Assembly (NCBI GenBank): GCA_949292775.1
Contig: CASFBL010000015.1
Span: forward strand, 1-51,701
DNA: 51,701 nt
Direction of reading: 5' to 3'
Origin: an uncultured Eubacteriales bacterium
Lineage (GTDB): Bacteria > Bacillota > Clostridia > Oscillospirales > Acutalibacteraceae
Shown: piece by piece, positions 1 through 51,701 of the stretch
How the letters are laid out: each line of letters begins with the position of its first letter
Numbering within the stretch: position 1 is the first letter of the stretch
Made by a program: the position numbers and the translations under genes
The notes under the pieces: generated by a model
What the model saw: only the letters and a program-made list of their open reading frames with translations
Databases searched by the model: none
What the model was told of the DNA's origin: nothing

Positions 1-33
1 CCCGATGGGGTCGTGCTGCGGCAGAAGGCTTGA
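1..33 (+). CDS. Possible C-terminal end of an upstream gene (partial)
   Basis: Frame 1 is open from the window edge for ten codons (PDGVVLRQKA) and stops with TGA at 31-33, just before the promoter at 48-76. It could be the tail of a gene that begins outside the window. It is too short to identify, and other frames are also open here, so this is only a suggestion. Confidence 0.25.
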   Translation, partial: PDGVVLRQKA

Positions 34-47
34 TGCACAAAGAAAGG

Positions 48-76
48 TTGACAAATTCAGTTTCCTGCGTTATTAT
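48..76 (+). promoter_or_regulatory. Promoter of the amino-acid ABC importer
   Basis: TTGACA at 48-53, a 17-nt spacer and TATTAT at 71-76, followed by an A/T-rich leader to the ATG at 122. A good housekeeping sigma-type match. Confidence 0.7.
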
Positions 77-121
77 AATAACACATTATCACTTTAACAG
101 GATAAAACGGAGGAAATACTT

Positions 122-925
122 ATGAAAAAGCTCATTAGTCTTCTGCTCGCCGGTGTGCTGATCGGCTGCACGTTCGCCGCCTGCGGTAGCAAGAACACCG
201 ATTCCGAATCCGATTTGGCCTATATTAAAAACAAGGGCACGCTGGTCGTCGGCATCACCGAATACGCGCCGATGAACTATAAAGAAGAAGGTTCCACGGA
301 GTGGACCGGCTTTGACACCGAATATGCGCAGAAAGTCGCTGAAAAGCTCGGCGTCACGGCGGAATTCGTCGTCATTGACTGGGATAACAAGTACACCGAG
401 CTCGATGCAAAGTCCATTGACTGCATCTGGAACGGCATGACCATTACCGATGAGGGGAAACTCAACGCCAGCATCACCGACCCCTATGTTCACAATGCAC
501 AGGTGGTCGTTATGGCGAAAGATAAGCTTGCACAGTATCCGACTGCGGAAAGCATGAAGGATTTGAAATTCGCCGTTGAAAACGGTTCTGCGGGTGCCGA
601 AGCTGCGACCGAAGCAGGCTTTGAAAATGTTACGGCGGTGCTCGACCAGTCCACCGCGCTTATGGAGGTTTCCTCCGGTTCTGCGGATGCCTGCATCATC
701 GATATCACCATGGCAAACTCTATGACCGGTGAAGGCACCAGCTATGCAAATTACGGCTATCAGCTGGAGCTGACTTCTGAGGAATACGGCATCGCCTGCC
801 GCAAGAATTCCGATTTGGTTGCTGAAATCAATAAAATCACGGACGAACTCATGGCGGACGGCACCATGGATCAGCTCGCCGAGAAATATCAGCTGACGCT
901 TATAATATCAGCTGACGCTTATTAA
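122..925 (+). CDS. Amino-acid ABC transporter substrate-binding lipoprotein
   Basis: A 267-residue extracytoplasmic solute-binding protein of the polar amino-acid type (SBP family 3). Residues 1-20 form a lipoprotein signal with lipobox LIGCTFAAC; the likely lipidated cysteine is in AAC at about residue 20, which would anchor it to the outer face of the membrane. The body has typical family stretches: the N-terminal lobe start (TLVVGITEYAPMNY), the hinge-proximal WNGMTIT region, and a C-terminal QLAEKYQL. GGAGG lies 8-9 nt before the ATG. It precedes a permease and an ATPase and so forms an importer with them. The substrate cannot be read from the sequence; polar amino acids or cystine are likely. 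The last codons are altered by a 19-bp tandem duplication (885-922). Confidence 0.9.
   Translation: MKKLISLLLAGVLIGCTFAACGSKNTDSESDLAYIKNKGTLVVGITEYAPMNYKEEGSTEWTGFDTEYAQKVAEKLGVTAEFVVIDWDNKYTELDAKSIDCIWNGMTITDEGKLNASITDPYVHNAQVVVMAKDKLAQYPTAESMKDLKFAVENGSAGAEAATEAGFENVTAVLDQSTALMEVSSGSADACIIDITMANSMTGEGTSYANYGYQLELTSEEYGIACRKNSDLVAEINKITDELMADGTMDQLAEKYQLTLIISADAY
885..922 (+). repeat. Perfect 19-bp tandem duplication at the 3' end of the binding-protein gene
   Basis: The unit aatatcagctgacgcttat occurs at 885-903 and again at 904-922. Because 19 is not a multiple of 3, the second copy is read in another frame (ISADAY then TAA). Removing one copy gives an ending LTLIK and TAA, which looks like the ancestral C-terminus. 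Confidence 0.95.
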
Positions 926-952
926 ATAAGCTTTTACAAAATTAAATCAAAA

Positions 953-988
953 ACAGGTGGCAGAAAGTTTTTCGACTTCCTGCCACTT
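953..988 (+). other. Intercistronic hairpin between binding protein and permease
   Basis: GTGGCAGAAAG pairs with CTTCCTGCCAC across a short loop, with one A-C mismatch. Only three T residues follow, so it is a poor terminator. Such hairpins commonly protect the 3' end of the binding-protein message and reduce read-through to the membrane genes. Confidence 0.5.
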
Positions 989-1015
989 TGACTGTGAAAG
1001 AAAAGGTTGTAGTTT

Positions 1016-1711
1016 ATGTTTTGGACGGTTACCGTCAGCCTGCTGGAGGGCTTCGGCAAAACGCTTGAGCTGTTTGCGCTCACGCTGCTTTTCGCCCTGC
1101 CGCTGGGCTTGATTTTAAGTTTCGGCTCCATGAGCCGCTTTAAGCCACTGAAATGGCTTGTCAAAACGCTGATTTGGGTTATCCGCGGCACGCCGCTGAT
1201 GCTGCAGCTCATTGTCATCTATTACGGCCCCGGCCTGCTCGCTTCCAATGCCGCCATGGTCGAAAATCCGAATGCTTTAATTTCCTGGGTGGCGAGTTGG
1301 TCGGTCATGGACCGTTTCGTCGCAGCGCTTGTGGCGTTTGTTATCAATTACGCCTGCTACTTCTCTGAAATTTACCGTGGCGGAATTGAAAGCATTTCCA
1401 AAGGCCAATACGAAGCCGGTCAGGTGCTCGGCATGACGCGCACACAGGTATTTTTCAAGGTTGTGCTCTTGCAGGTTGTCAAACGCATTGTGCCGCCGAT
1501 GAGCAACGAAATCATCACACTTGTTAAAGATACTTCGTTGGCGCGCATCATTGCTGTCTACGAAATTATTTGGGCAGGGCAGGCGTTTATTAAGTCCGCG
1601 GGTATTTTGTGGCCGCTGTTCTACACCGGCGTGTTCTACCTTGTATTCAACGGGCTGCTGACCGTGCTGTTCGGCTATATTGAAAAGAAACTCAGTTATT
1701 TCAGAGGGTAA
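1016..1711 (+). CDS. Amino-acid ABC transporter permease
   Basis: A 231-residue inner-membrane permease of the HisM/GlnP type. The N-terminus ([19 protein letters not shown]) and the RGTPLMLQL motif are hallmarks of this family. The EAA loop, which docks the ATPase, is visible as [21 protein letters not shown]. About five membrane segments are apparent. A weak AAGG lies 9 nt before the ATG. The gene sits between the binding protein (91 nt upstream) and the ATPase (5 nt downstream), so the three make one importer. A single permease gene suggests a homodimeric channel. Confidence 0.93.
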
Positions 1712-1715
1712 CGCT

Positions 1716-2513
1716 ATGGCATTATTGGAAGTGAAAGGCATTTACAAACGCTTCGGCAATACAGAGGTCTTGAAAGGCATTGATTTTTCGCTGGATGAGG
1801 GCAAAGTGATTTCCATTATCGGCTCGTCAGGCAGCGGTAAAACCACGCTTCTGCGTTGCATTACCGGTCTTGAAACTGCCGACAAAGGCAAAATCATTGT
1901 TGGCGACCGGGTCACCTTTGATTCCGAACGCAAAGAGAAACTCTCAAAAGCAGAAAAACGGGAAAACCAGCTTTGCACCGGGCTTGTGTTTCAGTCGTTC
2001 AACTTGTTTCCGCAATATACGGTGCTGCGCAATGTAACGCTTGCAAAAGAATTGCTTGCAAAAGAAGAATTAAAAGCGCAGAAAGCCCCGCGCAGTGCGA
2101 TTAAAGCGCGTTATCAAGAGATTGAAAAAGAAGCCAAACAGGTGATTGACAGCGTGGGCCTTTTGGACAAACTCGGAAATTATCCCTGTGAGCTTTCCGG
2201 CGGTCAGCAGCAGCGTGTGGCGATTGCCCGCGCATTGATGCTCTCGCCGAAAGTCCTTTGCTTTGACGAACCGACCTCCGCGCTCGACCCGGAAATTACA
2301 GGTGAGGTGCTGAATGTGATTCAGAAACTCGCGGAAGAGGGGAGAACGATGCTTATCGTGACCCACGAAATGGGATTTGCTCGGCAGGTGTCCGACGAAG
2401 TGATTTTTATGCACGACGGTGTGATTGCAGAAGCCGGCGCGCCGGAAGAAATCTTCGACCACCCGCAGAACCAAAGACTCAAAGAATTTTTAAGTGCAAC
2501 CCTGCACGCATAA
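1716..2513 (+). CDS. Amino-acid ABC transporter ATP-binding protein
   Basis: A 265-residue ATPase of the polar amino-acid uptake class (GlnQ/HisP type). All catalytic motifs are present: Walker [11 protein letters not shown]-loop [10 protein letters not shown], signature [15 protein letters not shown], Walker [12 protein letters not shown] and H-loop VTHEM. The frame is open 12 codons further upstream inside the permease gene, but ATG 1716 is chosen because AGAGGG precedes it at normal spacing and the protein then begins [14 protein letters not shown] as relatives do. The segment between the Q-loop and the signature is a little longer and more charged than usual. A strong hairpin terminator follows. 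Confidence 0.95.
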
Positions 2514-2527
2514 ACAAACACAAAATC

Positions 2528-2567
2528 AAACCGCTCCCTGTTTTTAAAAACAGGGAGCGGTTTTTTT
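2528..2567. terminator. Bidirectional terminator between the ABC importer and the MmcQ gene
   Basis: CCGCTCCCTG pairs with CAGGGAGCGG around a T5A5 centre, followed by seven Ts on the plus strand and by Ts on the minus strand. It ends two convergent units. Confidence 0.9.
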
Positions 2568-2575
2568 GACTGCTT

Positions 2576-2959
2576 TTATTTTTGGGCTTGCAGCGCCTCA
2601 CGCTTGTATTTCGGCAGTTTTTTGAGCACTGCGTCATATGCGTCATCAATAAGCATGCGCGTCAAGTCCTCCGGCACAGAGGCGCTGCCGTCATACTGCA
2701 CGGTAATCCAGTAAGGCTGATAAGCTTCGGGGCAGTAGTAAGTTCTTGTAAAAAATTCAGGGAAAGCAGATTTGTAATACATGTGGCTTTCAGGCGTGCA
2801 CTTGAGCGTAATCGTCCTGCGCGGTGCGGTGTCATAAAGCTGCACGAAGATTTTACCTGCAACTTTTATGCAAATCGGAAATTCGCCAAACGGCAAGTCT
2901 TGATAAGCACCGGGTTTTGTGAGCGCATAGGCGAGCGCACCTTTTGGGAAAAAGTCCAT
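2576..2959 (-). CDS. MmcQ/YjbR family protein
   Basis: A 127-residue protein of the MmcQ/YjbR family (CyaY-like fold, often annotated as DNA-binding; biochemical role unsettled). Family signs are LPFGEFPICIKVAGKIFVQL, TLKCTPE, a Trp-containing strand (YWITVQYDG) and the C-terminal helix LIDDAYDAVLKKLPK. Start ATG 2959 follows GGGAGG at a normal distance. Length matches the family (about 110-130). It lies downstream of the SDR gene in the same direction but behind a terminator, so any co-transcription depends on read-through. Confidence 0.8.
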   Translation of the reverse strand: MDFFPKGALAYALTKPGAYQDLPFGEFPICIKVAGKIFVQLYDTAPRRTITLKCTPESHMYYKSAFPEFFTRTYYCPEAYQPYWITVQYDGSASVPEDLTRMLIDDAYDAVLKKLPKYKREALQAQK

Positions 2960-2976
2960 AGTTTTCCTCCCTAAGC

Positions 2977-3010
2977 AAAAAAACAGCCCTGCTTTTGCAG
3001 AACTGTTTTT
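2977..3010 (-). terminator. Terminator after the SDR gene
   Basis: On the minus strand AAAACAG and CTGTTTT flank an inner CTGC/GCAG stem, followed by a run of seven Ts. It starts 9 nt after the stop of the SDR gene at 3020. Confidence 0.75.
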
Positions 3011-3019
3011 CTTAAAATT

Positions 3020-4039
3020 TTATTCACCCTTCATTTCAAGGAGCTTAACTTTGCCGTTATAGGCGTCTTCACTGACCTTGATAGAGTCAAAGATAGCAGC
3101 GCGGATATCGTCGTCTGTTACGCCGAGCTCCAGGCAATCTTTCTGTTCCGCGAAAATGTTGATGTCCATGATGTAGGGCAGGAACAACGGGTCCATACCG
3201 CTGTCAATGCCGCGGGCAGCGTAATCTTTTACGACTTTGCCCATGCCCATTTTCATCATCCAGGGCGCTACGCCAAGAACTTTTCTGCCTTTCATGCCGC
3301 GGGCTTCATAAACGATGGCAAGGAATTCTTTCCAAGTCATGTTATACATACCGATGCGCCATGCTTTAAAGCCGCCGACATGCTTTTCAGCCGCACCGGC
3401 GATTGCCTGACCAACCTGATGTACGGTCAGCATGGTGGTGCCGCCCTTCGGATACATGGTGAACGGCCATTTGTCCATGAAAGCGATCTGCTCAATCAGG
3501 ATAACCCAAACCGGGCGTCTGCCGGGCTGAGTGCCGAATATGTAAGGCAGCTCCAGAACGGAAACATCAAAGTTTTCATCCGCAAAGCTTTCGCAGAGCT
3601 TTTCCTGATCGATTCTGCTCTTGATGTAAGGGTTCTTTTCGCAAATCGGCATGTCTTTGCGGTCTTTTGCAAGCCAGCTGAAGTAAGAACCGAGCACAAC
3701 TGCGCGTTTCAAGCCAGCTTCTTTGCAAAGCGGGAGGATTCTTTCCAGCGGCGCAATATTATATTTGTAATAAGCGTCGTAAACGGGGGCGGGGAATTCT
3801 ACTCTCTCGTCAACACCGGCAGCGAAAATGAAGCAATCGCAGCCTTTAAGCATATCGCGGATTTCGTCATCGGACTTCTTGTTGATGTCGCCGAAGATGA
3901 TCTCCATTTCTTTCGGGATAGGTGCGCCTTCGGGGAGCGGCGGCAAAGCAACGCTTTTTACCTCGTGACCTTTCTCGATGAGAACCTTTGCGGCTTCACA
4001 GCCCAACAGGCCGGTGCCGCCGATCATGAATACTTTCAT
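3020..4039 (-). CDS. NAD(P)-dependent epimerase/dehydratase-like (extended SDR)
   Basis: A 339-residue Rossmann-fold protein related to NAD-dependent epimerases and reductases. The dinucleotide loop is GGTGLLG (residues 7-13), with an acidic DI after beta-strand 3 and VVLGSYFSW at the usual serine region. Where extended SDRs have Tyr-x-x-x-Lys, this protein has Y138-x-x-x-R142 (PYIKSRIDQEKL), so the normally invariant lysine is arginine. TTG 4054 is also in frame, but ATG 4039 is preferred: GGAGG lies 8 nt upstream and the protein then begins MKVFMIGGTG. The substrate is unknown. It has its own promoter (4126-4154), divergent from queH. Confidence 0.75.
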   Translation of the reverse strand: MKVFMIGGTGLLGCEAAKVLIEKGHEVKSVALPPLPEGAPIPKEMEIIFGDINKKSDDEIRDMLKGCDCFIFAAGVDERVEFPAPVYDAYYKYNIAPLERILPLCKEAGLKRAVVLGSYFSWLAKDRKDMPICEKNPYIKSRIDQEKLCESFADENFDVSVLELPYIFGTQPGRRPVWVILIEQIAFMDKWPFTMYPKGGTTMLTVHQVGQAIAGAAEKHVGGFKAWRIGMYNMTWKEFLAIVYEARGMKGRKVLGVAPWMMKMGMGKVVKDYAARGIDSGMDPLFLPYIMDINIFAEQKDCLELGVTDDDIRAAIFDSIKVSEDAYNGKVKLLEMKGE

Positions 4040-4125
4040 CCATTTTACCTCCAAATCGTTCGTTCAAAGAGCAGAAAAGGCGATATGCGACAAACGCACA
4101 CCGTTTTTTGCCGCTGATTGTTAAT

Positions 4126-4154
4126 ATAGTAACACAAATTGTTAAAAAATTCAA
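4126..4154 (-). promoter_or_regulatory. Promoter of the SDR gene
   Basis: On the minus strand TTGAAT (4149-4154), a 17-nt spacer and TACTAT (4126-4131). Confidence 0.6.
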
Positions 4155-4222
4155 TATATAATGAACGAAGATTCACATTTTCTACATAAACAGCATTTTT
4201 CATGGATATTTTTGACAAATTC

Positions 4223-4251
4223 TTGACATTTTGTCTTTGAAAAAGTACCAT
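4223..4251 (+). promoter_or_regulatory. Promoter of queH
   Basis: TTGACA (4223-4228), a 17-nt spacer and TACCAT (4246-4251), 35 nt before the start codon. No preQ1 riboswitch is recognisable in the short leader. Confidence 0.65.
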
Positions 4252-4286
4252 TATTAAGAAAAGCTTGTTATAAAGAGGAGAAAATA

Positions 4287-4907
4287 TTGAAAGAAAACTT
4301 TCAGCGTCAAATGGAAGAAGAATTGAAGAGCCTGCCGGCAAACACCCGGCCGAAGCTTTTGCTGCAATGCTGCTGTGCGCCGTGCAGCAGTTATGTGCTG
4401 TCGGTGCTCGCGGCGCATTTTGATGTGCTGGTTTACTATTATAACCCCAACATTCATCCCGAGTCAGAATATAAAAAACGCGGCGAGCAGTTTCAAAAGC
4501 TCTTTCAAGGCGGCGGCTACGAAACCAAAGTGCAGTGGATTCCCGCCGACTATGACCCCGAGTGCTTTTTTGAAGCGGTCAAAGGGCTTGAAAATGAGCC
4601 GGAGGGCGGCGAACGCTGCACCGCGTGCTTTTGGCTGCGGCTTCGCGAAACCGCGAGAAAGGCGAAAGAACTCGGCGCGGACTATTTCACCACAACTTTG
4701 AGCGTCAGCCCCCACAAAAACGCCCAGCTGCTCAACGAAATCGGTATACAGCTCGAAAAAGAATACGGCGTGAAATTTTTGCGTGCAGATTTCAAAAAGA
4801 AAGAGGGCTATAAACAGTCGATTGCCCTCTCGCGCGAATATGACCTTTATCGTCAGGATTATTGCGGCTGCGTGTATTCCATGCGCCCGGAAGGAAAAGA
4901 AGAATAA
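4287..4907 (+). CDS. queH: Epoxyqueuosine reductase QueH
   Basis: A 206-residue QueH-type (DUF208) enzyme, which reduces epoxyqueuosine in tRNA to queuosine in the last step of the pathway; it is the non-orthologous replacement of QueG. Conserved cysteines are visible in LLLQCCCAPCSSY (residues 25-36), RCTACFWLR, and DYCGCVYS near the C-terminus; these serve the iron-sulfur and metal sites of the family. YYYNPNIHPESEYKKR is a further family signature. The start is TTG 4287, with AGAGGAG 6 nt upstream. The gene stands alone between its own promoter and a terminator. Confidence 0.92.
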   Translation: MKENFQRQMEEELKSLPANTRPKLLLQCCCAPCSSYVLSVLAAHFDVLVYYYNPNIHPESEYKKRGEQFQKLFQGGGYETKVQWIPADYDPECFFEAVKGLENEPEGGERCTACFWLRLRETARKAKELGADYFTTTLSVSPHKNAQLLNEIGIQLEKEYGVKFLRADFKKKEGYKQSIALSREYDLYRQDYCGCVYSMRPEGKEE

Positions 4908-4911
4908 TACC

Positions 4912-4948
4912 AAAAAACCGTCTGCCCTTGTTAGAACAGACGGTTTTT
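4912..4948. terminator. Terminator between queH and the DUF1643 gene
   Basis: AAACCGTCTG pairs with CAGACGGTTT and is flanked by A and T runs, so it can work in both directions for the convergent genes. Confidence 0.9.
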
Positions 4949-4967
4949 CTTTGCAAATTTTTACCGG

Positions 4968-5612
4968 TTATACGGCTGGCTTATCCTTGTCCTCACCAAA
5001 AAGGCGCATATAGCTTTCCATGTCAAAATCATCCAACGGGCTGTCCTTTTTCAAATAGAGCGGGTGGTGCGGGTGTCCCTTTTTCGAGATTTTTCCGGCA
5101 GAAACCCAGTGCGCACCGTATTGGTTGCCGATTTCAATAATCTCCCGCATACAAAGGTTCAAATATTTCCGTTTTTCCACAATGTTGCCCCACGCCGCCC
5201 AAACGGTCGGTCGGTTGCCCGCACAAAGGGAAAGGGCATAGCGGAACGCCTTTTTGTTTTCCTCGTGAAGCAGGGGATTAAAATGCTTTTCCATGTCGTC
5301 CGGGTTGGTTGCGCGCTGGGCATAGACATTGAGCATAATAAAGCTGTCAAACCCGTTGAAAAGCGCGATGCGCTCGGCAGATTTCAGCGTGTTGTCTAAA
5401 TCATCCGGCGCGGCGGTCGAGGGGTTGATGCCGTAGCAAATCAGCGGATTTTTGCCCCGCGTGCCGAGTATGTAACGGTATTCGTCATAATGGTTCGGCA
5501 CAAACAGCCAGCGGTTTACATCATAATTTGGGTTTTGCAAAAGTGCGTTTTGAAGCGCTCTGTCAAATGTTTCAATTTGAAGCGCCCCGGTTTCACATTG
5601 CGGAATATGCAT
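4968..5612 (-). CDS. DUF1643 domain-containing protein
   Basis: A 214-residue protein of the DUF1643 family, whose function is unknown. Recognisable blocks are YRYILGTRG, CYGINPSTAAPDDLDNTL (relatives have LNPSTAD), IMLNVYAQRATNPDDM, VWAAWG and, near the C-terminus, KGHPHHPLYLKKDSPL. DUF1643 proteins are common near DNA-modification and mobile regions, but nothing mobile is seen here. ATG 5612 follows GGGAG at normal spacing. It is a single gene, about 150 nt downstream of the glutamate dehydrogenase gene and separated from it by a terminator. Confidence 0.8.
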   Translation of the reverse strand: MHIPQCETGALQIETFDRALQNALLQNPNYDVNRWLFVPNHYDEYRYILGTRGKNPLICYGINPSTAAPDDLDNTLKSAERIALFNGFDSFIMLNVYAQRATNPDDMEKHFNPLLHEENKKAFRYALSLCAGNRPTVWAAWGNIVEKRKYLNLCMREIIEIGNQYGAHWVSAGKISKKGHPHHPLYLKKDSPLDDFDMESYMRLFGEDKDKPAV

Positions 5613-5706
5613 TCTGTTTCTCCCGTCTCAAAGACAGATAAAATCCGTCGAATTTTGTCTATTGTACCATAAAGAAAACATGGAACGCAACCTGAAAAGA
5701 CACAAA

Positions 5707-5741
5707 AACGCCGCAGGGTGACAAAGACGCACCCTGCGGCA
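5707..5741 (-). terminator. Terminator of the glutamate dehydrogenase gene
   Basis: GCCGCAGGGTG and CACCCTGCGGC form a long GC stem; on the minus strand GTTTTTGTG follows. It starts about 25 nt after the stop at 5766. Confidence 0.85.
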
Positions 5742-5765
5742 CAATTTATTTTTACAAAGCGGCGT

Positions 5766-7019
5766 TTACGGCCAGATACCGCGGAACTGCATGGATTCTA
5801 CCACACGCTTGAGGGCTATCAGATAAGCGCCTGTGCGAAGCGAAACCTGCTTTTCTTTTGCAATGTCATAAACGCTGTTGAATGCTTTGTCCATGTTGCG
5901 GCGCAGTTTCTCGTTGACTTCTTTTTCTTCCCACTCGAGTGCCTGCAAATTTTGCACCCACTCAAAATACGAAACAACGACGCCGCCGGAGTTCGCTAAA
6001 ATATCGGGAACCAGCACAACGCCTTTTTTGTCTAAAATCTCGTCAGCTTCAATCGTGGTCGGTCCGTTTGCACCCTCCACAATGATTTTTGCGCGGATGC
6101 GGTCTGCATTTTCCTCGTTGATTTGGTTTTCCAGCGCTGCCGGAATCAAAACGGTTACATCACTTTCAAGAATTTCTGCGTTGGAAATGCGGGTGATGCC
6201 GTCTTCCGTGTAGCCGGAAAGCAAATTGCCGCGTGTAGACAGATATTGGCAAATTGCCGGAATATCCAACCCTTCCGCCTTATAGATACCGCCGGAAACA
6301 TCGCTGACCGCGACAACTTTTGCACCTTCTTCATAGAGAAGACGCGCGGAAACGCTGCCGACATTGCCCATGCCCTGCACGGCGATGGTCGCGTTGTGAA
6401 TGTCAACGCCCATCTTTTCACAAATGTATAAGGTGTTGAGCATGACGCCGCGCCCGGTCGCTTCGCCGCGCCCCTGGCTGCCGCCCAGCTGCAAAGGCTT
6501 GCCGGTGACAACTGCCGGGACAGAATGCCCGTTTAACATGCTGTATGTATCCATGATCCAACCCATAACATCTGCGTTGGTGCCGACATCCGGCGCAGGG
6601 ATATCGCGGTCCGGTCCAATAATTGGCGCAATCATTGCCGTAAAGCGGCGGGTCAGGCGCTGCAATTCGGCAACAGACAGCTTGGTCGGGTCAACAACAA
6701 CGCCGCCCTTGCCGCCGCCGTAAGGAATATCGGCTACGGCGCATTTGAAAGTCATCCAAGCGGCGAGGGCTTTGACCTCATCCTTGTTGACATTCTGATG
6801 ATAGCGGATGCCGCCTTTCGCGGGGCCGCGGACAGTGGAATGCTGTACGCGGTAGCCCTGAAACACGCGTACACTGCCGTCGTCCATGCGAACGGGCACG
6901 GAAACGCTTAGCTCGCGTTCGGGATATTTTACGGCTTCATATTCTTCCGGGGTATAACCGAGAATTTTCGCCGCCTTTTCCACTGTTGCTAAAACATTGT
7001 CGTAAGGGTTGTATGCCAT
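5766..7019 (-). CDS. gdhA: Glutamate dehydrogenase (Glu/Leu/Phe/Val dehydrogenase family)
   Basis: A 417-residue cytosolic amino-acid dehydrogenase, which interconverts glutamate with 2-oxoglutarate and ammonia. The substrate region has GGIRYHQNV and the catalytic lysine motif PYGGGKGGV; the catalytic aspartate lies in PAPDVGTN. The nucleotide-binding Rossmann domain shows VQGMGNVGS. The length fits the small hexameric class (about 410-430), such as RocG/GudB. Cofactor preference cannot be settled by eye. ATG 7019 follows GGAGTGAG at 8 nt. A promoter (7071-7099) and a palindrome in the leader (7046-7065) lie upstream. The symbol is by family; another substrate such as Leu or Val is less likely. 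Confidence 0.88.
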   Translation of the reverse strand: MAYNPYDNVLATVEKAAKILGYTPEEYEAVKYPERELSVSVPVRMDDGSVRVFQGYRVQHSTVRGPAKGGIRYHQNVNKDEVKALAAWMTFKCAVADIPYGGGKGGVVVDPTKLSVAELQRLTRRFTAMIAPIIGPDRDIPAPDVGTNADVMGWIMDTYSMLNGHSVPAVVTGKPLQLGGSQGRGEATGRGVMLNTLYICEKMGVDIHNATIAVQGMGNVGSVSARLLYEEGAKVVAVSDVSGGIYKAEGLDIPAICQYLSTRGNLLSGYTEDGITRISNAEILESDVTVLIPAALENQINEENADRIRAKIIVEGANGPTTIEADEILDKKGVVLVPDILANSGGVVVSYFEWVQNLQALEWEEKEVNEKLRRNMDKAFNSVYDIAKEKQVSLRTGAYLIALKRVVESMQFRGIWP

Positions 7020-7045
7020 GGGTGCTCACTCCGTTTCTGTCAAAT

Positions 7046-7065
7046 TGGTGAATTGTCATTCACCA
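7046..7065. promoter_or_regulatory. Inverted repeat in the gdhA leader (candidate operator)
   Basis: TGGTGAA and TTCACCA form a perfect 7-bp inverted repeat around TTGTCA, between the promoter and the start codon of the dehydrogenase gene. It could bind a repressor or form a small RNA hairpin. Confidence 0.45.
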
Positions 7066-7070
7066 CTATC

Positions 7071-7099
7071 AGTATCGCTTATTTTTTCTCGTTTGTCAA
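7071..7099 (-). promoter_or_regulatory. Promoter of gdhA
   Basis: On the minus strand TTGACA (7094-7099), a 17-nt spacer and GATACT (7071-7076). Confidence 0.6.
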
Positions 7100-7339
7100 T
7101 ACAGTTTCTTCCAATTTTTTTCAGAAAATTTGTGCTTTTTGCACATAAGTCGGATGCGAAATGCATATATCCTCGTTTTGCAATTACGATTGGCTTTGAA
7201 GAAAATTATCAAATTTCAGAAAACATTTATTGACAAACGATAAATTTTGTGGTAAAAATAGGGCGAAAGGCAGAGACCACGGCTTCTTTGTTCTCATTTG
7301 TGGGCTTTTGCCAAACCGAAACACGAGGTGCAAAAAAAT

Positions 7340-7816
7340 ATGCGAAAGAATTATGTGCTCTTTTTAAAAGCGGTTTTAATTTTATTCGGCGTGGGGCTTT
7401 TGGCGTTTGCTGTGTTCCTGCTTCCGAAATTCGCCGAAATGGCAGCCGATTATTACACCGAGCTTCGCTATTTGAAATTGCCGGGCCTGATTTTTGTGTA
7501 TTGCAGTGCAGTTCCGTTTTATGTGGCGCTGTTTCAGGGGGTGCGCATTTGTGATTCCATTTTGCAAAGCGACCCGTTTTCCCGCAAAAACCGAAAGGCT
7601 TTTTCCATTGCCGGTATTTGCGCGCTTGTGGTCACTTTGATGTATTACGCCGGAACAGTCGCACTTGTATTTTTGCAGGTAGAGCATTTGATTATTTATA
7701 TCGTCGGCGTGCTTATCGGCAGCTGTGCGCTGATTTTCACGCTGTTGTGTGCCGTGCTCGACCAGTTGCTTGCCAAAGCGATTGAGATTCGGGAAGAAAA
7801 CGATTTGACCGTGTAA
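7340..7816 (+). CDS. DUF2975 membrane protein
   Basis: A 158-residue protein of the DUF2975 family with four membrane segments, at about residues 5-27, 48-68, 90-112 and 117-140. The second is followed by FYVALFQGVRICDSILQSDPFSRKN, a typical family stretch. A TTG 14 codons upstream is in frame, but ATG 7340 is chosen because GAGGTG lies 9 nt before it. Family members nearly always sit next to a small Xre regulator, as here (30 nt downstream). The function is unknown; the pair is often viewed as a membrane-associated regulatory module. Confidence 0.8.
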   Translation: MRKNYVLFLKAVLILFGVGLLAFAVFLLPKFAEMAADYYTELRYLKLPGLIFVYCSAVPFYVALFQGVRICDSILQSDPFSRKNRKAFSIAGICALVVTLMYYAGTVALVFLQVEHLIIYIVGVLIGSCALIFTLLCAVLDQLLAKAIEIREENDLTV

Positions 7817-7845
7817 AAATTCAGAAGAAACAACAGGGGATTTCT

Positions 7846-8079
7846 ATGGCAATTATCGTAAATTTAGATGTGATGATGGCAAAGCGAAAAATGAGCGCGA
7901 CCGAACTCGCTAAAGAGGTTGGGATTACGCTGCCCAATCTTTCGATTTTGAAAACCAATAAGGCAAAAGCAATCCGGTTTTCCACGCTGGATGCCATTTG
8001 CCGCGCGCTGCAGTGCCAGCCGTCCGATATTTTGGAATATGTGGAAACAGATGAGGTGAACCAAGATGGAGAACTTTGA
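7846..8079 (+). CDS. YozG-like Xre family transcriptional regulator
   Basis: A 77-residue protein that is almost entirely a Cro/CI-type helix-turn-helix. The scanning and recognition helices lie in MSATELAKEVGITLPNLSIL (about residues 11-30), followed by RFSTLDAICRALQCQPSDILEY, typical of YozG-like partners of DUF2975 proteins. It ends inside the next gene (14-nt overlap), which implies translational coupling with the large membrane protein. It probably regulates its own operon, though no operator was identified with certainty. Confidence 0.85.
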   Translation: MAIIVNLDVMMAKRKMSATELAKEVGITLPNLSILKTNKAKAIRFSTLDAICRALQCQPSDILEYVETDEVNQDGEL

Positions 8080-10282
8080 ACCCAAAACCCAAACACCGAA
8101 TACAACAGATAACCAACCGGCAGCGATGCCGGAAGCCAACACGGCAACGGAGAAAAGCATTCAACCGCCGGCTTCGGCTCCGACGGAGAACAACGGCAAT
8201 GCGAAAGCAACCGCAGAGACTCACGAAGCCAATACGGGAAATGAGGCGCCGCCCGCCGCAGAAGCAAAAACAGAACCGTCTGCAACGACTGAAAAACAGA
8301 CGGAAGCAACAAATAGCTCGGGCACGGCGCCGACACCTGCCGAAAGTTCAGCCGCAAATCCTTTGCTGACCGTTCCTGCAAACGGCGCACCGCCCTATTG
8401 GGGAACTGCGCCGAAAATCCAGACGCTTTCCATGCGTGTGCGTGAAGCCGTTTTGAAAGCCGACAACGGTCACAAGTCGGTCGGTCTGTTTGCCGGCGCG
8501 CTTGTCATTTGTTTGTTTTTGGCAAACACGCTTTTAAATACCGGCGGCGCGGGCTTTTTCTTCCCGTTTTGTGTGGTGCTTTTATACGGTTTGTTTTATG
8601 CGTTTACGGGCTTCGACAAGCTTTGGGAAAGCCGCGAAGCGCTCGCCATGCAGATATTCATTTTCCTGCTTTCTTTGGGCTTTTTGTATAATCAGGAACG
8701 CTTGACCAACACCGTTACTTTTCTGACTTTGCTTGCTGCAGTGCCCATTCACCTGATGTATTGCACCGGCAAAAGCGACCCCGTAGAAGACGGCGCGCGC
8801 GTCATTCGCAAAGCATTTTTAGCGGTGTTCCCTTATACATTCGGCAATTTCGATGTGCCGTATAAAAAGCTTTTCAAAGGTGTGCGCCGCGGGTCAAAAG
8901 GGCAGGGCGTTCTGTTTACCGTTATCGGGCTTCTCTGCACCATTCCGTTTCTTGTGATTTTGACCCTGCTTTTCAGCAATGCCGATTTTGCATTTGCCCA
9001 AAGCCTTTCCAATTTAACATCTTATTTTTATGACCTGCCTGTTGCCAAAATCATCGGCACAATATTACTCGGTGTTTTCATGACCGTTTACATTTTGCCA
9101 CTGTTTTTTGCGCTGGATGCAGATTATCCCCAGCCCGAAGCGGGCGGCAAGCGTAAAGGCATTTTGCCGAACGCCGCGGTCACGGCATTTTTGGCGGTGC
9201 TCATCGCGCTCGAAGTCTATTTCTCCTATTTTCAGGTGCGTTATTTGTTCTTAAACCTCGGCACTTTGCCGGAAGGTACGAGTTATGCTGAATATGCGCG
9301 CAGCGGCTTTTTTGAAATTGCCGCGGCAACGCTTTTAACCATGGCACTGATCTTCGCGGTCGCGGTGCTCACCCGCCGCGATGAAGAAGAACAGTTGCCC
9401 TTGCCCGTTCGTCTGCTTCTGACGGTGTTTTCCGCCTGCGTCGCGCTGATGTTCGCGTCCTCTTATTACCGGATGCTTATGTATATGGACGCTTATTCCA
9501 TGACCATCCGCCGCGTCGGCGTCTGCTGGTTGATGGCGTTGATGCTTGCCGTTTTAATCGGTGTTATCATCTATATTTGGAAGCCGGACTTCGCTTTAAC
9601 GCGCTACACGATTTTTACCGTGCTCGTCTTTGTCCTCGCGCTGAACTTGATGCACCTCGGTGCCACGGTCTCAAAAAATAATGTGGACCGCTATTTTAAA
9701 GAGCAGGAAGCGGAAGTGAAAACCGGCTATCAGCTGGATACAGATTATCTCTATACGCTCCTGCCTGCGTCTGCGCCGGATCTCGCGCGTTTGCTGGAAA
9801 CTTCGGATTACGCAAGCTATGACCTTCGCGTAACGCTCAATGATATTTCCGAACAAGAACAATCGTGGCGCGCGTGGAATTATGACTGGTATCATGCGCA
9901 AAAGGTCTGTGCCGCCGTTGAAGAACCCAAAAATCTGTGGGTAGTATTGCAGGTTGGCACACAGGTGCAAACACCGGTTTATGCTTTAAATTTTGAAATG
10001 AGGCAAGGCAACGAAATCTTAGCAAGCGGTCGAATCGAAAAACCGGACGGCAGCGCTTTTTTGCCGGGCGACCGCATAGAAATCAATTACGCGGACTTCT
10101 CGCCCATTTCGGCAGAGCAGGATTTGAACTTTTATAGTTTCCGCTTCGAAGCGGTGCTGGAAAATAATAAATGTGTGACGGCGGATGCCTTGGTGTATGA
10201 CCCTTATACAGAAGACGGTCGATTGTGGCTGACCCTTATACCCAATGACGCAAACGACTATTTTACCGTAAGAGTCGGATAA
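8066..10282 (+). CDS. DUF4153/DUF4173-like multispanning membrane protein
   Basis: A 738-residue protein. Residues 1 to about 115 are a low-complexity, probably disordered cytoplasmic region rich in Ala, Thr, Glu, Pro and Asn. Then come roughly 12 membrane segments (about residues 130-550) and a C-terminal soluble part of about 180 residues. The polytopic part, with SYAEYARSGFFEI and the nearby TRRDEEEQLPLPVR loop, resembles DUF4153/DUF4173 proteins, whose function is unknown. ATG 8066 lies inside the end of the regulator gene and follows GAGGTG at 7 nt. A terminator follows. The family call is moderately certain; the function is not known. Confidence 0.65.
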   Translation: MENFEPKTQTPNTTDNQPAAMPEANTATEKSIQPPASAPTENNGNAKATAETHEANTGNEAPPAAEAKTEPSATTEKQTEATNSSGTAPTPAESSAANPLLTVPANGAPPYWGTAPKIQTLSMRVREAVLKADNGHKSVGLFAGALVICLFLANTLLNTGGAGFFFPFCVVLLYGLFYAFTGFDKLWESREALAMQIFIFLLSLGFLYNQERLTNTVTFLTLLAAVPIHLMYCTGKSDPVEDGARVIRKAFLAVFPYTFGNFDVPYKKLFKGVRRGSKGQGVLFTVIGLLCTIPFLVILTLLFSNADFAFAQSLSNLTSYFYDLPVAKIIGTILLGVFMTVYILPLFFALDADYPQPEAGGKRKGILPNAAVTAFLAVLIALEVYFSYFQVRYLFLNLGTLPEGTSYAEYARSGFFEIAAATLLTMALIFAVAVLTRRDEEEQLPLPVRLLLTVFSACVALMFASSYYRMLMYMDAYSMTIRRVGVCWLMALMLAVLIGVIIYIWKPDFALTRYTIFTVLVFVLALNLMHLGATVSKNNVDRYFKEQEAEVKTGYQLDTDYLYTLLPASAPDLARLLETSDYASYDLRVTLNDISEQEQSWRAWNYDWYHAQKVCAAVEEPKNLWVVLQVGTQVQTPVYALNFEMRQGNEILASGRIEKPDGSAFLPGDRIEINYADFSPISAEQDLNFYSFRFEAVLENNKCVTADALVYDPYTEDGRLWLTLIPNDANDYFTVRVG

Positions 10283-10286
10283 AGAA

Positions 10287-10318
10287 AAGCGGCGCAAGAA
10301 TTTCTTGCGCCGCTTAAT
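10287..10318. terminator. Terminator shared by the DUF4173-like and PFL genes
   Basis: AAGCGGCGCAAGA pairs with TCTTGCGCCGCTT, with T-rich sequence on both sides, between convergent genes. Confidence 0.88.
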
Positions 10319-10334
10319 TTTATTGTGTTTTCGT

Positions 10335-11690
10335 TTAGTTTTTCAGACTTTGAATCGGCGCCGGAATCCGCCCGCCGCGGTGAATGAATTTCGCAGGGGA
10401 GGCGGTGTTGAGCGCCATGACCGGGCCATAGCCCAAAAGTCCGCCGAAGTTTAAGGTGTCGCCGATTTTCTTGCCGATGGCGGGAATCACACGCACCGCG
10501 GTGGTTTTGGAGTTGACCATACCAATGGCGGCTTCGTCTGCAATAATACCGGAAATCACTTCTGCGCTCGTGTCGCCCGGAATGATAATCATATCAAGAC
10601 CGACCGAGCAAACCGCAGTCATCGCTTCCAGCTTTTCAATCGAAAGCGTGCCGTTTTCTGCGGCGGCAATCATGCCCGCGTCTTCTGAAACCGGAATAAA
10701 TGCACCCGAAAGTCCGCCGACATGCGACGACGCCATAACGCCGCCTTTTTTGACCGCGTCATTTAAGAGCGCCAAACAGGCCGTCGTGCCGTGTGCGCCG
10801 CATTGTTCAAGACCCATTTCTTCCAAAATGTGGGCAACCGAATCGCCGACCGCCGGTGTGGGTGCCAAAGACAAATCGACAATGCCGAAAGGCACGCCAA
10901 GGCGTTTTGCGGCTTCTTTGGCGACGAGCTGACCGACACGGGTGATTTTAAACGCGGTTTTCTTGACCGTGTCCGCAACATCGGTAATATTGCCGTCCGG
11001 AATTTTAGAAAGCGCCGCGCGCACAACGCCGGGGCCGGAAACGCCGACATTGATGACGCAGTCCGGCTCGCCAGCACCGTGGAATGCACCCGCCATAAAC
11101 GGGTTGTCCTCCGGCGCGTTGCAGAAGACCACAAGCTTTGCAGGGCCGATACAGCCGTTGTCTGCGGTTACTTCTGCGGCTTCGCGGACAATTTTGCCCA
11201 TGGTTGCGACCGCGTCCATGTTGATGCCCGCTTTTGTAGACCCAATGTTGACGCTCGAGCAAATGTGCTCGGTCACGGCGAGCGCTTCGGGAATGCTTCG
11301 AATCAGCGCTTCGTCGCCGGCTGCAAAGCCTTTTTGCACCAGCGCCGAATAGCCGCCGATGAAGTTCACGCCGACAGTCTGCGATGCTTTTTCAAGCGTT
11401 TTTGCATATAATACCGGGTCGCCGCCGCTTGCGGCTACAAGCATGGCAATCGGCGTCACGGCAATGCGCTTGTGGATAATCGGAATGCCGTATTCTTTTT
11501 CGATGTTTTCGCCGGTCTTTACCAAGTGCTCGGCCTGGCGGCAGATTTTTTCATACACCTTGTCACAGGAGGTATGAATGTCCGAATCCGCACAGCTTAA
11601 CAGGGAAATGCCCATGGTGATGGTGCGGATGTCGAGATTTTCCTCCCGAATCATGTTGATGGTTTCGAGTATGTCGTGGGTGTTGATCAT
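10335..11690 (-). CDS. PFL family protein (UPF0210, DUF711)
   Basis: A 451-residue member of the UPF0210/DUF711 family, related in fold to pyruvate formate-lyase-type barrels, with no proven reaction. The start [14 protein letters not shown] and the blocks [45 protein letters not shown] and the C-terminal NRGGRIPAP-like end ([15 protein letters not shown]) match the family at full length. It is the second gene of a two-gene operon behind an ACT-domain protein (26-nt gap), the usual pairing in Firmicutes, which suggests amino-acid-responsive control of this protein. Confidence 0.9.
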
Positions 11691-11716
11691 AACCGTAAAT
11701 TCCTCTTTACTTTTGA

Positions 11717-11986
11717 TTAGATTCTGTGCATGGAGTTAAAAATATCCTCGTGCATAGCGTTTACGGAAAGGTTCATTTCTTCCCCGAGTGCCTTGGCTTC
11801 GTCTGCAAGCGCAGTAAACGGAATGTTGCATTTGGACACATCCGCCAGCATGATCATGCAGAACATGTCCTGTAAAATGCTTTGCGTGACCTCGATAATG
11901 TTGACATTGTGCTCGGCGCACATGGCGGAAATTTTTGCAAGAATGCCGACGGTGTCACGACCGACGACGGTAATGATTGCGCGCAT
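11717..11986 (-). CDS. ACT domain-containing protein (UPF0237)
   Basis: An 89-residue stand-alone ACT domain. The N-terminus [20 protein letters not shown] with [12 protein letters not shown] is the ligand-binding edge of ACT domains, and [21 protein letters not shown] is the family's C-terminus. Stand-alone ACT proteins bind small molecules, often amino acids, as dimers. ATG 11986 follows GGAGG. It precedes the PFL-family gene in one operon. Confidence 0.9.
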
Positions 11987-12135
11987 AAAAAAGTCCTCCC
12001 TGAAAATGTTGCCAATATCATAGCATACTTTTAAAAGAATTTACAGGGGAAAATAAAATTTTAAGAAAAAACAGTATTCTGCGGCTTGAAAATATGGTAT
12101 GATATATAAGAATCCGAAAGCGAAGGGGCAAGACT

Positions 12136-12948
12136 ATGTATCAAAGAAAACTGGATTTGCATGTGCACACCGACAATTCTCCCGACGGCAACCACACCGC
12201 CATGTTCATCTGCGAAAAAGCAGAGTTTGACGGTATGCGTGCCATTGCGTTTACAGACCATTGCGAAGTGGACAGCTTTAAAGAAGAATCTTACGACAAG
12301 CGCGTGCAGCAGGCGTATTTTGAGATGACCAAAGCCCAGCTTGCCTTTCGCGGCAAGGTGCTTGTTTTGCGCGGCATAGAGCTCGGTCAGCCGCATTATA
12401 ACGCGCCGCTTGCCGAGCAGATTTTAAGTGCCAGAAAATATGATGAGGTCATCGGCTCTGTACATAACCTGCGCGACCGTCAGGATTTTTATTTTATGGA
12501 GAGCTTTGACGAATCCTCCGTGCATGCGCTGCTGACAGAGTATTTTGACGAAATTATAAACCTGCTCGAATGGGGCAACTTTGACATTTTGGCGCATCTT
12601 ACCTATCCGCTTCGTTATTTTTACGCGAAATCCGGCATATCCGTAGATATGCGAGATTATAAAACGCAGGTTGACGAAATTCTGCGCCTGACCGCCCAAA
12701 AAGGCAAGGCGCTCGAAATCAATACCGCGGGGCTTCGCCAGCCCATTGGCAAGCTCTCGCCGGAAGCGGATGTTGTCCGGCGGTTTAAAGAGCTTGGCGG
12801 CGAATATGTGACCTACGGCTCTGATGCGCATTACGCCGAGGATATCGGCAAGGGCATGGATGTCGCCTTTGATGTCATGCGGCAGGCGGGCTTTGAGGAA
12901 TTAACCTTCTTCCAACAGAGAATCCCGCTGAAAATGCCGATCGAGTGA
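12136..12948 (+). CDS. PHP-domain histidinol-phosphatase-like protein
   Basis: A 270-residue PHP-domain metal-dependent phosphoesterase of the HisJ/HisK type. Metal-binding motifs are LDLHVHTDNSPDG (residues 7-19), FTDHCE, the glutamate in RGIELGQP, GSVHNL, and the C-terminal YGSDAHYAED. These fit histidinol-phosphate phosphatase, which makes histidinol in histidine synthesis, but no other his gene is nearby, so a different phosphoester substrate is possible. It lies 29 nt upstream of ispE in the same direction. Confidence 0.82.
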   Translation: MYQRKLDLHVHTDNSPDGNHTAMFICEKAEFDGMRAIAFTDHCEVDSFKEESYDKRVQQAYFEMTKAQLAFRGKVLVLRGIELGQPHYNAPLAEQILSARKYDEVIGSVHNLRDRQDFYFMESFDESSVHALLTEYFDEIINLLEWGNFDILAHLTYPLRYFYAKSGISVDMRDYKTQVDEILRLTAQKGKALEINTAGLRQPIGKLSPEADVVRRFKELGGEYVTYGSDAHYAEDIGKGMDVAFDVMRQAGFEELTFFQQRIPLKMPIE

Positions 12949-12977
12949 CTTTTGGGGTGTAAAAGAAAGGAAAGACT

Positions 12978-13853
12978 ATGAAAGTTAAAGCGGCCGCAAA
13001 AATCAATTTGATGCTCGATGTGCTCGGCACGCTGCCCGACGGGTATCACAGCCTGTTTATGATTATGCAGTCGGTGGATTGCTGCGACACGGTGGAAGTG
13101 AACCTTGCAAAAACCAAAGATGCGGGCATTTCAATCCGCACGGCGGACGAACGCGTCCCGAAAGATGAGCGCAACATAGCTTTTAAGGCGGCGCAGGCGT
13201 TTTTTGAAGCGACAAAAGCAGAGAATCCCGGCATCGAAATCGCAATCGAAAAGAAAATTCCGATGGCGGCGGGGCTTGCCGGCGGCAGTGCGGACGCGGC
13301 GGGCGTGCTTTACTGCCTTAATACAATATTTAAAACCGATTTGCCGCTGTTAGAACTTGCGCGCATCGGGGAGCGTGTCGGGGCGGATGTACCGTTTTCG
13401 CTCATCGGCGGCACGGCGCTTTGCATGGATAAGGGCGGTGTTATTGCGCCGCTTCGGCCGCTTCAAAACTGTTCCGTGCTTTTGTGCAAGCCGGATATGG
13501 GCGTTTCCACAGTCAGCGCCTATAAACTGATTGATTCTGCGCCGCGCATTCGCCATACCGACAAAAACGCCATGCTGTATGCGATGCATAACAGCGATTA
13601 TAAGCTGCTGTGCGAAAAGGCGGATAATGTTTTCGAACAGGTCGTCGAGGTACCGAAACGCCCGTATATTAAAGGCATTATGCGTGAATACGGCGCAGAT
13701 TTGACGCTGATGAGCGGCAGCGGCCCGACGGTGTACGGCTTGTTTTCCGATGCACAGTCAGCAGAAGCGTGCGCCAATATGCTTCGTCGGGATTTTCGCG
13801 AAGTGTATGTTTGCGCGCCTGTTGAGCACGGGATTGAAGTGATAGAGCTATGA
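12978..13853 (+). CDS. ispE: 4-diphosphocytidyl-2-C-methyl-D-erythritol kinase
   Basis: A 291-residue GHMP kinase that phosphorylates CDP-methylerythritol in the non-mevalonate isoprenoid pathway. The N-terminus KAAAKINLMLDV and DGYHSLFMIMQSV are IspE-specific; the ATP-binding loop is PMAAGLAGGSADAAG (about residues 95-109); LMSGSGPTVYGLF is GHMP motif 3. Full family length. AAAGGAAAG precedes the ATG. The stop overlaps the start of a small membrane peptide gene (ATGA). Confidence 0.95.
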   Translation: MKVKAAAKINLMLDVLGTLPDGYHSLFMIMQSVDCCDTVEVNLAKTKDAGISIRTADERVPKDERNIAFKAAQAFFEATKAENPGIEIAIEKKIPMAAGLAGGSADAAGVLYCLNTIFKTDLPLLELARIGERVGADVPFSLIGGTALCMDKGGVIAPLRPLQNCSVLLCKPDMGVSTVSAYKLIDSAPRIRHTDKNAMLYAMHNSDYKLLCEKADNVFEQVVEVPKRPYIKGIMREYGADLTLMSGSGPTVYGLFSDAQSAEACANMLRRDFREVYVCAPVEHGIEVIEL

Positions 13854-13987
13854 AAAACCGATATGCGGCTTTTTTGCTTGCGGCGGCGTTCCTGATTTTA
13901 GCGATTTTTATTTTATTTTGGTTGTTTTCAGATAACCGTGTGCAGATGCATACCTTGCCGCCGGAATACAGCGTGCAGGCGCGGTAA
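13850..13987 (+). CDS. Small single-span membrane protein, 45 residues
   Basis: A short open frame that starts inside the ispE stop (ATGA overlap at 13850-13853) and ends TAA at 13985-13987. It begins MKNRYAAFLLAAAFLILAIF and has one hydrophobic span (about residues 6-26) with Lys/Arg before it and a polar tail ending SVQAR. That topology and the overlap argue for a translated membrane peptide with its tail outside. It precedes the patatin-like gene by 22 nt. No family is recognised. Confidence 0.6.
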   Translation: MKNRYAAFLLAAAFLILAIFILFWLFSDNRVQMHTLPPEYSVQAR

Positions 13988-14009
13988 TTTTGGGACTTGA
14001 GGTGATCGT

Positions 14010-15146
14010 ATGAGACCATATGGGTTGATATTGGCTGGCGGCGGCGCAAAGGGCGCTTACCAAATCGGCGCGTGGCGCGCGCTGCGGGAACTTGGAATTA
14101 CCTTTGAAGCGATTGCCGGTGTGTCTATCGGCGCGATTAACGGTGCACTGATTGCACAAGGCGACTATGACCGTGCTGTGGAGCTTTGGAGCAGCGTCGA
14201 GGTCAAAAGCGGCATCCAGATGGATACAGAACTGCGCGAACCGGAAAATCTGTTCAGCTTTTCCAACCTGCCGCAGATCTTCCGCGAGGTTGTCCGCAAC
14301 GGCGGCGTCGATGTTACGCCGGCGCGCAATCTGATTGCCGAGTACGTGGACGAAGAAAAGGTGCGTGCATCCGGCATTCCGCTTGGGCTTGTCACCTTTC
14401 AGCTTTCTTCCATGAAACCGGTCGAAGTGTTTTTAGACGAAATGCAGGAGGGCCTTTTGGTCGATTACCTGATGCTTTCCGCGCGGTTTCCGGGCCTTCA
14501 CAACCAAAGCCCGGACGGTGCAAAATATTTAGACGGCGGGGTTTATGATAATGCGCCCATCGGTATGCTGCGCGACCGCGGCATCAACCGGTTTATCGTT
14601 TTAGACATTTCCAGCATGAAAGGCGTCGGGCATAAAGCGGAGTTTTCCTGTGCGGAGTTTGTCTATATCCGTCCGAACGACCCCAAGGAACTCGGCGAAG
14701 CGTTTGAGTTTGACAAGTCCATGACTGAAATGCGTATGGAAATGGGCTATCTGGATACCAAAAAAGCGTTCGGTCTGCTTTCGGGCAATCGTTATTATTT
14801 CCGTCCGAAAGAATATAAGCTGATGCAGGCAAAATATGGCTACCGTGTTTGTGCAGAACTGGAAGAGTTTGCCGAGGAATGCGGGCTGGAACGCCTAACA
14901 GTCTATACAAGCCGGCAATTCATGCGCGCGCTGCTTGCGGCATATGATGCGCAGACCAAAGAGAAAGAGCCGGAAGGGGAACTCGAGGAGTTCACACGCT
15001 CGATTTTGAAAGCGGCGCAGCCGTTGCTAGAAAAGGCGCCGGAAGAGCTTGTCCGTAAGTTCCGCGGCAAGAAGCGTAAAAAACCTTACGCCGATGCGAT
15101 TGCCGCAATAGAGAGTTTTCGCCAAAGCCGCACCTTTGGCTCATAA
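14010..15146 (+). CDS. Patatin-like phospholipase family protein
   Basis: A 378-residue protein with a patatin domain in its N-terminal half. The oxyanion loop is GGGAKGAYQIG (residues 10-20), the nucleophile serine is S39 in GVSIGAING, and the dyad aspartate is D175 in YLDGGVYDN. These make it a likely intracellular or membrane-associated acyl hydrolase acting on lipids. The C-terminal about 130 residues are helical and charged (EELVRKFRGKKRKK) with no known domain. GAGGTGAT precedes ATG 14010. The 3' end overlaps the convergent lipoprotein gene by 6 nt, and no terminator is visible there. Confidence 0.88.
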   Translation: MRPYGLILAGGGAKGAYQIGAWRALRELGITFEAIAGVSIGAINGALIAQGDYDRAVELWSSVEVKSGIQMDTELREPENLFSFSNLPQIFREVVRNGGVDVTPARNLIAEYVDEEKVRASGIPLGLVTFQLSSMKPVEVFLDEMQEGLLVDYLMLSARFPGLHNQSPDGAKYLDGGVYDNAPIGMLRDRGINRFIVLDISSMKGVGHKAEFSCAEFVYIRPNDPKELGEAFEFDKSMTEMRMEMGYLDTKKAFGLLSGNRYYFRPKEYKLMQAKYGYRVCAELEEFAEECGLERLTVYTSRQFMRALLAAYDAQTKEKEPEGELEEFTRSILKAAQPLLEKAPEELVRKFRGKKRKKPYADAIAAIESFRQSRTFGS

Positions 15147-15656
15147 TGTCGTGCAGAACAAAGAAAGATACTGCTCGCCGGAAAAGACGGCGTATTGCCG
15201 GTCCTCATATTCTCCGGCATAACCGAAATCTGTGAAATGCAAGTTTTCGGCGGCGATTCCCGCTGCCTGAACCCCCGTGAGCGCTTCCTCAGGATTTTGA
15301 GCTGCGGTGAGTACCGAGACGAGTTCGACATAGGTTTCAAACAGTGCTTGTTGTGCGGCTTCGTCAAACGCCGCATCTTCCGGAATTACTGTCAGCTGAA
15401 ACCCGGTAACGGTTTCAGTTTCGTCCACGGTAACGGAAAGCAGCGCGGTGTGCCCTGTGCAAAACGCAAATTCCGTGTTGTATTCCTTGGCGGTTTCCTC
15501 GTCTTCTTGAAAGAGCGCCCCGGCATTTAACAGGTCTTCCTCTTGAAGCGCGTTGAAACGGTCGAAGAATGCAAAAATGTCTATGCTTTCCTGCCTTGTG
15601 CAGGCACAGAACAGGACAAGCGTCAGCAGCAGCGCGGTGCACTTCAAAACTCGCAT
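15141..15656 (-). CDS. Predicted lipoprotein of unknown function
   Basis: A 171-residue protein with a lipoprotein signal: MRVLKCTALLLTLVLFCACT has a lipobox ending at cysteine 19 (FCAC). The mature part is acidic and has no recognised domain; the centre has beta-strand-like segments (HTALLSVTVDETETVTGFQL). ATG 15656 follows GGAGGG. It is transcribed away from the MacA-like gene; a palindrome at 15671-15689 lies just upstream of its ribosome-binding site. It overlaps the patatin gene tail to tail by 6 nt. Confidence 0.7.
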   Translation of the reverse strand: MRVLKCTALLLTLVLFCACTRQESIDIFAFFDRFNALQEEDLLNAGALFQEDEETAKEYNTEFAFCTGHTALLSVTVDETETVTGFQLTVIPEDAAFDEAAQQALFETYVELVSVLTAAQNPEEALTGVQAAGIAAENLHFTDFGYAGEYEDRQYAVFSGEQYLSLFCTTL

Positions 15657-15670
15657 ACAGTTCCCTCCGT

Positions 15671-15689
15671 TGTTAATGTTTTATTAACA
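15671..15689. promoter_or_regulatory. Inverted repeat between lipoprotein and MacA-like genes
   Basis: TGTTAAT and ATTAACA form a perfect 7-bp inverted repeat around GTTTT, 15 bp upstream of the lipoprotein start and 110 bp before the adaptor gene. A plausible operator for one or both divergent units. Confidence 0.4.
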
Positions 15690-15798
15690 TTTTCTTCATA
15701 AAAATATATGGCAAAAATTGTGAAAATATTATAAACTATGCTTTGTGAAATGAATCAATATTGAAGCAGATTTGCAACACTTGGAAAGCGGTGATGTT

Positions 15799-17370
15799 TT
15801 GTTTAAGAGAATCAAAAACTGGTCTCGAAAAAAACAGGCGTTTGTTTTTATCGGCGGCATTGTGCTGTTGGCGCTGATTATCACGGTGGTCTATGCCAAT
15901 TTTAAGCCGGAAGACTTGCCGGAATATCAGGTGGAAACCGTTGCCCGCGGCGACATTCAGTCTACTTTTGATACGCAGGGCGTTGTGGAATCCGGCAGTA
16001 CAGAAACTTTTACAGCAGCGAGCGGCGTCCGTGTGATGAGCGTTGATGTTAAGGTCGGCGATCATGTTACGGCAGGGCAGCAGCTTGCGGCTTTTGATGT
16101 TTCCACACTTGATGCGCAGCTTGCCGCTTACAAATCGGCTTATGATAAGGCAAAAGCGTCTTACGACAAATCTGCAAAAAGTGTTTCTGACGCGAAAACC
16201 AATTTAAGCTCTGTCAACAGCCAGATTACCACGGTGGAAAAAGAAATTGCCCAGCTTCAAAAAGAAGTGGAAGTGGCTGAAAACACGCAGGTCTCTTTGC
16301 CGGACGGCGCCGCGCTTACCGAAGAACAGCTTCAGGAATTGATGCAGCAACTTGCAAGCGGCGGCATGTCGCAGGCACAAATCGAAGAAATCGTTGCAGC
16401 AATTCGTGCACAGGCAGGGCAGGTTAACATTGCAGAAGCGATTCAGGATTCTGCGGCGGCCAAAAAACTGCAGTTGACGCAAAAGCAGGCGCAGCTGGCT
16501 TCGCTTCAAACCCAGCAGACCTTGTATGAAGCACAGCAGGATACAACGATTGCAGACCTGTATAAATCTGTTATGGAGCAAAAATCCAAGGAATATGAAG
16601 ACTATAAAGCGATTGTGGATTCGCTGAAAAACGGCTGGAAAGCGGCTGCGGACGGTATCGTTACCGAAGTTAATCTTGTTGCCGGTGAGGTGTTTGCGCC
16701 TAAAACCGAAAGCAACAGCAATGTGGATTTGTCCTCTATCATGTCTATGGCGTCCGGCAACAGCGATGTCGCCGGGGTTCTGTCTGATATTTTCTCCACC
16801 ACATCCGGCAGCGATACAGGCGTCGGTACCGGCATCGTAGTGGAAAATTACGGCGATTTTTATGCCAGTTTCACAGTCGGCAAATATGATTTGCAGGATT
16901 TGAAAGTCGGTCAGAAGGCAACAGTCATTTCGCTTGACAAGACTTATGATGCAGTGGTAACTTATGTCAGCGCAACGGCAAATTCGACCTCCGGCTTTGA
17001 TATCAGTTCCATTACTTCTTCGCTTACCGGTGGTTCTTCCTCTTCAACTAACAGCGCGCCGGTGCAGGTGCAGATTATGAACCCCGATGAAAAAATCGTG
17101 CTCGGCTTTGATGTGGATGTTAAAATTGACACCGAAAAGCTCGAAGATGTCGTGCGCATCCCGGTGGAAGCGGTCACCTCGTCAGAAGGGGAAAATTGCG
17201 TTTTCGTTTACGACCCGGAAGAAAAAACCGTTTCTAAGCGCACGGTGGAACTCGGTATCGGTTCCGATACCTATTATGAAGTCACCAGCGGGGTTTCCCT
17301 CGGCGAACAGATTATTCTGAATCCGAAGACCGCTTTGCAGGACGGCGATAAAATCGCAGTGAAATCGTAA
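15799..17370 (+). CDS. MacA/HlyD-type periplasmic adaptor subunit
   Basis: A 523-residue membrane-fusion adaptor. It has an N-terminal membrane anchor (residues about 12-33), a lipoyl/barrel-sandwich half (FTAASGVRVMSVDVKVGDHVTAGQQLAAFD), a long coiled-coil region (about residues 105-270, rich in Ala, Lys, Gln, Glu), the second lipoyl half (WKAAADGIVTEVNLVAGEVF), a Ser/Gly-rich linker and a C-terminal beta-barrel (VRIPVEAVTSSEGENCVFVYD). Frames are open upstream; TTG 15799 is preferred because GGTGAT sits at the right place. It is followed 12 nt later by a MacB-type permease, so the two are partners. No outer membrane is expected in this organism. Confidence 0.85.
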   Translation: MFKRIKNWSRKKQAFVFIGGIVLLALIITVVYANFKPEDLPEYQVETVARGDIQSTFDTQGVVESGSTETFTAASGVRVMSVDVKVGDHVTAGQQLAAFDVSTLDAQLAAYKSAYDKAKASYDKSAKSVSDAKTNLSSVNSQITTVEKEIAQLQKEVEVAENTQVSLPDGAALTEEQLQELMQQLASGGMSQAQIEEIVAAIRAQAGQVNIAEAIQDSAAAKKLQLTQKQAQLASLQTQQTLYEAQQDTTIADLYKSVMEQKSKEYEDYKAIVDSLKNGWKAAADGIVTEVNLVAGEVFAPKTESNSNVDLSSIMSMASGNSDVAGVLSDIFSTTSGSDTGVGTGIVVENYGDFYASFTVGKYDLQDLKVGQKATVISLDKTYDAVVTYVSATANSTSGFDISSITSSLTGGSSSSTNSAPVQVQIMNPDEKIVLGFDVDVKIDTEKLEDVVRIPVEAVTSSEGENCVFVYDPEEKTVSKRTVELGIGSDTYYEVTSGVSLGEQIILNPKTALQDGDKIAVKS

Positions 17371-17382
17371 GGCGGTGAGGCG

Positions 17383-18624
17383 TTGAATATCCGAGAAAAC
17401 ATACGCATTGCCATATTCAGCATCCGAACCAATCTGTTGCGCTCGCTGCTTACCATGCTTGGTATTATTATCGGCGTAGCGTCCGTCATTGCGGTCATTA
17501 CTGTCGGTAACGGCGGCAGAGACTATATTGTCGGTATGATTCGGGAAATGGGCAGCAATGCAATTAACATTACGGTGGATATGACGAAGGCACAGCCGTC
17601 TGATTATATAACGACTGAGGACATCGCTGCAATCAAGGAACTGGATACGGTGGAATATGTTTCCCCGGTCACTATGACCATGGGCTCCATTGCTACCGAA
17701 GAAAAGAATGCAATCGGCATGTTGGTCGGCGGCAACAGCGATTTGCGCTATGTAATGAGCGGCGACTGTATTTACGGCCGGTATTTCACACAAGCCGAAT
17801 ATGAAGCCGGCAGAGCCGTTTGCGTGCTGGATGTGACCAGTGCACGCCAGTTATTTGGCGAGTCTAATGTTGTTGGGGAATATGTCAATTTCAGCTATAA
17901 TGATGTTGTGACCCGCATTAAAATCATCGGCGTGACCGATATTGCAAGCGCATTCGGTGCCGATTCCGAAAAAATGATGGAAAACATGGAGGCGTTTGGC
18001 GGCGGGCAGATGTCCAGCGGCATGCTGATGGTGCCGTCTACGCTGGCGTCGCAGATTATGGGGTCGCAGGATTCTTTCGACATGATCTATATCATGGCGG
18101 CGGATGAAAACGATTTGGACGGTGCGGGCAGCAGCGCCCTTAATCGCCTGTATGCACGCCATAATAACGCAGACCGCGAGTGCTATACGGTCACCAATAT
18201 GGCGACTTATATTGATTTGCTGGATACGGTCATCAATGTATTCACCATATTTATTGCGGCGGTCAGCGCGATTTCGCTGGTTGTCGGCGGCATCGGTGTT
18301 ATGAATATTATGCTGGTCTCCATTACCGAACGCACCAGAGAAATCGGTATCCGCAAAGCGCTCGGCGCAAAGACCTCGACCATTTTGTTCCAGTTCTTAA
18401 CCGAGTCCATTATACTGTGCCTGATTGGCGGCTTGATTGGTCTGCTGCTTGGCGTTTTCGGTGCGGCAGTGGTCTCTTACATTATGAATGTTCCCTTGCA
18501 GGTCGAGCTTTCCACGGTTCTGCTTGCAATTGGCTTCTCCACGGCTATCGGGGTGATTTTCGGCGTTTATCCTGCGCGAAGAGCCGCGACAATGCCGCCG
18601 ATTGAAGCCTTGCGCCGAGATTAA
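17383..18624 (+). CDS. MacB-type ABC transporter permease (no fused ATPase)
   Basis: A 413-residue permease of the MacB/LolC (FtsX-like) type. It has one membrane segment near the N-terminus (LLRSLLTMLGIIIGVASVIA), a large extracytoplasmic domain (about residues 45-280), and three segments in the C-terminal FtsX domain, with GGIGVMNIMLVSITERTREIGIRKALGA as its hallmark (shown here by its parts GGIGVMNIML and REIGIRKALGA). The start is TTG 17383 behind GGTGAGG. Such permeases need a LolD-like ATPase, usually encoded between adaptor and permease; none is present here. A terminator follows directly. Confidence 0.88.
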   Translation: MNIRENIRIAIFSIRTNLLRSLLTMLGIIIGVASVIAVITVGNGGRDYIVGMIREMGSNAINITVDMTKAQPSDYITTEDIAAIKELDTVEYVSPVTMTMGSIATEEKNAIGMLVGGNSDLRYVMSGDCIYGRYFTQAEYEAGRAVCVLDVTSARQLFGESNVVGEYVNFSYNDVVTRIKIIGVTDIASAFGADSEKMMENMEAFGGGQMSSGMLMVPSTLASQIMGSQDSFDMIYIMAADENDLDGAGSSALNRLYARHNNADRECYTVTNMATYIDLLDTVINVFTIFIAAVSAISLVVGGIGVMNIMLVSITERTREIGIRKALGAKTSTILFQFLTESIILCLIGGLIGLLLGVFGAAVVSYIMNVPLQVELSTVLLAIGFSTAIGVIFGVYPARRAATMPPIEALRRD

Positions 18625-18646
18625 AAATAAATTTTTAGACGATTGC

Positions 18647-18676
18647 AAAACGCTCCGGCAAAAGCCGGAGTGTTTT
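18647..18676. terminator. Terminator shared by the MacB-like gene and the convergent unknown gene
   Basis: AAAACGCTCCGGC pairs with GCCGGAGTGTTTT around AAAA. The stop codon of the minus-strand gene (18676-18678) touches the stem. Confidence 0.88.
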
Positions 18677-19098
18677 CATATTTGCCCGAATGATTTTCGA
18701 ATTGTGCCGCGTGCAACAATTTCAGCTTTTGCTCCCGAAATCTGGCGGGTCAAAATTAAATCCCTGCCAACAGCTTCAGCAATGCCGAAAGCCCCCAGCA
18801 AAATTGCACACCAGATCTTGCCTTGCGGGGTTGGTGTCAAAGAAAATTCCGGAAAAGCAAAAGGAGTTTTTGTGTTTTCCGGGGCGATGCCCGCAAAAAT
18901 CGTGTCGCCCGGCGGAAAAACCGGCAGTCCACGCAGGGTTGCCACGGCTAAAATGCCCCGGTCTCCGGCCGGAAAAAATAATATGCGCCCGCCCGCCTGC
19001 GAAAAATTCGCAACACCTTTCATGTACGCAACGGCGTAAGGCCGCTGATGGGTAAACAATTTTGCAAAATCGGCATTTTCGTGCTGGAAAGTATACAA
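18676..19098 (-). CDS. Hypothetical protein, 140 residues
   Basis: No family is recognised. The gene starts with TTG 19098 behind a perfect GGAGGTGAT Shine-Dalgarno, which makes translation convincing. The protein has no signal peptide; it begins with a polar stretch (MYTFQHENADFAKLF) and continues with Gly/Pro-rich beta-like segments (GGRILFFPAGDRG, LRGLPVFPPGDTIFAG) and an Ala/Gly/Ile helix-like stretch (CAILLGAFGIAEAVG). It lies 61 nt downstream of the FAD/Rieske gene in the same direction, probably in its operon, and ends against the terminator. Overlapping frames on the other strand lack a comparable start signal. Confidence 0.6.
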   Translation of the reverse strand: MYTFQHENADFAKLFTHQRPYAVAYMKGVANFSQAGGRILFFPAGDRGILAVATLRGLPVFPPGDTIFAGIAPENTKTPFAFPEFSLTPTPQGKIWCAILLGAFGIAEAVGRDLILTRQISGAKAEIVARGTIRKSFGQI

Positions 19099-19159
19099 AC
19101 AATCACCTCCGCACAATATTTATATGCTGTCCGCAGGCGAAATTTGTGCAAAGCTGTAT

Positions 19160-20458
19160 TTACAGCGGCCGGTTTGCCGGTCCGTCTAAAATTTGGCCCG
19201 TTTTATCAAAGCGAGAACCGTGACAAGGGCAGTCCCAGCTGTGTTCCGTTTTGTTGTAGCGCAGCGCACACCCCAAATGCGAGCAGCGCCGCGGCAGGGG
19301 ACAAAGCAAATTTCCGGCGGCGGTTAGCCCGTTCAAAAGAATTTGTGCTTTGAATTTCCGCCCGAGCGGGGAAAAAACTGCGGCGTTCGGGTTTTCTCTT
19401 CCAATCAGCCGGTCTGTTAAGATTTGTGCCGCTGCCATTGCAGAGGTCATGCCCCATTTGTTGAAGCCGGTGGCAACATAGAAATTCGGCAGCGTGCGTG
19501 CATAACGCCCGATATACGGAATCCCGTCCGGCGTGATGCAGTCTTGTGTCGCCCAGCTTTCCCGAATCCGACAGCCCGGATAATGCGAGGCGGCAAACGC
19601 CCAAAGCTCTGAAAAACCGCCGCTTTTCTTGCCGGTTTTATGCCCTCTGCCGCCCAAAATCAGTGTGTCGCCCCAGTTGCGCAGCGAAAGCCCATCGGGG
19701 GCGGTGGAAATATACATGCCGCCGACCTCCTGCGCGTGTTCTAAAGCTAAAACATAAGAACGGTATTGATATTGCTTCATAAAATAGAGACCGTGTGTGT
19801 TGATAAACGGAAAATGCGATGCAATAATTACCCGATTTGCAAAAATTTTGCCATGTTCTGTTACGGCAGTCGTTTTTTCAAATCGCTTTATGCGCGTGTG
19901 CTCCACAATCGGCAAATCTTTTGTAATCTCTTTAACGAATTTCAACGGGTGAAACTGTGCCTGCCGCGGCATGGCAAGCGCGTCTAATGTGTGAAAGGGG
20001 AGCGTTTCACAGGCACTGTGCTGTGCGGAAATGCCAAGGATTTTATAGGCGCGGGCTTCTGCGGCAAGCGTCTGTTTTTCATCTTCATGATAAGCATAAA
20101 TGACCGCGTCTTTCTCCTCAAAATCACAGTCCATAGCCGCGCACAGCTGTCGGTAGGCAGCAAGCGCACTGCGGTTGGCGTTTAAATATTGCAAAGCGGC
20201 GGTTTTGCCGTAATCCGTCAGGATTTTTTGATAACAGCAGCCGTGCTGAACGGTGATTTTTGCTGTGGTATTGCCGGAGGTGTGCGCACAAATTGTGTTG
20301 CTTTCTGCGACCAGACAGTCGATCCCCGCGTTTTTCAAAAAATAGGCGCACAAAAGACCTGTGAGCCCGCCGCCCACGATAAGCACATCGGTTTTCATGT
20401 CGGTCTGCTGTATCGGAAAAACAGGCAGAGAGGCGGTATCGTGCCAAATGGATTGCAT
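19160..20458 (-). CDS. FAD-dependent oxidoreductase with C-terminal Rieske domain
   Basis: A 432-residue two-domain redox protein. The N-terminal DAO-type flavoprotein domain starts with the FAD-binding motif VLIVGGGLTGLLCAYFL (about residues 25-41). The C-terminal Rieske [2Fe-2S] domain has both ligand pairs: C392-x-H394 in CSHLGC and C410-x-x-H413 in CPCHGSRF. The domain ends a few residues after GPANRPL, slightly shorter than in relatives of about 500 residues. The substrate of this family is unproven. ATG 20458 follows AAAGGAGG. An unknown 140-residue gene lies downstream in the same direction. Confidence 0.9.
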   Translation of the reverse strand: MQSIWHDTASLPVFPIQQTDMKTDVLIVGGGLTGLLCAYFLKNAGIDCLVAESNTICAHTSGNTTAKITVQHGCCYQKILTDYGKTAALQYLNANRSALAAYRQLCAAMDCDFEEKDAVIYAYHEDEKQTLAAEARAYKILGISAQHSACETLPFHTLDALAMPRQAQFHPLKFVKEITKDLPIVEHTRIKRFEKTTAVTEHGKIFANRVIIASHFPFINTHGLYFMKQYQYRSYVLALEHAQEVGGMYISTAPDGLSLRNWGDTLILGGRGHKTGKKSGGFSELWAFAASHYPGCRIRESWATQDCITPDGIPYIGRYARTLPNFYVATGFNKWGMTSAMAAAQILTDRLIGRENPNAAVFSPLGRKFKAQILLNGLTAAGNLLCPLPRRCSHLGCALRYNKTEHSWDCPCHGSRFDKTGQILDGPANRPL

Positions 20459-20546
20459 ACAAATTCCTCCTTTTTAGCCTCTTTGGTGCCGAATTTTATT
20501 TTTTGCTTTTTCCATTGAAAAATCCGAAGTTTTACCGTGGAAGAAA

Positions 20547-20575
20547 TTGACTTTTTTCTTTTGGCAAGGTATTAT
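20547..20575 (+). promoter_or_regulatory. Promoter of the PAP2 gene
   Basis: TTGACT (20547-20552), a 17-nt spacer and TATTAT (20570-20575). Confidence 0.7.
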
Positions 20576-20617
20576 ATAAAGGATTTTACATAAACTTTAC
20601 ATTTTGGGAGGAAAAAT

Positions 20618-21289
20618 ATGGATTTCAGCGTTTTTTCGAATTTTGACCATTCTGTTTTCCAGTGGATTCAGGAAAACATCTGGTGCGGTTTTCTTGACAA
20701 ACTGATGCCGGTCATCACCATACTCGGTGAAGGCGGCTGGTTTTGGATTGTGCTGGCCATAATTCTTCTGCTTTCCAAAAAATACAGAAAAGCCGGCGTG
20801 ACCATGGCGTTTGCACTGATTGTAATGCTGATTTGCAATGATGTGATTTTAAAGAATGTGTTTGCCCGTGTGCGTCCGTTTAATTTTGAGCCGTTCGCCG
20901 ACCTTTACACAAGCTTCGGCGTCGCGGACGGCAAACCGGATTTGTTGGTTGGGCTTCCCTCCAGCTATTCGTTCCCGTCCGGTCACACTTCGTCCTCGTT
21001 TGCCGCGGCAATCGCTATACTGCTTAACAAAAAATGGAAAGTCGGCATCCCGGCATTTGTGCTCGCCATTTTGATTGGCTTCTCCAGAAACTATTTGATG
21101 GTGCATTATCCCACCGATGTTATTTTCGGCGCGCTGTTCGGTGCCATTTATGCGATGCTTGCTTATTTCCTCATTGCGAAATATGTTTATCCGAAATTTG
21201 ACAAAGCAGTCGGGCAAAAGTTCGACGCGTGGAAACAGAAGAAATTCGGCAAAAAAGAAAAAGCAGAAGTAAAACAGGAAAACAGCTGA
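20618..21289 (+). CDS. PAP2-family membrane phosphatase
   Basis: A 223-residue integral-membrane phosphatase of the phosphatidic acid phosphatase type 2 superfamily, which includes undecaprenyl-diphosphate phosphatases. All three catalytic motifs are present: K-x6-RP (KNVFARVRP), PSGH (SFPSGHTSS) and SR-x5-H-x3-D (SRNYLMVHYPTD). About five membrane segments and a basic, polar C-terminal tail (KKFGKKEKAEVKQE) are visible. GGGAGG precedes the ATG. The metallophosphoesterase gene starts 18 nt downstream, so both probably share the promoter. The lipid substrate is not known. Confidence 0.9.
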   Translation: MDFSVFSNFDHSVFQWIQENIWCGFLDKLMPVITILGEGGWFWIVLAIILLLSKKYRKAGVTMAFALIVMLICNDVILKNVFARVRPFNFEPFADLYTSFGVADGKPDLLVGLPSSYSFPSGHTSSSFAAAIAILLNKKWKVGIPAFVLAILIGFSRNYLMVHYPTDVIFGALFGAIYAMLAYFLIAKYVYPKFDKAVGQKFDAWKQKKFGKKEKAEVKQENS

Positions 21290-21306
21290 TTAAAGAGGGA
21301 TATAGA

Positions 21307-22464
21307 ATGACAGCTCCTTTGGGAAAAACCGCAGATATGCGGTTCCATAACGGTAAATTCCGCATTATGCAAATCGCCGACACACAGGACACGCAGCAAA
21401 TGTCTTCAGACACGCTTTTATTCCTGTCGGCGGCGCTTGATAAAGCAAAGCCGGATTTGGTCGTTTTTACCGGCGACCAGTTCAAAGGTTACGGTGTAAC
21501 TTTCCTGCTCGGCGACCGTGAAAAGAATTATCAAAAAGCCATTGACCGGCTGGTTGCCCCGCTGGAAGAACGCGGAATTCCGTTCACCTTCGTGTTCGGC
21601 AACCATGACGACCAGGCGTTTGGTATTCCGAAAGAAAAACAGCTTGCCATGTACCAAAGCCATAAAAACTGTATCGCGGTTCCCGGTGACCCGTCGCTTT
21701 CGGGGCTTTGCAATCAGTATGTGCCGCTTAAAAGCGAAGACGGGCAAAAAACAGAATTTGTGCTCTATTTGCTTGATTCTCTTTCCACTTCGCTTGACGG
21801 CAGATGTGCGGCTGTGACCAAAGAGCAAATTGCGTGGTATCAAAGCGTGCGCGATGCGCTGAAAGCGGAAAACGGTGATTATGTTCCGGCAATTTTGTTT
21901 CAGCACATTCCCGTGCCGGAAATGTGGGAACTGTTGAAAGAGGTGCCGAAATCACAAAAACCCCATGCGCAGGGCTTCCGTGAGCATTACGGCAAGTTTT
22001 ACGATATTGATGAGCGTTTCCTGCAAAAAGGTAACTGTGACTTTCTTTTGGAAACACCCGCAACCCCGGCGGAAAATACCGGCGAATTTGCCGCGTTTTC
22101 CGAAAAAGGCGACACGCTCGCCATGTTCTTCGGGCACGACCACAACAACAGCTTTGTCGGGAAATATCAGAATATGCTGCTCGGTTATACACAGGGCTGC
22201 GGTTTCCATGTATATGGTCCGCGCTTGAACCGCGGCGTGCGCATTATCGATATTGACGAGCAAAATCCGCGTGACTTTTCCACGCACACGATTTTGTACC
22301 GTGATTTGTTCTCTGTGCGCGATATTCGCAACAAGCCGAAATATCTGCTTTACTCTTACGCACCGCCGAGCGTAGAGTCTGTGATGCCCACACTGAAAAA
22401 AGCGGGTATTGCCGCCGGCGTTCTGGCTGTCGGTGCGGTTGCTATTGCATTGCTGACAAAATAA
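21307..22464 (+). CDS. Calcineurin-like metallophosphoesterase with C-terminal membrane anchor
   Basis: A 385-residue metallophosphoesterase. Metal motifs are D25-x-Q27 (IADTQDTQ, where most relatives have D-x-H), GDQ in VFTGDQF, FGNHDDQ, FQHIPVP and FFGHDHNN. The last about 25 residues (AGIAAGVLAVGAVAIALLTK) form a single hydrophobic span, so the enzyme is probably tail-anchored with its catalytic domain in the cytoplasm. The frame is open further upstream, inside the PAP2 gene, but ATG 21307 has AGAGGG before it. It follows the PAP2 phosphatase in one operon. The substrate is unknown. Confidence 0.85.
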   Translation: MTAPLGKTADMRFHNGKFRIMQIADTQDTQQMSSDTLLFLSAALDKAKPDLVVFTGDQFKGYGVTFLLGDREKNYQKAIDRLVAPLEERGIPFTFVFGNHDDQAFGIPKEKQLAMYQSHKNCIAVPGDPSLSGLCNQYVPLKSEDGQKTEFVLYLLDSLSTSLDGRCAAVTKEQIAWYQSVRDALKAENGDYVPAILFQHIPVPEMWELLKEVPKSQKPHAQGFREHYGKFYDIDERFLQKGNCDFLLETPATPAENTGEFAAFSEKGDTLAMFFGHDHNNSFVGKYQNMLLGYTQGCGFHVYGPRLNRGVRIIDIDEQNPRDFSTHTILYRDLFSVRDIRNKPKYLLYSYAPPSVESVMPTLKKAGIAAGVLAVGAVAIALLTK

Positions 22465-22484
22465 AATATTGTTTTAGTTAAAAT

Positions 22485-22523
22485 AAAGCCGTCGGATATC
22501 TTGGTTAGATATCCGGCGGCTTT
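22485..22523. terminator. Terminator between the metallophosphoesterase and PhlG-like genes
   Basis: AAAGCCGTCGGATATCT pairs with AGATATCCGGCGGCTTT (with G-U pairs) between convergent genes. Confidence 0.85.
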
Positions 22524-22534
22524 AAAATATTTCG

Positions 22535-23263
22535 TTATTTGTGCGCGCCATATAGAGAAGGTAAAATTTCTACAAGATTTCTATATTCCACACAACAGTG
22601 CTCTGCCATACCTTTTGCAGTATCGTCGGTTAATATCAGCTTTCGAAGCAATGGATTTTTCAAAGTTTCTCCCATCCAAAACCGGCTGATCAGCAAAAGA
22701 CCGTTATCGGTTTTTTTGAAAATGTGCGCCATTTCCGTGTGTGGAATAAGTCCCCGGCAAGCGCTGACATGCCCGCAAATAATCAGAGAAATATCATTCC
22801 TTTGCATTAGCGCTTGAGAAAAGCCAAAATCCTCCGGCAAAACAAATTCAATTTGTAAGGGCAAACAGGCTTTCCCGATGCGCTCTGTCGGGTATTGGGT
22901 GTTTGCCTGAAATGCGGGGCAGACGGCCTGCCCAAAATAAGCTGTATCTTTTTTGGCGTAGCCGACAGAAAAATGTGCACCCGGAAACCAAACCTTATAG
23001 CGCACACTGCTTTGCGGGTGCCACCAAAACCACCATAAAATTTCGTCTGCGGTAATTTCCGGCATGGGGCAAGTCATCGAGACCAAATAGCTGCCGTTTT
23101 CCGTTTTGCCGTAACCAACTTCCCTTTGCAAATCGGGATTCTCTAAAATCTGATTTTTATCCTGAAAAGCGGTCAGCGAGATTCCGCCCGGTTTCGTGAG
23201 CTTTTCTGCAATGTCGTCCGGAATTTTCGGCAGTGGTTTTTGCATCAATGCGTCAATCGTCAT
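22535..23263 (-). CDS. DAPG hydrolase (PhlG)/phloretin hydrolase-like protein
   Basis: A 242-residue protein resembling the PhlG family of zinc-dependent C-C hydrolases, which includes 2,4-diacetylphloroglucinol hydrolase and phloretin hydrolase. Family-like blocks are EILWWFWWHP and RYKVWFPGAHF (about residues 74-98), TERIG, and MAEHCCVEYRNL near the C-terminus. By position the zinc ligands would be H97, E127, H222 and E226 (an HxxxE pair), spaced much as in PhlG. It is shorter than PhlG (about 290) and phloretin hydrolase (about 270). GGAGGG precedes ATG 23263. It is the third gene of an operon after a GPH transporter and a histidine phosphatase. The real substrate is unknown. Confidence 0.7.
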   Translation of the reverse strand: MTIDALMQKPLPKIPDDIAEKLTKPGGISLTAFQDKNQILENPDLQREVGYGKTENGSYLVSMTCPMPEITADEILWWFWWHPQSSVRYKVWFPGAHFSVGYAKKDTAYFGQAVCPAFQANTQYPTERIGKACLPLQIEFVLPEDFGFSQALMQRNDISLIICGHVSACRGLIPHTEMAHIFKKTDNGLLLISRFWMGETLKNPLLRKLILTDDTAKGMAEHCCVEYRNLVEILPSLYGAHK

Positions 23264-23281
23264 AGAACCCTCCGCAGGTGT

Positions 23282-24010
23282 TTAGTGGCGTTCGTCTTCG
23301 TTTGCATACATTTCACAAAACCGCGCCGCAAAGGCAGGCGGTTCACCTTTGGCGTACAGATGAGAAATATCGCCGAACGAGCTGCAGCGGAACACCGCAA
23401 TGCCTTTTTCGCGTTCTTCCGTATACAGCGTCGTAACAGAAGAGGGTGCCGCGCAAAAGCCTTGCCAAAGGCAGACAGGGGAGATGTGCAGCAGGTGCGA
23501 AAGCATGACGCATTCCACACCGAAATGGCAGAAAAACGCTACCGTATCCATATTGGGCGCTGTGACTTTGTAGTATTTGCCTTTGCGCTCGTAACCGTGT
23601 GCCGCAAGCACTTTATCAAGCCCCTTGCAAACGCGGTTATATTCCGACTTCACACGCAATCCTGAACGCATAAATTTGGTGTCGGCCCATTTGTTGATGT
23701 CGTAAAGGTCGTCCTGCGGCGTGTAAAAGGAGGGCATCAAATCCCACGGACCGTGCACTTTTTTTGTTGTTTTGTCGTAAACCGGCGCGTGAAATTCGCG
23801 AAGCCAGCCGAGCGTTTTTGCCTTTTGTCCGGTGCGTCGGAGCGTGACCTTGGCTGTGTCCTGTGCGCGGCCGAGCGGCGAAAGATAACAAGCGTCTATT
23901 TTTTCATGCTCCAATTTGTCGGCAAGAAATTCTGCTTCGCGCCAGCCTTTTTCGGTTAAAGAATCCTTGGAATAGTCCGGGTCTGCGTGCCGTATAATCA
24001 AAATGCGCAA
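23282..24010 (-). CDS. Histidine phosphatase family protein
   Basis: A 242-residue member of the phosphoglycerate-mutase-like (RHG) superfamily. It begins MRILIIRHADPDYSKDSLT, with the phosphorylated histidine in RHA at residue 8; YLSPLGRAQDTAKV carries the second arginine; the second catalytic histidine is in FFCHFG. The frame is open upstream inside the transporter gene, but TTG 24010, one base after the transporter stop, gives the normal family N-terminus. AAAAGGAAG lies somewhat far upstream (11 nt). The gene sits between the GPH transporter and the PhlG-like gene. The substrate is unknown. Confidence 0.82.
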   Translation of the reverse strand: MRILIIRHADPDYSKDSLTEKGWREAEFLADKLEHEKIDACYLSPLGRAQDTAKVTLRRTGQKAKTLGWLREFHAPVYDKTTKKVHGPWDLMPSFYTPQDDLYDINKWADTKFMRSGLRVKSEYNRVCKGLDKVLAAHGYERKGKYYKVTAPNMDTVAFFCHFGVECVMLSHLLHISPVCLWQGFCAAPSSVTTLYTEEREKGIAVFRCSSFGDISHLYAKGEPPAFAARFCEMYANEDERH

Positions 24011-24011
24011 A

Positions 24012-25415
24012 TCAGTTCGCTTCCTTTTCCATATTTTCCTGCCGTGCATCCACAAAAGCATGTACCTTGTCGGCAAGCTCGCCATAAAGCTTATATTTTT
24101 TGGAGAATACAAGGAAAGAAATCAACACCAAAATCGGCGGAATCACAAAGGTCATAATGCTGATGGTATTTTGCGAAAGCGCAGTTTGCGCTTCAGCTTC
24201 CCCGTCGTAACCGGAAAGGCCGAGTCCGGAGAACAGAATAATGGTTTGCAGGGTATAAGCCATTTTCTGCAAAAAGCCTTTCATCGAAAAGGTTGTGCTT
24301 TCGTTGCGCTCGCCGGTTTTGTATTCGCCGTAGTCCACAATGTCGGCGAGCATGACTGTCTGGTTAACAAACATGGAGGCGATGCCAATGGAAGCGATGA
24401 TATAAGCGATATTCAAAAGCATCATCTGATGAAGTACCGGCCCGCAGAGAATCATCAAGAGATAACCGACAATGACCATAATCAGGCAGAAGCGGTAAAT
24501 GGTGCGGCGTGTGTATTTTTTGCTCATCAGCGGAATGACAAACAGTCCTAAGAACGAGCCGATCGCGCCGAACATTGCAAAGTTGCTTTGTTTGGTAATG
24601 TCGCCTTCAACATTTTCAAAATAGTAAGCACCCACGCCGCTGGTCAAATACCAGCCTGCGTTTGAAAGCATCGCAAAAATCATAAAGACGACCAACTGGT
24701 CGTTGCTTCTGACGACATCAAACATTTTGCGAAAACTGAATTTTTCCTTGTTGTAAACTACATGGCGTTCTTTGGTAACAGAGACGCAAATCACAGCAAA
24801 AACGACCAGCAAAACGGCGCAGATAATCGCCCAGCGAGAAAATCCTTGCGCGCTGATTTTCTTTTCAGCCTCACTTGCACCCGTGCCGAGAAGCACCAAA
24901 GCGTAAGGCGTGCAAATGGTGATGATGCCTTGACCAATACCGCTGAATGTGCGGGCGATGGTCGAAACGGTGTTGCGTTCACCCGGGTCGTTGGTGAAGC
25001 TCGGCACCATGCTCCAATAGGGAATGTCCGCCATGGTGTTGGTCATGCCCCAAAGCACATACATCACCGCAACATAAACAAACATACCGACAGAGCCAAG
25101 ACGAATGCCGGGGTTTGTAAACATCAGGGCAAGCACGACCGCGTTGCAGAAGGTACCTATTAAAATCCACGGGCGATATTTACCCATGCGCGTTTTGGTG
25201 TTGTCTACAATGACGCCCATCATCGGGTCGTTGATGCCGTCCCAAATACGGGCGATGGGTGTCAGAATCAGCAAAAACGCCGCCGGCATCAGCAGAACAT
25301 CCGTTAGATACTTGGAAAGATAAGAATAAAACAGACCGTAGCTTAAGTCGAGACCTACCGCACCGATGCCGTAACCGACATAGCGGGCAAGTGAATTACC
25401 GTTGCTCTTTTTCAA
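24012..25415 (-). CDS. GPH-family (MelB-type) sugar/glycoside:cation symporter
   Basis: A 467-residue, 12-span transporter of the glycoside-pentoside-hexuronide family in the major facilitator superfamily. The early signature DGINDPMMGVIVDNTKTRMGKYRPWILIG (with IWDGINDPMMG and GKYRPW as its key parts) is typical, as is the later DIVDYGEYKTGERNE. The start is TTG 25415, with GGAGG 8 nt upstream. It heads an operon with the histidine phosphatase and PhlG-like genes. The substrate is likely a sugar or glycoside; the neighbouring hydrolase would suit a plant phenolic glycoside, but that is inference. Confidence 0.9.
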   Translation of the reverse strand: MKKSNGNSLARYVGYGIGAVGLDLSYGLFYSYLSKYLTDVLLMPAAFLLILTPIARIWDGINDPMMGVIVDNTKTRMGKYRPWILIGTFCNAVVLALMFTNPGIRLGSVGMFVYVAVMYVLWGMTNTMADIPYWSMVPSFTNDPGERNTVSTIARTFSGIGQGIITICTPYALVLLGTGASEAEKKISAQGFSRWAIICAVLLVVFAVICVSVTKERHVVYNKEKFSFRKMFDVVRSNDQLVVFMIFAMLSNAGWYLTSGVGAYYFENVEGDITKQSNFAMFGAIGSFLGLFVIPLMSKKYTRRTIYRFCLIMVIVGYLLMILCGPVLHQMMLLNIAYIIASIGIASMFVNQTVMLADIVDYGEYKTGERNESTTFSMKGFLQKMAYTLQTIILFSGLGLSGYDGEAEAQTALSQNTISIMTFVIPPILVLISFLVFSKKYKLYGELADKVHAFVDARQENMEKEAN

Positions 25416-25446
25416 AGTATAGTCCTCCGTTTGTCAGAATACTACA

Positions 25447-25475
25447 ATGATACCTTGTTTTTACACTTTCGTCAA
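25447..25475 (-). promoter_or_regulatory. Promoter of the GPH transporter-phosphatase-PhlG-like operon
   Basis: On the minus strand TTGACG (25470-25475), a 17-nt spacer and TATCAT (25447-25452). Confidence 0.65.
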
Positions 25476-25489
25476 TAAAACACAGTAAG

Positions 25490-25523
25490 AAAAAACAGAG
25501 TGGCCGAGGTGCGACCACTCTGT
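25490..25523 (-). terminator. Terminator of the second GPH transporter gene
   Basis: ACAGAGTGGTCG pairs with GGCCACTCTGT on the minus strand and is followed by six Ts. It separates the two GPH genes, which lie in the same direction. Confidence 0.88.
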
Positions 25524-25539
25524 AAAACGAAGTGCAAAT

Positions 25540-27054
25540 TTATTTAGCCGCTTTTTGGGCTTTTCTTTCTTCGATTTCTTTGACCAGTTCTCTCTGGCGT
25601 TTTTCTGTAAGGGTGTAGAACAGCATCGGGATGATTGTGCCGACCATGCTCAATGCGCCGGACAGAACCAAAAGGTTCCAAAGCGTCTGTTCACCTTGTG
25701 CGGTGATGTAAACACCATCCGCAGCAGTCGGGTTGATGCCTGCCCAGTTGTAAGAGAACACGCCGATGAAAGCGCCGACAGCCATACCGATTTTGTTGAT
25801 GAAAGTCTGCATCGCGAAGCAGATACCCTCTGCACGCTCGCCGGTCTTCCATTCAAGATATTCAACGGTATCACCGATCATCGCATAAGTGACAATGTTG
25901 TTAACGCCCTGCGGAATGCCGAGAAGCACAAGGCCGATTGCGCAAACCACAAGTTTCCATTTTGCGTCATAACCGACAAAATACATCGCGAACATAACGA
26001 CCGCGCCGAGCACATGCACGCCGATGTAAGCCCATTTCTTGGTGAATTTCTTGGTCATCCACGGCACGAGAATCGAAGCGACTGCGCCGCCGGGGACAAC
26101 AAGAAGGGTAATCAGGCTGTAAAGACCTTCTTCTTTCAAAACATACTTGGCGAAATACAGACCGCCGGTGTATGTATAAACCATTCTTGCGCCGCCGAGA
26201 ATACCGGAAAGCACAACTAAAAGCAGCTCACGGTTTTTGAAGAGCAACTTTAAATTGTGACCGAGTGAAGGCGGAGTTTCGGCCGAAGTGAAGCGTTCCT
26301 TAGTGTTTTTGAAACCATAATAGAACATCGGAATGGCAATCACTGTAAAGACGACTGCACAAATGAAATAGGTCCATTTCAGTGTGGTGGCGTTTTCGTT
26401 GATGAACTGCGGAAGAACAGCACCGTCTGCGCCTTTGAATTTATTGGTTACAGCAGAAGTGATAATCGGAACACCGACCGTAACGATACCGGCGCCGAGC
26501 GTGCTCAAAAGACGCGCAACCGTCAGCACATTGCCACGGATGGTCGTGTTGTTGGTCATACAAGTTGAAAGACCCCAATAGGGAACATCGACCACCGTGT
26601 AGACCATCGACCAAATGACATATACCACGGAAATGATTGCGAAGGTAGAGGTGGCTTTCGGCTCTAAGAACGGGCAGAAGCACAAAATTGTTGCAATCGC
26701 AATCGGAATGGGCATCCATTTCAGATACGGGCGGCATTTGCCCCATTTTGTACGGGTCCGGTCAACAATAGAGCCCATAATCGGGTCGTTGCACGCGTCG
26801 TAAATACGAGTGCTGAGCATCAAAAATGCAACAGCCATCGCACCGGAAACGCTGCCAATCATGACATCGGCGGAACCGAACAGCAAGGCGTCTGTCATGA
26901 AGACGGTCAGGTACGAACCGATAATGGTGCAGATGAAGTTCTGACCAAAGCCGGCAATGCTGTACGCGATCGCCTCTTTCGGCTGCAAGTTTCCGTCGCC
27001 GGGCGTTGTGCCGAAGATCTTGTGCAAAAATGCAATGTCGTTAAGTTTTGCCAT
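25540..27054 (-). CDS. Second GPH-family (MelB-type) symporter
   Basis: A 504-residue, 12-span transporter of the same family as its neighbour at 24012-25415, clearly a distant paralog. Signature parts are DACNDPIMGSIVDRTRT and KWGKCRPYLKW, and in the second half YAMIGDTVEYLEWKTGERAEG. The C-terminus is basic and polar (EIEERKAQKAAK). ATG 27054 follows a GAGGAG site. It is a single transcription unit with its own promoter and a palindrome over the -35 region (27113-27138), so it is probably substrate-inducible. Sugar or glycoside uptake is likely; the substrate is unknown. Confidence 0.9.
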   Translation of the reverse strand: MAKLNDIAFLHKIFGTTPGDGNLQPKEAIAYSIAGFGQNFICTIIGSYLTVFMTDALLFGSADVMIGSVSGAMAVAFLMLSTRIYDACNDPIMGSIVDRTRTKWGKCRPYLKWMPIPIAIATILCFCPFLEPKATSTFAIISVVYVIWSMVYTVVDVPYWGLSTCMTNNTTIRGNVLTVARLLSTLGAGIVTVGVPIITSAVTNKFKGADGAVLPQFINENATTLKWTYFICAVVFTVIAIPMFYYGFKNTKERFTSAETPPSLGHNLKLLFKNRELLLVVLSGILGGARMVYTYTGGLYFAKYVLKEEGLYSLITLLVVPGGAVASILVPWMTKKFTKKWAYIGVHVLGAVVMFAMYFVGYDAKWKLVVCAIGLVLLGIPQGVNNIVTYAMIGDTVEYLEWKTGERAEGICFAMQTFINKIGMAVGAFIGVFSYNWAGINPTAADGVYITAQGEQTLWNLLVLSGALSMVGTIIPMLFYTLTEKRQRELVKEIEERKAQKAAK

Positions 27055-27088
27055 TTTTCTTCTCCTCTTTTTTTATTTTAACATTCCT

Positions 27089-27117
27089 ATTATAGAGCAT
27101 AAAATTGGATTCGTCAA
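27089..27117 (-). promoter_or_regulatory. Promoter of the second GPH transporter
   Basis: On the minus strand TTGACG (27112-27117), a 17-nt spacer and TATAAT (27089-27094). Confidence 0.75.
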
Positions 27118-27138
27118 TTTATATATTTCTAAATTGAC
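27113..27138. promoter_or_regulatory. Inverted repeat over the -35 region of the GPH gene
   Basis: GTCAATTTA and TAAATTGAC form a perfect 9-bp inverted repeat with an 8-bp spacer, overlapping the -35 element. Candidate repressor or activator site. Confidence 0.5.
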
Positions 27139-27177
27139 AATTTTTTTAAATCTGTTCATAAGGAACAATCTGAAAAT

Positions 27178-27210
27178 AAAACCCGCCGGCAGAATCCTGC
27201 CGACGGGTTT
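27178..27210 (-). terminator. Terminator of the perR-rubrerythrin operon
   Basis: ACCCGCCGGCAG and CTGCCGACGGGT form a long stem with one mismatch, followed on the minus strand by TTTTATTTT. Confidence 0.85.
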
Positions 27211-27233
27211 GTATTAAAAAGGGAGAAACAAGC

Positions 27234-27779
27234 TTATGCGAAATATCTTTTCAAAAGGCCTTCAAAAGCTTTGCCGTGACGGGCTTCGTCGCGTGCCATT
27301 TCGTGTACGGTGTCGTGAATGGCGTCGAGGTTTTCCTCTTTCGCGCGCTTCGCAAGCTCAAACTTGCCCATAGTTGCGCCGTTTTCAGCCTCAACACGCA
27401 TTTCAAGGTTTTTCTTGGTGCTGTCGGTTACAACTTCACCAAGAAGCTCTGCAAATTTTGCAGCATGCTCAGCTTCTTCATAGGCAGCCTTTTCCCAGTA
27501 AAGACCGATTTCCGGATAGCCTTCTCTGTGGGCGACTCTCGCCATTGCAAGGTACATACCGACTTCGGTGCACTCGCCGTTGAAGTTAGCGCGAAGGCCT
27601 TCCAAAATGTCTTCCGGAACACCCTTTGCCACGCCGACAACATGCTCGGCAGCCCAGGTCTTTTCGTTCTCTTCTACCAGGGTGAATTTGGAACCGGGAA
27701 CGCCGCACTGGGGGCATTTTTCGGGGGGCGTATCGCCTTCATGGACATAACCGCAAACGGGGCAAACATATTTTTTCAT
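27234..27779 (-). CDS. Reverse rubrerythrin (NADH peroxidase type)
   Basis: A 181-residue rubrerythrin with the rubredoxin domain at the N-terminus, unlike classical rubrerythrins. The [Fe(SCys)4] site is formed by CPVCGY and CPQCGVPG (residues about 5-30); the four-helix di-iron domain follows, with E-x2-H motifs in [10 protein letters not shown] and [11 protein letters not shown] and a further Glu in [11 protein letters not shown]. Reverse rubrerythrins of clostridia reduce hydrogen peroxide and oxygen with electrons from NADH via partner proteins. TTG 27794 is in frame, but ATG 27779 has GGAGG at 8 nt. It follows the PerR-like gene and shares its promoter. Confidence 0.92.
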
Positions 27780-27817
27780 AATCAATTCCTCCAAAAATAA
27801 ATTTTTCTTTCCTTATA

Positions 27818-28213
27818 TTATTTTGTTCGGTTCTGCGCCGCGCAATTCGGGCAGACGCCGAAAAAAATCAAACTGTAACCGTGAATCTCACCGGTAAACT
27901 CCGGCAGGGCAGGTGCATCAAGCTCTAAAAGCGGCGTGAAAGGCAGGTCATAAAACCGGCCGCAGCAATCGCATTTTAAATGGTAATGCTGTTTTGCGTT
28001 GGCGTCATAATGTTCTTCGCCGCCGACCGACAAACACGAAATCGTGCCGTCTTGGCAAAGCCCTTTTAAATTCCGGTAAAGTGTGCCGAGACTTAAGTTC
28101 GGCATTCCCTGCCGCACAGAGAGGTAAAGCTCCATTGCGGTCGGGTGGTCATAGCGCGATTGTAAGTTTGCAAGGATTGCATCGCGCTGTTTGCTTTTTC
28201 GGACTTGCTGCAT
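27818..28213 (-). CDS. perR: Fur family transcriptional regulator, PerR-like
   Basis: A 131-residue Fur-family repressor. The winged helix (HPTAMELYLSVRQ, SLGTLYRNLKGL) is followed by the dimerisation domain with HYHLKCDCCGRFYDL (one CxxC zinc site) and FFGVCPNCAAQ (the second). Together with its partner, a reverse rubrerythrin 38 nt downstream, this points to peroxide sensing rather than iron or zinc control. ATG 28213 follows AGGTGG. The consensus promoter is overlapped just downstream by a palindromic operator, so the operon is probably self-repressed. The symbol is by context; Fur or Zur cannot be excluded. Confidence 0.8.
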   Translation of the reverse strand: MQQVRKSKQRDAILANLQSRYDHPTAMELYLSVRQGMPNLSLGTLYRNLKGLCQDGTISCLSVGGEEHYDANAKQHYHLKCDCCGRFYDLPFTPLLELDAPALPEFTGEIHGYSLIFFGVCPNCAAQNRTK

Positions 28214-28235
28214 AAACACCACCTGTCGTCGGATT

Positions 28236-28260
28236 CGATTATCGATAACGATAATCGTTA
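28236..28260. promoter_or_regulatory. Fur/PerR-type operator
   Basis: Two overlapping palindromes: 9-bp arms CGATTATCG (28236-28244) and CGATAATCG (28249-28257), and a 7-1-7 repeat TAACGAT-A-ATCGTTA (28246-28260) of the layout used by Fur, PerR and Zur boxes. It lies directly downstream of the -10 element of the perR-like gene. Confidence 0.75.
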
Positions 28261-28265
28261 CTGTT

Positions 28266-28293
28266 ATTATATCAAGAAAAGAGAAATTGTCAA
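28266..28293 (-). promoter_or_regulatory. Promoter of the perR-rubrerythrin operon
   Basis: On the minus strand a perfect TTGACA (28288-28293), a 16-nt spacer and a perfect TATAAT (28266-28271). One of the strongest promoters in the window. Confidence 0.85.
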
Positions 28294-28348
28294 TAGCTTT
28301 TTTAAAATTTTTTGAAAATCTTTGTTTGTCATAATGCGGACAGGATTT

Positions 28349-28377
28349 GAATATGTATTTTTAGAAACACATATAGC
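28349..28377 (+). promoter_or_regulatory. Possible sigma-E-type promoter of the sipL-spoIVA operon
   Basis: GAATATG (28349-28355), a 14-nt spacer and CATATAGC (28370-28377) resemble the mother-cell sigma-E consensus. The predicted start of transcription falls very near the ribosome-binding site, which lowers confidence. Confidence 0.4.
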
Positions 28378-28391
28378 GAGGAGAGGTTGAA

Positions 28392-29924
28392 ATGGAATTC
28401 AATAAAAAGACGACCGCCATGCATGAGCGCCGCACATTATTTGAAGGTACGGCGGAGCAGGCCGTGGATTGCGACATCACCCTGCCCGACTATTTCCCGG
28501 ATATTGTGCGAGTACTCAAGAGCACGCTCACCCCGCGCATCACGGCCGTGCAGGGGGGCACAGACCGTATTACCGCCGATGGCTCCGGACTTTTACGGGT
28601 GCTCTACATAAGCGAGGGCAGCGCTGTGCGCTGTTTTGAACAGAATATTCCTTTTTCTAAATCGGTGGAAACCACACTTCCACAAAATGCCTGCGTCCAT
28701 GCGTGCGCTTCGACCGAATATGTCAACTGCCGCGTGGTGTCCCCGCGCAAAATGGATGTTCACGGCAGTATTTCCGTAAGCTTTAAGGCTTATTGTAAAG
28801 AACCCGGCGAAATCATTTGCGACTGCGACGGTGCAGGCGTGCAGACCCGCAAAAAGAAATTGACCGTCAGCAGCCTTGCAGGCTGCGCCGAAAAACTGTT
28901 TACCTTAAATGAAACGCTCGAAATCGGCAACGCCAAGCCCTCAATTGCCCAGCTTGTGCGCAGTGAAGCCTCAGCGCAGCTGGAAAGCGTCAAGCTGGTT
29001 TCCGGCAAAGCACTCTTAAAAGGGGAGCTTACACTGCATACCTTATATATTCCCGATGGGGACGACGGCAGTCTGCAAACCATGGAGCATACCATGCCCA
29101 TAAGCCAAATCATGGAAATTGAGGGCGCAGAGGAAGACTGCACGGCGGATGTCGAACTTACGGTGTCGGCGCTTGAAATTGCCGCAAAGACCGATGCAAG
29201 CGGCGCACTGCGGCTTTTAGATGCCACGGTAACCGTCTGTGCAAGTGTGGAATTGTACCAGGATTTTGATACAAATGTGATCTTAGACGCCTATTCCACG
29301 CAGTATGAAATGCAGGTTCAACAAAATCCGGTGGAACTGCGGCGCATCTGCGACAGATTCACCGATACCTACCTTTGCCGCGGCACGCTTGACCTTTCCG
29401 GCAGCAATATGGCTGAAATCGCCGATGTCCGCTGCGTGGGCGTGCAGTATACCGCTGCGGCGGCAGAAAATGAGCTCCGCATTACAGGCGAAGTCGCAGT
29501 CGCTGTGCTTTACCGTGACCGCGAGGGCGAGTGGGGATTTGCACAGCGCAGCTTTGAGTTTACCTATTCACGGGCAACGGCGAATACCGGAGGCACGCTT
29601 TTATGTACGCCGCACATTACCGCGACCGGCATCAATTTCTTGATGAACGCTGAAGATAAGCTTGATGTCCGTGTGGAGCTGGATGTGCACGCGCTGGTGT
29701 TTACCCGCGCAACCGAGCAAATTGTGACGAGCCTCGGCATTGACGAGGAAAACCGAAAAACAAAAAAGACCGCGGCACTGACGATTTATTTTTCGCAGGC
29801 GGGTGAAAGCGTTTGGGACATTGCCCGGCGCTACAACACAACAGCCGCAGCCATCATGACGGAAAACGGGCTTGAGGGCGATGTGGTTTCGGAAAAATGC
29901 AAACTGCTGATTCCGCGAGTCTGA
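28392..29924 (+). CDS. sipL: SipL-like spore morphogenesis protein (DUF3794 and LysM)
   Basis: A 510-residue protein with DUF3794-type (SPOCS) repeats over most of its length and a C-terminal LysM domain (about residues 462-510; SVWDIARRYNTTAAAIMTENG). This architecture and length match SipL of Clostridioides difficile, which binds SpoIVA through its LysM domain and is needed to lay the coat around the forespore. The direct adjacency to spoIVA (13-nt gap) strengthens the match. No signal peptide, as expected for a mother-cell protein. AGGAGAGG precedes ATG 28392. Likely expressed during sporulation under sigma-E. Confidence 0.75.
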   Translation: MEFNKKTTAMHERRTLFEGTAEQAVDCDITLPDYFPDIVRVLKSTLTPRITAVQGGTDRITADGSGLLRVLYISEGSAVRCFEQNIPFSKSVETTLPQNACVHACASTEYVNCRVVSPRKMDVHGSISVSFKAYCKEPGEIICDCDGAGVQTRKKKLTVSSLAGCAEKLFTLNETLEIGNAKPSIAQLVRSEASAQLESVKLVSGKALLKGELTLHTLYIPDGDDGSLQTMEHTMPISQIMEIEGAEEDCTADVELTVSALEIAAKTDASGALRLLDATVTVCASVELYQDFDTNVILDAYSTQYEMQVQQNPVELRRICDRFTDTYLCRGTLDLSGSNMAEIADVRCVGVQYTAAAAENELRITGEVAVAVLYRDREGEWGFAQRSFEFTYSRATANTGGTLLCTPHITATGINFLMNAEDKLDVRVELDVHALVFTRATEQIVTSLGIDEENRKTKKTAALTIYFSQAGESVWDIARRYNTTAAAIMTENGLEGDVVSEKCKLLIPRV

Positions 29925-29937
29925 GGAGGGAATAAAA

Positions 29938-31413
29938 ATGGAAAACAGCATTTATAAAGATATTGCCGAGCGCACGCAGGGCGACATTTATGTCGGCGTG
30001 GTCGGCCCGGTGCGCACGGGAAAATCCACCTTCATCAAACGGTTTATGGATACGCTGGTACTTCCCAACATTGAAAACGACGCTATGCATGACCGCGCCG
30101 TCGATGAACTGCCGCAGTCCTCTGCCGGGCGGACGATTATGACGACCGAGCCGAAGTTTATCCCGGAAAACGCCGTCGAAGTCCAGCTGCCGGACAACGC
30201 CAGCTTTTCGGTGCGCATGATTGACTGCGTCGGTTATATCGTGCCGAGTTCTTTGGGCTATGTCGAAGGCGACAAGCCGCGCATGGTGCGCACACCATGG
30301 TTTGACCACGAAATCCCGTTTAATCAGGCGGCAGAAATCGGCACGCGCAAGGTCATTACCGAACATTCCACCATAGGGCTTGTTATTACAACCGACGGCA
30401 GTATTTCCGACATCCCGCGCGAGGAGTATGAAGAAGCCGAGGAACGCGTCATTGCAGAACTCAAAGAGATGCAAAAACCGTTCATCGTCCTTTTAAACTG
30501 CACCTATCCCCAGTCAGACAGCGCCAGACGGCTTGCGGACGAATTAAGCGAGAAATACACCGTTCCGGTGCTGCCGGTCAACTGTCTGGAACTGAACGAA
30601 ACCGACATCAAGGAAATTCTCACGCAGGTGCTGTTTGAATTCCCCATTCGTGAAATTGCAGTGGATTTCCCGTCGTGGCTGGTGTCGCTTCCGGCAGATC
30701 ACTGGCTGCGCAGCACCGCCTATGCGGCGGTCAACACAGCGGCGCGGGAAATGAATCTTGTGCGAGATGTCGCCATTTTAACCGAAGAACTCAAAAACTG
30801 CGAATACATCACAGATGCGCGCGTAACCGGCATGAAGCTCGGGCAGGGTACGGCGTGGATTTCCGTCACGATGAACGGCGACCTGTTCTATAAGGTACTT
30901 TCCGAAAAAACAGGGCTTGAAATTGACGGCGAGCAGGGGCTCATTTCCCGTATGTGCGAGCTTGCGGAGATCCGTCGCCAGTATGAAAAGCTGAAATGCG
31001 CGCTTGACGAGGTCGAGGCGACCGGCTACGGAATTGTTATGCCCACTATTGACGAATTAACGCTCGACGAGCCGGAAATCGTTAAACAGGGCGGTCGTTA
31101 CGGCGTGAAGCTGTCTGCGTCCGCACCGTCGATTCATATGCTCAAAGCCAACATTCAAACCGAAGTCGCACCTATAGTCGGCAGCGAGAGCCAGTCCGAA
31201 GAGCTTGTGAAATACCTGCTCAAAGAATTTGAGGAGGACCCGAAAAAGATTTGGGATTCCAACATTTTCGGCAAGTCGCTTAACGAACTGGTCAACGAGG
31301 GGTTGCGCAACAAGCTGTTCCATATGCCCGCCGATGCGCGCATGAAGCTGCAGGAAACGCTCGAACGCGTTATCAACGAGGGCTGCAACGGATTGATTTG
31401 TATTATATTGTAA
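29938..31413 (+). CDS. spoIVA: Stage IV sporulation protein A
   Basis: A 491-residue SpoIVA, the ATPase that polymerises on the forespore surface to form the coat basement layer. The N-terminus MENSIYKDIAERTQGDIYVG and Walker A GPVRTGKST (about residues 23-31) are diagnostic; a conserved middle domain and the C-terminal membrane- and SpoVM-interacting segment (ending GCNGLICIIL) are present. Full length. GAGGAGGG precedes the ATG, 13 nt after the sipL-like gene, so both are probably one mother-cell operon. A terminator follows at 31433-31480. Confidence 0.96.
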   Translation: MENSIYKDIAERTQGDIYVGVVGPVRTGKSTFIKRFMDTLVLPNIENDAMHDRAVDELPQSSAGRTIMTTEPKFIPENAVEVQLPDNASFSVRMIDCVGYIVPSSLGYVEGDKPRMVRTPWFDHEIPFNQAAEIGTRKVITEHSTIGLVITTDGSISDIPREEYEEAEERVIAELKEMQKPFIVLLNCTYPQSDSARRLADELSEKYTVPVLPVNCLELNETDIKEILTQVLFEFPIREIAVDFPSWLVSLPADHWLRSTAYAAVNTAAREMNLVRDVAILTEELKNCEYITDARVTGMKLGQGTAWISVTMNGDLFYKVLSEKTGLEIDGEQGLISRMCELAEIRRQYEKLKCALDEVEATGYGIVMPTIDELTLDEPEIVKQGGRYGVKLSASAPSIHMLKANIQTEVAPIVGSESQSEELVKYLLKEFEEDPKKIWDSNIFGKSLNELVNEGLRNKLFHMPADARMKLQETLERVINEGCNGLICIIL

Positions 31414-31432
31414 TATAAACTATAAAAGTCTG

Positions 31433-31480
31433 AACGCTTTTGGTGTTTTGCAAATTGCGAATGCCGAAAGCGTTTGCTTT
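31433..31480 (+). terminator. Probable terminator after spoIVA
   Basis: AACGCTTTTGG pairs with CCGAAAGCGTT over a long loop that itself contains GCAAATTGC, followed by TTTGCTTTT. Confidence 0.6.
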
Positions 31481-31489
31481 TACGCATGA

Positions 31490-31499
31490 GCGTATACGC
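31490..31499. promoter_or_regulatory. Perfect 10-bp palindrome upstream of the first Xre gene
   Basis: GCGTATACGC, 40 bp before the start codon; possible autoregulatory site of an Xre protein. Confidence 0.35.
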
Positions 31500-31539
31500 G
31501 GGCGCGCAGAAATGGGTAAACTGGTATCGGGTGAGAAGT

Positions 31540-31782
31540 ATGTATGTAAAAGATGCAGTTGTTCAAAGAATTGAATCCCTTTGCAAAGAGCGCGGCATCG
31601 CTTATAATGCGCTTGCGGTCAGTGCGGGGGTGACGCCATCAACGGTTTACAGCCTGCTTTCCGAAACGCGCCGTGACATTTCCCTTGTAACATTGAAAAA
31701 ACTTTGCGACGGGTTCGGTATCACGCTCGGCGAGTTCTTTTCGACGCCTGAGTTTGACGCGCTCGAACAGGAAATCCGATAA
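31540..31782 (+). CDS. Small Xre family regulator, copy 1
   Basis: An 80-residue Cro/CI-type helix-turn-helix protein. The DNA-binding region is GIAYNALAVSAGVTPSTVYSLL (helices 2-3, about residues 17-38); the C-terminal third from about residue 55 is shared almost exactly with the next gene. ATG 31540 follows GGTGAG; open frame continues upstream but without a ribosome-binding site. It has the same length as copy 2, which starts 38 nt downstream. Function beyond DNA binding is unknown; it may control this small operon that ends with comF. Confidence 0.8.
   Translation: MYVKDAVVQRIESLCKERGIAYNALAVSAGVTPSTVYSLLSETRRDISLVTLKKLCDGFGITLGEFFSTPEFDALEQEIR
31702..31780 (+). repeat. 79-bp direct repeat, copy 1 (3' end of Xre gene 1)
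   Basis: Begins ctttgcgacgggttcggtat and runs into the stop codon. It matches 31983-32061 at 75 of 79 positions; the four differences are all silent third positions in Phe, Phe, Ser and Thr codons. Confidence 0.95.
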
Positions 31783-31820
31783 AATTTCAGGGGAAAAAGA
31801 AAGTGTGGAGGGGAGAAAAA

Positions 31821-32063
31821 GTGGACACTGTCACAGCCATTCGCAACCGAATTTTAGAACTGTGCGGCGAACGGAATATTACGCTCAATAAAATTGCAAA
31901 CATTGCCGGTCTGCCGCCGTCATCTGTTAAAAATATTTTATACGGCAAAAGCAAAAATCCGAAGATTATTACCATAAAAGCGCTTTGCGACGGGTTCGGT
32001 ATCACGCTCGGCGAGTTTTTCTCAACACCTGAGTTTGACGCGCTCGAACAGGAAATCCGATGA
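31821..32063 (+). CDS. Small Xre family regulator, copy 2
   Basis: An 80-residue helix-turn-helix protein. The binding helices are NITLNKIANIAGLPPSSVKNIL (about residues 16-37), clearly different from copy 1, while the last 26 residues (from LCDGFGITLGEFF) are identical. The start is GTG 31821 behind GGAGGGGAG. Its stop overlaps the comF start (ATGA), so the three genes are likely co-expressed. The sequence pattern suggests duplication followed by exchange of the 3' end. Confidence 0.82.
   Translation: MDTVTAIRNRILELCGERNITLNKIANIAGLPPSSVKNILYGKSKNPKIITIKALCDGFGITLGEFFSTPEFDALEQEIR
31983..32061 (+). repeat. 79-bp direct repeat, copy 2 (3' end of Xre gene 2)
   Basis: Near-identical to 31702-31780 (75/79). 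The copies are 281 bp apart and include the last 26 codons of each gene. Confidence 0.95.
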
Positions 32064-32773
32064 GCGCGCCGGAAAGACTTGACCGCCTGCTTTGCATTGT
32101 TTTTCCGCGGCGGTGCGCCTATTGCGGCGAGGTGATTTTGCCAGAAGCGCATGTGTGCGACGCGTGCCTTAAAAACCTGCCGCGCATTTTACCGCCTGTT
32201 TGCCCTTTGTGTGCTCATCAAAAAGAGGATTGCCGCTGTAAACAGAAAAAGCAGGAATACGACGGGGCTTGCGCGCCGTTTTATTATGAAGACGCAGTTG
32301 TCAAAGCCGTGCACCGCCTGAAATTTGAAAACAAGGATTTTACGGCAAACACCTTCGCGCTCGATATGGCAGCAGTGGTGCGCCGCGAATACGCAGAAAA
32401 AAACATTGATGCAGTGACTTTTGTGCCGTTTACCAAAAAACAAATGCGCCGGCGTGCCTTTAATCCCGCCGAGGTGCTCGCCGAAGCGCTGGCGCGTGCG
32501 CTTTCTTTGCCGAAGCAAAATTTGCTCGTGAAACTTTATGAAACGCGAACCCAGCATTTGCTGAAAAGCAACGAGCGCGCCGGCAATGTTTTGGGGGCAT
32601 TTTCTGCGGCGGAAAATGCAAATTTAGAGGGGAAAACGCTCTTGCTGGTGGATGATATCAAAACCACCGGTGCCACACTTTCCGAGTGTGCAAAAATGCT
32701 TAAACTTGCAGGGGCAAAAGAGGTCGTTTGCTGCACCTTTGCGGCAACGCGGCTGCAAAAAGAGAAAACTTGA
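32060..32773 (+). CDS. comF: ComF family protein (phosphoribosyltransferase-like)
   Basis: A 237-residue ComF-type protein. The N-terminal zinc-ribbon has two CxxC pairs (CAYCGEVILPEAHVCDACL) with CPLCAHQKEDC following; the C-terminal half is a phosphoribosyltransferase fold with PRPP loop LLVDDIKTTGATLSECA (about residues 194-210). In Bacillus, ComFC helps DNA uptake during transformation; in many bacteria the role is not established. It starts inside the stop codon of the second Xre gene (ATGA). The TGA stop lies inside the -35 element of the valS T-box promoter. Confidence 0.85.
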   Translation: MSAPERLDRLLCIVFPRRCAYCGEVILPEAHVCDACLKNLPRILPPVCPLCAHQKEDCRCKQKKQEYDGACAPFYYEDAVVKAVHRLKFENKDFTANTFALDMAAVVRREYAEKNIDAVTFVPFTKKQMRRRAFNPAEVLAEALARALSLPKQNLLVKLYETRTQHLLKSNERAGNVLGAFSAAENANLEGKTLLLVDDIKTTGATLSECAKMLKLAGAKEVVCCTFAATRLQKEKT

Positions 32774-32798
32774 CAAATGTGCATTTTACTGTTATCCT
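32770..32798 (+). promoter_or_regulatory. Promoter of the valS T-box leader
   Basis: TTGACA (32770-32775, overlapping the comF stop), a 17-nt spacer and TATCCT (32793-32798). Confidence 0.65.
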
Positions 32799-32809
32799 TT
32801 AAAAAAGAA

Positions 32810-33052
32810 TTTGAATAGAAAAACACATGGAAAAAGAGGAAGACCGTGTCCGCCCTTTCAGAGAACTGCCGGGTGGTGCAAGGCAGAGGAAGGCTCGGTT
32901 GGCGTCGCTTTGGAGTGGTTTTGCTGAAAATATTAGGCAAAAACGGCAAGCCCCCGTTACGGGTTTTGAGCGGTCCGCAATTTTGCGGGCAATTTGAGTG
33001 GTACCACGGAGATTTCTTCGCCTCATACTTTCCGGTATGAGGCGTTTTTTAT
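32810..33052 (+). ncRNA. T-box riboswitch (valine) upstream of valS
   Basis: A leader with the ordered T-box elements: Stem I distal part around AGAGAACTGCCGGGTGGTG, a probable specifier GTC (valine, 32904-32906) just before CTTTGGAGTGG, the T-box/antiterminator sequence TGGTACCACGG (32999-33009), and a terminator (33019-33050). Uncharged tRNA-Val would bind and favour read-through into valS. It fills the 313-bp gap between comF and valS. The exact 5' end and specifier position are estimated. Confidence 0.9.
33019..33050 (+). terminator. T-box-controlled terminator before valS
   Basis: CGCCTCATAC pairs with GTATGAGGCG, followed by six Ts. Confidence 0.9.
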
Positions 33053-33086
33053 TGTATAACCTAATCCTTAGAAAAGGAGTAAATAT

Positions 33087-35720
33087 ATGCCCAAGGAACT
33101 TGAAAAACAGTACAACCCGAAAAATGTAGAAGACAGAATCTATAAGTCCTGGCTCGACGCGAAATACTTTCACGCCAAACGCGAGCCGGGTAAAAAGACT
33201 TATACAATCGTCATCCCGCCACCCAATATTACAGGGCAGCTGCACATGGGCCACGCGCTTGACAACACTTTGCAGGATATTTTGATTCGCTATCACAGAA
33301 TGGCGGGTTATGATACGCTTTGGGTGCCCGGCACCGACCACGCCTCCATCGCGACAGAGGCAAAAATCGTGGAAGCTATGAAAAAAGAGGGCTTAACCAA
33401 AGAGGACATCGGCCGTGAAAAATTCCTGGAGCGCGCCTGGGCGTGGAAAGCGCAGTACGGCGGCAGAATTATCGAACAGCTTAAGAAAATGGGCTCGTCC
33501 TGCGACTGGGACCGTGAGCGCTTCACGCTCGATGAGGGCTGCAGCAAGGCAGTTAACGAGGTGTTCTGCAACCTTTATGAAAAAGGGCTTATCTACCGCG
33601 GTGAGCGCATTATCAACTGGTGCCCGCACTGCTTAACTTCCATTTCCGACGCAGAAGTGGAATATGAGGAACAGGCAGGGCATTTCTGGCATCTGCGCTA
33701 CCCGTTCAAAGACGGCAGCGGTTATTTAGAGCTTGCGACCACGCGCCCGGAGACCCTTTTGGGCGATACAGCAGTCGCGGTCAATCCGAAAGACGAACGC
33801 TACAAAGATGTGGTGGGAAAAACACTCATTCTGCCGATTGTTCACCGTGAAATCCCGGTTGTTGCCGACGATTATGTGGAAATGGATTTCGGAACAGGCG
33901 TCGTGAAAATCACGCCCGCCCACGACCCCAACGACTTTGAGGTCGGGCTTCGCCATAATCTGGAAGTCATTAATGTGTTGACGCCGGATGCGAAAATTAC
34001 CGAGGATTACCCGCAATATGCCGGCATGGACCGCTACGAAGCGAGAAAAGCCATTGTTGAAGATTTGAAAGCCGAGGGTGCGCTTGTCGAAATCGAAGAC
34101 TATTCGCACAATGTCGGCACCTGCTACCGCTGCGGCACGACCGTCGAGCCGCGCGTGTCGAAGCAGTGGTTTGTCAAGATGAAACCGCTGGCAGGCCCCG
34201 CCATAGACGCCGTGAAAAAAGGCGACACCCGCTTTATTCCGCAGCGTTTTGAAAAAGTTTATTTCCATTGGCTTGAAAATATCCGTGACTGGTGCATTTC
34301 CCGCCAGCTTTGGTGGGGTCACCGTATTCCGGCGTGGTACTGCGCCGACTGCGGCGAAATCACCGTTTCGCGCACAGAACCCACGGCGTGCACCCATTGC
34401 GGCAGCAAAAATATTGAACAAGACCCCGACACGCTCGATACCTGGTTCTCTTCAGCCTTGTGGCCGTTCTCCACGCTCGGCTGGCCGGATGAGACCGAGG
34501 ATTTGAAGCATTATTACCCGACCAATACACTCGTTACAGGCTACGACATTATTCCGTTCTGGGTCATGCGCATGATGTTCTCAGGCCTTGAGCAAACCGG
34601 GCAGGTCCCGTTTGACACCGTGCTCATTCACGGGCTTGTGCGCGATGCGCAGGGGCGCAAGATGTCGAAGTCCTTGGGCAACGGCATTGACCCCTTGGAA
34701 ATCATTGACAAATACGGTGCGGACGCACTGCGCTTTACGCTTGCAACGGGCAACAGCCCCGGAAACGATATGCGTTTCTCTGACGAGCGCGTGGAAGCCA
34801 GCCGCAACTTCGCCAATAAGATTTGGAATGCCGCCCGGTTCATTTTGATGAACCTGCCGGAAAACGAGCCTGCGCCTTATATCCCGCAGGCGCTTGAAAT
34901 TGAAGACAAGTGGATTTTAAGCCAGTACAACACCTTGGTTGCCGGTGTAACAGATTCTCTTGAAAAATTCGAACTCGGCATGGCGGTTCAGAAACTCTAC
35001 GACTTCATTTGGGATGTTTTCTGCGACTGGTATATCGAGATTGCCAAAATCCGCTTGAACGGTGATGACGCTGACCGAAAAGCAACTGCATGTGCGGTGC
35101 TTGTGTATGTTATGTCCAACACCCTCAAACTTTTGCACCCGTTCATGCCGTTTATTACCGAGGAAATTTGGCAGACCCTCCCGCACGAAGGCGAAAGCAT
35201 CATGGTTTCCGACTGGCCGAAAGCCGACAGCGCGCTGAATTTTGTCGCTGAAGAGGATGAAATGAGCCGAATCATGACCGCGATTAAAGCGGTGCGTAAC
35301 CGCCGCGCGGAAATGAATGTCGCCCCCTCGAAAAAGGCGAAAATTTTCATTGAGACCGCTTACACAGATACCTTCCAAAAGGGCACGGTGTTCTTTACGC
35401 GGTTGGCTTCGGCGAGCGAAGTCGAAGTTGCAACGGCTTTTGACGGTATGGATTCCGCAGTTTCCATTATCACAGAAAGTGCGCGGCTGTATATCCCGAT
35501 GGATGAGCTCGTAGACTTTAAAGCTGAGCTTGCACGCCTGAATAAAGAAAAAGCCGGGGTGCAGAAAGAGCTGGATTTCGTTAATAACAAGCTCAATAAC
35601 GAAAACTTTGTCAGCAAGGCACCGGCAGCGGTCGTGGAAGGCCAGCGTCAGGCGAAAGCACAGCTTGAGGAAAAAATGGCGCTGATTTTGGAAAGCATCG
35701 CCAAAATCGAAAACCGCTGA
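33087..35720 (+). CDS. valS: Valyl-tRNA synthetase
   Basis: An 877-residue class I synthetase, which charges tRNA-Val in the cytosol. The HIGH motif is in [14 protein letters not shown] (about residues 43-56), the KMSKS motif in [10 protein letters not shown], and the editing (CP1) domain and a C-terminal coiled-coil arm ([19 protein letters not shown]) are present. The N-terminus [23 protein letters not shown] is typical of ValS and separates it from IleS and LeuS. AAAGGAG precedes the ATG. Controlled by the T-box leader. Only weak hairpins follow the stop (about 35730-35780). Confidence 0.97.
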
Positions 35721-35823
35721 ATAAAGCTGTAAGCCGCAGTTTTGAGCTTCGGCTTCTAAAGAAGCAGGGGGTTGCTTTTTCGCTTTTCCGAATTTCTGCT
35801 TTTTAACAAAGTTGAAACATTTT

Positions 35824-35840
35824 TGTTACGGCTTTGTAAC
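35824..35840 (+). promoter_or_regulatory. WalR-like direct repeat upstream of the GT8 gene
   Basis: TGTTAC, five bases (GGCTT), TGTAAC: an exact match to the WalR (YycF) pattern TGTWAH-N5-TGTWAH. It is also a 5-bp inverted repeat. It lies 43 bp before the glycosyltransferase start. Other OmpR-family regulators use similar repeats. Confidence 0.4.
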
Positions 35841-35882
35841 CCGGCAGAATTAGAATGGGGAAAGAAAAAAGGAGATTACTTT

Positions 35883-36686
35883 ATGAATATATTGGTTACC
35901 TTGGATGCAAATTATTTAGAGCCTCTGTGCCACCTGCTTCGCTCTTTTGACAGAACGCATCCGCAGAGAGAACTGCATATTTATGTTGCCCATTCTTCTC
36001 TGACGGCAGAGCATTTTGAAAAAATCAGCGAAGCGGCAGGCGCGCGCAACAAGGTGTATAATATCTGCGTGTCGGAAGATATGCTCAAAGACGCTCCGGT
36101 GCTTAAGCGTATCACAAAATCGACCTATTACCGCCTGTTTGCGGCGGCATATTTGCCAAAAGATGTAGACAGGGTTTTGTATATCGACCCCGATACGCTG
36201 GTGCTGCGCGATTTGTCATCGCTTTATGATCTGGATTTCGGCAGCAACCTTTACGCCGGGTGCAGTCATGTCGGCTGGTTCCGGAATTTCCTCAACACAA
36301 CGCGGCTGAAAATGACGCGGAAAACCCCTTATGTCAATGCCGGTATTTTGATGATCAACCTTGCCGAGCTGCGAAAAGAGTTTTCTGCAGAGGAAATCTT
36401 CCGCTATATTGAGAAAAATGCGTCTAAGCTGCTGCTGGCCGACCAGGATGTGCTCAACGCGCTTTATTATGACCGTATGCTCGTTTTGGACGAGTTCCTC
36501 TATAATTGCGACGAAAGCAGCTTCAAACGGCTTTGCGACCGCTTTGGGGAGACGCATGCGTTTGATTTTGTTCGGCAAAAGACCTGTATTTTGCATTACA
36601 ACGGAAAATACAAGCCGTGGCGCCCGGCTTATAAAGGCGTGCTGAACCGGTTTTATCCGGATGGATTGGATGCAGAGCAAGCATAA
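35883..36686 (+). CDS. Glycosyltransferase family 8 protein
   Basis: A 267-residue GT-A fold enzyme of family GT8, which transfers sugars (galactose or glucose type) from UDP-sugars, often to cell-surface polysaccharide. The nucleotide-sugar/metal motif is YIDPDTLVL (D-x-D), with YRLFAAAYLPKDVDRVLY before it, VNAGILMINL, DQDVLNAL and a C-terminal LHYNGKYKPW that carries the metal-binding histidine. ATG 35883 with GGAGA before it is chosen over an upstream open frame. The VTT gene starts 18 nt downstream. Acceptor unknown. Confidence 0.9.
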   Translation: MNILVTLDANYLEPLCHLLRSFDRTHPQRELHIYVAHSSLTAEHFEKISEAAGARNKVYNICVSEDMLKDAPVLKRITKSTYYRLFAAAYLPKDVDRVLYIDPDTLVLRDLSSLYDLDFGSNLYAGCSHVGWFRNFLNTTRLKMTRKTPYVNAGILMINLAELRKEFSAEEIFRYIEKNASKLLLADQDVLNALYYDRMLVLDEFLYNCDESSFKRLCDRFGETHAFDFVRQKTCILHYNGKYKPWRPAYKGVLNRFYPDGLDAEQA

Positions 36687-36704
36687 CAGTGAACGGGAAA
36701 AGAT

Positions 36705-37418
36705 ATGGTAAAAAAGTACTTTGAGAAATTGCGTCAAATGAATAAGAAAAATCTGATGATGATGCTGACCCCGCTTCTGATTCTGATTTTGATTGGTGCC
36801 GTTTTGTATTTCTGGTTTGGCCGCCGCCTGCTTGTGGTGGTCGAGCAGCCCGAGGTATTTAAAAACTGGATCGACGGGCTCGGCGCGTGGGGGGAAGTTG
36901 CCTTTGTTTCCATTCGCGCTGCCCAAACGATTTTTAAGTTTATCCCCGCCGAACCGCTTGAGGTTGCGTCCGGCTATGCATTCGGCATTTGGGGCGGGCT
37001 TTTGTGGTGTATGGTCGGCACAGAGCTTGGCAGTGCGGTCATCATTTTGCTGACCAAGCGCTTTGGCCTGCGCTTTGTTTCCAAGTTTACAGACCCGGAC
37101 AAGCTGAAATCCTTTTCTTTTTTGCAGGATAATCGAAAGCTTCGCCCGCTTTTGTTTGTCATCTATTTTATTCCCGGTGCGCCGAAAGATTTGCTGACTT
37201 ACTTTTTGGCGTTCACTGATTTGAAAATCTCCGAGTATCTTATCATTACCTCGATTGCCCGAATTCCGTCTATTATCACATCGACCATGTGCGGGGCGTA
37301 TTTCGGTGAAAAGAATTACCTTGCCGCTATTTTGATTTATGCGGTTACGCTTCTTATCAGCTTTGCCGGTATTTTGGTGTATCGCAAAATTGAAAAGCAT
37401 GAAAACAAGACGGATTGA
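36705..37418 (+). CDS. VTT domain (TVP38/TMEM64 family) membrane protein
   Basis: A 237-residue integral-membrane protein of the DedA-related VTT superfamily. One N-terminal span (about 18-40) is followed by the core with the signatures IPAEPLEVASGYAFGIWGG and GTELGSAVIILLTKRFG (re-entrant loop with glycines), then PGAPKDLLTYFLAF and two further spans. Relatives may act as lipid scramblases or transporters; the substrate is unknown. It follows the GT8 gene closely, so both are probably co-transcribed and may concern the cell surface. Confidence 0.88.
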   Translation: MVKKYFEKLRQMNKKNLMMMLTPLLILILIGAVLYFWFGRRLLVVVEQPEVFKNWIDGLGAWGEVAFVSIRAAQTIFKFIPAEPLEVASGYAFGIWGGLLWCMVGTELGSAVIILLTKRFGLRFVSKFTDPDKLKSFSFLQDNRKLRPLLFVIYFIPGAPKDLLTYFLAFTDLKISEYLIITSIARIPSIITSTMCGAYFGEKNYLAAILIYAVTLLISFAGILVYRKIEKHENKTD

Positions 37419-37436
37419 CAAAGATTTATAAAAATC

Positions 37437-37465
37437 TTGACAAATGCGTTTGATTTTAGTATGTT
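37437..37465 (+). promoter_or_regulatory. Promoter in front of a short structured leader
   Basis: TTGACA (37437-37442), a 17-nt spacer and TATGTT (37460-37465), 19 nt after the VTT stop codon. Transcription would start near 37472. Confidence 0.6.
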
Positions 37466-37471
37466 TTTTAT

Positions 37472-37543
37472 GTACCTTCTGTGGTTTACGGCCCGCAGAA
37501 AGAGAATAGTTTACAGGGCCTGCCCATTTGGGCAGGCTTTTTT
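37472..37543 (+). ncRNA. Candidate attenuator leader or small RNA (about 72 nt)
   Basis: Between the promoter at 37437-37465 and the gene at 37559 lie two hairpins: TTCTGTGG/CCGCAGAA (37477-37500) and a strong terminator GCCTGCCC/GGGCAGGC with six Ts (37518-37543). GGCCC in the first loop can pair with GGGCC (37516-37520), which would break the terminator. No known riboswitch class is recognised. Confidence 0.4.
37518..37543 (+). terminator. Strong terminator 16 nt before the next start codon
   Basis: GCCTGCCC, loop ATTT, GGGCAGGC, then six Ts. It may end the GT8-VTT unit, the short RNA, or both. Confidence 0.88.
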
Positions 37544-37558
37544 GTTAGGAGGATGCTT

Positions 37559-38020
37559 ATGGAAAAAGGAACAAAACGCGCGGTGTGGGTTTTGCTGTGG
37601 CTTATACAGGCGGCTTTGCTCATCGGCGCACTGTTGTTCGTGCTGAAAAGCCCAAATCTCGGCTGGGAAAGCCAAACGGTGTCTGTGATGAGCGAAACAC
37701 CAAATGACGGCGCTCGCGCGGTGACGCTTGAAAGCTATATGCCGAAATGTGGTCCGCTTTGCGACCAAAACACTTTGACCAATGCGCAGGGACTTCGTGC
37801 GAAATCTGCGGCAATCAATTCGGATTATGCCCACCGCTATGCGTTCGGCGCAGGGACAACCAACGACGGCGTGCAGCAAAGTATAGTGGAACAAAGCGAT
37901 GAAAAGCTCCGTTACACGCTGTCCAATTCCTATAACGATACCGTTTGGACAGTTTGGCTGTATTTTGACGGCGGCGAGCCGTGTGCGCTGGTGCGCAGCA
38001 ATACGGAGGTGCAGGCATGA
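37559..38020 (+). CDS. Hypothetical membrane-anchored protein, 153 residues
   Basis: No family is recognised. One hydrophobic span near the N-terminus (about residues 8-29, after MEKGTKR) anchors an otherwise polar domain, which should face outward. The domain has two cysteines in KCGPLCDQ and a beta-rich end (YTLSNSYNDTVWTVWLYFDG). AGGAGG lies 8 nt before ATG 37559. It overlaps the start of the next anchored protein gene (ATGA), so the two are translationally coupled and may work together outside the membrane. Confidence 0.68.
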   Translation: MEKGTKRAVWVLLWLIQAALLIGALLFVLKSPNLGWESQTVSVMSETPNDGARAVTLESYMPKCGPLCDQNTLTNAQGLRAKSAAINSDYAHRYAFGAGTTNDGVQQSIVEQSDEKLRYTLSNSYNDTVWTVWLYFDGGEPCALVRSNTEVQA

Positions 38021-38412
38021 AGAAAATTATCTTTTTTTGTGCGGCGCTTTTGGCGGAAACCGTTGTTTTGCTGACGTTTTTACTTTCGGGCGGTATTCCG
38101 ACAAAGCCGCTTGTGGAGTGGTCTTATGATGAAACCGGGAATTTCGTTGCCGCAGAAAGCCGTCTCGGTGAAGAAACAGTGAAACTAGTCAACGATGCAT
38201 TTTCTGCTTTTCTTGCAAAAGACGAAAATACCAATAAGACTTTTCTGCCGGAGGTAACCGCCAGCGGCGAAGATGTGTTTGTTTTGACCCTGCAATTTGT
38301 TTCCAAAGACGAAAACAGCGTTTTGCATAAGGGAGACACCGTAGAAATGTGGGTGACTGCCGACGAGAACGACGCCGTTACGGTTTCGTTTCAGCCGGTA
38401 ACTGCAAACTAA
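38017..38412 (+). CDS. Hypothetical secreted or anchored protein, 131 residues
   Basis: No family is recognised. The N-terminus MKKIIFFCAALLAETVVLLT is a signal peptide or single anchor; the rest is an acidic, beta-rich domain (EDVFVLTLQFVSKD, DTVEMWVTADENDAVTVSF). GGAGGTG precedes ATG 38017, which overlaps the stop of the previous gene. The shared layout of short anchor plus small outer domain suggests a functional pair with the 153-residue protein. Confidence 0.68.
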   Translation: MKKIIFFCAALLAETVVLLTFLLSGGIPTKPLVEWSYDETGNFVAAESRLGEETVKLVNDAFSAFLAKDENTNKTFLPEVTASGEDVFVLTLQFVSKDENSVLHKGDTVEMWVTADENDAVTVSFQPVTAN

Positions 38413-38415
38413 AGC

Positions 38416-38444
38416 TTGACGCATCTTTTAAAAACGGGTAAAAT
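38416..38444 (+). promoter_or_regulatory. Promoter of the broken GNAT gene
   Basis: TTGACG (38416-38421), a 17-nt spacer and TAAAAT (38439-38444). Confidence 0.65.
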
Positions 38445-38476
38445 TTCCTTTGAATTTGAAAGTCGGAGGGATTTTT

Positions 38477-38611
38477 ATGCCGCAAACCGTGCGTGCTTAT
38501 ACTTTAAGAGACTTAAATAAAATGACCGAAATTTGGAACGAAGTCGTGCGCGCAGGCAATGCGTTCCCGCAAACAGACCCGCTGACTTTAAAAGAAGCGG
38601 AAGCTTTTTCG
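38477..38611 (+). pseudogene. N-terminal fragment of a GNAT acetyltransferase gene
   Basis: After a promoter, GGAGGG and ATG 38477, the frame encodes about 44 residues typical of a GNAT N-terminus (MPQTVRAYTLRDLNKMTEIW, then NAFPQTDPLTLKEAEAF). The homology ends near 38605-38611; the frame then runs as unrelated sequence to a stop at 38666-38668. The remaining roughly 100 residues of an acetyltransferase are missing. The joint leads directly into a LysR fragment in another frame, as expected from a deletion. Confidence 0.75.
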
Positions 38612-38982
38612 GCGTCTGCGCTCCGACCCATCGGCTGGCGGGGCGGACAGTTTCTTTGGAAGAACTAGCCGGTGAACGGCTCATTCTGCGCGAACCCGGT
38701 TCCGGCACAAGGGCGATTTTTGAAGCCGGGTTACATAGCCGAAATTATACACTCAATCATTTTCACGGCGTTGTGACAATCAGTGATTTTTCCACTATTA
38801 AATCTTTAACCGCCGACGGTCTCGGCGTATCTTTTCTGTATGCGCCGGTTGTTAGAAAGGAGCTTAAAGCCGGCACGCTTGCACGGTTTGATTTGGCGGA
38901 CCTCCCTATGTGCGGCGCGTTTTATTTTGTGTGCCTGAAAGATAATCTTTTTGCCGAGAATTGGCTTTCGTGGCTGTCTTAA
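38612..38982 (+). pseudogene. C-terminal fragment of a LysR-type regulator gene
   Basis: From about 38609 the frame encodes the second half of a LysR substrate-binding domain: GVCAPTHRLAGRTVSLEELA, then RLILREPGSGTR, SLTADGLGVSFLYAPVV, and the normal C-terminal end. The helix-turn-helix and the first half of the sensor domain are missing. The frame stays open upstream only across the out-of-frame GNAT fragment and has no ribosome-binding site of its own, so a working regulator is not expected. Confidence 0.78.
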
Positions 38983-39021
38983 CATTTTATAAGGAAAAAA
39001 GCAAATCAACAAAAAGAACAT

Positions 39022-39060
39022 AACCCCGGCAGGACCGTAAAGCGCGGTCACGCCGGGGTT
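39022..39060. terminator. Terminator between the LysR fragment and the GNAT gene
   Basis: AACCCCGGC and GCCGGGGTT enclose an inner GACCG/CGGTC stem; T-rich sequence follows on both sides of this convergent gap. Confidence 0.8.
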
Positions 39061-39098
39061 ATTCATGTTTTTTCAGTTGTATAAGGGTATCAGTTTCC

Positions 39099-39527
39099 TC
39101 AGAAGAAAAGCTCCATGTCCCGGTGGGGGATTCGTCCGTCCAAATACTCGTCGCCGTATTCCTGAAAACCCAATTTGTTATAAAAGGGAACGGCATAGCT
39201 TTGCGCGCTGACATACGCCCGCACAGCGCCCGTTTCTTTGGCGCGTTCTAACAGCATGGAAACGATTTTTGCGCCGAGATGCTGCCCACGGTAGGCTTTT
39301 TCAACCGCAATTCTGCCGATTTTTGCAGTGCCGTCCGGCAGCAGGAATAAACGCCCGGTTGCGACCGGTGTTTCGCCGTCAAACAATACCAAATGCGGGC
39401 AGGTTTCGTCATGTTCGTCAAATTCCTCTTCTTCGGTGTAGCCCTGCTCGGTTATAAACACATGCCGCCGCACCAGCGCCGAAGGGGCAAAATCCTCGCC
39501 GGGTTCATACCAGACCGCGTGCGTCAT
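39099..39527 (-). CDS. GNAT family N-acetyltransferase
   Basis: A 142-residue acetyltransferase of the YjcF/ElaA-like GNAT group. The acetyl-CoA loop is IGRIAVEKAYRGQHLGAKIV (R-G-x-x-L-G pattern, about residues 70-89), with LVLFDGETPVATGRLF before it and FYNKLGFQEYGDEYLDGRIPH as the typical end. The substrate is unknown. The ATG overlaps the stop of the beta-galactosidase gene (ATGA), so it is the second gene of that operon, perhaps to acetylate a sugar, although that link is only contextual. Confidence 0.85.
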   Translation of the reverse strand: MTHAVWYEPGEDFAPSALVRRHVFITEQGYTEEEEFDEHDETCPHLVLFDGETPVATGRLFLLPDGTAKIGRIAVEKAYRGQHLGAKIVSMLLERAKETGAVRAYVSAQSYAVPFYNKLGFQEYGDEYLDGRIPHRDMELFF

Positions 39528-42500
39528 TTCTTTTCACCGCCCAAAACCGGCTGCATGACAAACTCGAATTTCAGCGTATTCTGAACAGAGAACCGGTATT
39601 TTTCCAGTGTATCCGGACCGCAGGAGCCGGAACCGGCGCCGCGCACAAACCCGTCTAAAGAAACGAATGTCGTGTTCTGTGCATATAAATCTTCTTGGTG
39701 TTTGGCTTTGCACAGCAGCTCTTGCGTATAGTTGTGTGCGCTGAAGCTGAATTTCGGCGCCCCGGAAAAGATAACGCCGTTGCCGTCAGCATCCGTCAGA
39801 CGCAAATATTTTGTGTCGCCGTGGTTGCCGTTATCCTGAGGCTTTATGTAAGCTTCATGCATGTCTGCAACTGTGCTTTCATAAATGCCGATTGGCGCCT
39901 GCACATGAATATCCGGCAGATTTTCGGAAGCACCTCTGCCGTAATAGAGAATATGAGAAAATGACCGCGGCAATTCAATGGTTACGCCGAAACGCGGCAA
40001 ATCCTTTTTGCCGAAGAAAGCGCGTTCAAGCGTGGCTTCCACCTTCATGGTGCCGTCCGGATATACTGCGTATTCCATTTTGCAGACATACCACGGTAAA
40101 AATCCGGGCGCAAGCGCATACCGAACGCTGACAGCAATGTGGTCGTTGACCTCTTTGGCTGTGATGCCGGTAAATCGTGGTTTGATTTTCGCTGTCTTTT
40201 TCCGAATTTTAGCAACACTGCCGCAATACGCTTCATTGTCAATGGGTGCACGGTGCACATTCGGCAAAAAGCCGTAGTTTTCCGAGACCGGCATAATATT
40301 GAGCAGTTCCTGCCCGTTTATCTTGTAGCTTTCCAGTGCGCCGGTTTCGCGGCTGAACGCGACAGAGCAAGTGGGCGAGGTGATTACATAGCAGTCGTTC
40401 TGTTCGGTGAGCAATGCTTTTTTGCTCTTATCGATTTGCACGGTAAACGGTACATCATTTAAAAGGAACTGTTCGTGTGCAATTGTTTCTCCGCTGTCTT
40501 TATCTATATAAGTGAAATTCAGCAAATAGTCGTGCTCGCGGTTTTTCATTTCCGTCGGGATTTTTACCAGAGCTTCGCCCATGGGCGGTACATCCGTGCT
40601 CAATGAACCGCTGCTGACCGGCTTGCCGTTTTCACAAAGCACCCAGTTTACTTGAATATAGTCAGAACTGCGGAATCGGTTTGTGTTAATGAATTTATAT
40701 GTATCCGTATCCATTTTCAAAGCGCGCAGCGGGCGGTATACCTCTTTCATTTCCAAGGCACCCGTGTGCGGTGTTCTGTCCGGATAGAAAAGGCCGTCTA
40801 CACAGAAGTTGCTGTCGTGCATTTCTTCTTTGTGGTCGCCGCCATAGGTGTATTCATAGGGGTACGGGTCGTCTTGGTCGTGGTGCACGGCGTGGTCGCA
40901 CCATTCCCAAATGCAGCCGCCCATCAGCTTGTCACTGGAATAGAATACCTGCCAGTAGTCTTCCAGTGCGCCGGGGCCAACGCCCATAGCGTGTGCATAT
41001 TCACAAAGGTAAAACGGCTTGCCTTTATATTTGTCGCCCCGCAGTCCGTCACGCGTTTTGATTACATCGGGAATGCCGGTATACATTTCGGATACGACAT
41101 CGTATGCCACGCGGGAGGTGCGGACAACGCCTTCATAGTGCACCGGGATTTCCGGGCAGACTTCTTTGAGATATGCATAGCATTTGTCCTGGTTGCTGTA
41201 ACCGCCCGACTCATTGCCAAGCGACCACATGGTGATAGAGGGGTGGTTGCGGTCGCGCAGATACATCCGGCTGACGCGGTCCACATAGCGCGGCTCCCAT
41301 TTCGGATTGTGGCTGAGCAGGTTGGGCTTGTAAAGCTTGTGCGGTCCGACAGAGCCGGTGCCGTGCGTTTCAATATCTGCTTCATCCACAATGTAAAGAC
41401 CCAGCACATCGGCAAGCGAGAGCAGCATGGGGTCGGGCGGGTAATGCGAGGTGCGCACCGTGTTTACATTAAACTGCTTCATCAGCGTCAAATCTTTTCG
41501 AATGTCTTCTGCTGTCATGACATAGCCTGTCAGCGCATGGCTGTCGTGGTGATTGACGCCTTTCATTTTAATGGGTGTGTCGTTGAATTTAAAAACTTCC
41601 CCGTCGATACGAATGGTTTTAAATCCCGTGATATTGCGAACGACGCTTAAAACTTGGTCCCCTTTGCGCAGGGTGAGAAACAGGTCATAGACCTTTGGTT
41701 CTTCTGCATTCCATTCGGTTACATCCAGTTGCTCAAATGAGAAAACGGTGTTTTTCTGCGCGTCTGTTTTGGTTTGTGCAAGCACAGCGTCGCCGTCATA
41801 CAACGCAGCTTCCAGTGTGTGCCCTTCTGTTTCTCCGAGCACATCGGCAGTCACCGTCAAATCGTAGCGGCCGTTTTTGTCCCGTTGTGTTTTCAGCTGA
41901 AAATCGTTTAAATAGCATTGATCCAGGCTATACAGCAGTACATCGCGGAAAATGCCTGTCTCCCGGAACATATCCTGACACTCTAAATATGTGCCGGTGC
42001 TGTATCTGTGTACTACACAAACAATTTCGTTTTCACCGGCGGTAAGGCAGCTTGTAACATCAAATTCCGCCGTGTTGTGCGAGCCTTCACTGTACCCGAC
42101 AAATTTGCCGTTGACATATAGGTCAAGACACGGTGCTACGCCGAGAAAACTGAGAATATATTTTTTTGCCGGTGTGTCCAGTGTGAATACCTTGCGGTAG
42201 ACGCCGACCGGCATTTCGTCCGGCAGCTGCGGCGGCATCAGATGAAATTCATAACGGCTGTTTAAATAAATCGGTGCACAATACCCGGTTCTCTGCCAGG
42301 TGGAGGGCACCTGAATCTTGTCAAATTGTATTTCTTCCGTTTTGAACTGTGTCGGAAGAAGCGAGAGCTTTTCGTAATATTTGAACTCCCATTCCCCGGA
42401 AAGAACCTGCACAAGGTCGCTGTGGTAACGCTCCGTCAGGCAGTCGTTTTCTTGCAGAGCGGCCTTATTTGTGTAGGGAATAAAATAAGCCCTGCCCTGA

Positions 42501-42562
42501 AGCTTTCCGATTTGGAATACATCGAAATTGCGGTAATTTTCACGGTTTAACATGTACTGCAT
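39524..42562 (-). CDS. lacZ: Beta-galactosidase, glycoside hydrolase family 2 (LacZ type)
   Basis: A 1012-residue five-domain GH2 enzyme of the LacZ class, which hydrolyses terminal beta-galactosides such as lactose. It has the sugar-binding jelly-roll domain (residues about 40-220), an Ig-like domain, the TIM barrel with the acid/base E451 in WSLGNESGG and the nucleophile E521 in LCEYAHAMG, and a C-terminal Bgal_small-type domain. No signal peptide, so the enzyme is cytosolic and needs an importer. GGGGGA lies 7 nt before ATG 42562. A GNAT gene follows with ATGA overlap. The symbol is by class; specificity for other beta-galactosides is possible. Confidence 0.93.
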   Translation of the reverse strand: MQYMLNRENYRNFDVFQIGKLQGRAYFIPYTNKAALQENDCLTERYHSDLVQVLSGEWEFKYYEKLSLLPTQFKTEEIQFDKIQVPSTWQRTGYCAPIYLNSRYEFHLMPPQLPDEMPVGVYRKVFTLDTPAKKYILSFLGVAPCLDLYVNGKFVGYSEGSHNTAEFDVTSCLTAGENEIVCVVHRYSTGTYLECQDMFRETGIFRDVLLYSLDQCYLNDFQLKTQRDKNGRYDLTVTADVLGETEGHTLEAALYDGDAVLAQTKTDAQKNTVFSFEQLDVTEWNAEEPKVYDLFLTLRKGDQVLSVVRNITGFKTIRIDGEVFKFNDTPIKMKGVNHHDSHALTGYVMTAEDIRKDLTLMKQFNVNTVRTSHYPPDPMLLSLADVLGLYIVDEADIETHGTGSVGPHKLYKPNLLSHNPKWEPRYVDRVSRMYLRDRNHPSITMWSLGNESGGYSNQDKCYAYLKEVCPEIPVHYEGVVRTSRVAYDVVSEMYTGIPDVIKTRDGLRGDKYKGKPFYLCEYAHAMGVGPGALEDYWQVFYSSDKLMGGCIWEWCDHAVHHDQDDPYPYEYTYGGDHKEEMHDSNFCVDGLFYPDRTPHTGALEMKEVYRPLRALKMDTDTYKFINTNRFRSSDYIQVNWVLCENGKPVSSGSLSTDVPPMGEALVKIPTEMKNREHDYLLNFTYIDKDSGETIAHEQFLLNDVPFTVQIDKSKKALLTEQNDCYVITSPTCSVAFSRETGALESYKINGQELLNIMPVSENYGFLPNVHRAPIDNEAYCGSVAKIRKKTAKIKPRFTGITAKEVNDHIAVSVRYALAPGFLPWYVCKMEYAVYPDGTMKVEATLERAFFGKKDLPRFGVTIELPRSFSHILYYGRGASENLPDIHVQAPIGIYESTVADMHEAYIKPQDNGNHGDTKYLRLTDADGNGVIFSGAPKFSFSAHNYTQELLCKAKHQEDLYAQNTTFVSLDGFVRGAGSGSCGPDTLEKYRFSVQNTLKFEFVMQPVLGGEKK

Positions 42563-42596
42563 GCAAAAATCCCCCTTGCGTAATCATATCAAAGTC

Positions 42597-42625
42597 ATGT
42601 TATCATATTTTGCCTTTGTTGACAA
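42597..42625 (-). promoter_or_regulatory. Promoter of lacZ
   Basis: On the minus strand TTGTCA (42620-42625), a 17-nt spacer and TAACAT (42597-42602). On the other strand TATAAT at 42659-42664 may serve the alkD-like gene, but no good -35 is in place. Confidence 0.5.
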
Positions 42626-42685
42626 TTGCTTTTTGCCATTTTTCCCTTTATAATTACAACAGAAACATAACGGAGGCAATAAAAG

Positions 42686-43513
42686 ATGGATTACACCGGC
42701 ACGACATGGAATGCAGCAACCTATGCGGCACTGCTGTGTAAACTGAAAACGCTTGCGGAACCGGCATATAAAGCGTTTCACGAGCGGCTTTGCACAACCT
42801 CCAAAGCGGAGATTCTCGGGGTGCGCAGCCCTTATGTCAAGCAAATCGCCAAAGCGGTGGCAAAAGGGGATGCCGAGGGCTTTTTGCGGGTGTGCGGAAA
42901 AACATATTATGAAGAAGTTTTGCTCAAAGCCTTTGTCATTGCGTTCTGGCGGCGTCCGCTTTTGGAAAAATGGACGGAGGTGGAAGCCTTTGTTCCGGAA
43001 ATGGATAACTGGGCGGTCTGCGACAGCTTTTGCGCCGCGCTCAAGGTCAAGGAAAGCGAACAGGCGTTTCTTTTAGAGCAATGCAAAGCATACAGCAGAA
43101 AAGCAGGGGAATATGAACGCCGATTTGCCCTTGTGATGCTGATGACACATCTTTTAAATGAAACCTATCTGGACGATGCGTTTGCTATTTTGGCAAATGT
43201 GGACTGCACGCCGTACTATGTGTCTATGGCGGCGGCGTGGTGTGTTTCCGTCTGCTTTGTCCGAAATCAGAAAAAAACGCTTGTCTTTTTAAAGACAAGC
43301 GCTTTGGATGACGCCACACATAAAAGAGCGATTCAAAAGATTATAGAGTCAAACCGTGGCGTTAAATCATTCTGCATTCAATTAGACCGCGCGGGTAACC
43401 TTACCGGAGCGCAGGCAGCGTGTGCAAGCGTAAACTCTTTTAGGAGAGCCGTTCACGATCGCCTTAACTCTTTTAACATTGGGTTTCCAGGTTCTGTTGG
43501 AGCGTCTGTGTGA
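42686..43513 (+). CDS. DNA alkylation repair protein (AlkD-like)
   Basis: A 275-residue HEAT-like repeat protein of the AlkD family of DNA glycosylases, which remove alkylated purines. Typical stretches are RSPYVKQIAKAVAKGD, MDNWAVCDSF (aspartate and tryptophan at the active site), KAGEYERRFALVMLM, YYVSMAAAWCVS, and DDATHKRAIQKIIES. Relatives end soon after this last motif, at about 230 residues. Here the frame continues 43 residues antisense to rpmB (from codon 233), so the tail is probably an extension gained by loss of an earlier stop. A terminator for rpmB is embedded in the coding region (43271-43301). Confidence 0.85.
   Translation: MDYTGTTWNAATYAALLCKLKTLAEPAYKAFHERLCTTSKAEILGVRSPYVKQIAKAVAKGDAEGFLRVCGKTYYEEVLLKAFVIAFWRRPLLEKWTEVEAFVPEMDNWAVCDSFCAALKVKESEQAFLLEQCKAYSRKAGEYERRFALVMLMTHLLNETYLDDAFAILANVDCTPYYVSMAAAWCVSVCFVRNQKKTLVFLKTSALDDATHKRAIQKIIESNRGVKSFCIQLDRAGNLTGAQAACASVNSFRRAVHDRLNSFNIGFPGSVGASV
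43271..43301 (-). terminator. rpmB terminator inside the alkD-like coding sequence
   Basis: CGCTTGTCTT, loop, AAGACAAGCG form a perfect 10-bp stem; on the minus strand seven Ts follow. It lies 81 nt after the rpmB stop and encodes part of the alkD-like protein on the plus strand. Confidence 0.9.
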
Positions 43514-43570
43514 GTGCGAAACCTTAATGCCGAATTTTACATCTTTACCACAGAATTCACATTTGGCCAT
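43382..43570 (-). CDS. rpmB: 50S ribosomal protein L28
   Basis: A 62-residue bL28. The N-terminus MAKCEFCGKDVKFGIKVSHS and the end YACTRCLRSGKVTRAV, with two CxxC pairs, identify the zinc-binding (C+) form. SHSHRRSNRTWKPN is the usual RNA-binding stretch. ATG 43570 follows GGGAGGTG; in-frame ATGs a few codons upstream lack such a site. It stands alone, with its 3' 132 bp overlapping the tail of the convergent alkD-like gene. Confidence 0.96.
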   Translation of the reverse strand: MAKCEFCGKDVKFGIKVSHSHRRSNRTWKPNVKRVKAIVNGSPKRVYACTRCLRSGKVTRAV

Positions 43571-43693
43571 TACGAGGCACCTCCCTTTCATCAATAACAG
43601 ACAATATATTAGCAGAAAGTTTCAAAGATTGCAAGCGTTTTTTTGAAAAATCCGCATTTTCTTTGCCTTGCGTGGAATTTTCACAAAAAACTA

Positions 43694-43722
43694 TTGCTTT
43701 TTTTAAGGAAGTAGTATATAAT
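43694..43722 (+). promoter_or_regulatory. Promoter of recA
   Basis: TTGCTT (43694-43699), a 17-nt spacer and a perfect TATAAT (43717-43722). Confidence 0.7.
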
Positions 43723-43732
43723 TCGGAAAGAA

Positions 43733-43746
43733 CGAACATTTGTGCG
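43733..43746 (+). promoter_or_regulatory. LexA (SOS) box of recA
   Basis: CGAACATTTGTGCG matches the Gram-positive SOS box CGAAC-N4-GTTCG with one mismatch and lies just downstream of the -10 element. Confidence 0.65.
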
Positions 43747-43763
43747 ATTTGGAGGAAGGTTCC

Positions 43764-44882
43764 ATGGCAGAGAAAAATAAGGCGCTGGAAACTGCGCTTT
43801 TACAAATTGAAAAGAAATACGGCGCAGGCGCCATTATGCGTTTGGGCGAGAGCCGCGCCTTGAATGTGGAGGCAATTTCCACAGGCTCTCTGGCGCTGGA
43901 TATGGCGACAGGCATCGGCGGGCTGCCGAAGGGCAGAATCGTGGAGATTTACGGGCCGGAATCTTCCGGTAAGACCACGCTTGCGCTGCATGTGGTTGCC
44001 GAGGCGCAGAAAGCGGGCGGCGATGCGGCTTTTGTCGATGCAGAGCATGCGCTTGACCCCGTTTATGCGGCTAAACTTGGCGTAGATGTTGATTCCCTTT
44101 TGGTCTCTCAGCCGGACAACGGCGAGCAGGCGCTTGAAATTGTCGAAGCGTTGGCGCGTTCCGGCGCACTTGATGTCATCGTGGTGGACTCGGTTGCCGC
44201 GCTGGTGCCGCGCGCCGAAATCGACGGCGAAATGGGCGACAGCCATGTCGGTCTGCAGGCAAGACTGATGTCGCAGGCGCTGCGCAAGCTCACCGGCGTT
44301 ATTTCCAAATCGAATACAGTTATTATCTTTATTAACCAGCTGCGTGAAAAGGTCGGCGTTGTTTACGGAAACCCCGAAGTAACGACCGGCGGCCGCGCGC
44401 TGAAGTTCTATTCCACCATTCGTATGGATGTTCGCCGCGTCGAGTCTTTAAAAGGCAGCGGCGGGGAAATGGTCGGTTCACGCACCAAAGTTAAAATCGT
44501 GAAAAACAAAGTTGCGCCGCCCTTTAAAGTTGCGGAATTCGATATTATGTACGGCGAGGGTATCTCCCATGCCGGCGAAGTGCTGGATATGGCAGTGAAC
44601 TTGGGCATCGTCAAAAAGAGCGGTGCGTGGTTCTCCTACAACGGCGAACGGCTCGGGCAGGGGCGCGACAATGTTAAGACCCTGTTCCGCACCAATACCG
44701 CGCTGTGCGAAGAAATTGCCGCGCAGGTCAAAGAGCAGATGAAAGCGCAGGCGGAGAAAACCGAAGAAAAAGCGGAAAAACCGGTTGACCCGGCAGACGC
44801 CCCTATCGCATATAAACCGGTCGCAACAACCAAGGCGGCTGCGCGTGCAAAAATCGATGTTGCGGTCGATGATGACGAATGA
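43764..44882 (+). CDS. recA: Recombinase RecA
   Basis: A 372-residue RecA, the strand-exchange ATPase and co-protease of the SOS response. Walker A is GPESSGKTT, with the N-terminal [15 protein letters not shown] before it; Walker B region [22 protein letters not shown]-binding loop 2 lies around [20 protein letters not shown]. The C-terminus is long and rich in Lys, Glu, Ala and acidic at the end (VAVDDDE), as usual. ATG 43764 follows GGAGG. An SOS box sits over the start of transcription. It overlaps recX (ATGA). Confidence 0.97.
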
Positions 44883-45502
44883 AACTGTCTGTAAAACCCG
44901 GAAAGCTTGACAAAGTACATATTTTTCTTGACGAAGAATATACCATGACGGTAGATAGCACTTTCTGGTTTTCTTCCCCATGGTACAATCAAACAGAAAT
45001 CGACAGCGAGGAGCTGGCTGCCCTGCAAACGGCGGTCAGCTCCCGCCGTGCGTTTAACGCGGCGGTGGATTTGCTTGCCCGCCGCGCGCACGCAAGCGAA
45101 GAGCTTTATAAAAAACTGCGCCAAAAATTCGGCGACGAGCCGGCAAGGGCTGCCGTTGAAAAAGCGCAGGCACTTTATCTTTTGGATGACGAAGCGTTTT
45201 CAGAGCAGCTTGCCGAAGAACTTTACGAGCGCAAACATTACGCACCGCGCCGGATTTTCAGCGAACTTCTGCGCCGCGGCGTGGACCGTGAAATTGCTCA
45301 AAATGCAGTTGAAAGCCTTGACAAAGACGATAAAAATCGTATTATATTACTGTTGCAGGGGAAATACAGTTCTTGCCTGCACGACGAAAAAGGAAAACGG
45401 CGCGCCGTCAATGCCTTGATGCGTATGGGTTACAGCTACGGCGATATCAAATCGGCGCTCGCAGAAGTGAATTCAGAAACAGAGGAGTTTTTCGATGCCT
45501 GA
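44879..45502 (+). CDS. recX: Regulatory protein RecX
   Basis: A 207-residue RecX, which binds RecA filaments and tunes their activity. It has three-helix repeats typical of the family: [60 protein letters not shown] (parts shown only as [14 protein letters not shown] and [17 protein letters not shown]) and a third at the C-terminus ([21 protein letters not shown]). It starts in the recA stop codon (ATGA) and overlaps rimO by 8 nt. Confidence 0.92.
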
Positions 45503-46820
45503 AAAAATCGGAATGATCTCGCTCGGCTGTCCTAAAAATCAGGTCGATGCGGAAATCATGCTTGCAAAGCTCGCTGAGGGCGGCTTTGAAATTACCAATG
45601 ATGTGGACGGCGCCGATGCGGTGATCGTCAACACCTGCGGTTTTATTGAGGATGCAAAAAAGGAAGCCATTGAGAATATATTAGATATGGCGGAACTGAA
45701 AAAAGAGGGCGTGATTGGTAAAATCATCGTCACCGGCTGCCTTGCCGAGCGTTACAAAGAAGAAATTTTAAGTGAGATTCCTGAGATTGATGCGGTTGTC
45801 GGTATTGGCTCCAATGCGGACATCTGCGAGGTGTGCCGCCGCGCACTTTCCGGCGAAACGGTCGAAACATTCGGTGAAAAAACCTGCTTGCCGCTTTCCG
45901 GTGAGCGCCTTTTGACAACGCCGCCGTGGTTTGCTTATTTGAAAATCGCGGAAGGCTGTTCCAACCACTGCACCTATTGTGCCATTCCGTCCATCCGCGG
46001 CGAATTCCGCAGCCGCCCGGCGGAAGAAATTTTGGAAGAGGCGAAAGACCTTGCAAAAAGCGGCGTGAAAGAGCTGATTGTCGTTGCGCAGGATACAACC
46101 CGCTACGGCGAGGATTTGTACGGCAAATCTGCCCTGCCTGCTTTGCTGAAAGCTTTGTCGCAGATAGAGCAGCTTCAGTGGATTCGCGTGCTTTACTGCT
46201 ATCCGGAGCGCATTTCGGATGAATTGCTTGAAGTTATGGCGTCCAGCGACAAACTCCTCAATTATTTGGATATCCCGATTCAGCATGCCGACGCAGGCGT
46301 TTTAAAGGCGATGAACCGCAAGGGCGACAAGGAAAGTCTTTTAGCTCTGCTTCAGAAGATTCGGGAAAAACTGCCCGACGCTGTGCTGCGTACAACGCTG
46401 ATTACCGGCTTCCCGGGCGAAACCGAAGAAGCGTTTGAAACGCTTTGTGAATTTGTAAAAGAAGCGCAGTTTGACCGGCTCGGCTGTTTTGCCTATTCAA
46501 CCGAAGAGGGCACACCGGCGGCGCTGCTGCCCGACCAAATTGACGAGGAAGTCCGCAAAGAACGCGGCGAGGTCGTCATGGAACAGCAGTACCGGATTTT
46601 TGAAGCGAAAAACGAAGCACTTGTCGGTCAGATTCTGCCCACCGTTGTGGAAGGGTATGACGCATACACCGACAGCTATTTCGGAAGAACCTGGCGCGAC
46701 GCGCCCGACATTGACGGGCAGGTGCATTTCACCTGCGGCTATGAGCTGCATGAGGGAGATTTTGTGGAAGTCGAGATCTTCGAAGTGCAGGATTATGATT
46801 TGATCGGAGAAGTTGTATGA
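45495..46820 (+). CDS. rimO: Ribosomal protein S12 methylthiotransferase RimO
   Basis: A 441-residue radical-SAM enzyme that adds a methylthio group to an aspartate of ribosomal protein uS12. The N-terminal MTTase domain starts KIGMISLGCPKNQVDAEIML; the radical-SAM cluster is C-x3-C-x2-C in GCSNHCTYC; IPSIRGEFRSRP follows as in RimO rather than MiaB; a C-terminal TRAM domain ends the protein. It overlaps recX by 8 nt and pgsA by 4 nt. Confidence 0.95.
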   Translation: MPEKIGMISLGCPKNQVDAEIMLAKLAEGGFEITNDVDGADAVIVNTCGFIEDAKKEAIENILDMAELKKEGVIGKIIVTGCLAERYKEEILSEIPEIDAVVGIGSNADICEVCRRALSGETVETFGEKTCLPLSGERLLTTPPWFAYLKIAEGCSNHCTYCAIPSIRGEFRSRPAEEILEEAKDLAKSGVKELIVVAQDTTRYGEDLYGKSALPALLKALSQIEQLQWIRVLYCYPERISDELLEVMASSDKLLNYLDIPIQHADAGVLKAMNRKGDKESLLALLQKIREKLPDAVLRTTLITGFPGETEEAFETLCEFVKEAQFDRLGCFAYSTEEGTPAALLPDQIDEEVRKERGEVVMEQQYRIFEAKNEALVGQILPTVVEGYDAYTDSYFGRTWRDAPDIDGQVHFTCGYELHEGDFVEVEIFEVQDYDLIGEVV

Positions 46821-47413
46821 AACTGAACACACCCAACAAACTGACCATAGCGCGTATGATTATTACGCCGGTCTTTCTGGCAGTCCTTTTGTGGGAATCT
46901 CTGCCGCACCACTTTTTGATTGCCACGCTGATTTATTCTATTGCGGCAATCACCGATGCGATTGATGGCAAGCTTGCAAGAAAAAATAACCAAATCACCA
47001 ATTTCGGCAAGCTTTTAGACCCCATTGCCGATAAGGTGCTGACCACCTCAGCACTGCTCGCGTTTATGGTTATGGACCTTTGCAACATTTGGATTGTCAT
47101 GATTGTCTTAACGCGTGAATTTGCCATTGCTTCCATTCGCATGATTGCCGCCGCAAACGGTGTGGTCATTCCGGCGAATTTCTGGGGCAAACTCAAAACC
47201 GTCAGCCAAATGACTTTCACAATCATCATTATGCTGCTCGGCGAAGTGCAGCTTCTGCTTCAAACTTATGCCCCTGACTTTGCAGCAACGCTGCCCGACA
47301 ATCTGCTGTCTTGGATTTCCAACGGCCTTTTGTGGATTACGGCGATTTTAACTGTGATTTCCGGCGTCATTTATATTAAAGATAGTAAAAATGTCATTGA
47401 CTACACAAAATAA
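46817..47413 (+). CDS. pgsA: CDP-diacylglycerol-glycerol-3-phosphate 3-phosphatidyltransferase
   Basis: A 198-residue integral-membrane enzyme that makes phosphatidylglycerol phosphate. The CDP-alcohol phosphotransferase motif D-G-x2-A-R-x8-G-x3-D-x3-D is complete in DAIDGKLARKNNQITNFGKLLDPIAD (key parts DGKLAR and GKLLDPIAD). The N-terminus LNTPNKLTIARMIITPVF is typical of PgsA. About six membrane segments. It is the last gene of the recA-recX-rimO-pgsA series, a frequent order in Firmicutes. Confidence 0.94.
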   Translation: MKLNTPNKLTIARMIITPVFLAVLLWESLPHHFLIATLIYSIAAITDAIDGKLARKNNQITNFGKLLDPIADKVLTTSALLAFMVMDLCNIWIVMIVLTREFAIASIRMIAAANGVVIPANFWGKLKTVSQMTFTIIIMLLGEVQLLLQTYAPDFAATLPDNLLSWISNGLLWITAILTVISGVIYIKDSKNVIDYTK

Positions 47414-47436
47414 CAGGTGCAAAAACGCAAAACCTG

Positions 47437-47445
47437 TGCTATACT
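47437..47445 (+). promoter_or_regulatory. Extended -10 promoter of the cysteine T-box leader
   Basis: TGCTATACT: TATACT with an upstream TG and a poor -35 match. An inverted repeat ACAGGT/ACCTGT (47413-47436) overlaps the region. Confidence 0.45.
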
Positions 47446-47454
47446 ATTAGTGAA

Positions 47455-47682
47455 CTGCTGTGACAGAGAGAAGTAACACGATGTTTTTCTTTACAGAGAG
47501 AGGCCGCCGCCGGCTGTAAGCGGCCTTAAAGAATGCCGTGTGAAATGCACTCTTAAGCTGGCGGGGGGAATTTTAGTATCTCCGTCCGTTTTGCCGCGTT
47601 AAGGCACAAGAGCTACAAATGCGAAGTGGAACCGCGGACAATACCGCCTTCGCTGCCCAAAAGGCAGCGAGGGCGTTTCTTT
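47455..47682 (+). ncRNA. T-box riboswitch (cysteine) upstream of cysE-cysS
   Basis: Elements in order: GAGAGAAGTAAC and ACAGAGAGAGGCCG of Stem I, probable specifier TGC (cysteine, 47546-47548) in GAAATGCACTCTTAAGCTGG, the T-box AAGTGGAACCGCGG (47624-47637), and a terminator (47645-47680). Uncharged tRNA-Cys would turn on cysteine synthesis and charging together. The 5' end is estimated. Confidence 0.92.
47645..47680 (+). terminator. T-box-controlled terminator before cysE
   Basis: CGCCTTCGCTGCC pairs with GGCAGCGAGGGCG around CAAAA, then TTTCTTTATTTT. Confidence 0.88.
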
Positions 47683-47698
47683 ATTTTGGAGGCAAATT

Positions 47699-48343
47699 AT
47701 GTTTGACAGATTAAGGGAGGATATTGCGGCCGTCAAGGAACGCGACCCGGCGGCAACCTCCACCCTGCAAATTTTACTTTTATATCCGGGGCTTAAAGCC
47801 ATTCGGATGCACCGCCGGGCAAATTGGCTCTGGCGGCACAACCACAAATTTTGGGCGCGTTATGTTTCGCAGCGCGCTGTGCGCAAAACCGGCATTGAAA
47901 TCCACCCGGCCGCGAAAATCGGCCGCCGCTTCTTTATCGACCACGGCACCGGCGTTGTTATCGGTGAGACGACGGAAATCGGCGACGATGTTACGCTTTA
48001 TCAGGGCGTAACCTTGGGCGGTACGGGCAAAGACACCGGCAAACGCCACCCGACCATCGGCAACGGCGTTATGATTGGCGCGGGCGCGAAGGTGCTCGGT
48101 CCTTTCAAAGTGGGCGATAACAGCAACATTGCCGCCGGCGCGGTCGTGCTTGAGGAAATTCCGCCGGATTCCACGGCGGTCGGCGTGCCGGCGCGGGTCG
48201 TGAAACGCCGCGGCAAACGCGTGGATGATCTCGACCAGGTGCACATTCCCGACCCGGTTTCACAGGAACTTTGCAAAATGTCCGTGCACATCGAGCGTTT
48301 GGAAAAAGAGCTTGCGAAATGGAAAGCCGACGAAGAAAAATAA
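47699..48343 (+). CDS. cysE: Serine O-acetyltransferase
   Basis: A 214-residue serine acetyltransferase of the short (EpsC-like) form, which makes O-acetylserine for cysteine synthesis. The left-handed beta-helix carries hexapeptide repeats; [23 protein letters not shown] (key part [13 protein letters not shown]) contains the catalytic Asp-His, followed by [21 protein letters not shown]-terminal charged helix. GGAGG precedes the ATG. First gene behind the Cys T-box, 21 nt before cysS. Confidence 0.95.
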
Positions 48344-48370
48344 AAATCTCGTTTACAAAGGAGAATGTAT

Positions 48371-49771
48371 ATGCGAGTTTACAACACCTTGACCCGAAAA
48401 AAAGAAGAATTGAAAACCATTACGCCGGGCGAAGTGAAAATCTATGCCTGCGGCCCGACGGTCTATAACTATATCCACATCGGAAACGCGCGTCCTCTGT
48501 GCGTTTTCGACACCTTACGCCGCTATCTTGAATTCCGCGGCTATAAGGTGAATTTTGTGCAGAATTTCACCGACATCGACGACAAAATCATTAAAAAAGC
48601 GATTGAAGAAGGAACCGATTACAAAACCGTTTCTGAAAAATACATTGAAGAATTCTGGAAAGATGCAAAAGGTCTTAATTTCCGCGAAGCGACTATGCAC
48701 CCCAAGGCAACTGAAAACATCGATGAAATTATTGATATTATCAAAACCTTGGTCGATAACGGCTACGCATACCCCGTGGAAAACGGCGATGTCTATTTCA
48801 GCCCCAAAAAATTTGCACAATACGGCAAGCTTTCCCACCAGCCGCTTGAGGATTTGGAGGCGGGCGCGCGCATCAACATCGGCGAGCTGAAAAAAGACCC
48901 GATGGATTTTGCCCTTTGGAAAGGCGCAAAACCCGGCGAACCCTACTGGCCGTCTCCGTGGGGCAACGGCAGACCCGGCTGGCACATTGAGTGCTCGGCA
49001 ATGGTGCGCCGCTATCTCGGCAAAACGATTGACATTCACTGCGGTGGGCAGGATTTGATTTTCCCGCACCATGAAAACGAAATTGCGCAAAGCGAGTGCT
49101 GCAACGGCGCGGCATTTGCCAATTACTGGATGCACAACGGTTATATCAATGTGGACAATGTCAAAATGTCCAAGTCGCTCGGTAATTTCTTCACCGTGCG
49201 CGATGTGGCGGAAAAATACGGCTATGAGCCGATTCGCTATTTGATGATTTCTTCTCATTACAGAAGCCCCATCAATTACAGCGTCGATATTATCGAGCAG
49301 TGCAAGGCTTCGCTGACGCGCCTGCATACCTGCCGCGACAGTTTGGATTTTGCTTTGAAAAACGCAGGGGATGAAGAGCCTGAAAACGCACAGGAAATCC
49401 GTGCACAAATGGAAGCGCGCAAACAGCAGTTCATTGAAGCCATGGACGATGACCTCAACACGGCCGACGGCCTTGCTGCAGTGTTTGAGTTGGTGCGCGA
49501 CATCAATGTGTCGGTTCTTCAGTCCGGCTCCAAAGCGCTGGTTGCAGAAGCTATGCAGCTGTTTGACGAGCTTACCGGCGTGCTTGGAATTGTGTACACG
49601 CGCGAAGCGGACAACAGCTTGGATGCAGAAGTGGAAAAGCTGATTGAAGCGCGTCAGGCGGCGAGAAAAGCCAAAAATTGGGCGGAAGCCGACCGCATCC
49701 GTGATGAACTGAAAGCACAGGGGATTGTTTTGGAAGACACCCCCCAGGGCGTCAAGTGGCACCGTGCGTAA
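48371..49771 (+). CDS. cysS: Cysteinyl-tRNA synthetase
   Basis: A 466-residue class I synthetase. The zinc-site cysteine is in YACGPTVYNY and the HIGH-type motif is YIHIGNAR (about residues 31-38); WHIECSAM, GGQDLIFPHHENEIAQSE complete the zinc site; KMSKSLGN is the second signature. ATG 48365 is in frame two codons upstream, but ATG 48371 is preferred because AAGGAG lies 8 nt before it. Controlled with cysE by the Cys T-box. The frame of the DUF975 gene begins 29 nt after the stop. Confidence 0.96.
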   Translation: MRVYNTLTRKKEELKTITPGEVKIYACGPTVYNYIHIGNARPLCVFDTLRRYLEFRGYKVNFVQNFTDIDDKIIKKAIEEGTDYKTVSEKYIEEFWKDAKGLNFREATMHPKATENIDEIIDIIKTLVDNGYAYPVENGDVYFSPKKFAQYGKLSHQPLEDLEAGARINIGELKKDPMDFALWKGAKPGEPYWPSPWGNGRPGWHIECSAMVRRYLGKTIDIHCGGQDLIFPHHENEIAQSECCNGAAFANYWMHNGYINVDNVKMSKSLGNFFTVRDVAEKYGYEPIRYLMISSHYRSPINYSVDIIEQCKASLTRLHTCRDSLDFALKNAGDEEPENAQEIRAQMEARKQQFIEAMDDDLNTADGLAAVFELVRDINVSVLQSGSKALVAEAMQLFDELTGVLGIVYTREADNSLDAEVEKLIEARQAARKAKNWAEADRIRDELKAQGIVLEDTPQGVKWHRA

Positions 49772-49800
49772 GTGCGCGTAAAAGGAGAACGGGTGATTTT

Positions 49801-50733
49801 ATGAAAGAATTAGACAGAAGCGCAATAAAAAAAGAAGCACGCGCATTCATTGGGCAGGATAACCGCTGGTGGTCCATGTTCGTTGCCTATTTGCCGGTTT
49901 GGGCTATTGTCGTCGTTTTTTCTTTTGGATTTTCAGCATATGAAATCTTTTCGGACGGCCGATTTTCTATACAATTCAGCAATGCAGGCAGCAATGTGCT
50001 TTCTGTTTTGCTGATTCCGATGGAAATCGGGCTTTGCGGCTATTACCTCAATCACTTGCGCGGCTTTTCGCCCGATTTGAAAAGTCTTTACAAAGAAGGC
50101 TTTGACCGCTACGGCGAATATCTGGCAGTGGGTTTTGTGACCGGATTTATCATCGGTGTTTGGACTCTGCTGTTCATTATTCCCGGCATTATCGCTGCGC
50201 TTACCTATTCACAGGTTAGCTATATTGTGCACGACAACCCGAATGTCGGCTGCAAGCGCGCGCGTCAAATCAGTTCTGCGCTTACAGACGCCTGTAAATG
50301 GGATTTGTTTGTGCTGGAACTCAGCTTTATCGGTTGGTGGCTTCTTGTCGGTCTGACCTGCGGGATCGCCATCATTTATGTGTTCCCGTATTATCAGACG
50401 ACAAAAGCAATGTACTATGAAAATTTAAAGCAGATTTCTCTGGCTGCAGGAACTGTTCAGCCGGAAGATTTCGGACTTCTGCCGTATAACCCATATGCAC
50501 AGCAAAACCCATACACACAACAGAATCCCTATACACAGCAAAATCCTTATGCACAGCAGAATCCATACGCGCAGCAAAACCCCTATACGCAGCAGACCCC
50601 TTATGGACAACAAAATCCCTATGCGCAGGCGCCGTTTACGCCGCCGCAGCCGGAAGATACATTCCGGCCGGGAACCGACAGTACACCGCAAAGTCCCAAT
50701 AACGATGAAAATACATTTAACCCGGAGGCATAA
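49801..50733 (+). CDS. DUF975 family membrane protein with QNPY repeats
   Basis: A 310-residue protein. It begins MKELDRSAIKKEARAFIGQDN, the usual DUF975 N-terminus, and has about five to six membrane segments up to residue 205, with a conserved YYQTTKAMYYENLK after the last one. Residues about 230-277 are eight tandem NPYxQQ-like hexapeptides, followed by a Pro/Thr-rich tail. Function unknown. GGGTGAT precedes ATG 49801. Same direction as cysS and apgM; the apgM ribosome-binding site lies in its last codons. Confidence 0.82.
   Translation: MKELDRSAIKKEARAFIGQDNRWWSMFVAYLPVWAIVVVFSFGFSAYEIFSDGRFSIQFSNAGSNVLSVLLIPMEIGLCGYYLNHLRGFSPDLKSLYKEGFDRYGEYLAVGFVTGFIIGVWTLLFIIPGIIAALTYSQVSYIVHDNPNVGCKRARQISSALTDACKWDLFVLELSFIGWWLLVGLTCGIAIIYVFPYYQTTKAMYYENLKQISLAAGTVQPEDFGLLPYNPYAQQNPYTQQNPYTQQNPYAQQNPYAQQNPYTQQTPYGQQNPYAQAPFTPPQPEDTFRPGTDSTPQSPNNDENTFNPEA
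50488..50631 (+). repeat. Coding minisatellite: eight 18-bp units
   Basis: Eight consecutive 18-bp units encode NPYAQQ, NPYTQQ, NPYTQQ, NPYAQQ, NPYAQQ, NPYTQQ, TPYGQQ, NPYAQA. Many differences between units are silent (CCA/CCC/CCT, TAT/TAC, GCA/GCG, CAA/CAG), so the units are old enough to diverge or are under selection for the peptide. Confidence 0.95.
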
Positions 50734-50736
50734 AAA

Positions 50737-51701
50737 ATGAAATATGTTGTTGTTTTGTGCGACGGCATGGCGGATTATCCCGTCCCGGCGCTCGGCGGAA
50801 AAACACCGATGATGTGTGCGGACAAGCCGCATATCGATTCTCTTGCCAAAAAAGCGGAAGTCGGTCTTGTGCGCACCGTGGCGCCCGGTATGAAGCCCGG
50901 CAGCGATGTTGCAAATATGAGCGTTTTGGGCTTTGACCCGCAAAAATATTACACCGGCCGTTCACCGTTGGAAGCGGCAAGCATCGGCGTCGATTTGAAA
51001 GATACCGATGTTACCCTGCGCACCAACTTAGTTACGCTTTCCGACGAAGCGGATTATGCCGACAAAACCATGGTAGACTATTGCGCGGGCGATATTTCCA
51101 CCGAGGAAGCCGCCGAAATCATGCGCGATGTGCAAGCGCATTTCGGAAACAGTGAATTTACATTTTATCCCGGCGTGAGCTACCGCCATTGCCTGGTTTG
51201 GGCAAACGGTACGACGGACCTTGGCGATATGACTCCGCCGCATGATATTTCCGGCAGAGTGGTCGGTGAATACCTTTCTAAATCTGAAAATGCACAAAAG
51301 CTTGTGCAGATGATGAAAGACAGCTACGCGTTTTTGAAAGGCCACCCGGTCAACAAAAAGCGCGTTTCTGAGGGTAAGCGTCCCGCCAATTCCATTTGGC
51401 TTTGGGGCGAGGGCAAAAAACCGATGCTGCCGCCGTTTTATGATACTTTCGGCTTAAAAGGCGCGATTGTTTCTGCGGTCGATTTATTGAAAGGCATCGG
51501 TAAATGCGCCAAAATGGAAACCCCGCAGGTTGAGGGCGCAACCGGCTATATCGACACCAATTTTGAGGGCAAGGCCGAAGCGGCTGTAAAAGCGCTTAAA
51601 AACGGCTGCGATTTTGCCTATATCCATTTAGAAGCGCCCGACGAATGCGGCCACAGAAACGAGCCGGAAAACAAGGTGAAAGCTATTGAAATGATCGACA
51701 G
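50737..51701 (+). CDS. apgM: Cofactor-independent phosphoglycerate mutase, archaeal type (3' end outside the window)
   Basis: The first 321 residues of an ApgM-type enzyme of the alkaline-phosphatase superfamily, which interconverts 3- and 2-phosphoglycerate. The metal-binding start is YVVVLCDGMADYP; PGSDVANMSVLGFDP holds the catalytic serine; YTGRSPLEAASIGV and YIHLEAPDECGHR are further family blocks. ATG 50737 follows GGAGG in the end of the DUF975 gene, with a 3-nt gap after its stop. Relatives have about 400 residues, so some 80 are missing at the window end. In some bacteria this gene serves threonine synthesis (ThrH-like role) instead of glycolysis. Confidence 0.92.
   Translation, partial: MKYVVVLCDGMADYPVPALGGKTPMMCADKPHIDSLAKKAEVGLVRTVAPGMKPGSDVANMSVLGFDPQKYYTGRSPLEAASIGVDLKDTDVTLRTNLVTLSDEADYADKTMVDYCAGDISTEEAAEIMRDVQAHFGNSEFTFYPGVSYRHCLVWANGTTDLGDMTPPHDISGRVVGEYLSKSENAQKLVQMMKDSYAFLKGHPVNKKRVSEGKRPANSIWLWGEGKKPMLPPFYDTFGLKGAIVSAVDLLKGIGKCAKMETPQVEGATGYIDTNFEGKAEAAVKALKNGCDFAYIHLEAPDECGHRNEPENKVKAIEMID

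Follow-up and report, generated by a model that had tools for sequence, protein, structure and literature searches.

Gene content of the locus

The window, by which we mean the whole stretch of 51,701 nucleotides that was analysed, contains a run of three genes coding for a GPH-type symporter, a histidine phosphatase and a member of the DAPG/phloretin hydrolase family (Table 1). Only 1 base separates the symporter from the phosphatase and 18 bases separate the phosphatase from the hydrolase, a spacing from which the three genes may be deduced to be co-transcribed as one message. A preliminary description of this DNA had reported TTG starts and almost no gaps. The spacing agrees with this, and TTG is the start codon of two of the three genes (symporter and phosphatase), whereas the hydrolase starts with ATG. 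For the phosphatase, the TTG at 24010 is the best-placed start, since it lies one base past the symporter stop and 15 relatives align with the protein from residue 1; a longer frame of 276 residues was set aside in favour of 242 residues.

Table 1. Features of the three-gene locus and its borders, in window positions.
Feature	Position	Strand	Remarks
GPH-type cation symporter, MelB-like	24012..25415	-	467 aa, TTG start, GGAGGA ahead
Histidine phosphatase, branch 1	23282..24010	-	242 aa, TTG start, PF00300 E 9.9e-16
Compact DAPG/phloretin-hydrolase-family protein	22535..23263	-	242 aa, ATG start, GGAGG ahead, PF18089
Hairpin, probably a shared terminator, perfect-looking, T-rich tails	22484..22524	-	between convergent hydrolase and metallophosphoesterase genes
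Promoter-like site ahead of symporter, weak	25447..25475	-	TTGACG-17-TATCAT, 10/12
Terminator-like hairpin between upstream second GPH symporter and three-gene unit	25495..25523	-	12 pairs and T tail

The hairpin that follows the hydrolase gene (-25 kcal/mol, z -7.65, with none of 200 shuffles equally good) was missed by the pattern scan that gave the promoter-like and terminator-like sites, and is probably a terminator common to the hydrolase and metallophosphoesterase genes. Promoter-like sites in the scan were hardly above chance (5 observed, 3.8 expected). Just upstream of the three genes, beyond the second hairpin, there is another, distinct GPH symporter of 504 amino acids (25540-27054).

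The symporter passes the GPH model TIGR00792 with 347.2 bits (cut-off 231.35) and resembles MelB-type symporters in this respect. Unlike these, it does not reach the MelB equivalog PRK10429 (329.3 bits against 456), and its pairing with a phosphatase was seen only in the genus. The phosphatase matches PF00300 with 58.4 bits (cut-off 21.7) and reaches no NCBIfam equivalog.

Family and fold of the hydrolase

The third protein does belong to the DAPG/phloretin hydrolase family, as had been proposed. PF18089 is matched over residues 32-238 (E 4.4e-54, 183.8 bits, cut-off 22.7), and PhlG and phloretin hydrolase entries of the PDB are matched with E values of 4e-19 to 6e-19 by the single sequence and of 1e-46 to 3e-50 by a profile. 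The cut-off of the PhlG equivalog NF047887 is not reached (83.4 bits against 600). The window genome holds one copy of the gene.

A PhlG fold is predicted with high scores (pLDDT 96.6, pTM 0.92, 53 sequences used). The six best Foldseek matches of this model are chains of 5xey, 5xe5 and 3hwp, with TM values on the query of 0.79-0.82, and the seventh is a plant Bet v1-type protein (E 9e-4); the predicted structure is thus a Bet v1-like fold with the extensions of the DAPG hydrolase family.

Three known enzymes can be compared with the hydrolase. Pseudomonas PhlG (PDB 3hwp) shares its Pfam family, its fold (TM 0.82 on the query), the four ligand positions and the Tyr and His helper positions, but is only about 25% identical, and the hydrolase stands without a biosynthetic cluster. 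The phloretin hydrolase of Mycobacteroides abscessus (PDB 5xey) is the top structural match (TM 0.80) and keeps the ligand positions, at 23-24% identity. Phy of Eubacterium ramulus has in common the family, the ligand positions and a gut anaerobe as host; its identity to the hydrolase is about 30%.

A compact branch of the family

Relatives were sought in 84,980 species genomes; 226 were confirmed, and the best 80 of the 226 were kept. Among these best 80, identity to the window hydrolase is 49-67% in one group (L043 to L062) and 33% or less in the next, with no values between, when two partial matches (L063 and L064) are left aside. Members of the second, ordinary type have an N-terminal extension where complete, while the proteins of the first type are without it, and are here called compact.

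A tree of 53 rows sets off the window protein, together with 19 full-length relatives, by a branch of length 2.49 with support of 100/100. The tree leaves out the partial L061, L063 and L064, and the alignment leaves out L025, L029, L032, L034 and L042 and 37 of the 58 ordinary loci. When two PDB chains were added the branch length became 3.16, and PhlG and the phloretin hydrolases of M. abscessus and E. ramulus all fell on the opposite side, again with 100/100. Across trees the stem of the compact clade measures 2.5 to 4.2 changes per site, so that its chemistry could have shifted. By sequence, then, the compact clade forms a deep gut-bacterial branch of a known family, apart from the characterised members tested. 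The term PhlG-like, as used in the preliminary description, is right as to family and misleading as to distance. In the accessible portions of the open-access literature on phloretin hydrolase, PhlG and DAPG hydrolase, the clade is named nowhere.

The distribution of the compact type is sporadic. Its holders among the best 80 of the 226 relatives are labelled Clostridia, Oscillospiraceae, Lachnospiraceae, Bacilli and Olsenella; they are gut bacteria, in keeping with the gut setting suggested earlier. A ruminant is named in the record title of 10 of 20 compact and 11 of 58 ordinary loci (p 0.017, best 80 of 226 relatives), in a collection that is unevenly sampled and includes no reindeer record. 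With the window genome counted in each case, PF18089 was matched in 2 of 39 genomes of the genus, in 10 of 398 genomes of a family sample (five of them compact by identity) and in 9 of 391 genomes of a class sample. Horizontal spread appears to be the best reading of this pattern. Support for placing the Olsenella rows within Clostridia is only 30/38, and thus the case for transfer between phyla rests on patchy spread and identity. Carriage of the gene by phages or other viruses was considered and rejected, as none of 600 matched stretches of viral contigs encodes a relative, a weak negative obtained with only two short patterns.

An ordinary member of the same class (L025:1483-3561, genome G208) has its PF18089 domain at the C-terminal end of an 818 aa open frame. 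The part ahead of it matches the fumarate-reductase-type flavoprotein domains PF00890 and PF02910, which makes this a natural flavoprotein-hydrolase fusion.

Putative zinc site and clade-specific residues

The four residues originally proposed as the zinc site, H97, E127, H222 and E226, are found at these places in the protein and align with positions 137, 168, 278 and 282 of the 3hwp chain. After subtraction of an 8-residue offset these are 129, 160, 270 and 274, which we take to be the His, Glu, His and Glu zinc ligands of PhlG. All four also align with the ligand positions of the M. abscessus phloretin hydrolase. H97, E127 and E226 are present in all 20 compact and all 33 ordinary rows of the alignment, and H222 in 20 of 20 and 32 of 33. 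Of two further residues common to both types, Y89 occurs in every row (20 compact, 33 ordinary), and H180 in all 20 compact and 32 of 33 ordinary rows. The hydrolase probably binds zinc through H97, E127, H222 and E226.

Other positions set the compact clade apart. All 20 compact rows share C65, H175, T176, E177, C223 and C224, residues that few or none of the 33 ordinary rows have; the position of C223 is Asn in every one of the latter (33/33). Residues 222-230 form the clade motif HCC[IV]EYRNL. Asn-132 and Tyr-229 of PhlG, presumably the residues that contact DAPG, are not retained in the compact hydrolase. At the position aligned with Asn-132 there is I or V in 17 and N in 3 of the 20 compact rows, and at that of Tyr-229 there is Phe in all 20, as also in all 33 ordinary rows. 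With these changes and the long stem, the substrates of PhlG and Phy cannot be carried over to the compact clade.

Probable gain of the hydrolase behind an existing gene pair

Among 15 other phosphatase loci of the genus, examined over at most 1.5 kb on each side, a GPH symporter gene adjoins the phosphatase in 12, on the same strand in 8; the rest are divergent from a distant GPH-like gene (4) or have no GPH gene (3). Outside the genus, in the same family, none of 29 loci has a GPH gene near the phosphatase within the flanks examined. The phosphatase is thus a genus-level partner of the symporter and not of the hydrolase. The pair occurs without the hydrolase and the hydrolase without the pair, so that a pathway for phenolics need not include the phosphatase.

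Eight other genomes of the genus have the symporter-phosphatase pair; in none of them does the hydrolase follow it, and the PF18089 profile found no hydrolase elsewhere in these 8 genomes. The three-gene order of the window is therefore not kept by close relatives. The phosphatase closest to that of the window (95% identical) is found in G024, where its end and that of the convergent metallophosphoesterase gene both align with the window; between them lies an unmatched spacer of about 108 bp, compared with about 844 bp in the window. The hydrolase gene also has the lowest GC content (0.457) and third-position GC (0.483) among 14 genes measured. It has the look of a single, recent arrival behind the existing pair. 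Loss of the hydrolase from the relatives, rather than gain in the window species, keeps some small probability. Misassembly of the gene into the window contig is unlikely, because both flanks match relatives in the genus.

Only one other genus genome (G012, contamination 9%) carries a hydrolase, which is 65% identical to that of the window. The GC content of the contig on which it lies (0.376) is like that of two further contigs of the same genome (0.374 and 0.336) and gives no sign of a stray contig, but it is far from the 0.50 of the window genome.

Neighbours of the hydrolase in other genomes

Gene neighbourhoods were compared in 23 loci, the window and 22 other compact loci. In L054, L058 and L064 the longest-frame rule called no hydrolase frame, and the remaining frames of these loci were still clustered. 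The largest family of neighbours other than the hydrolase itself occurs in 3 of the 23 loci. In 15 other compact loci there are 20 genes on the same strand within 200 bp of the hydrolase; 14 of these were assigned to a Pfam family, none of which is common to different loci, and neither a symporter nor a histidine phosphatase is among the 20. The compact hydrolase thus has no constant partner. The sole adjacent neighbour found in more than one locus is a metallophosphoesterase, which adjoins the hydrolase in the window (opposite strand) and in L061 (same strand).

In a roe-deer bin (L045:6588-10053) the compact hydrolase is flanked by two PF12831 FAD-dependent oxidoreductases on the same strand. 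In another locus (L048:7302-9725) the flanking genes encode a GyrI-like small-molecule-binding protein on one side and a GNAT acetyltransferase on the other, and in L062 a MarR regulator lies beside the hydrolase; these few neighbours might lend the gene a small-molecule or drug-response flavour.

The phloroglucinol ring pathway

A conserved cluster for the phloroglucinol ring in E. ramulus is described in the accessible part of one study (PMC10470551). The contig of E. ramulus Phy (L118) bears such a ring-degradation cluster.

Dihydrophloroglucinol cyclohydrolase is, we assume, a member of PF04199. This family was too broad to serve as a pathway marker by itself, being present in the window genome (one distant protein, 52.7 bits) and in 8 of 14 control genomes, and the E. 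ramulus PF04199 protein was therefore used as probe, on the presumption, drawn from its family, its neighbours and the cluster described for E. ramulus, that it is the cyclohydrolase. Its gene (L156) has as neighbours an SDR, a dehydrogenase and a frame resembling butyrate kinase, all three identified from the starts of their sequences rather than by profile.

The probe had no match in the 21 genomes that carry the compact type, as against 8 of the 17 that carry an ordinary member, its own genome included (Fisher p 0.0005). Without the two E. ramulus genomes the counts are 0 of 21 and 6 of 15 (p 0.003); both tests treat as independent genomes that are not. The absence of the cyclohydrolase from the compact holders is weaker than it appears, since most of these are metagenome bins with no stated completeness. 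In the window genome the probe had no match at E 0.001, and the protein closest to the E. ramulus reductase-like SDR, a probe of presumed function, is 26% identical to it.

Possible function

We suggest, with a probability of roughly 0.6, that the third gene encodes a lone zinc C-C hydrolase, gained behind a symporter-phosphatase operon and used most likely for the removal of a toxic dietary acyl-phenol. The gene would have arrived singly at the 3' end of the operon and would probably be read from the promoter of the latter. PhlG, according to the available part of PMC8003664, has a Bet v1-like fold and uses zinc to hydrolyse DAPG, from which it removes a single acetyl group; close analogues are not accepted. 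In the compact enzyme, water would be activated by a zinc ion bound to H97, E127, H222 and E226, with Y89 and H180 assisting; zinc and water would polarise an aryl ketone, and an acyl group would be cut from a hydroxylated aromatic ring, or from a similar beta-diketone, and released as acid. The benefit might be the removal of a toxic dietary acyl-phenol or the acid set free from it, and not growth on the ring. Detoxification appears likelier than such growth because no ring-degrading enzyme was detected and no partner gene is constant, and the argument for it draws mostly on these missing partners. The operon setting of the hydrolase is best read as incidental.

The preliminary description had seen in the three genes a compact route for uptake and cleavage, in which the symporter would import a plant phenolic glycoside and the hydrolase, with the phosphatase in between, would cut the aglycone. 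GPH proteins transport glycosides, the three genes share a strand with hardly a gap and are likely co-transcribed, and in L047 a GPH homologue lies five frames upstream of the hydrolase. Nevertheless, this pathway is largely refuted by gene order, given that the pair is complete without the hydrolase in all 8 other genus genomes that have it and that the hydrolase has neither partner close by in the 15 other loci scanned. In addition, the nine genes scanned between 19.2 and 28.2 kb include none called as a glycosidase. We consider it very improbable. A genuine phloretin hydrolase, serving flavonoid breakdown by the gut community and passing phloroglucinol on to other bacteria, is unlikely. It would suit the family and ligand positions shared with E. 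ramulus Phy, and phloretin hydrolase is known from gut anaerobes, as stated in the accessible text of PMC8398226. The compact clade, however, excludes Phy together with the other characterised enzymes, identity to Phy is low, and the cyclohydrolase homologue is missing from all 21 compact holders. It is likewise unlikely that the enzyme is a metal hydrolase that no longer acts on aromatic ketones and instead cuts another beta-diketone or activated C-C bond, or an ester bond, in a substrate that bacteria may make. The very long stem would fit such a change, as would the replacement of PhlG Tyr-229 by Phe and the clade-only residues C223-C224, H175-T176-E177 and C65 at or near the site, whereas the retention of Y89, H180 and the four ligand positions, common to PhlG and Phy, argues against it.

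The small family of zinc C-C hydrolases gains a deep and well-delimited branch, whose hosts are gut bacteria in daily contact with plant phenolics. Its apparent spread as a lone gene should make the enzyme easy to express and assay. Members of the branch should not be named phloretin hydrolase, nor should their neighbours be taken as a pathway. If detoxification is true, the gene would offer a genetic handle on the disarming of acylphloroglucinols by the gut communities of herbivores.

A bolder version, which we regard as improbable, would make the compact clade a mobile gene by which gut bacteria of herbivores detoxify, through deacylation, antimicrobial acylphloroglucinols from browse, hops, ferns or lichens. 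Its boldest substrate candidate is usnic acid, which is reported to be broken down in the reindeer rumen by a process said to be unclear in the accessible part of PMC9657990.
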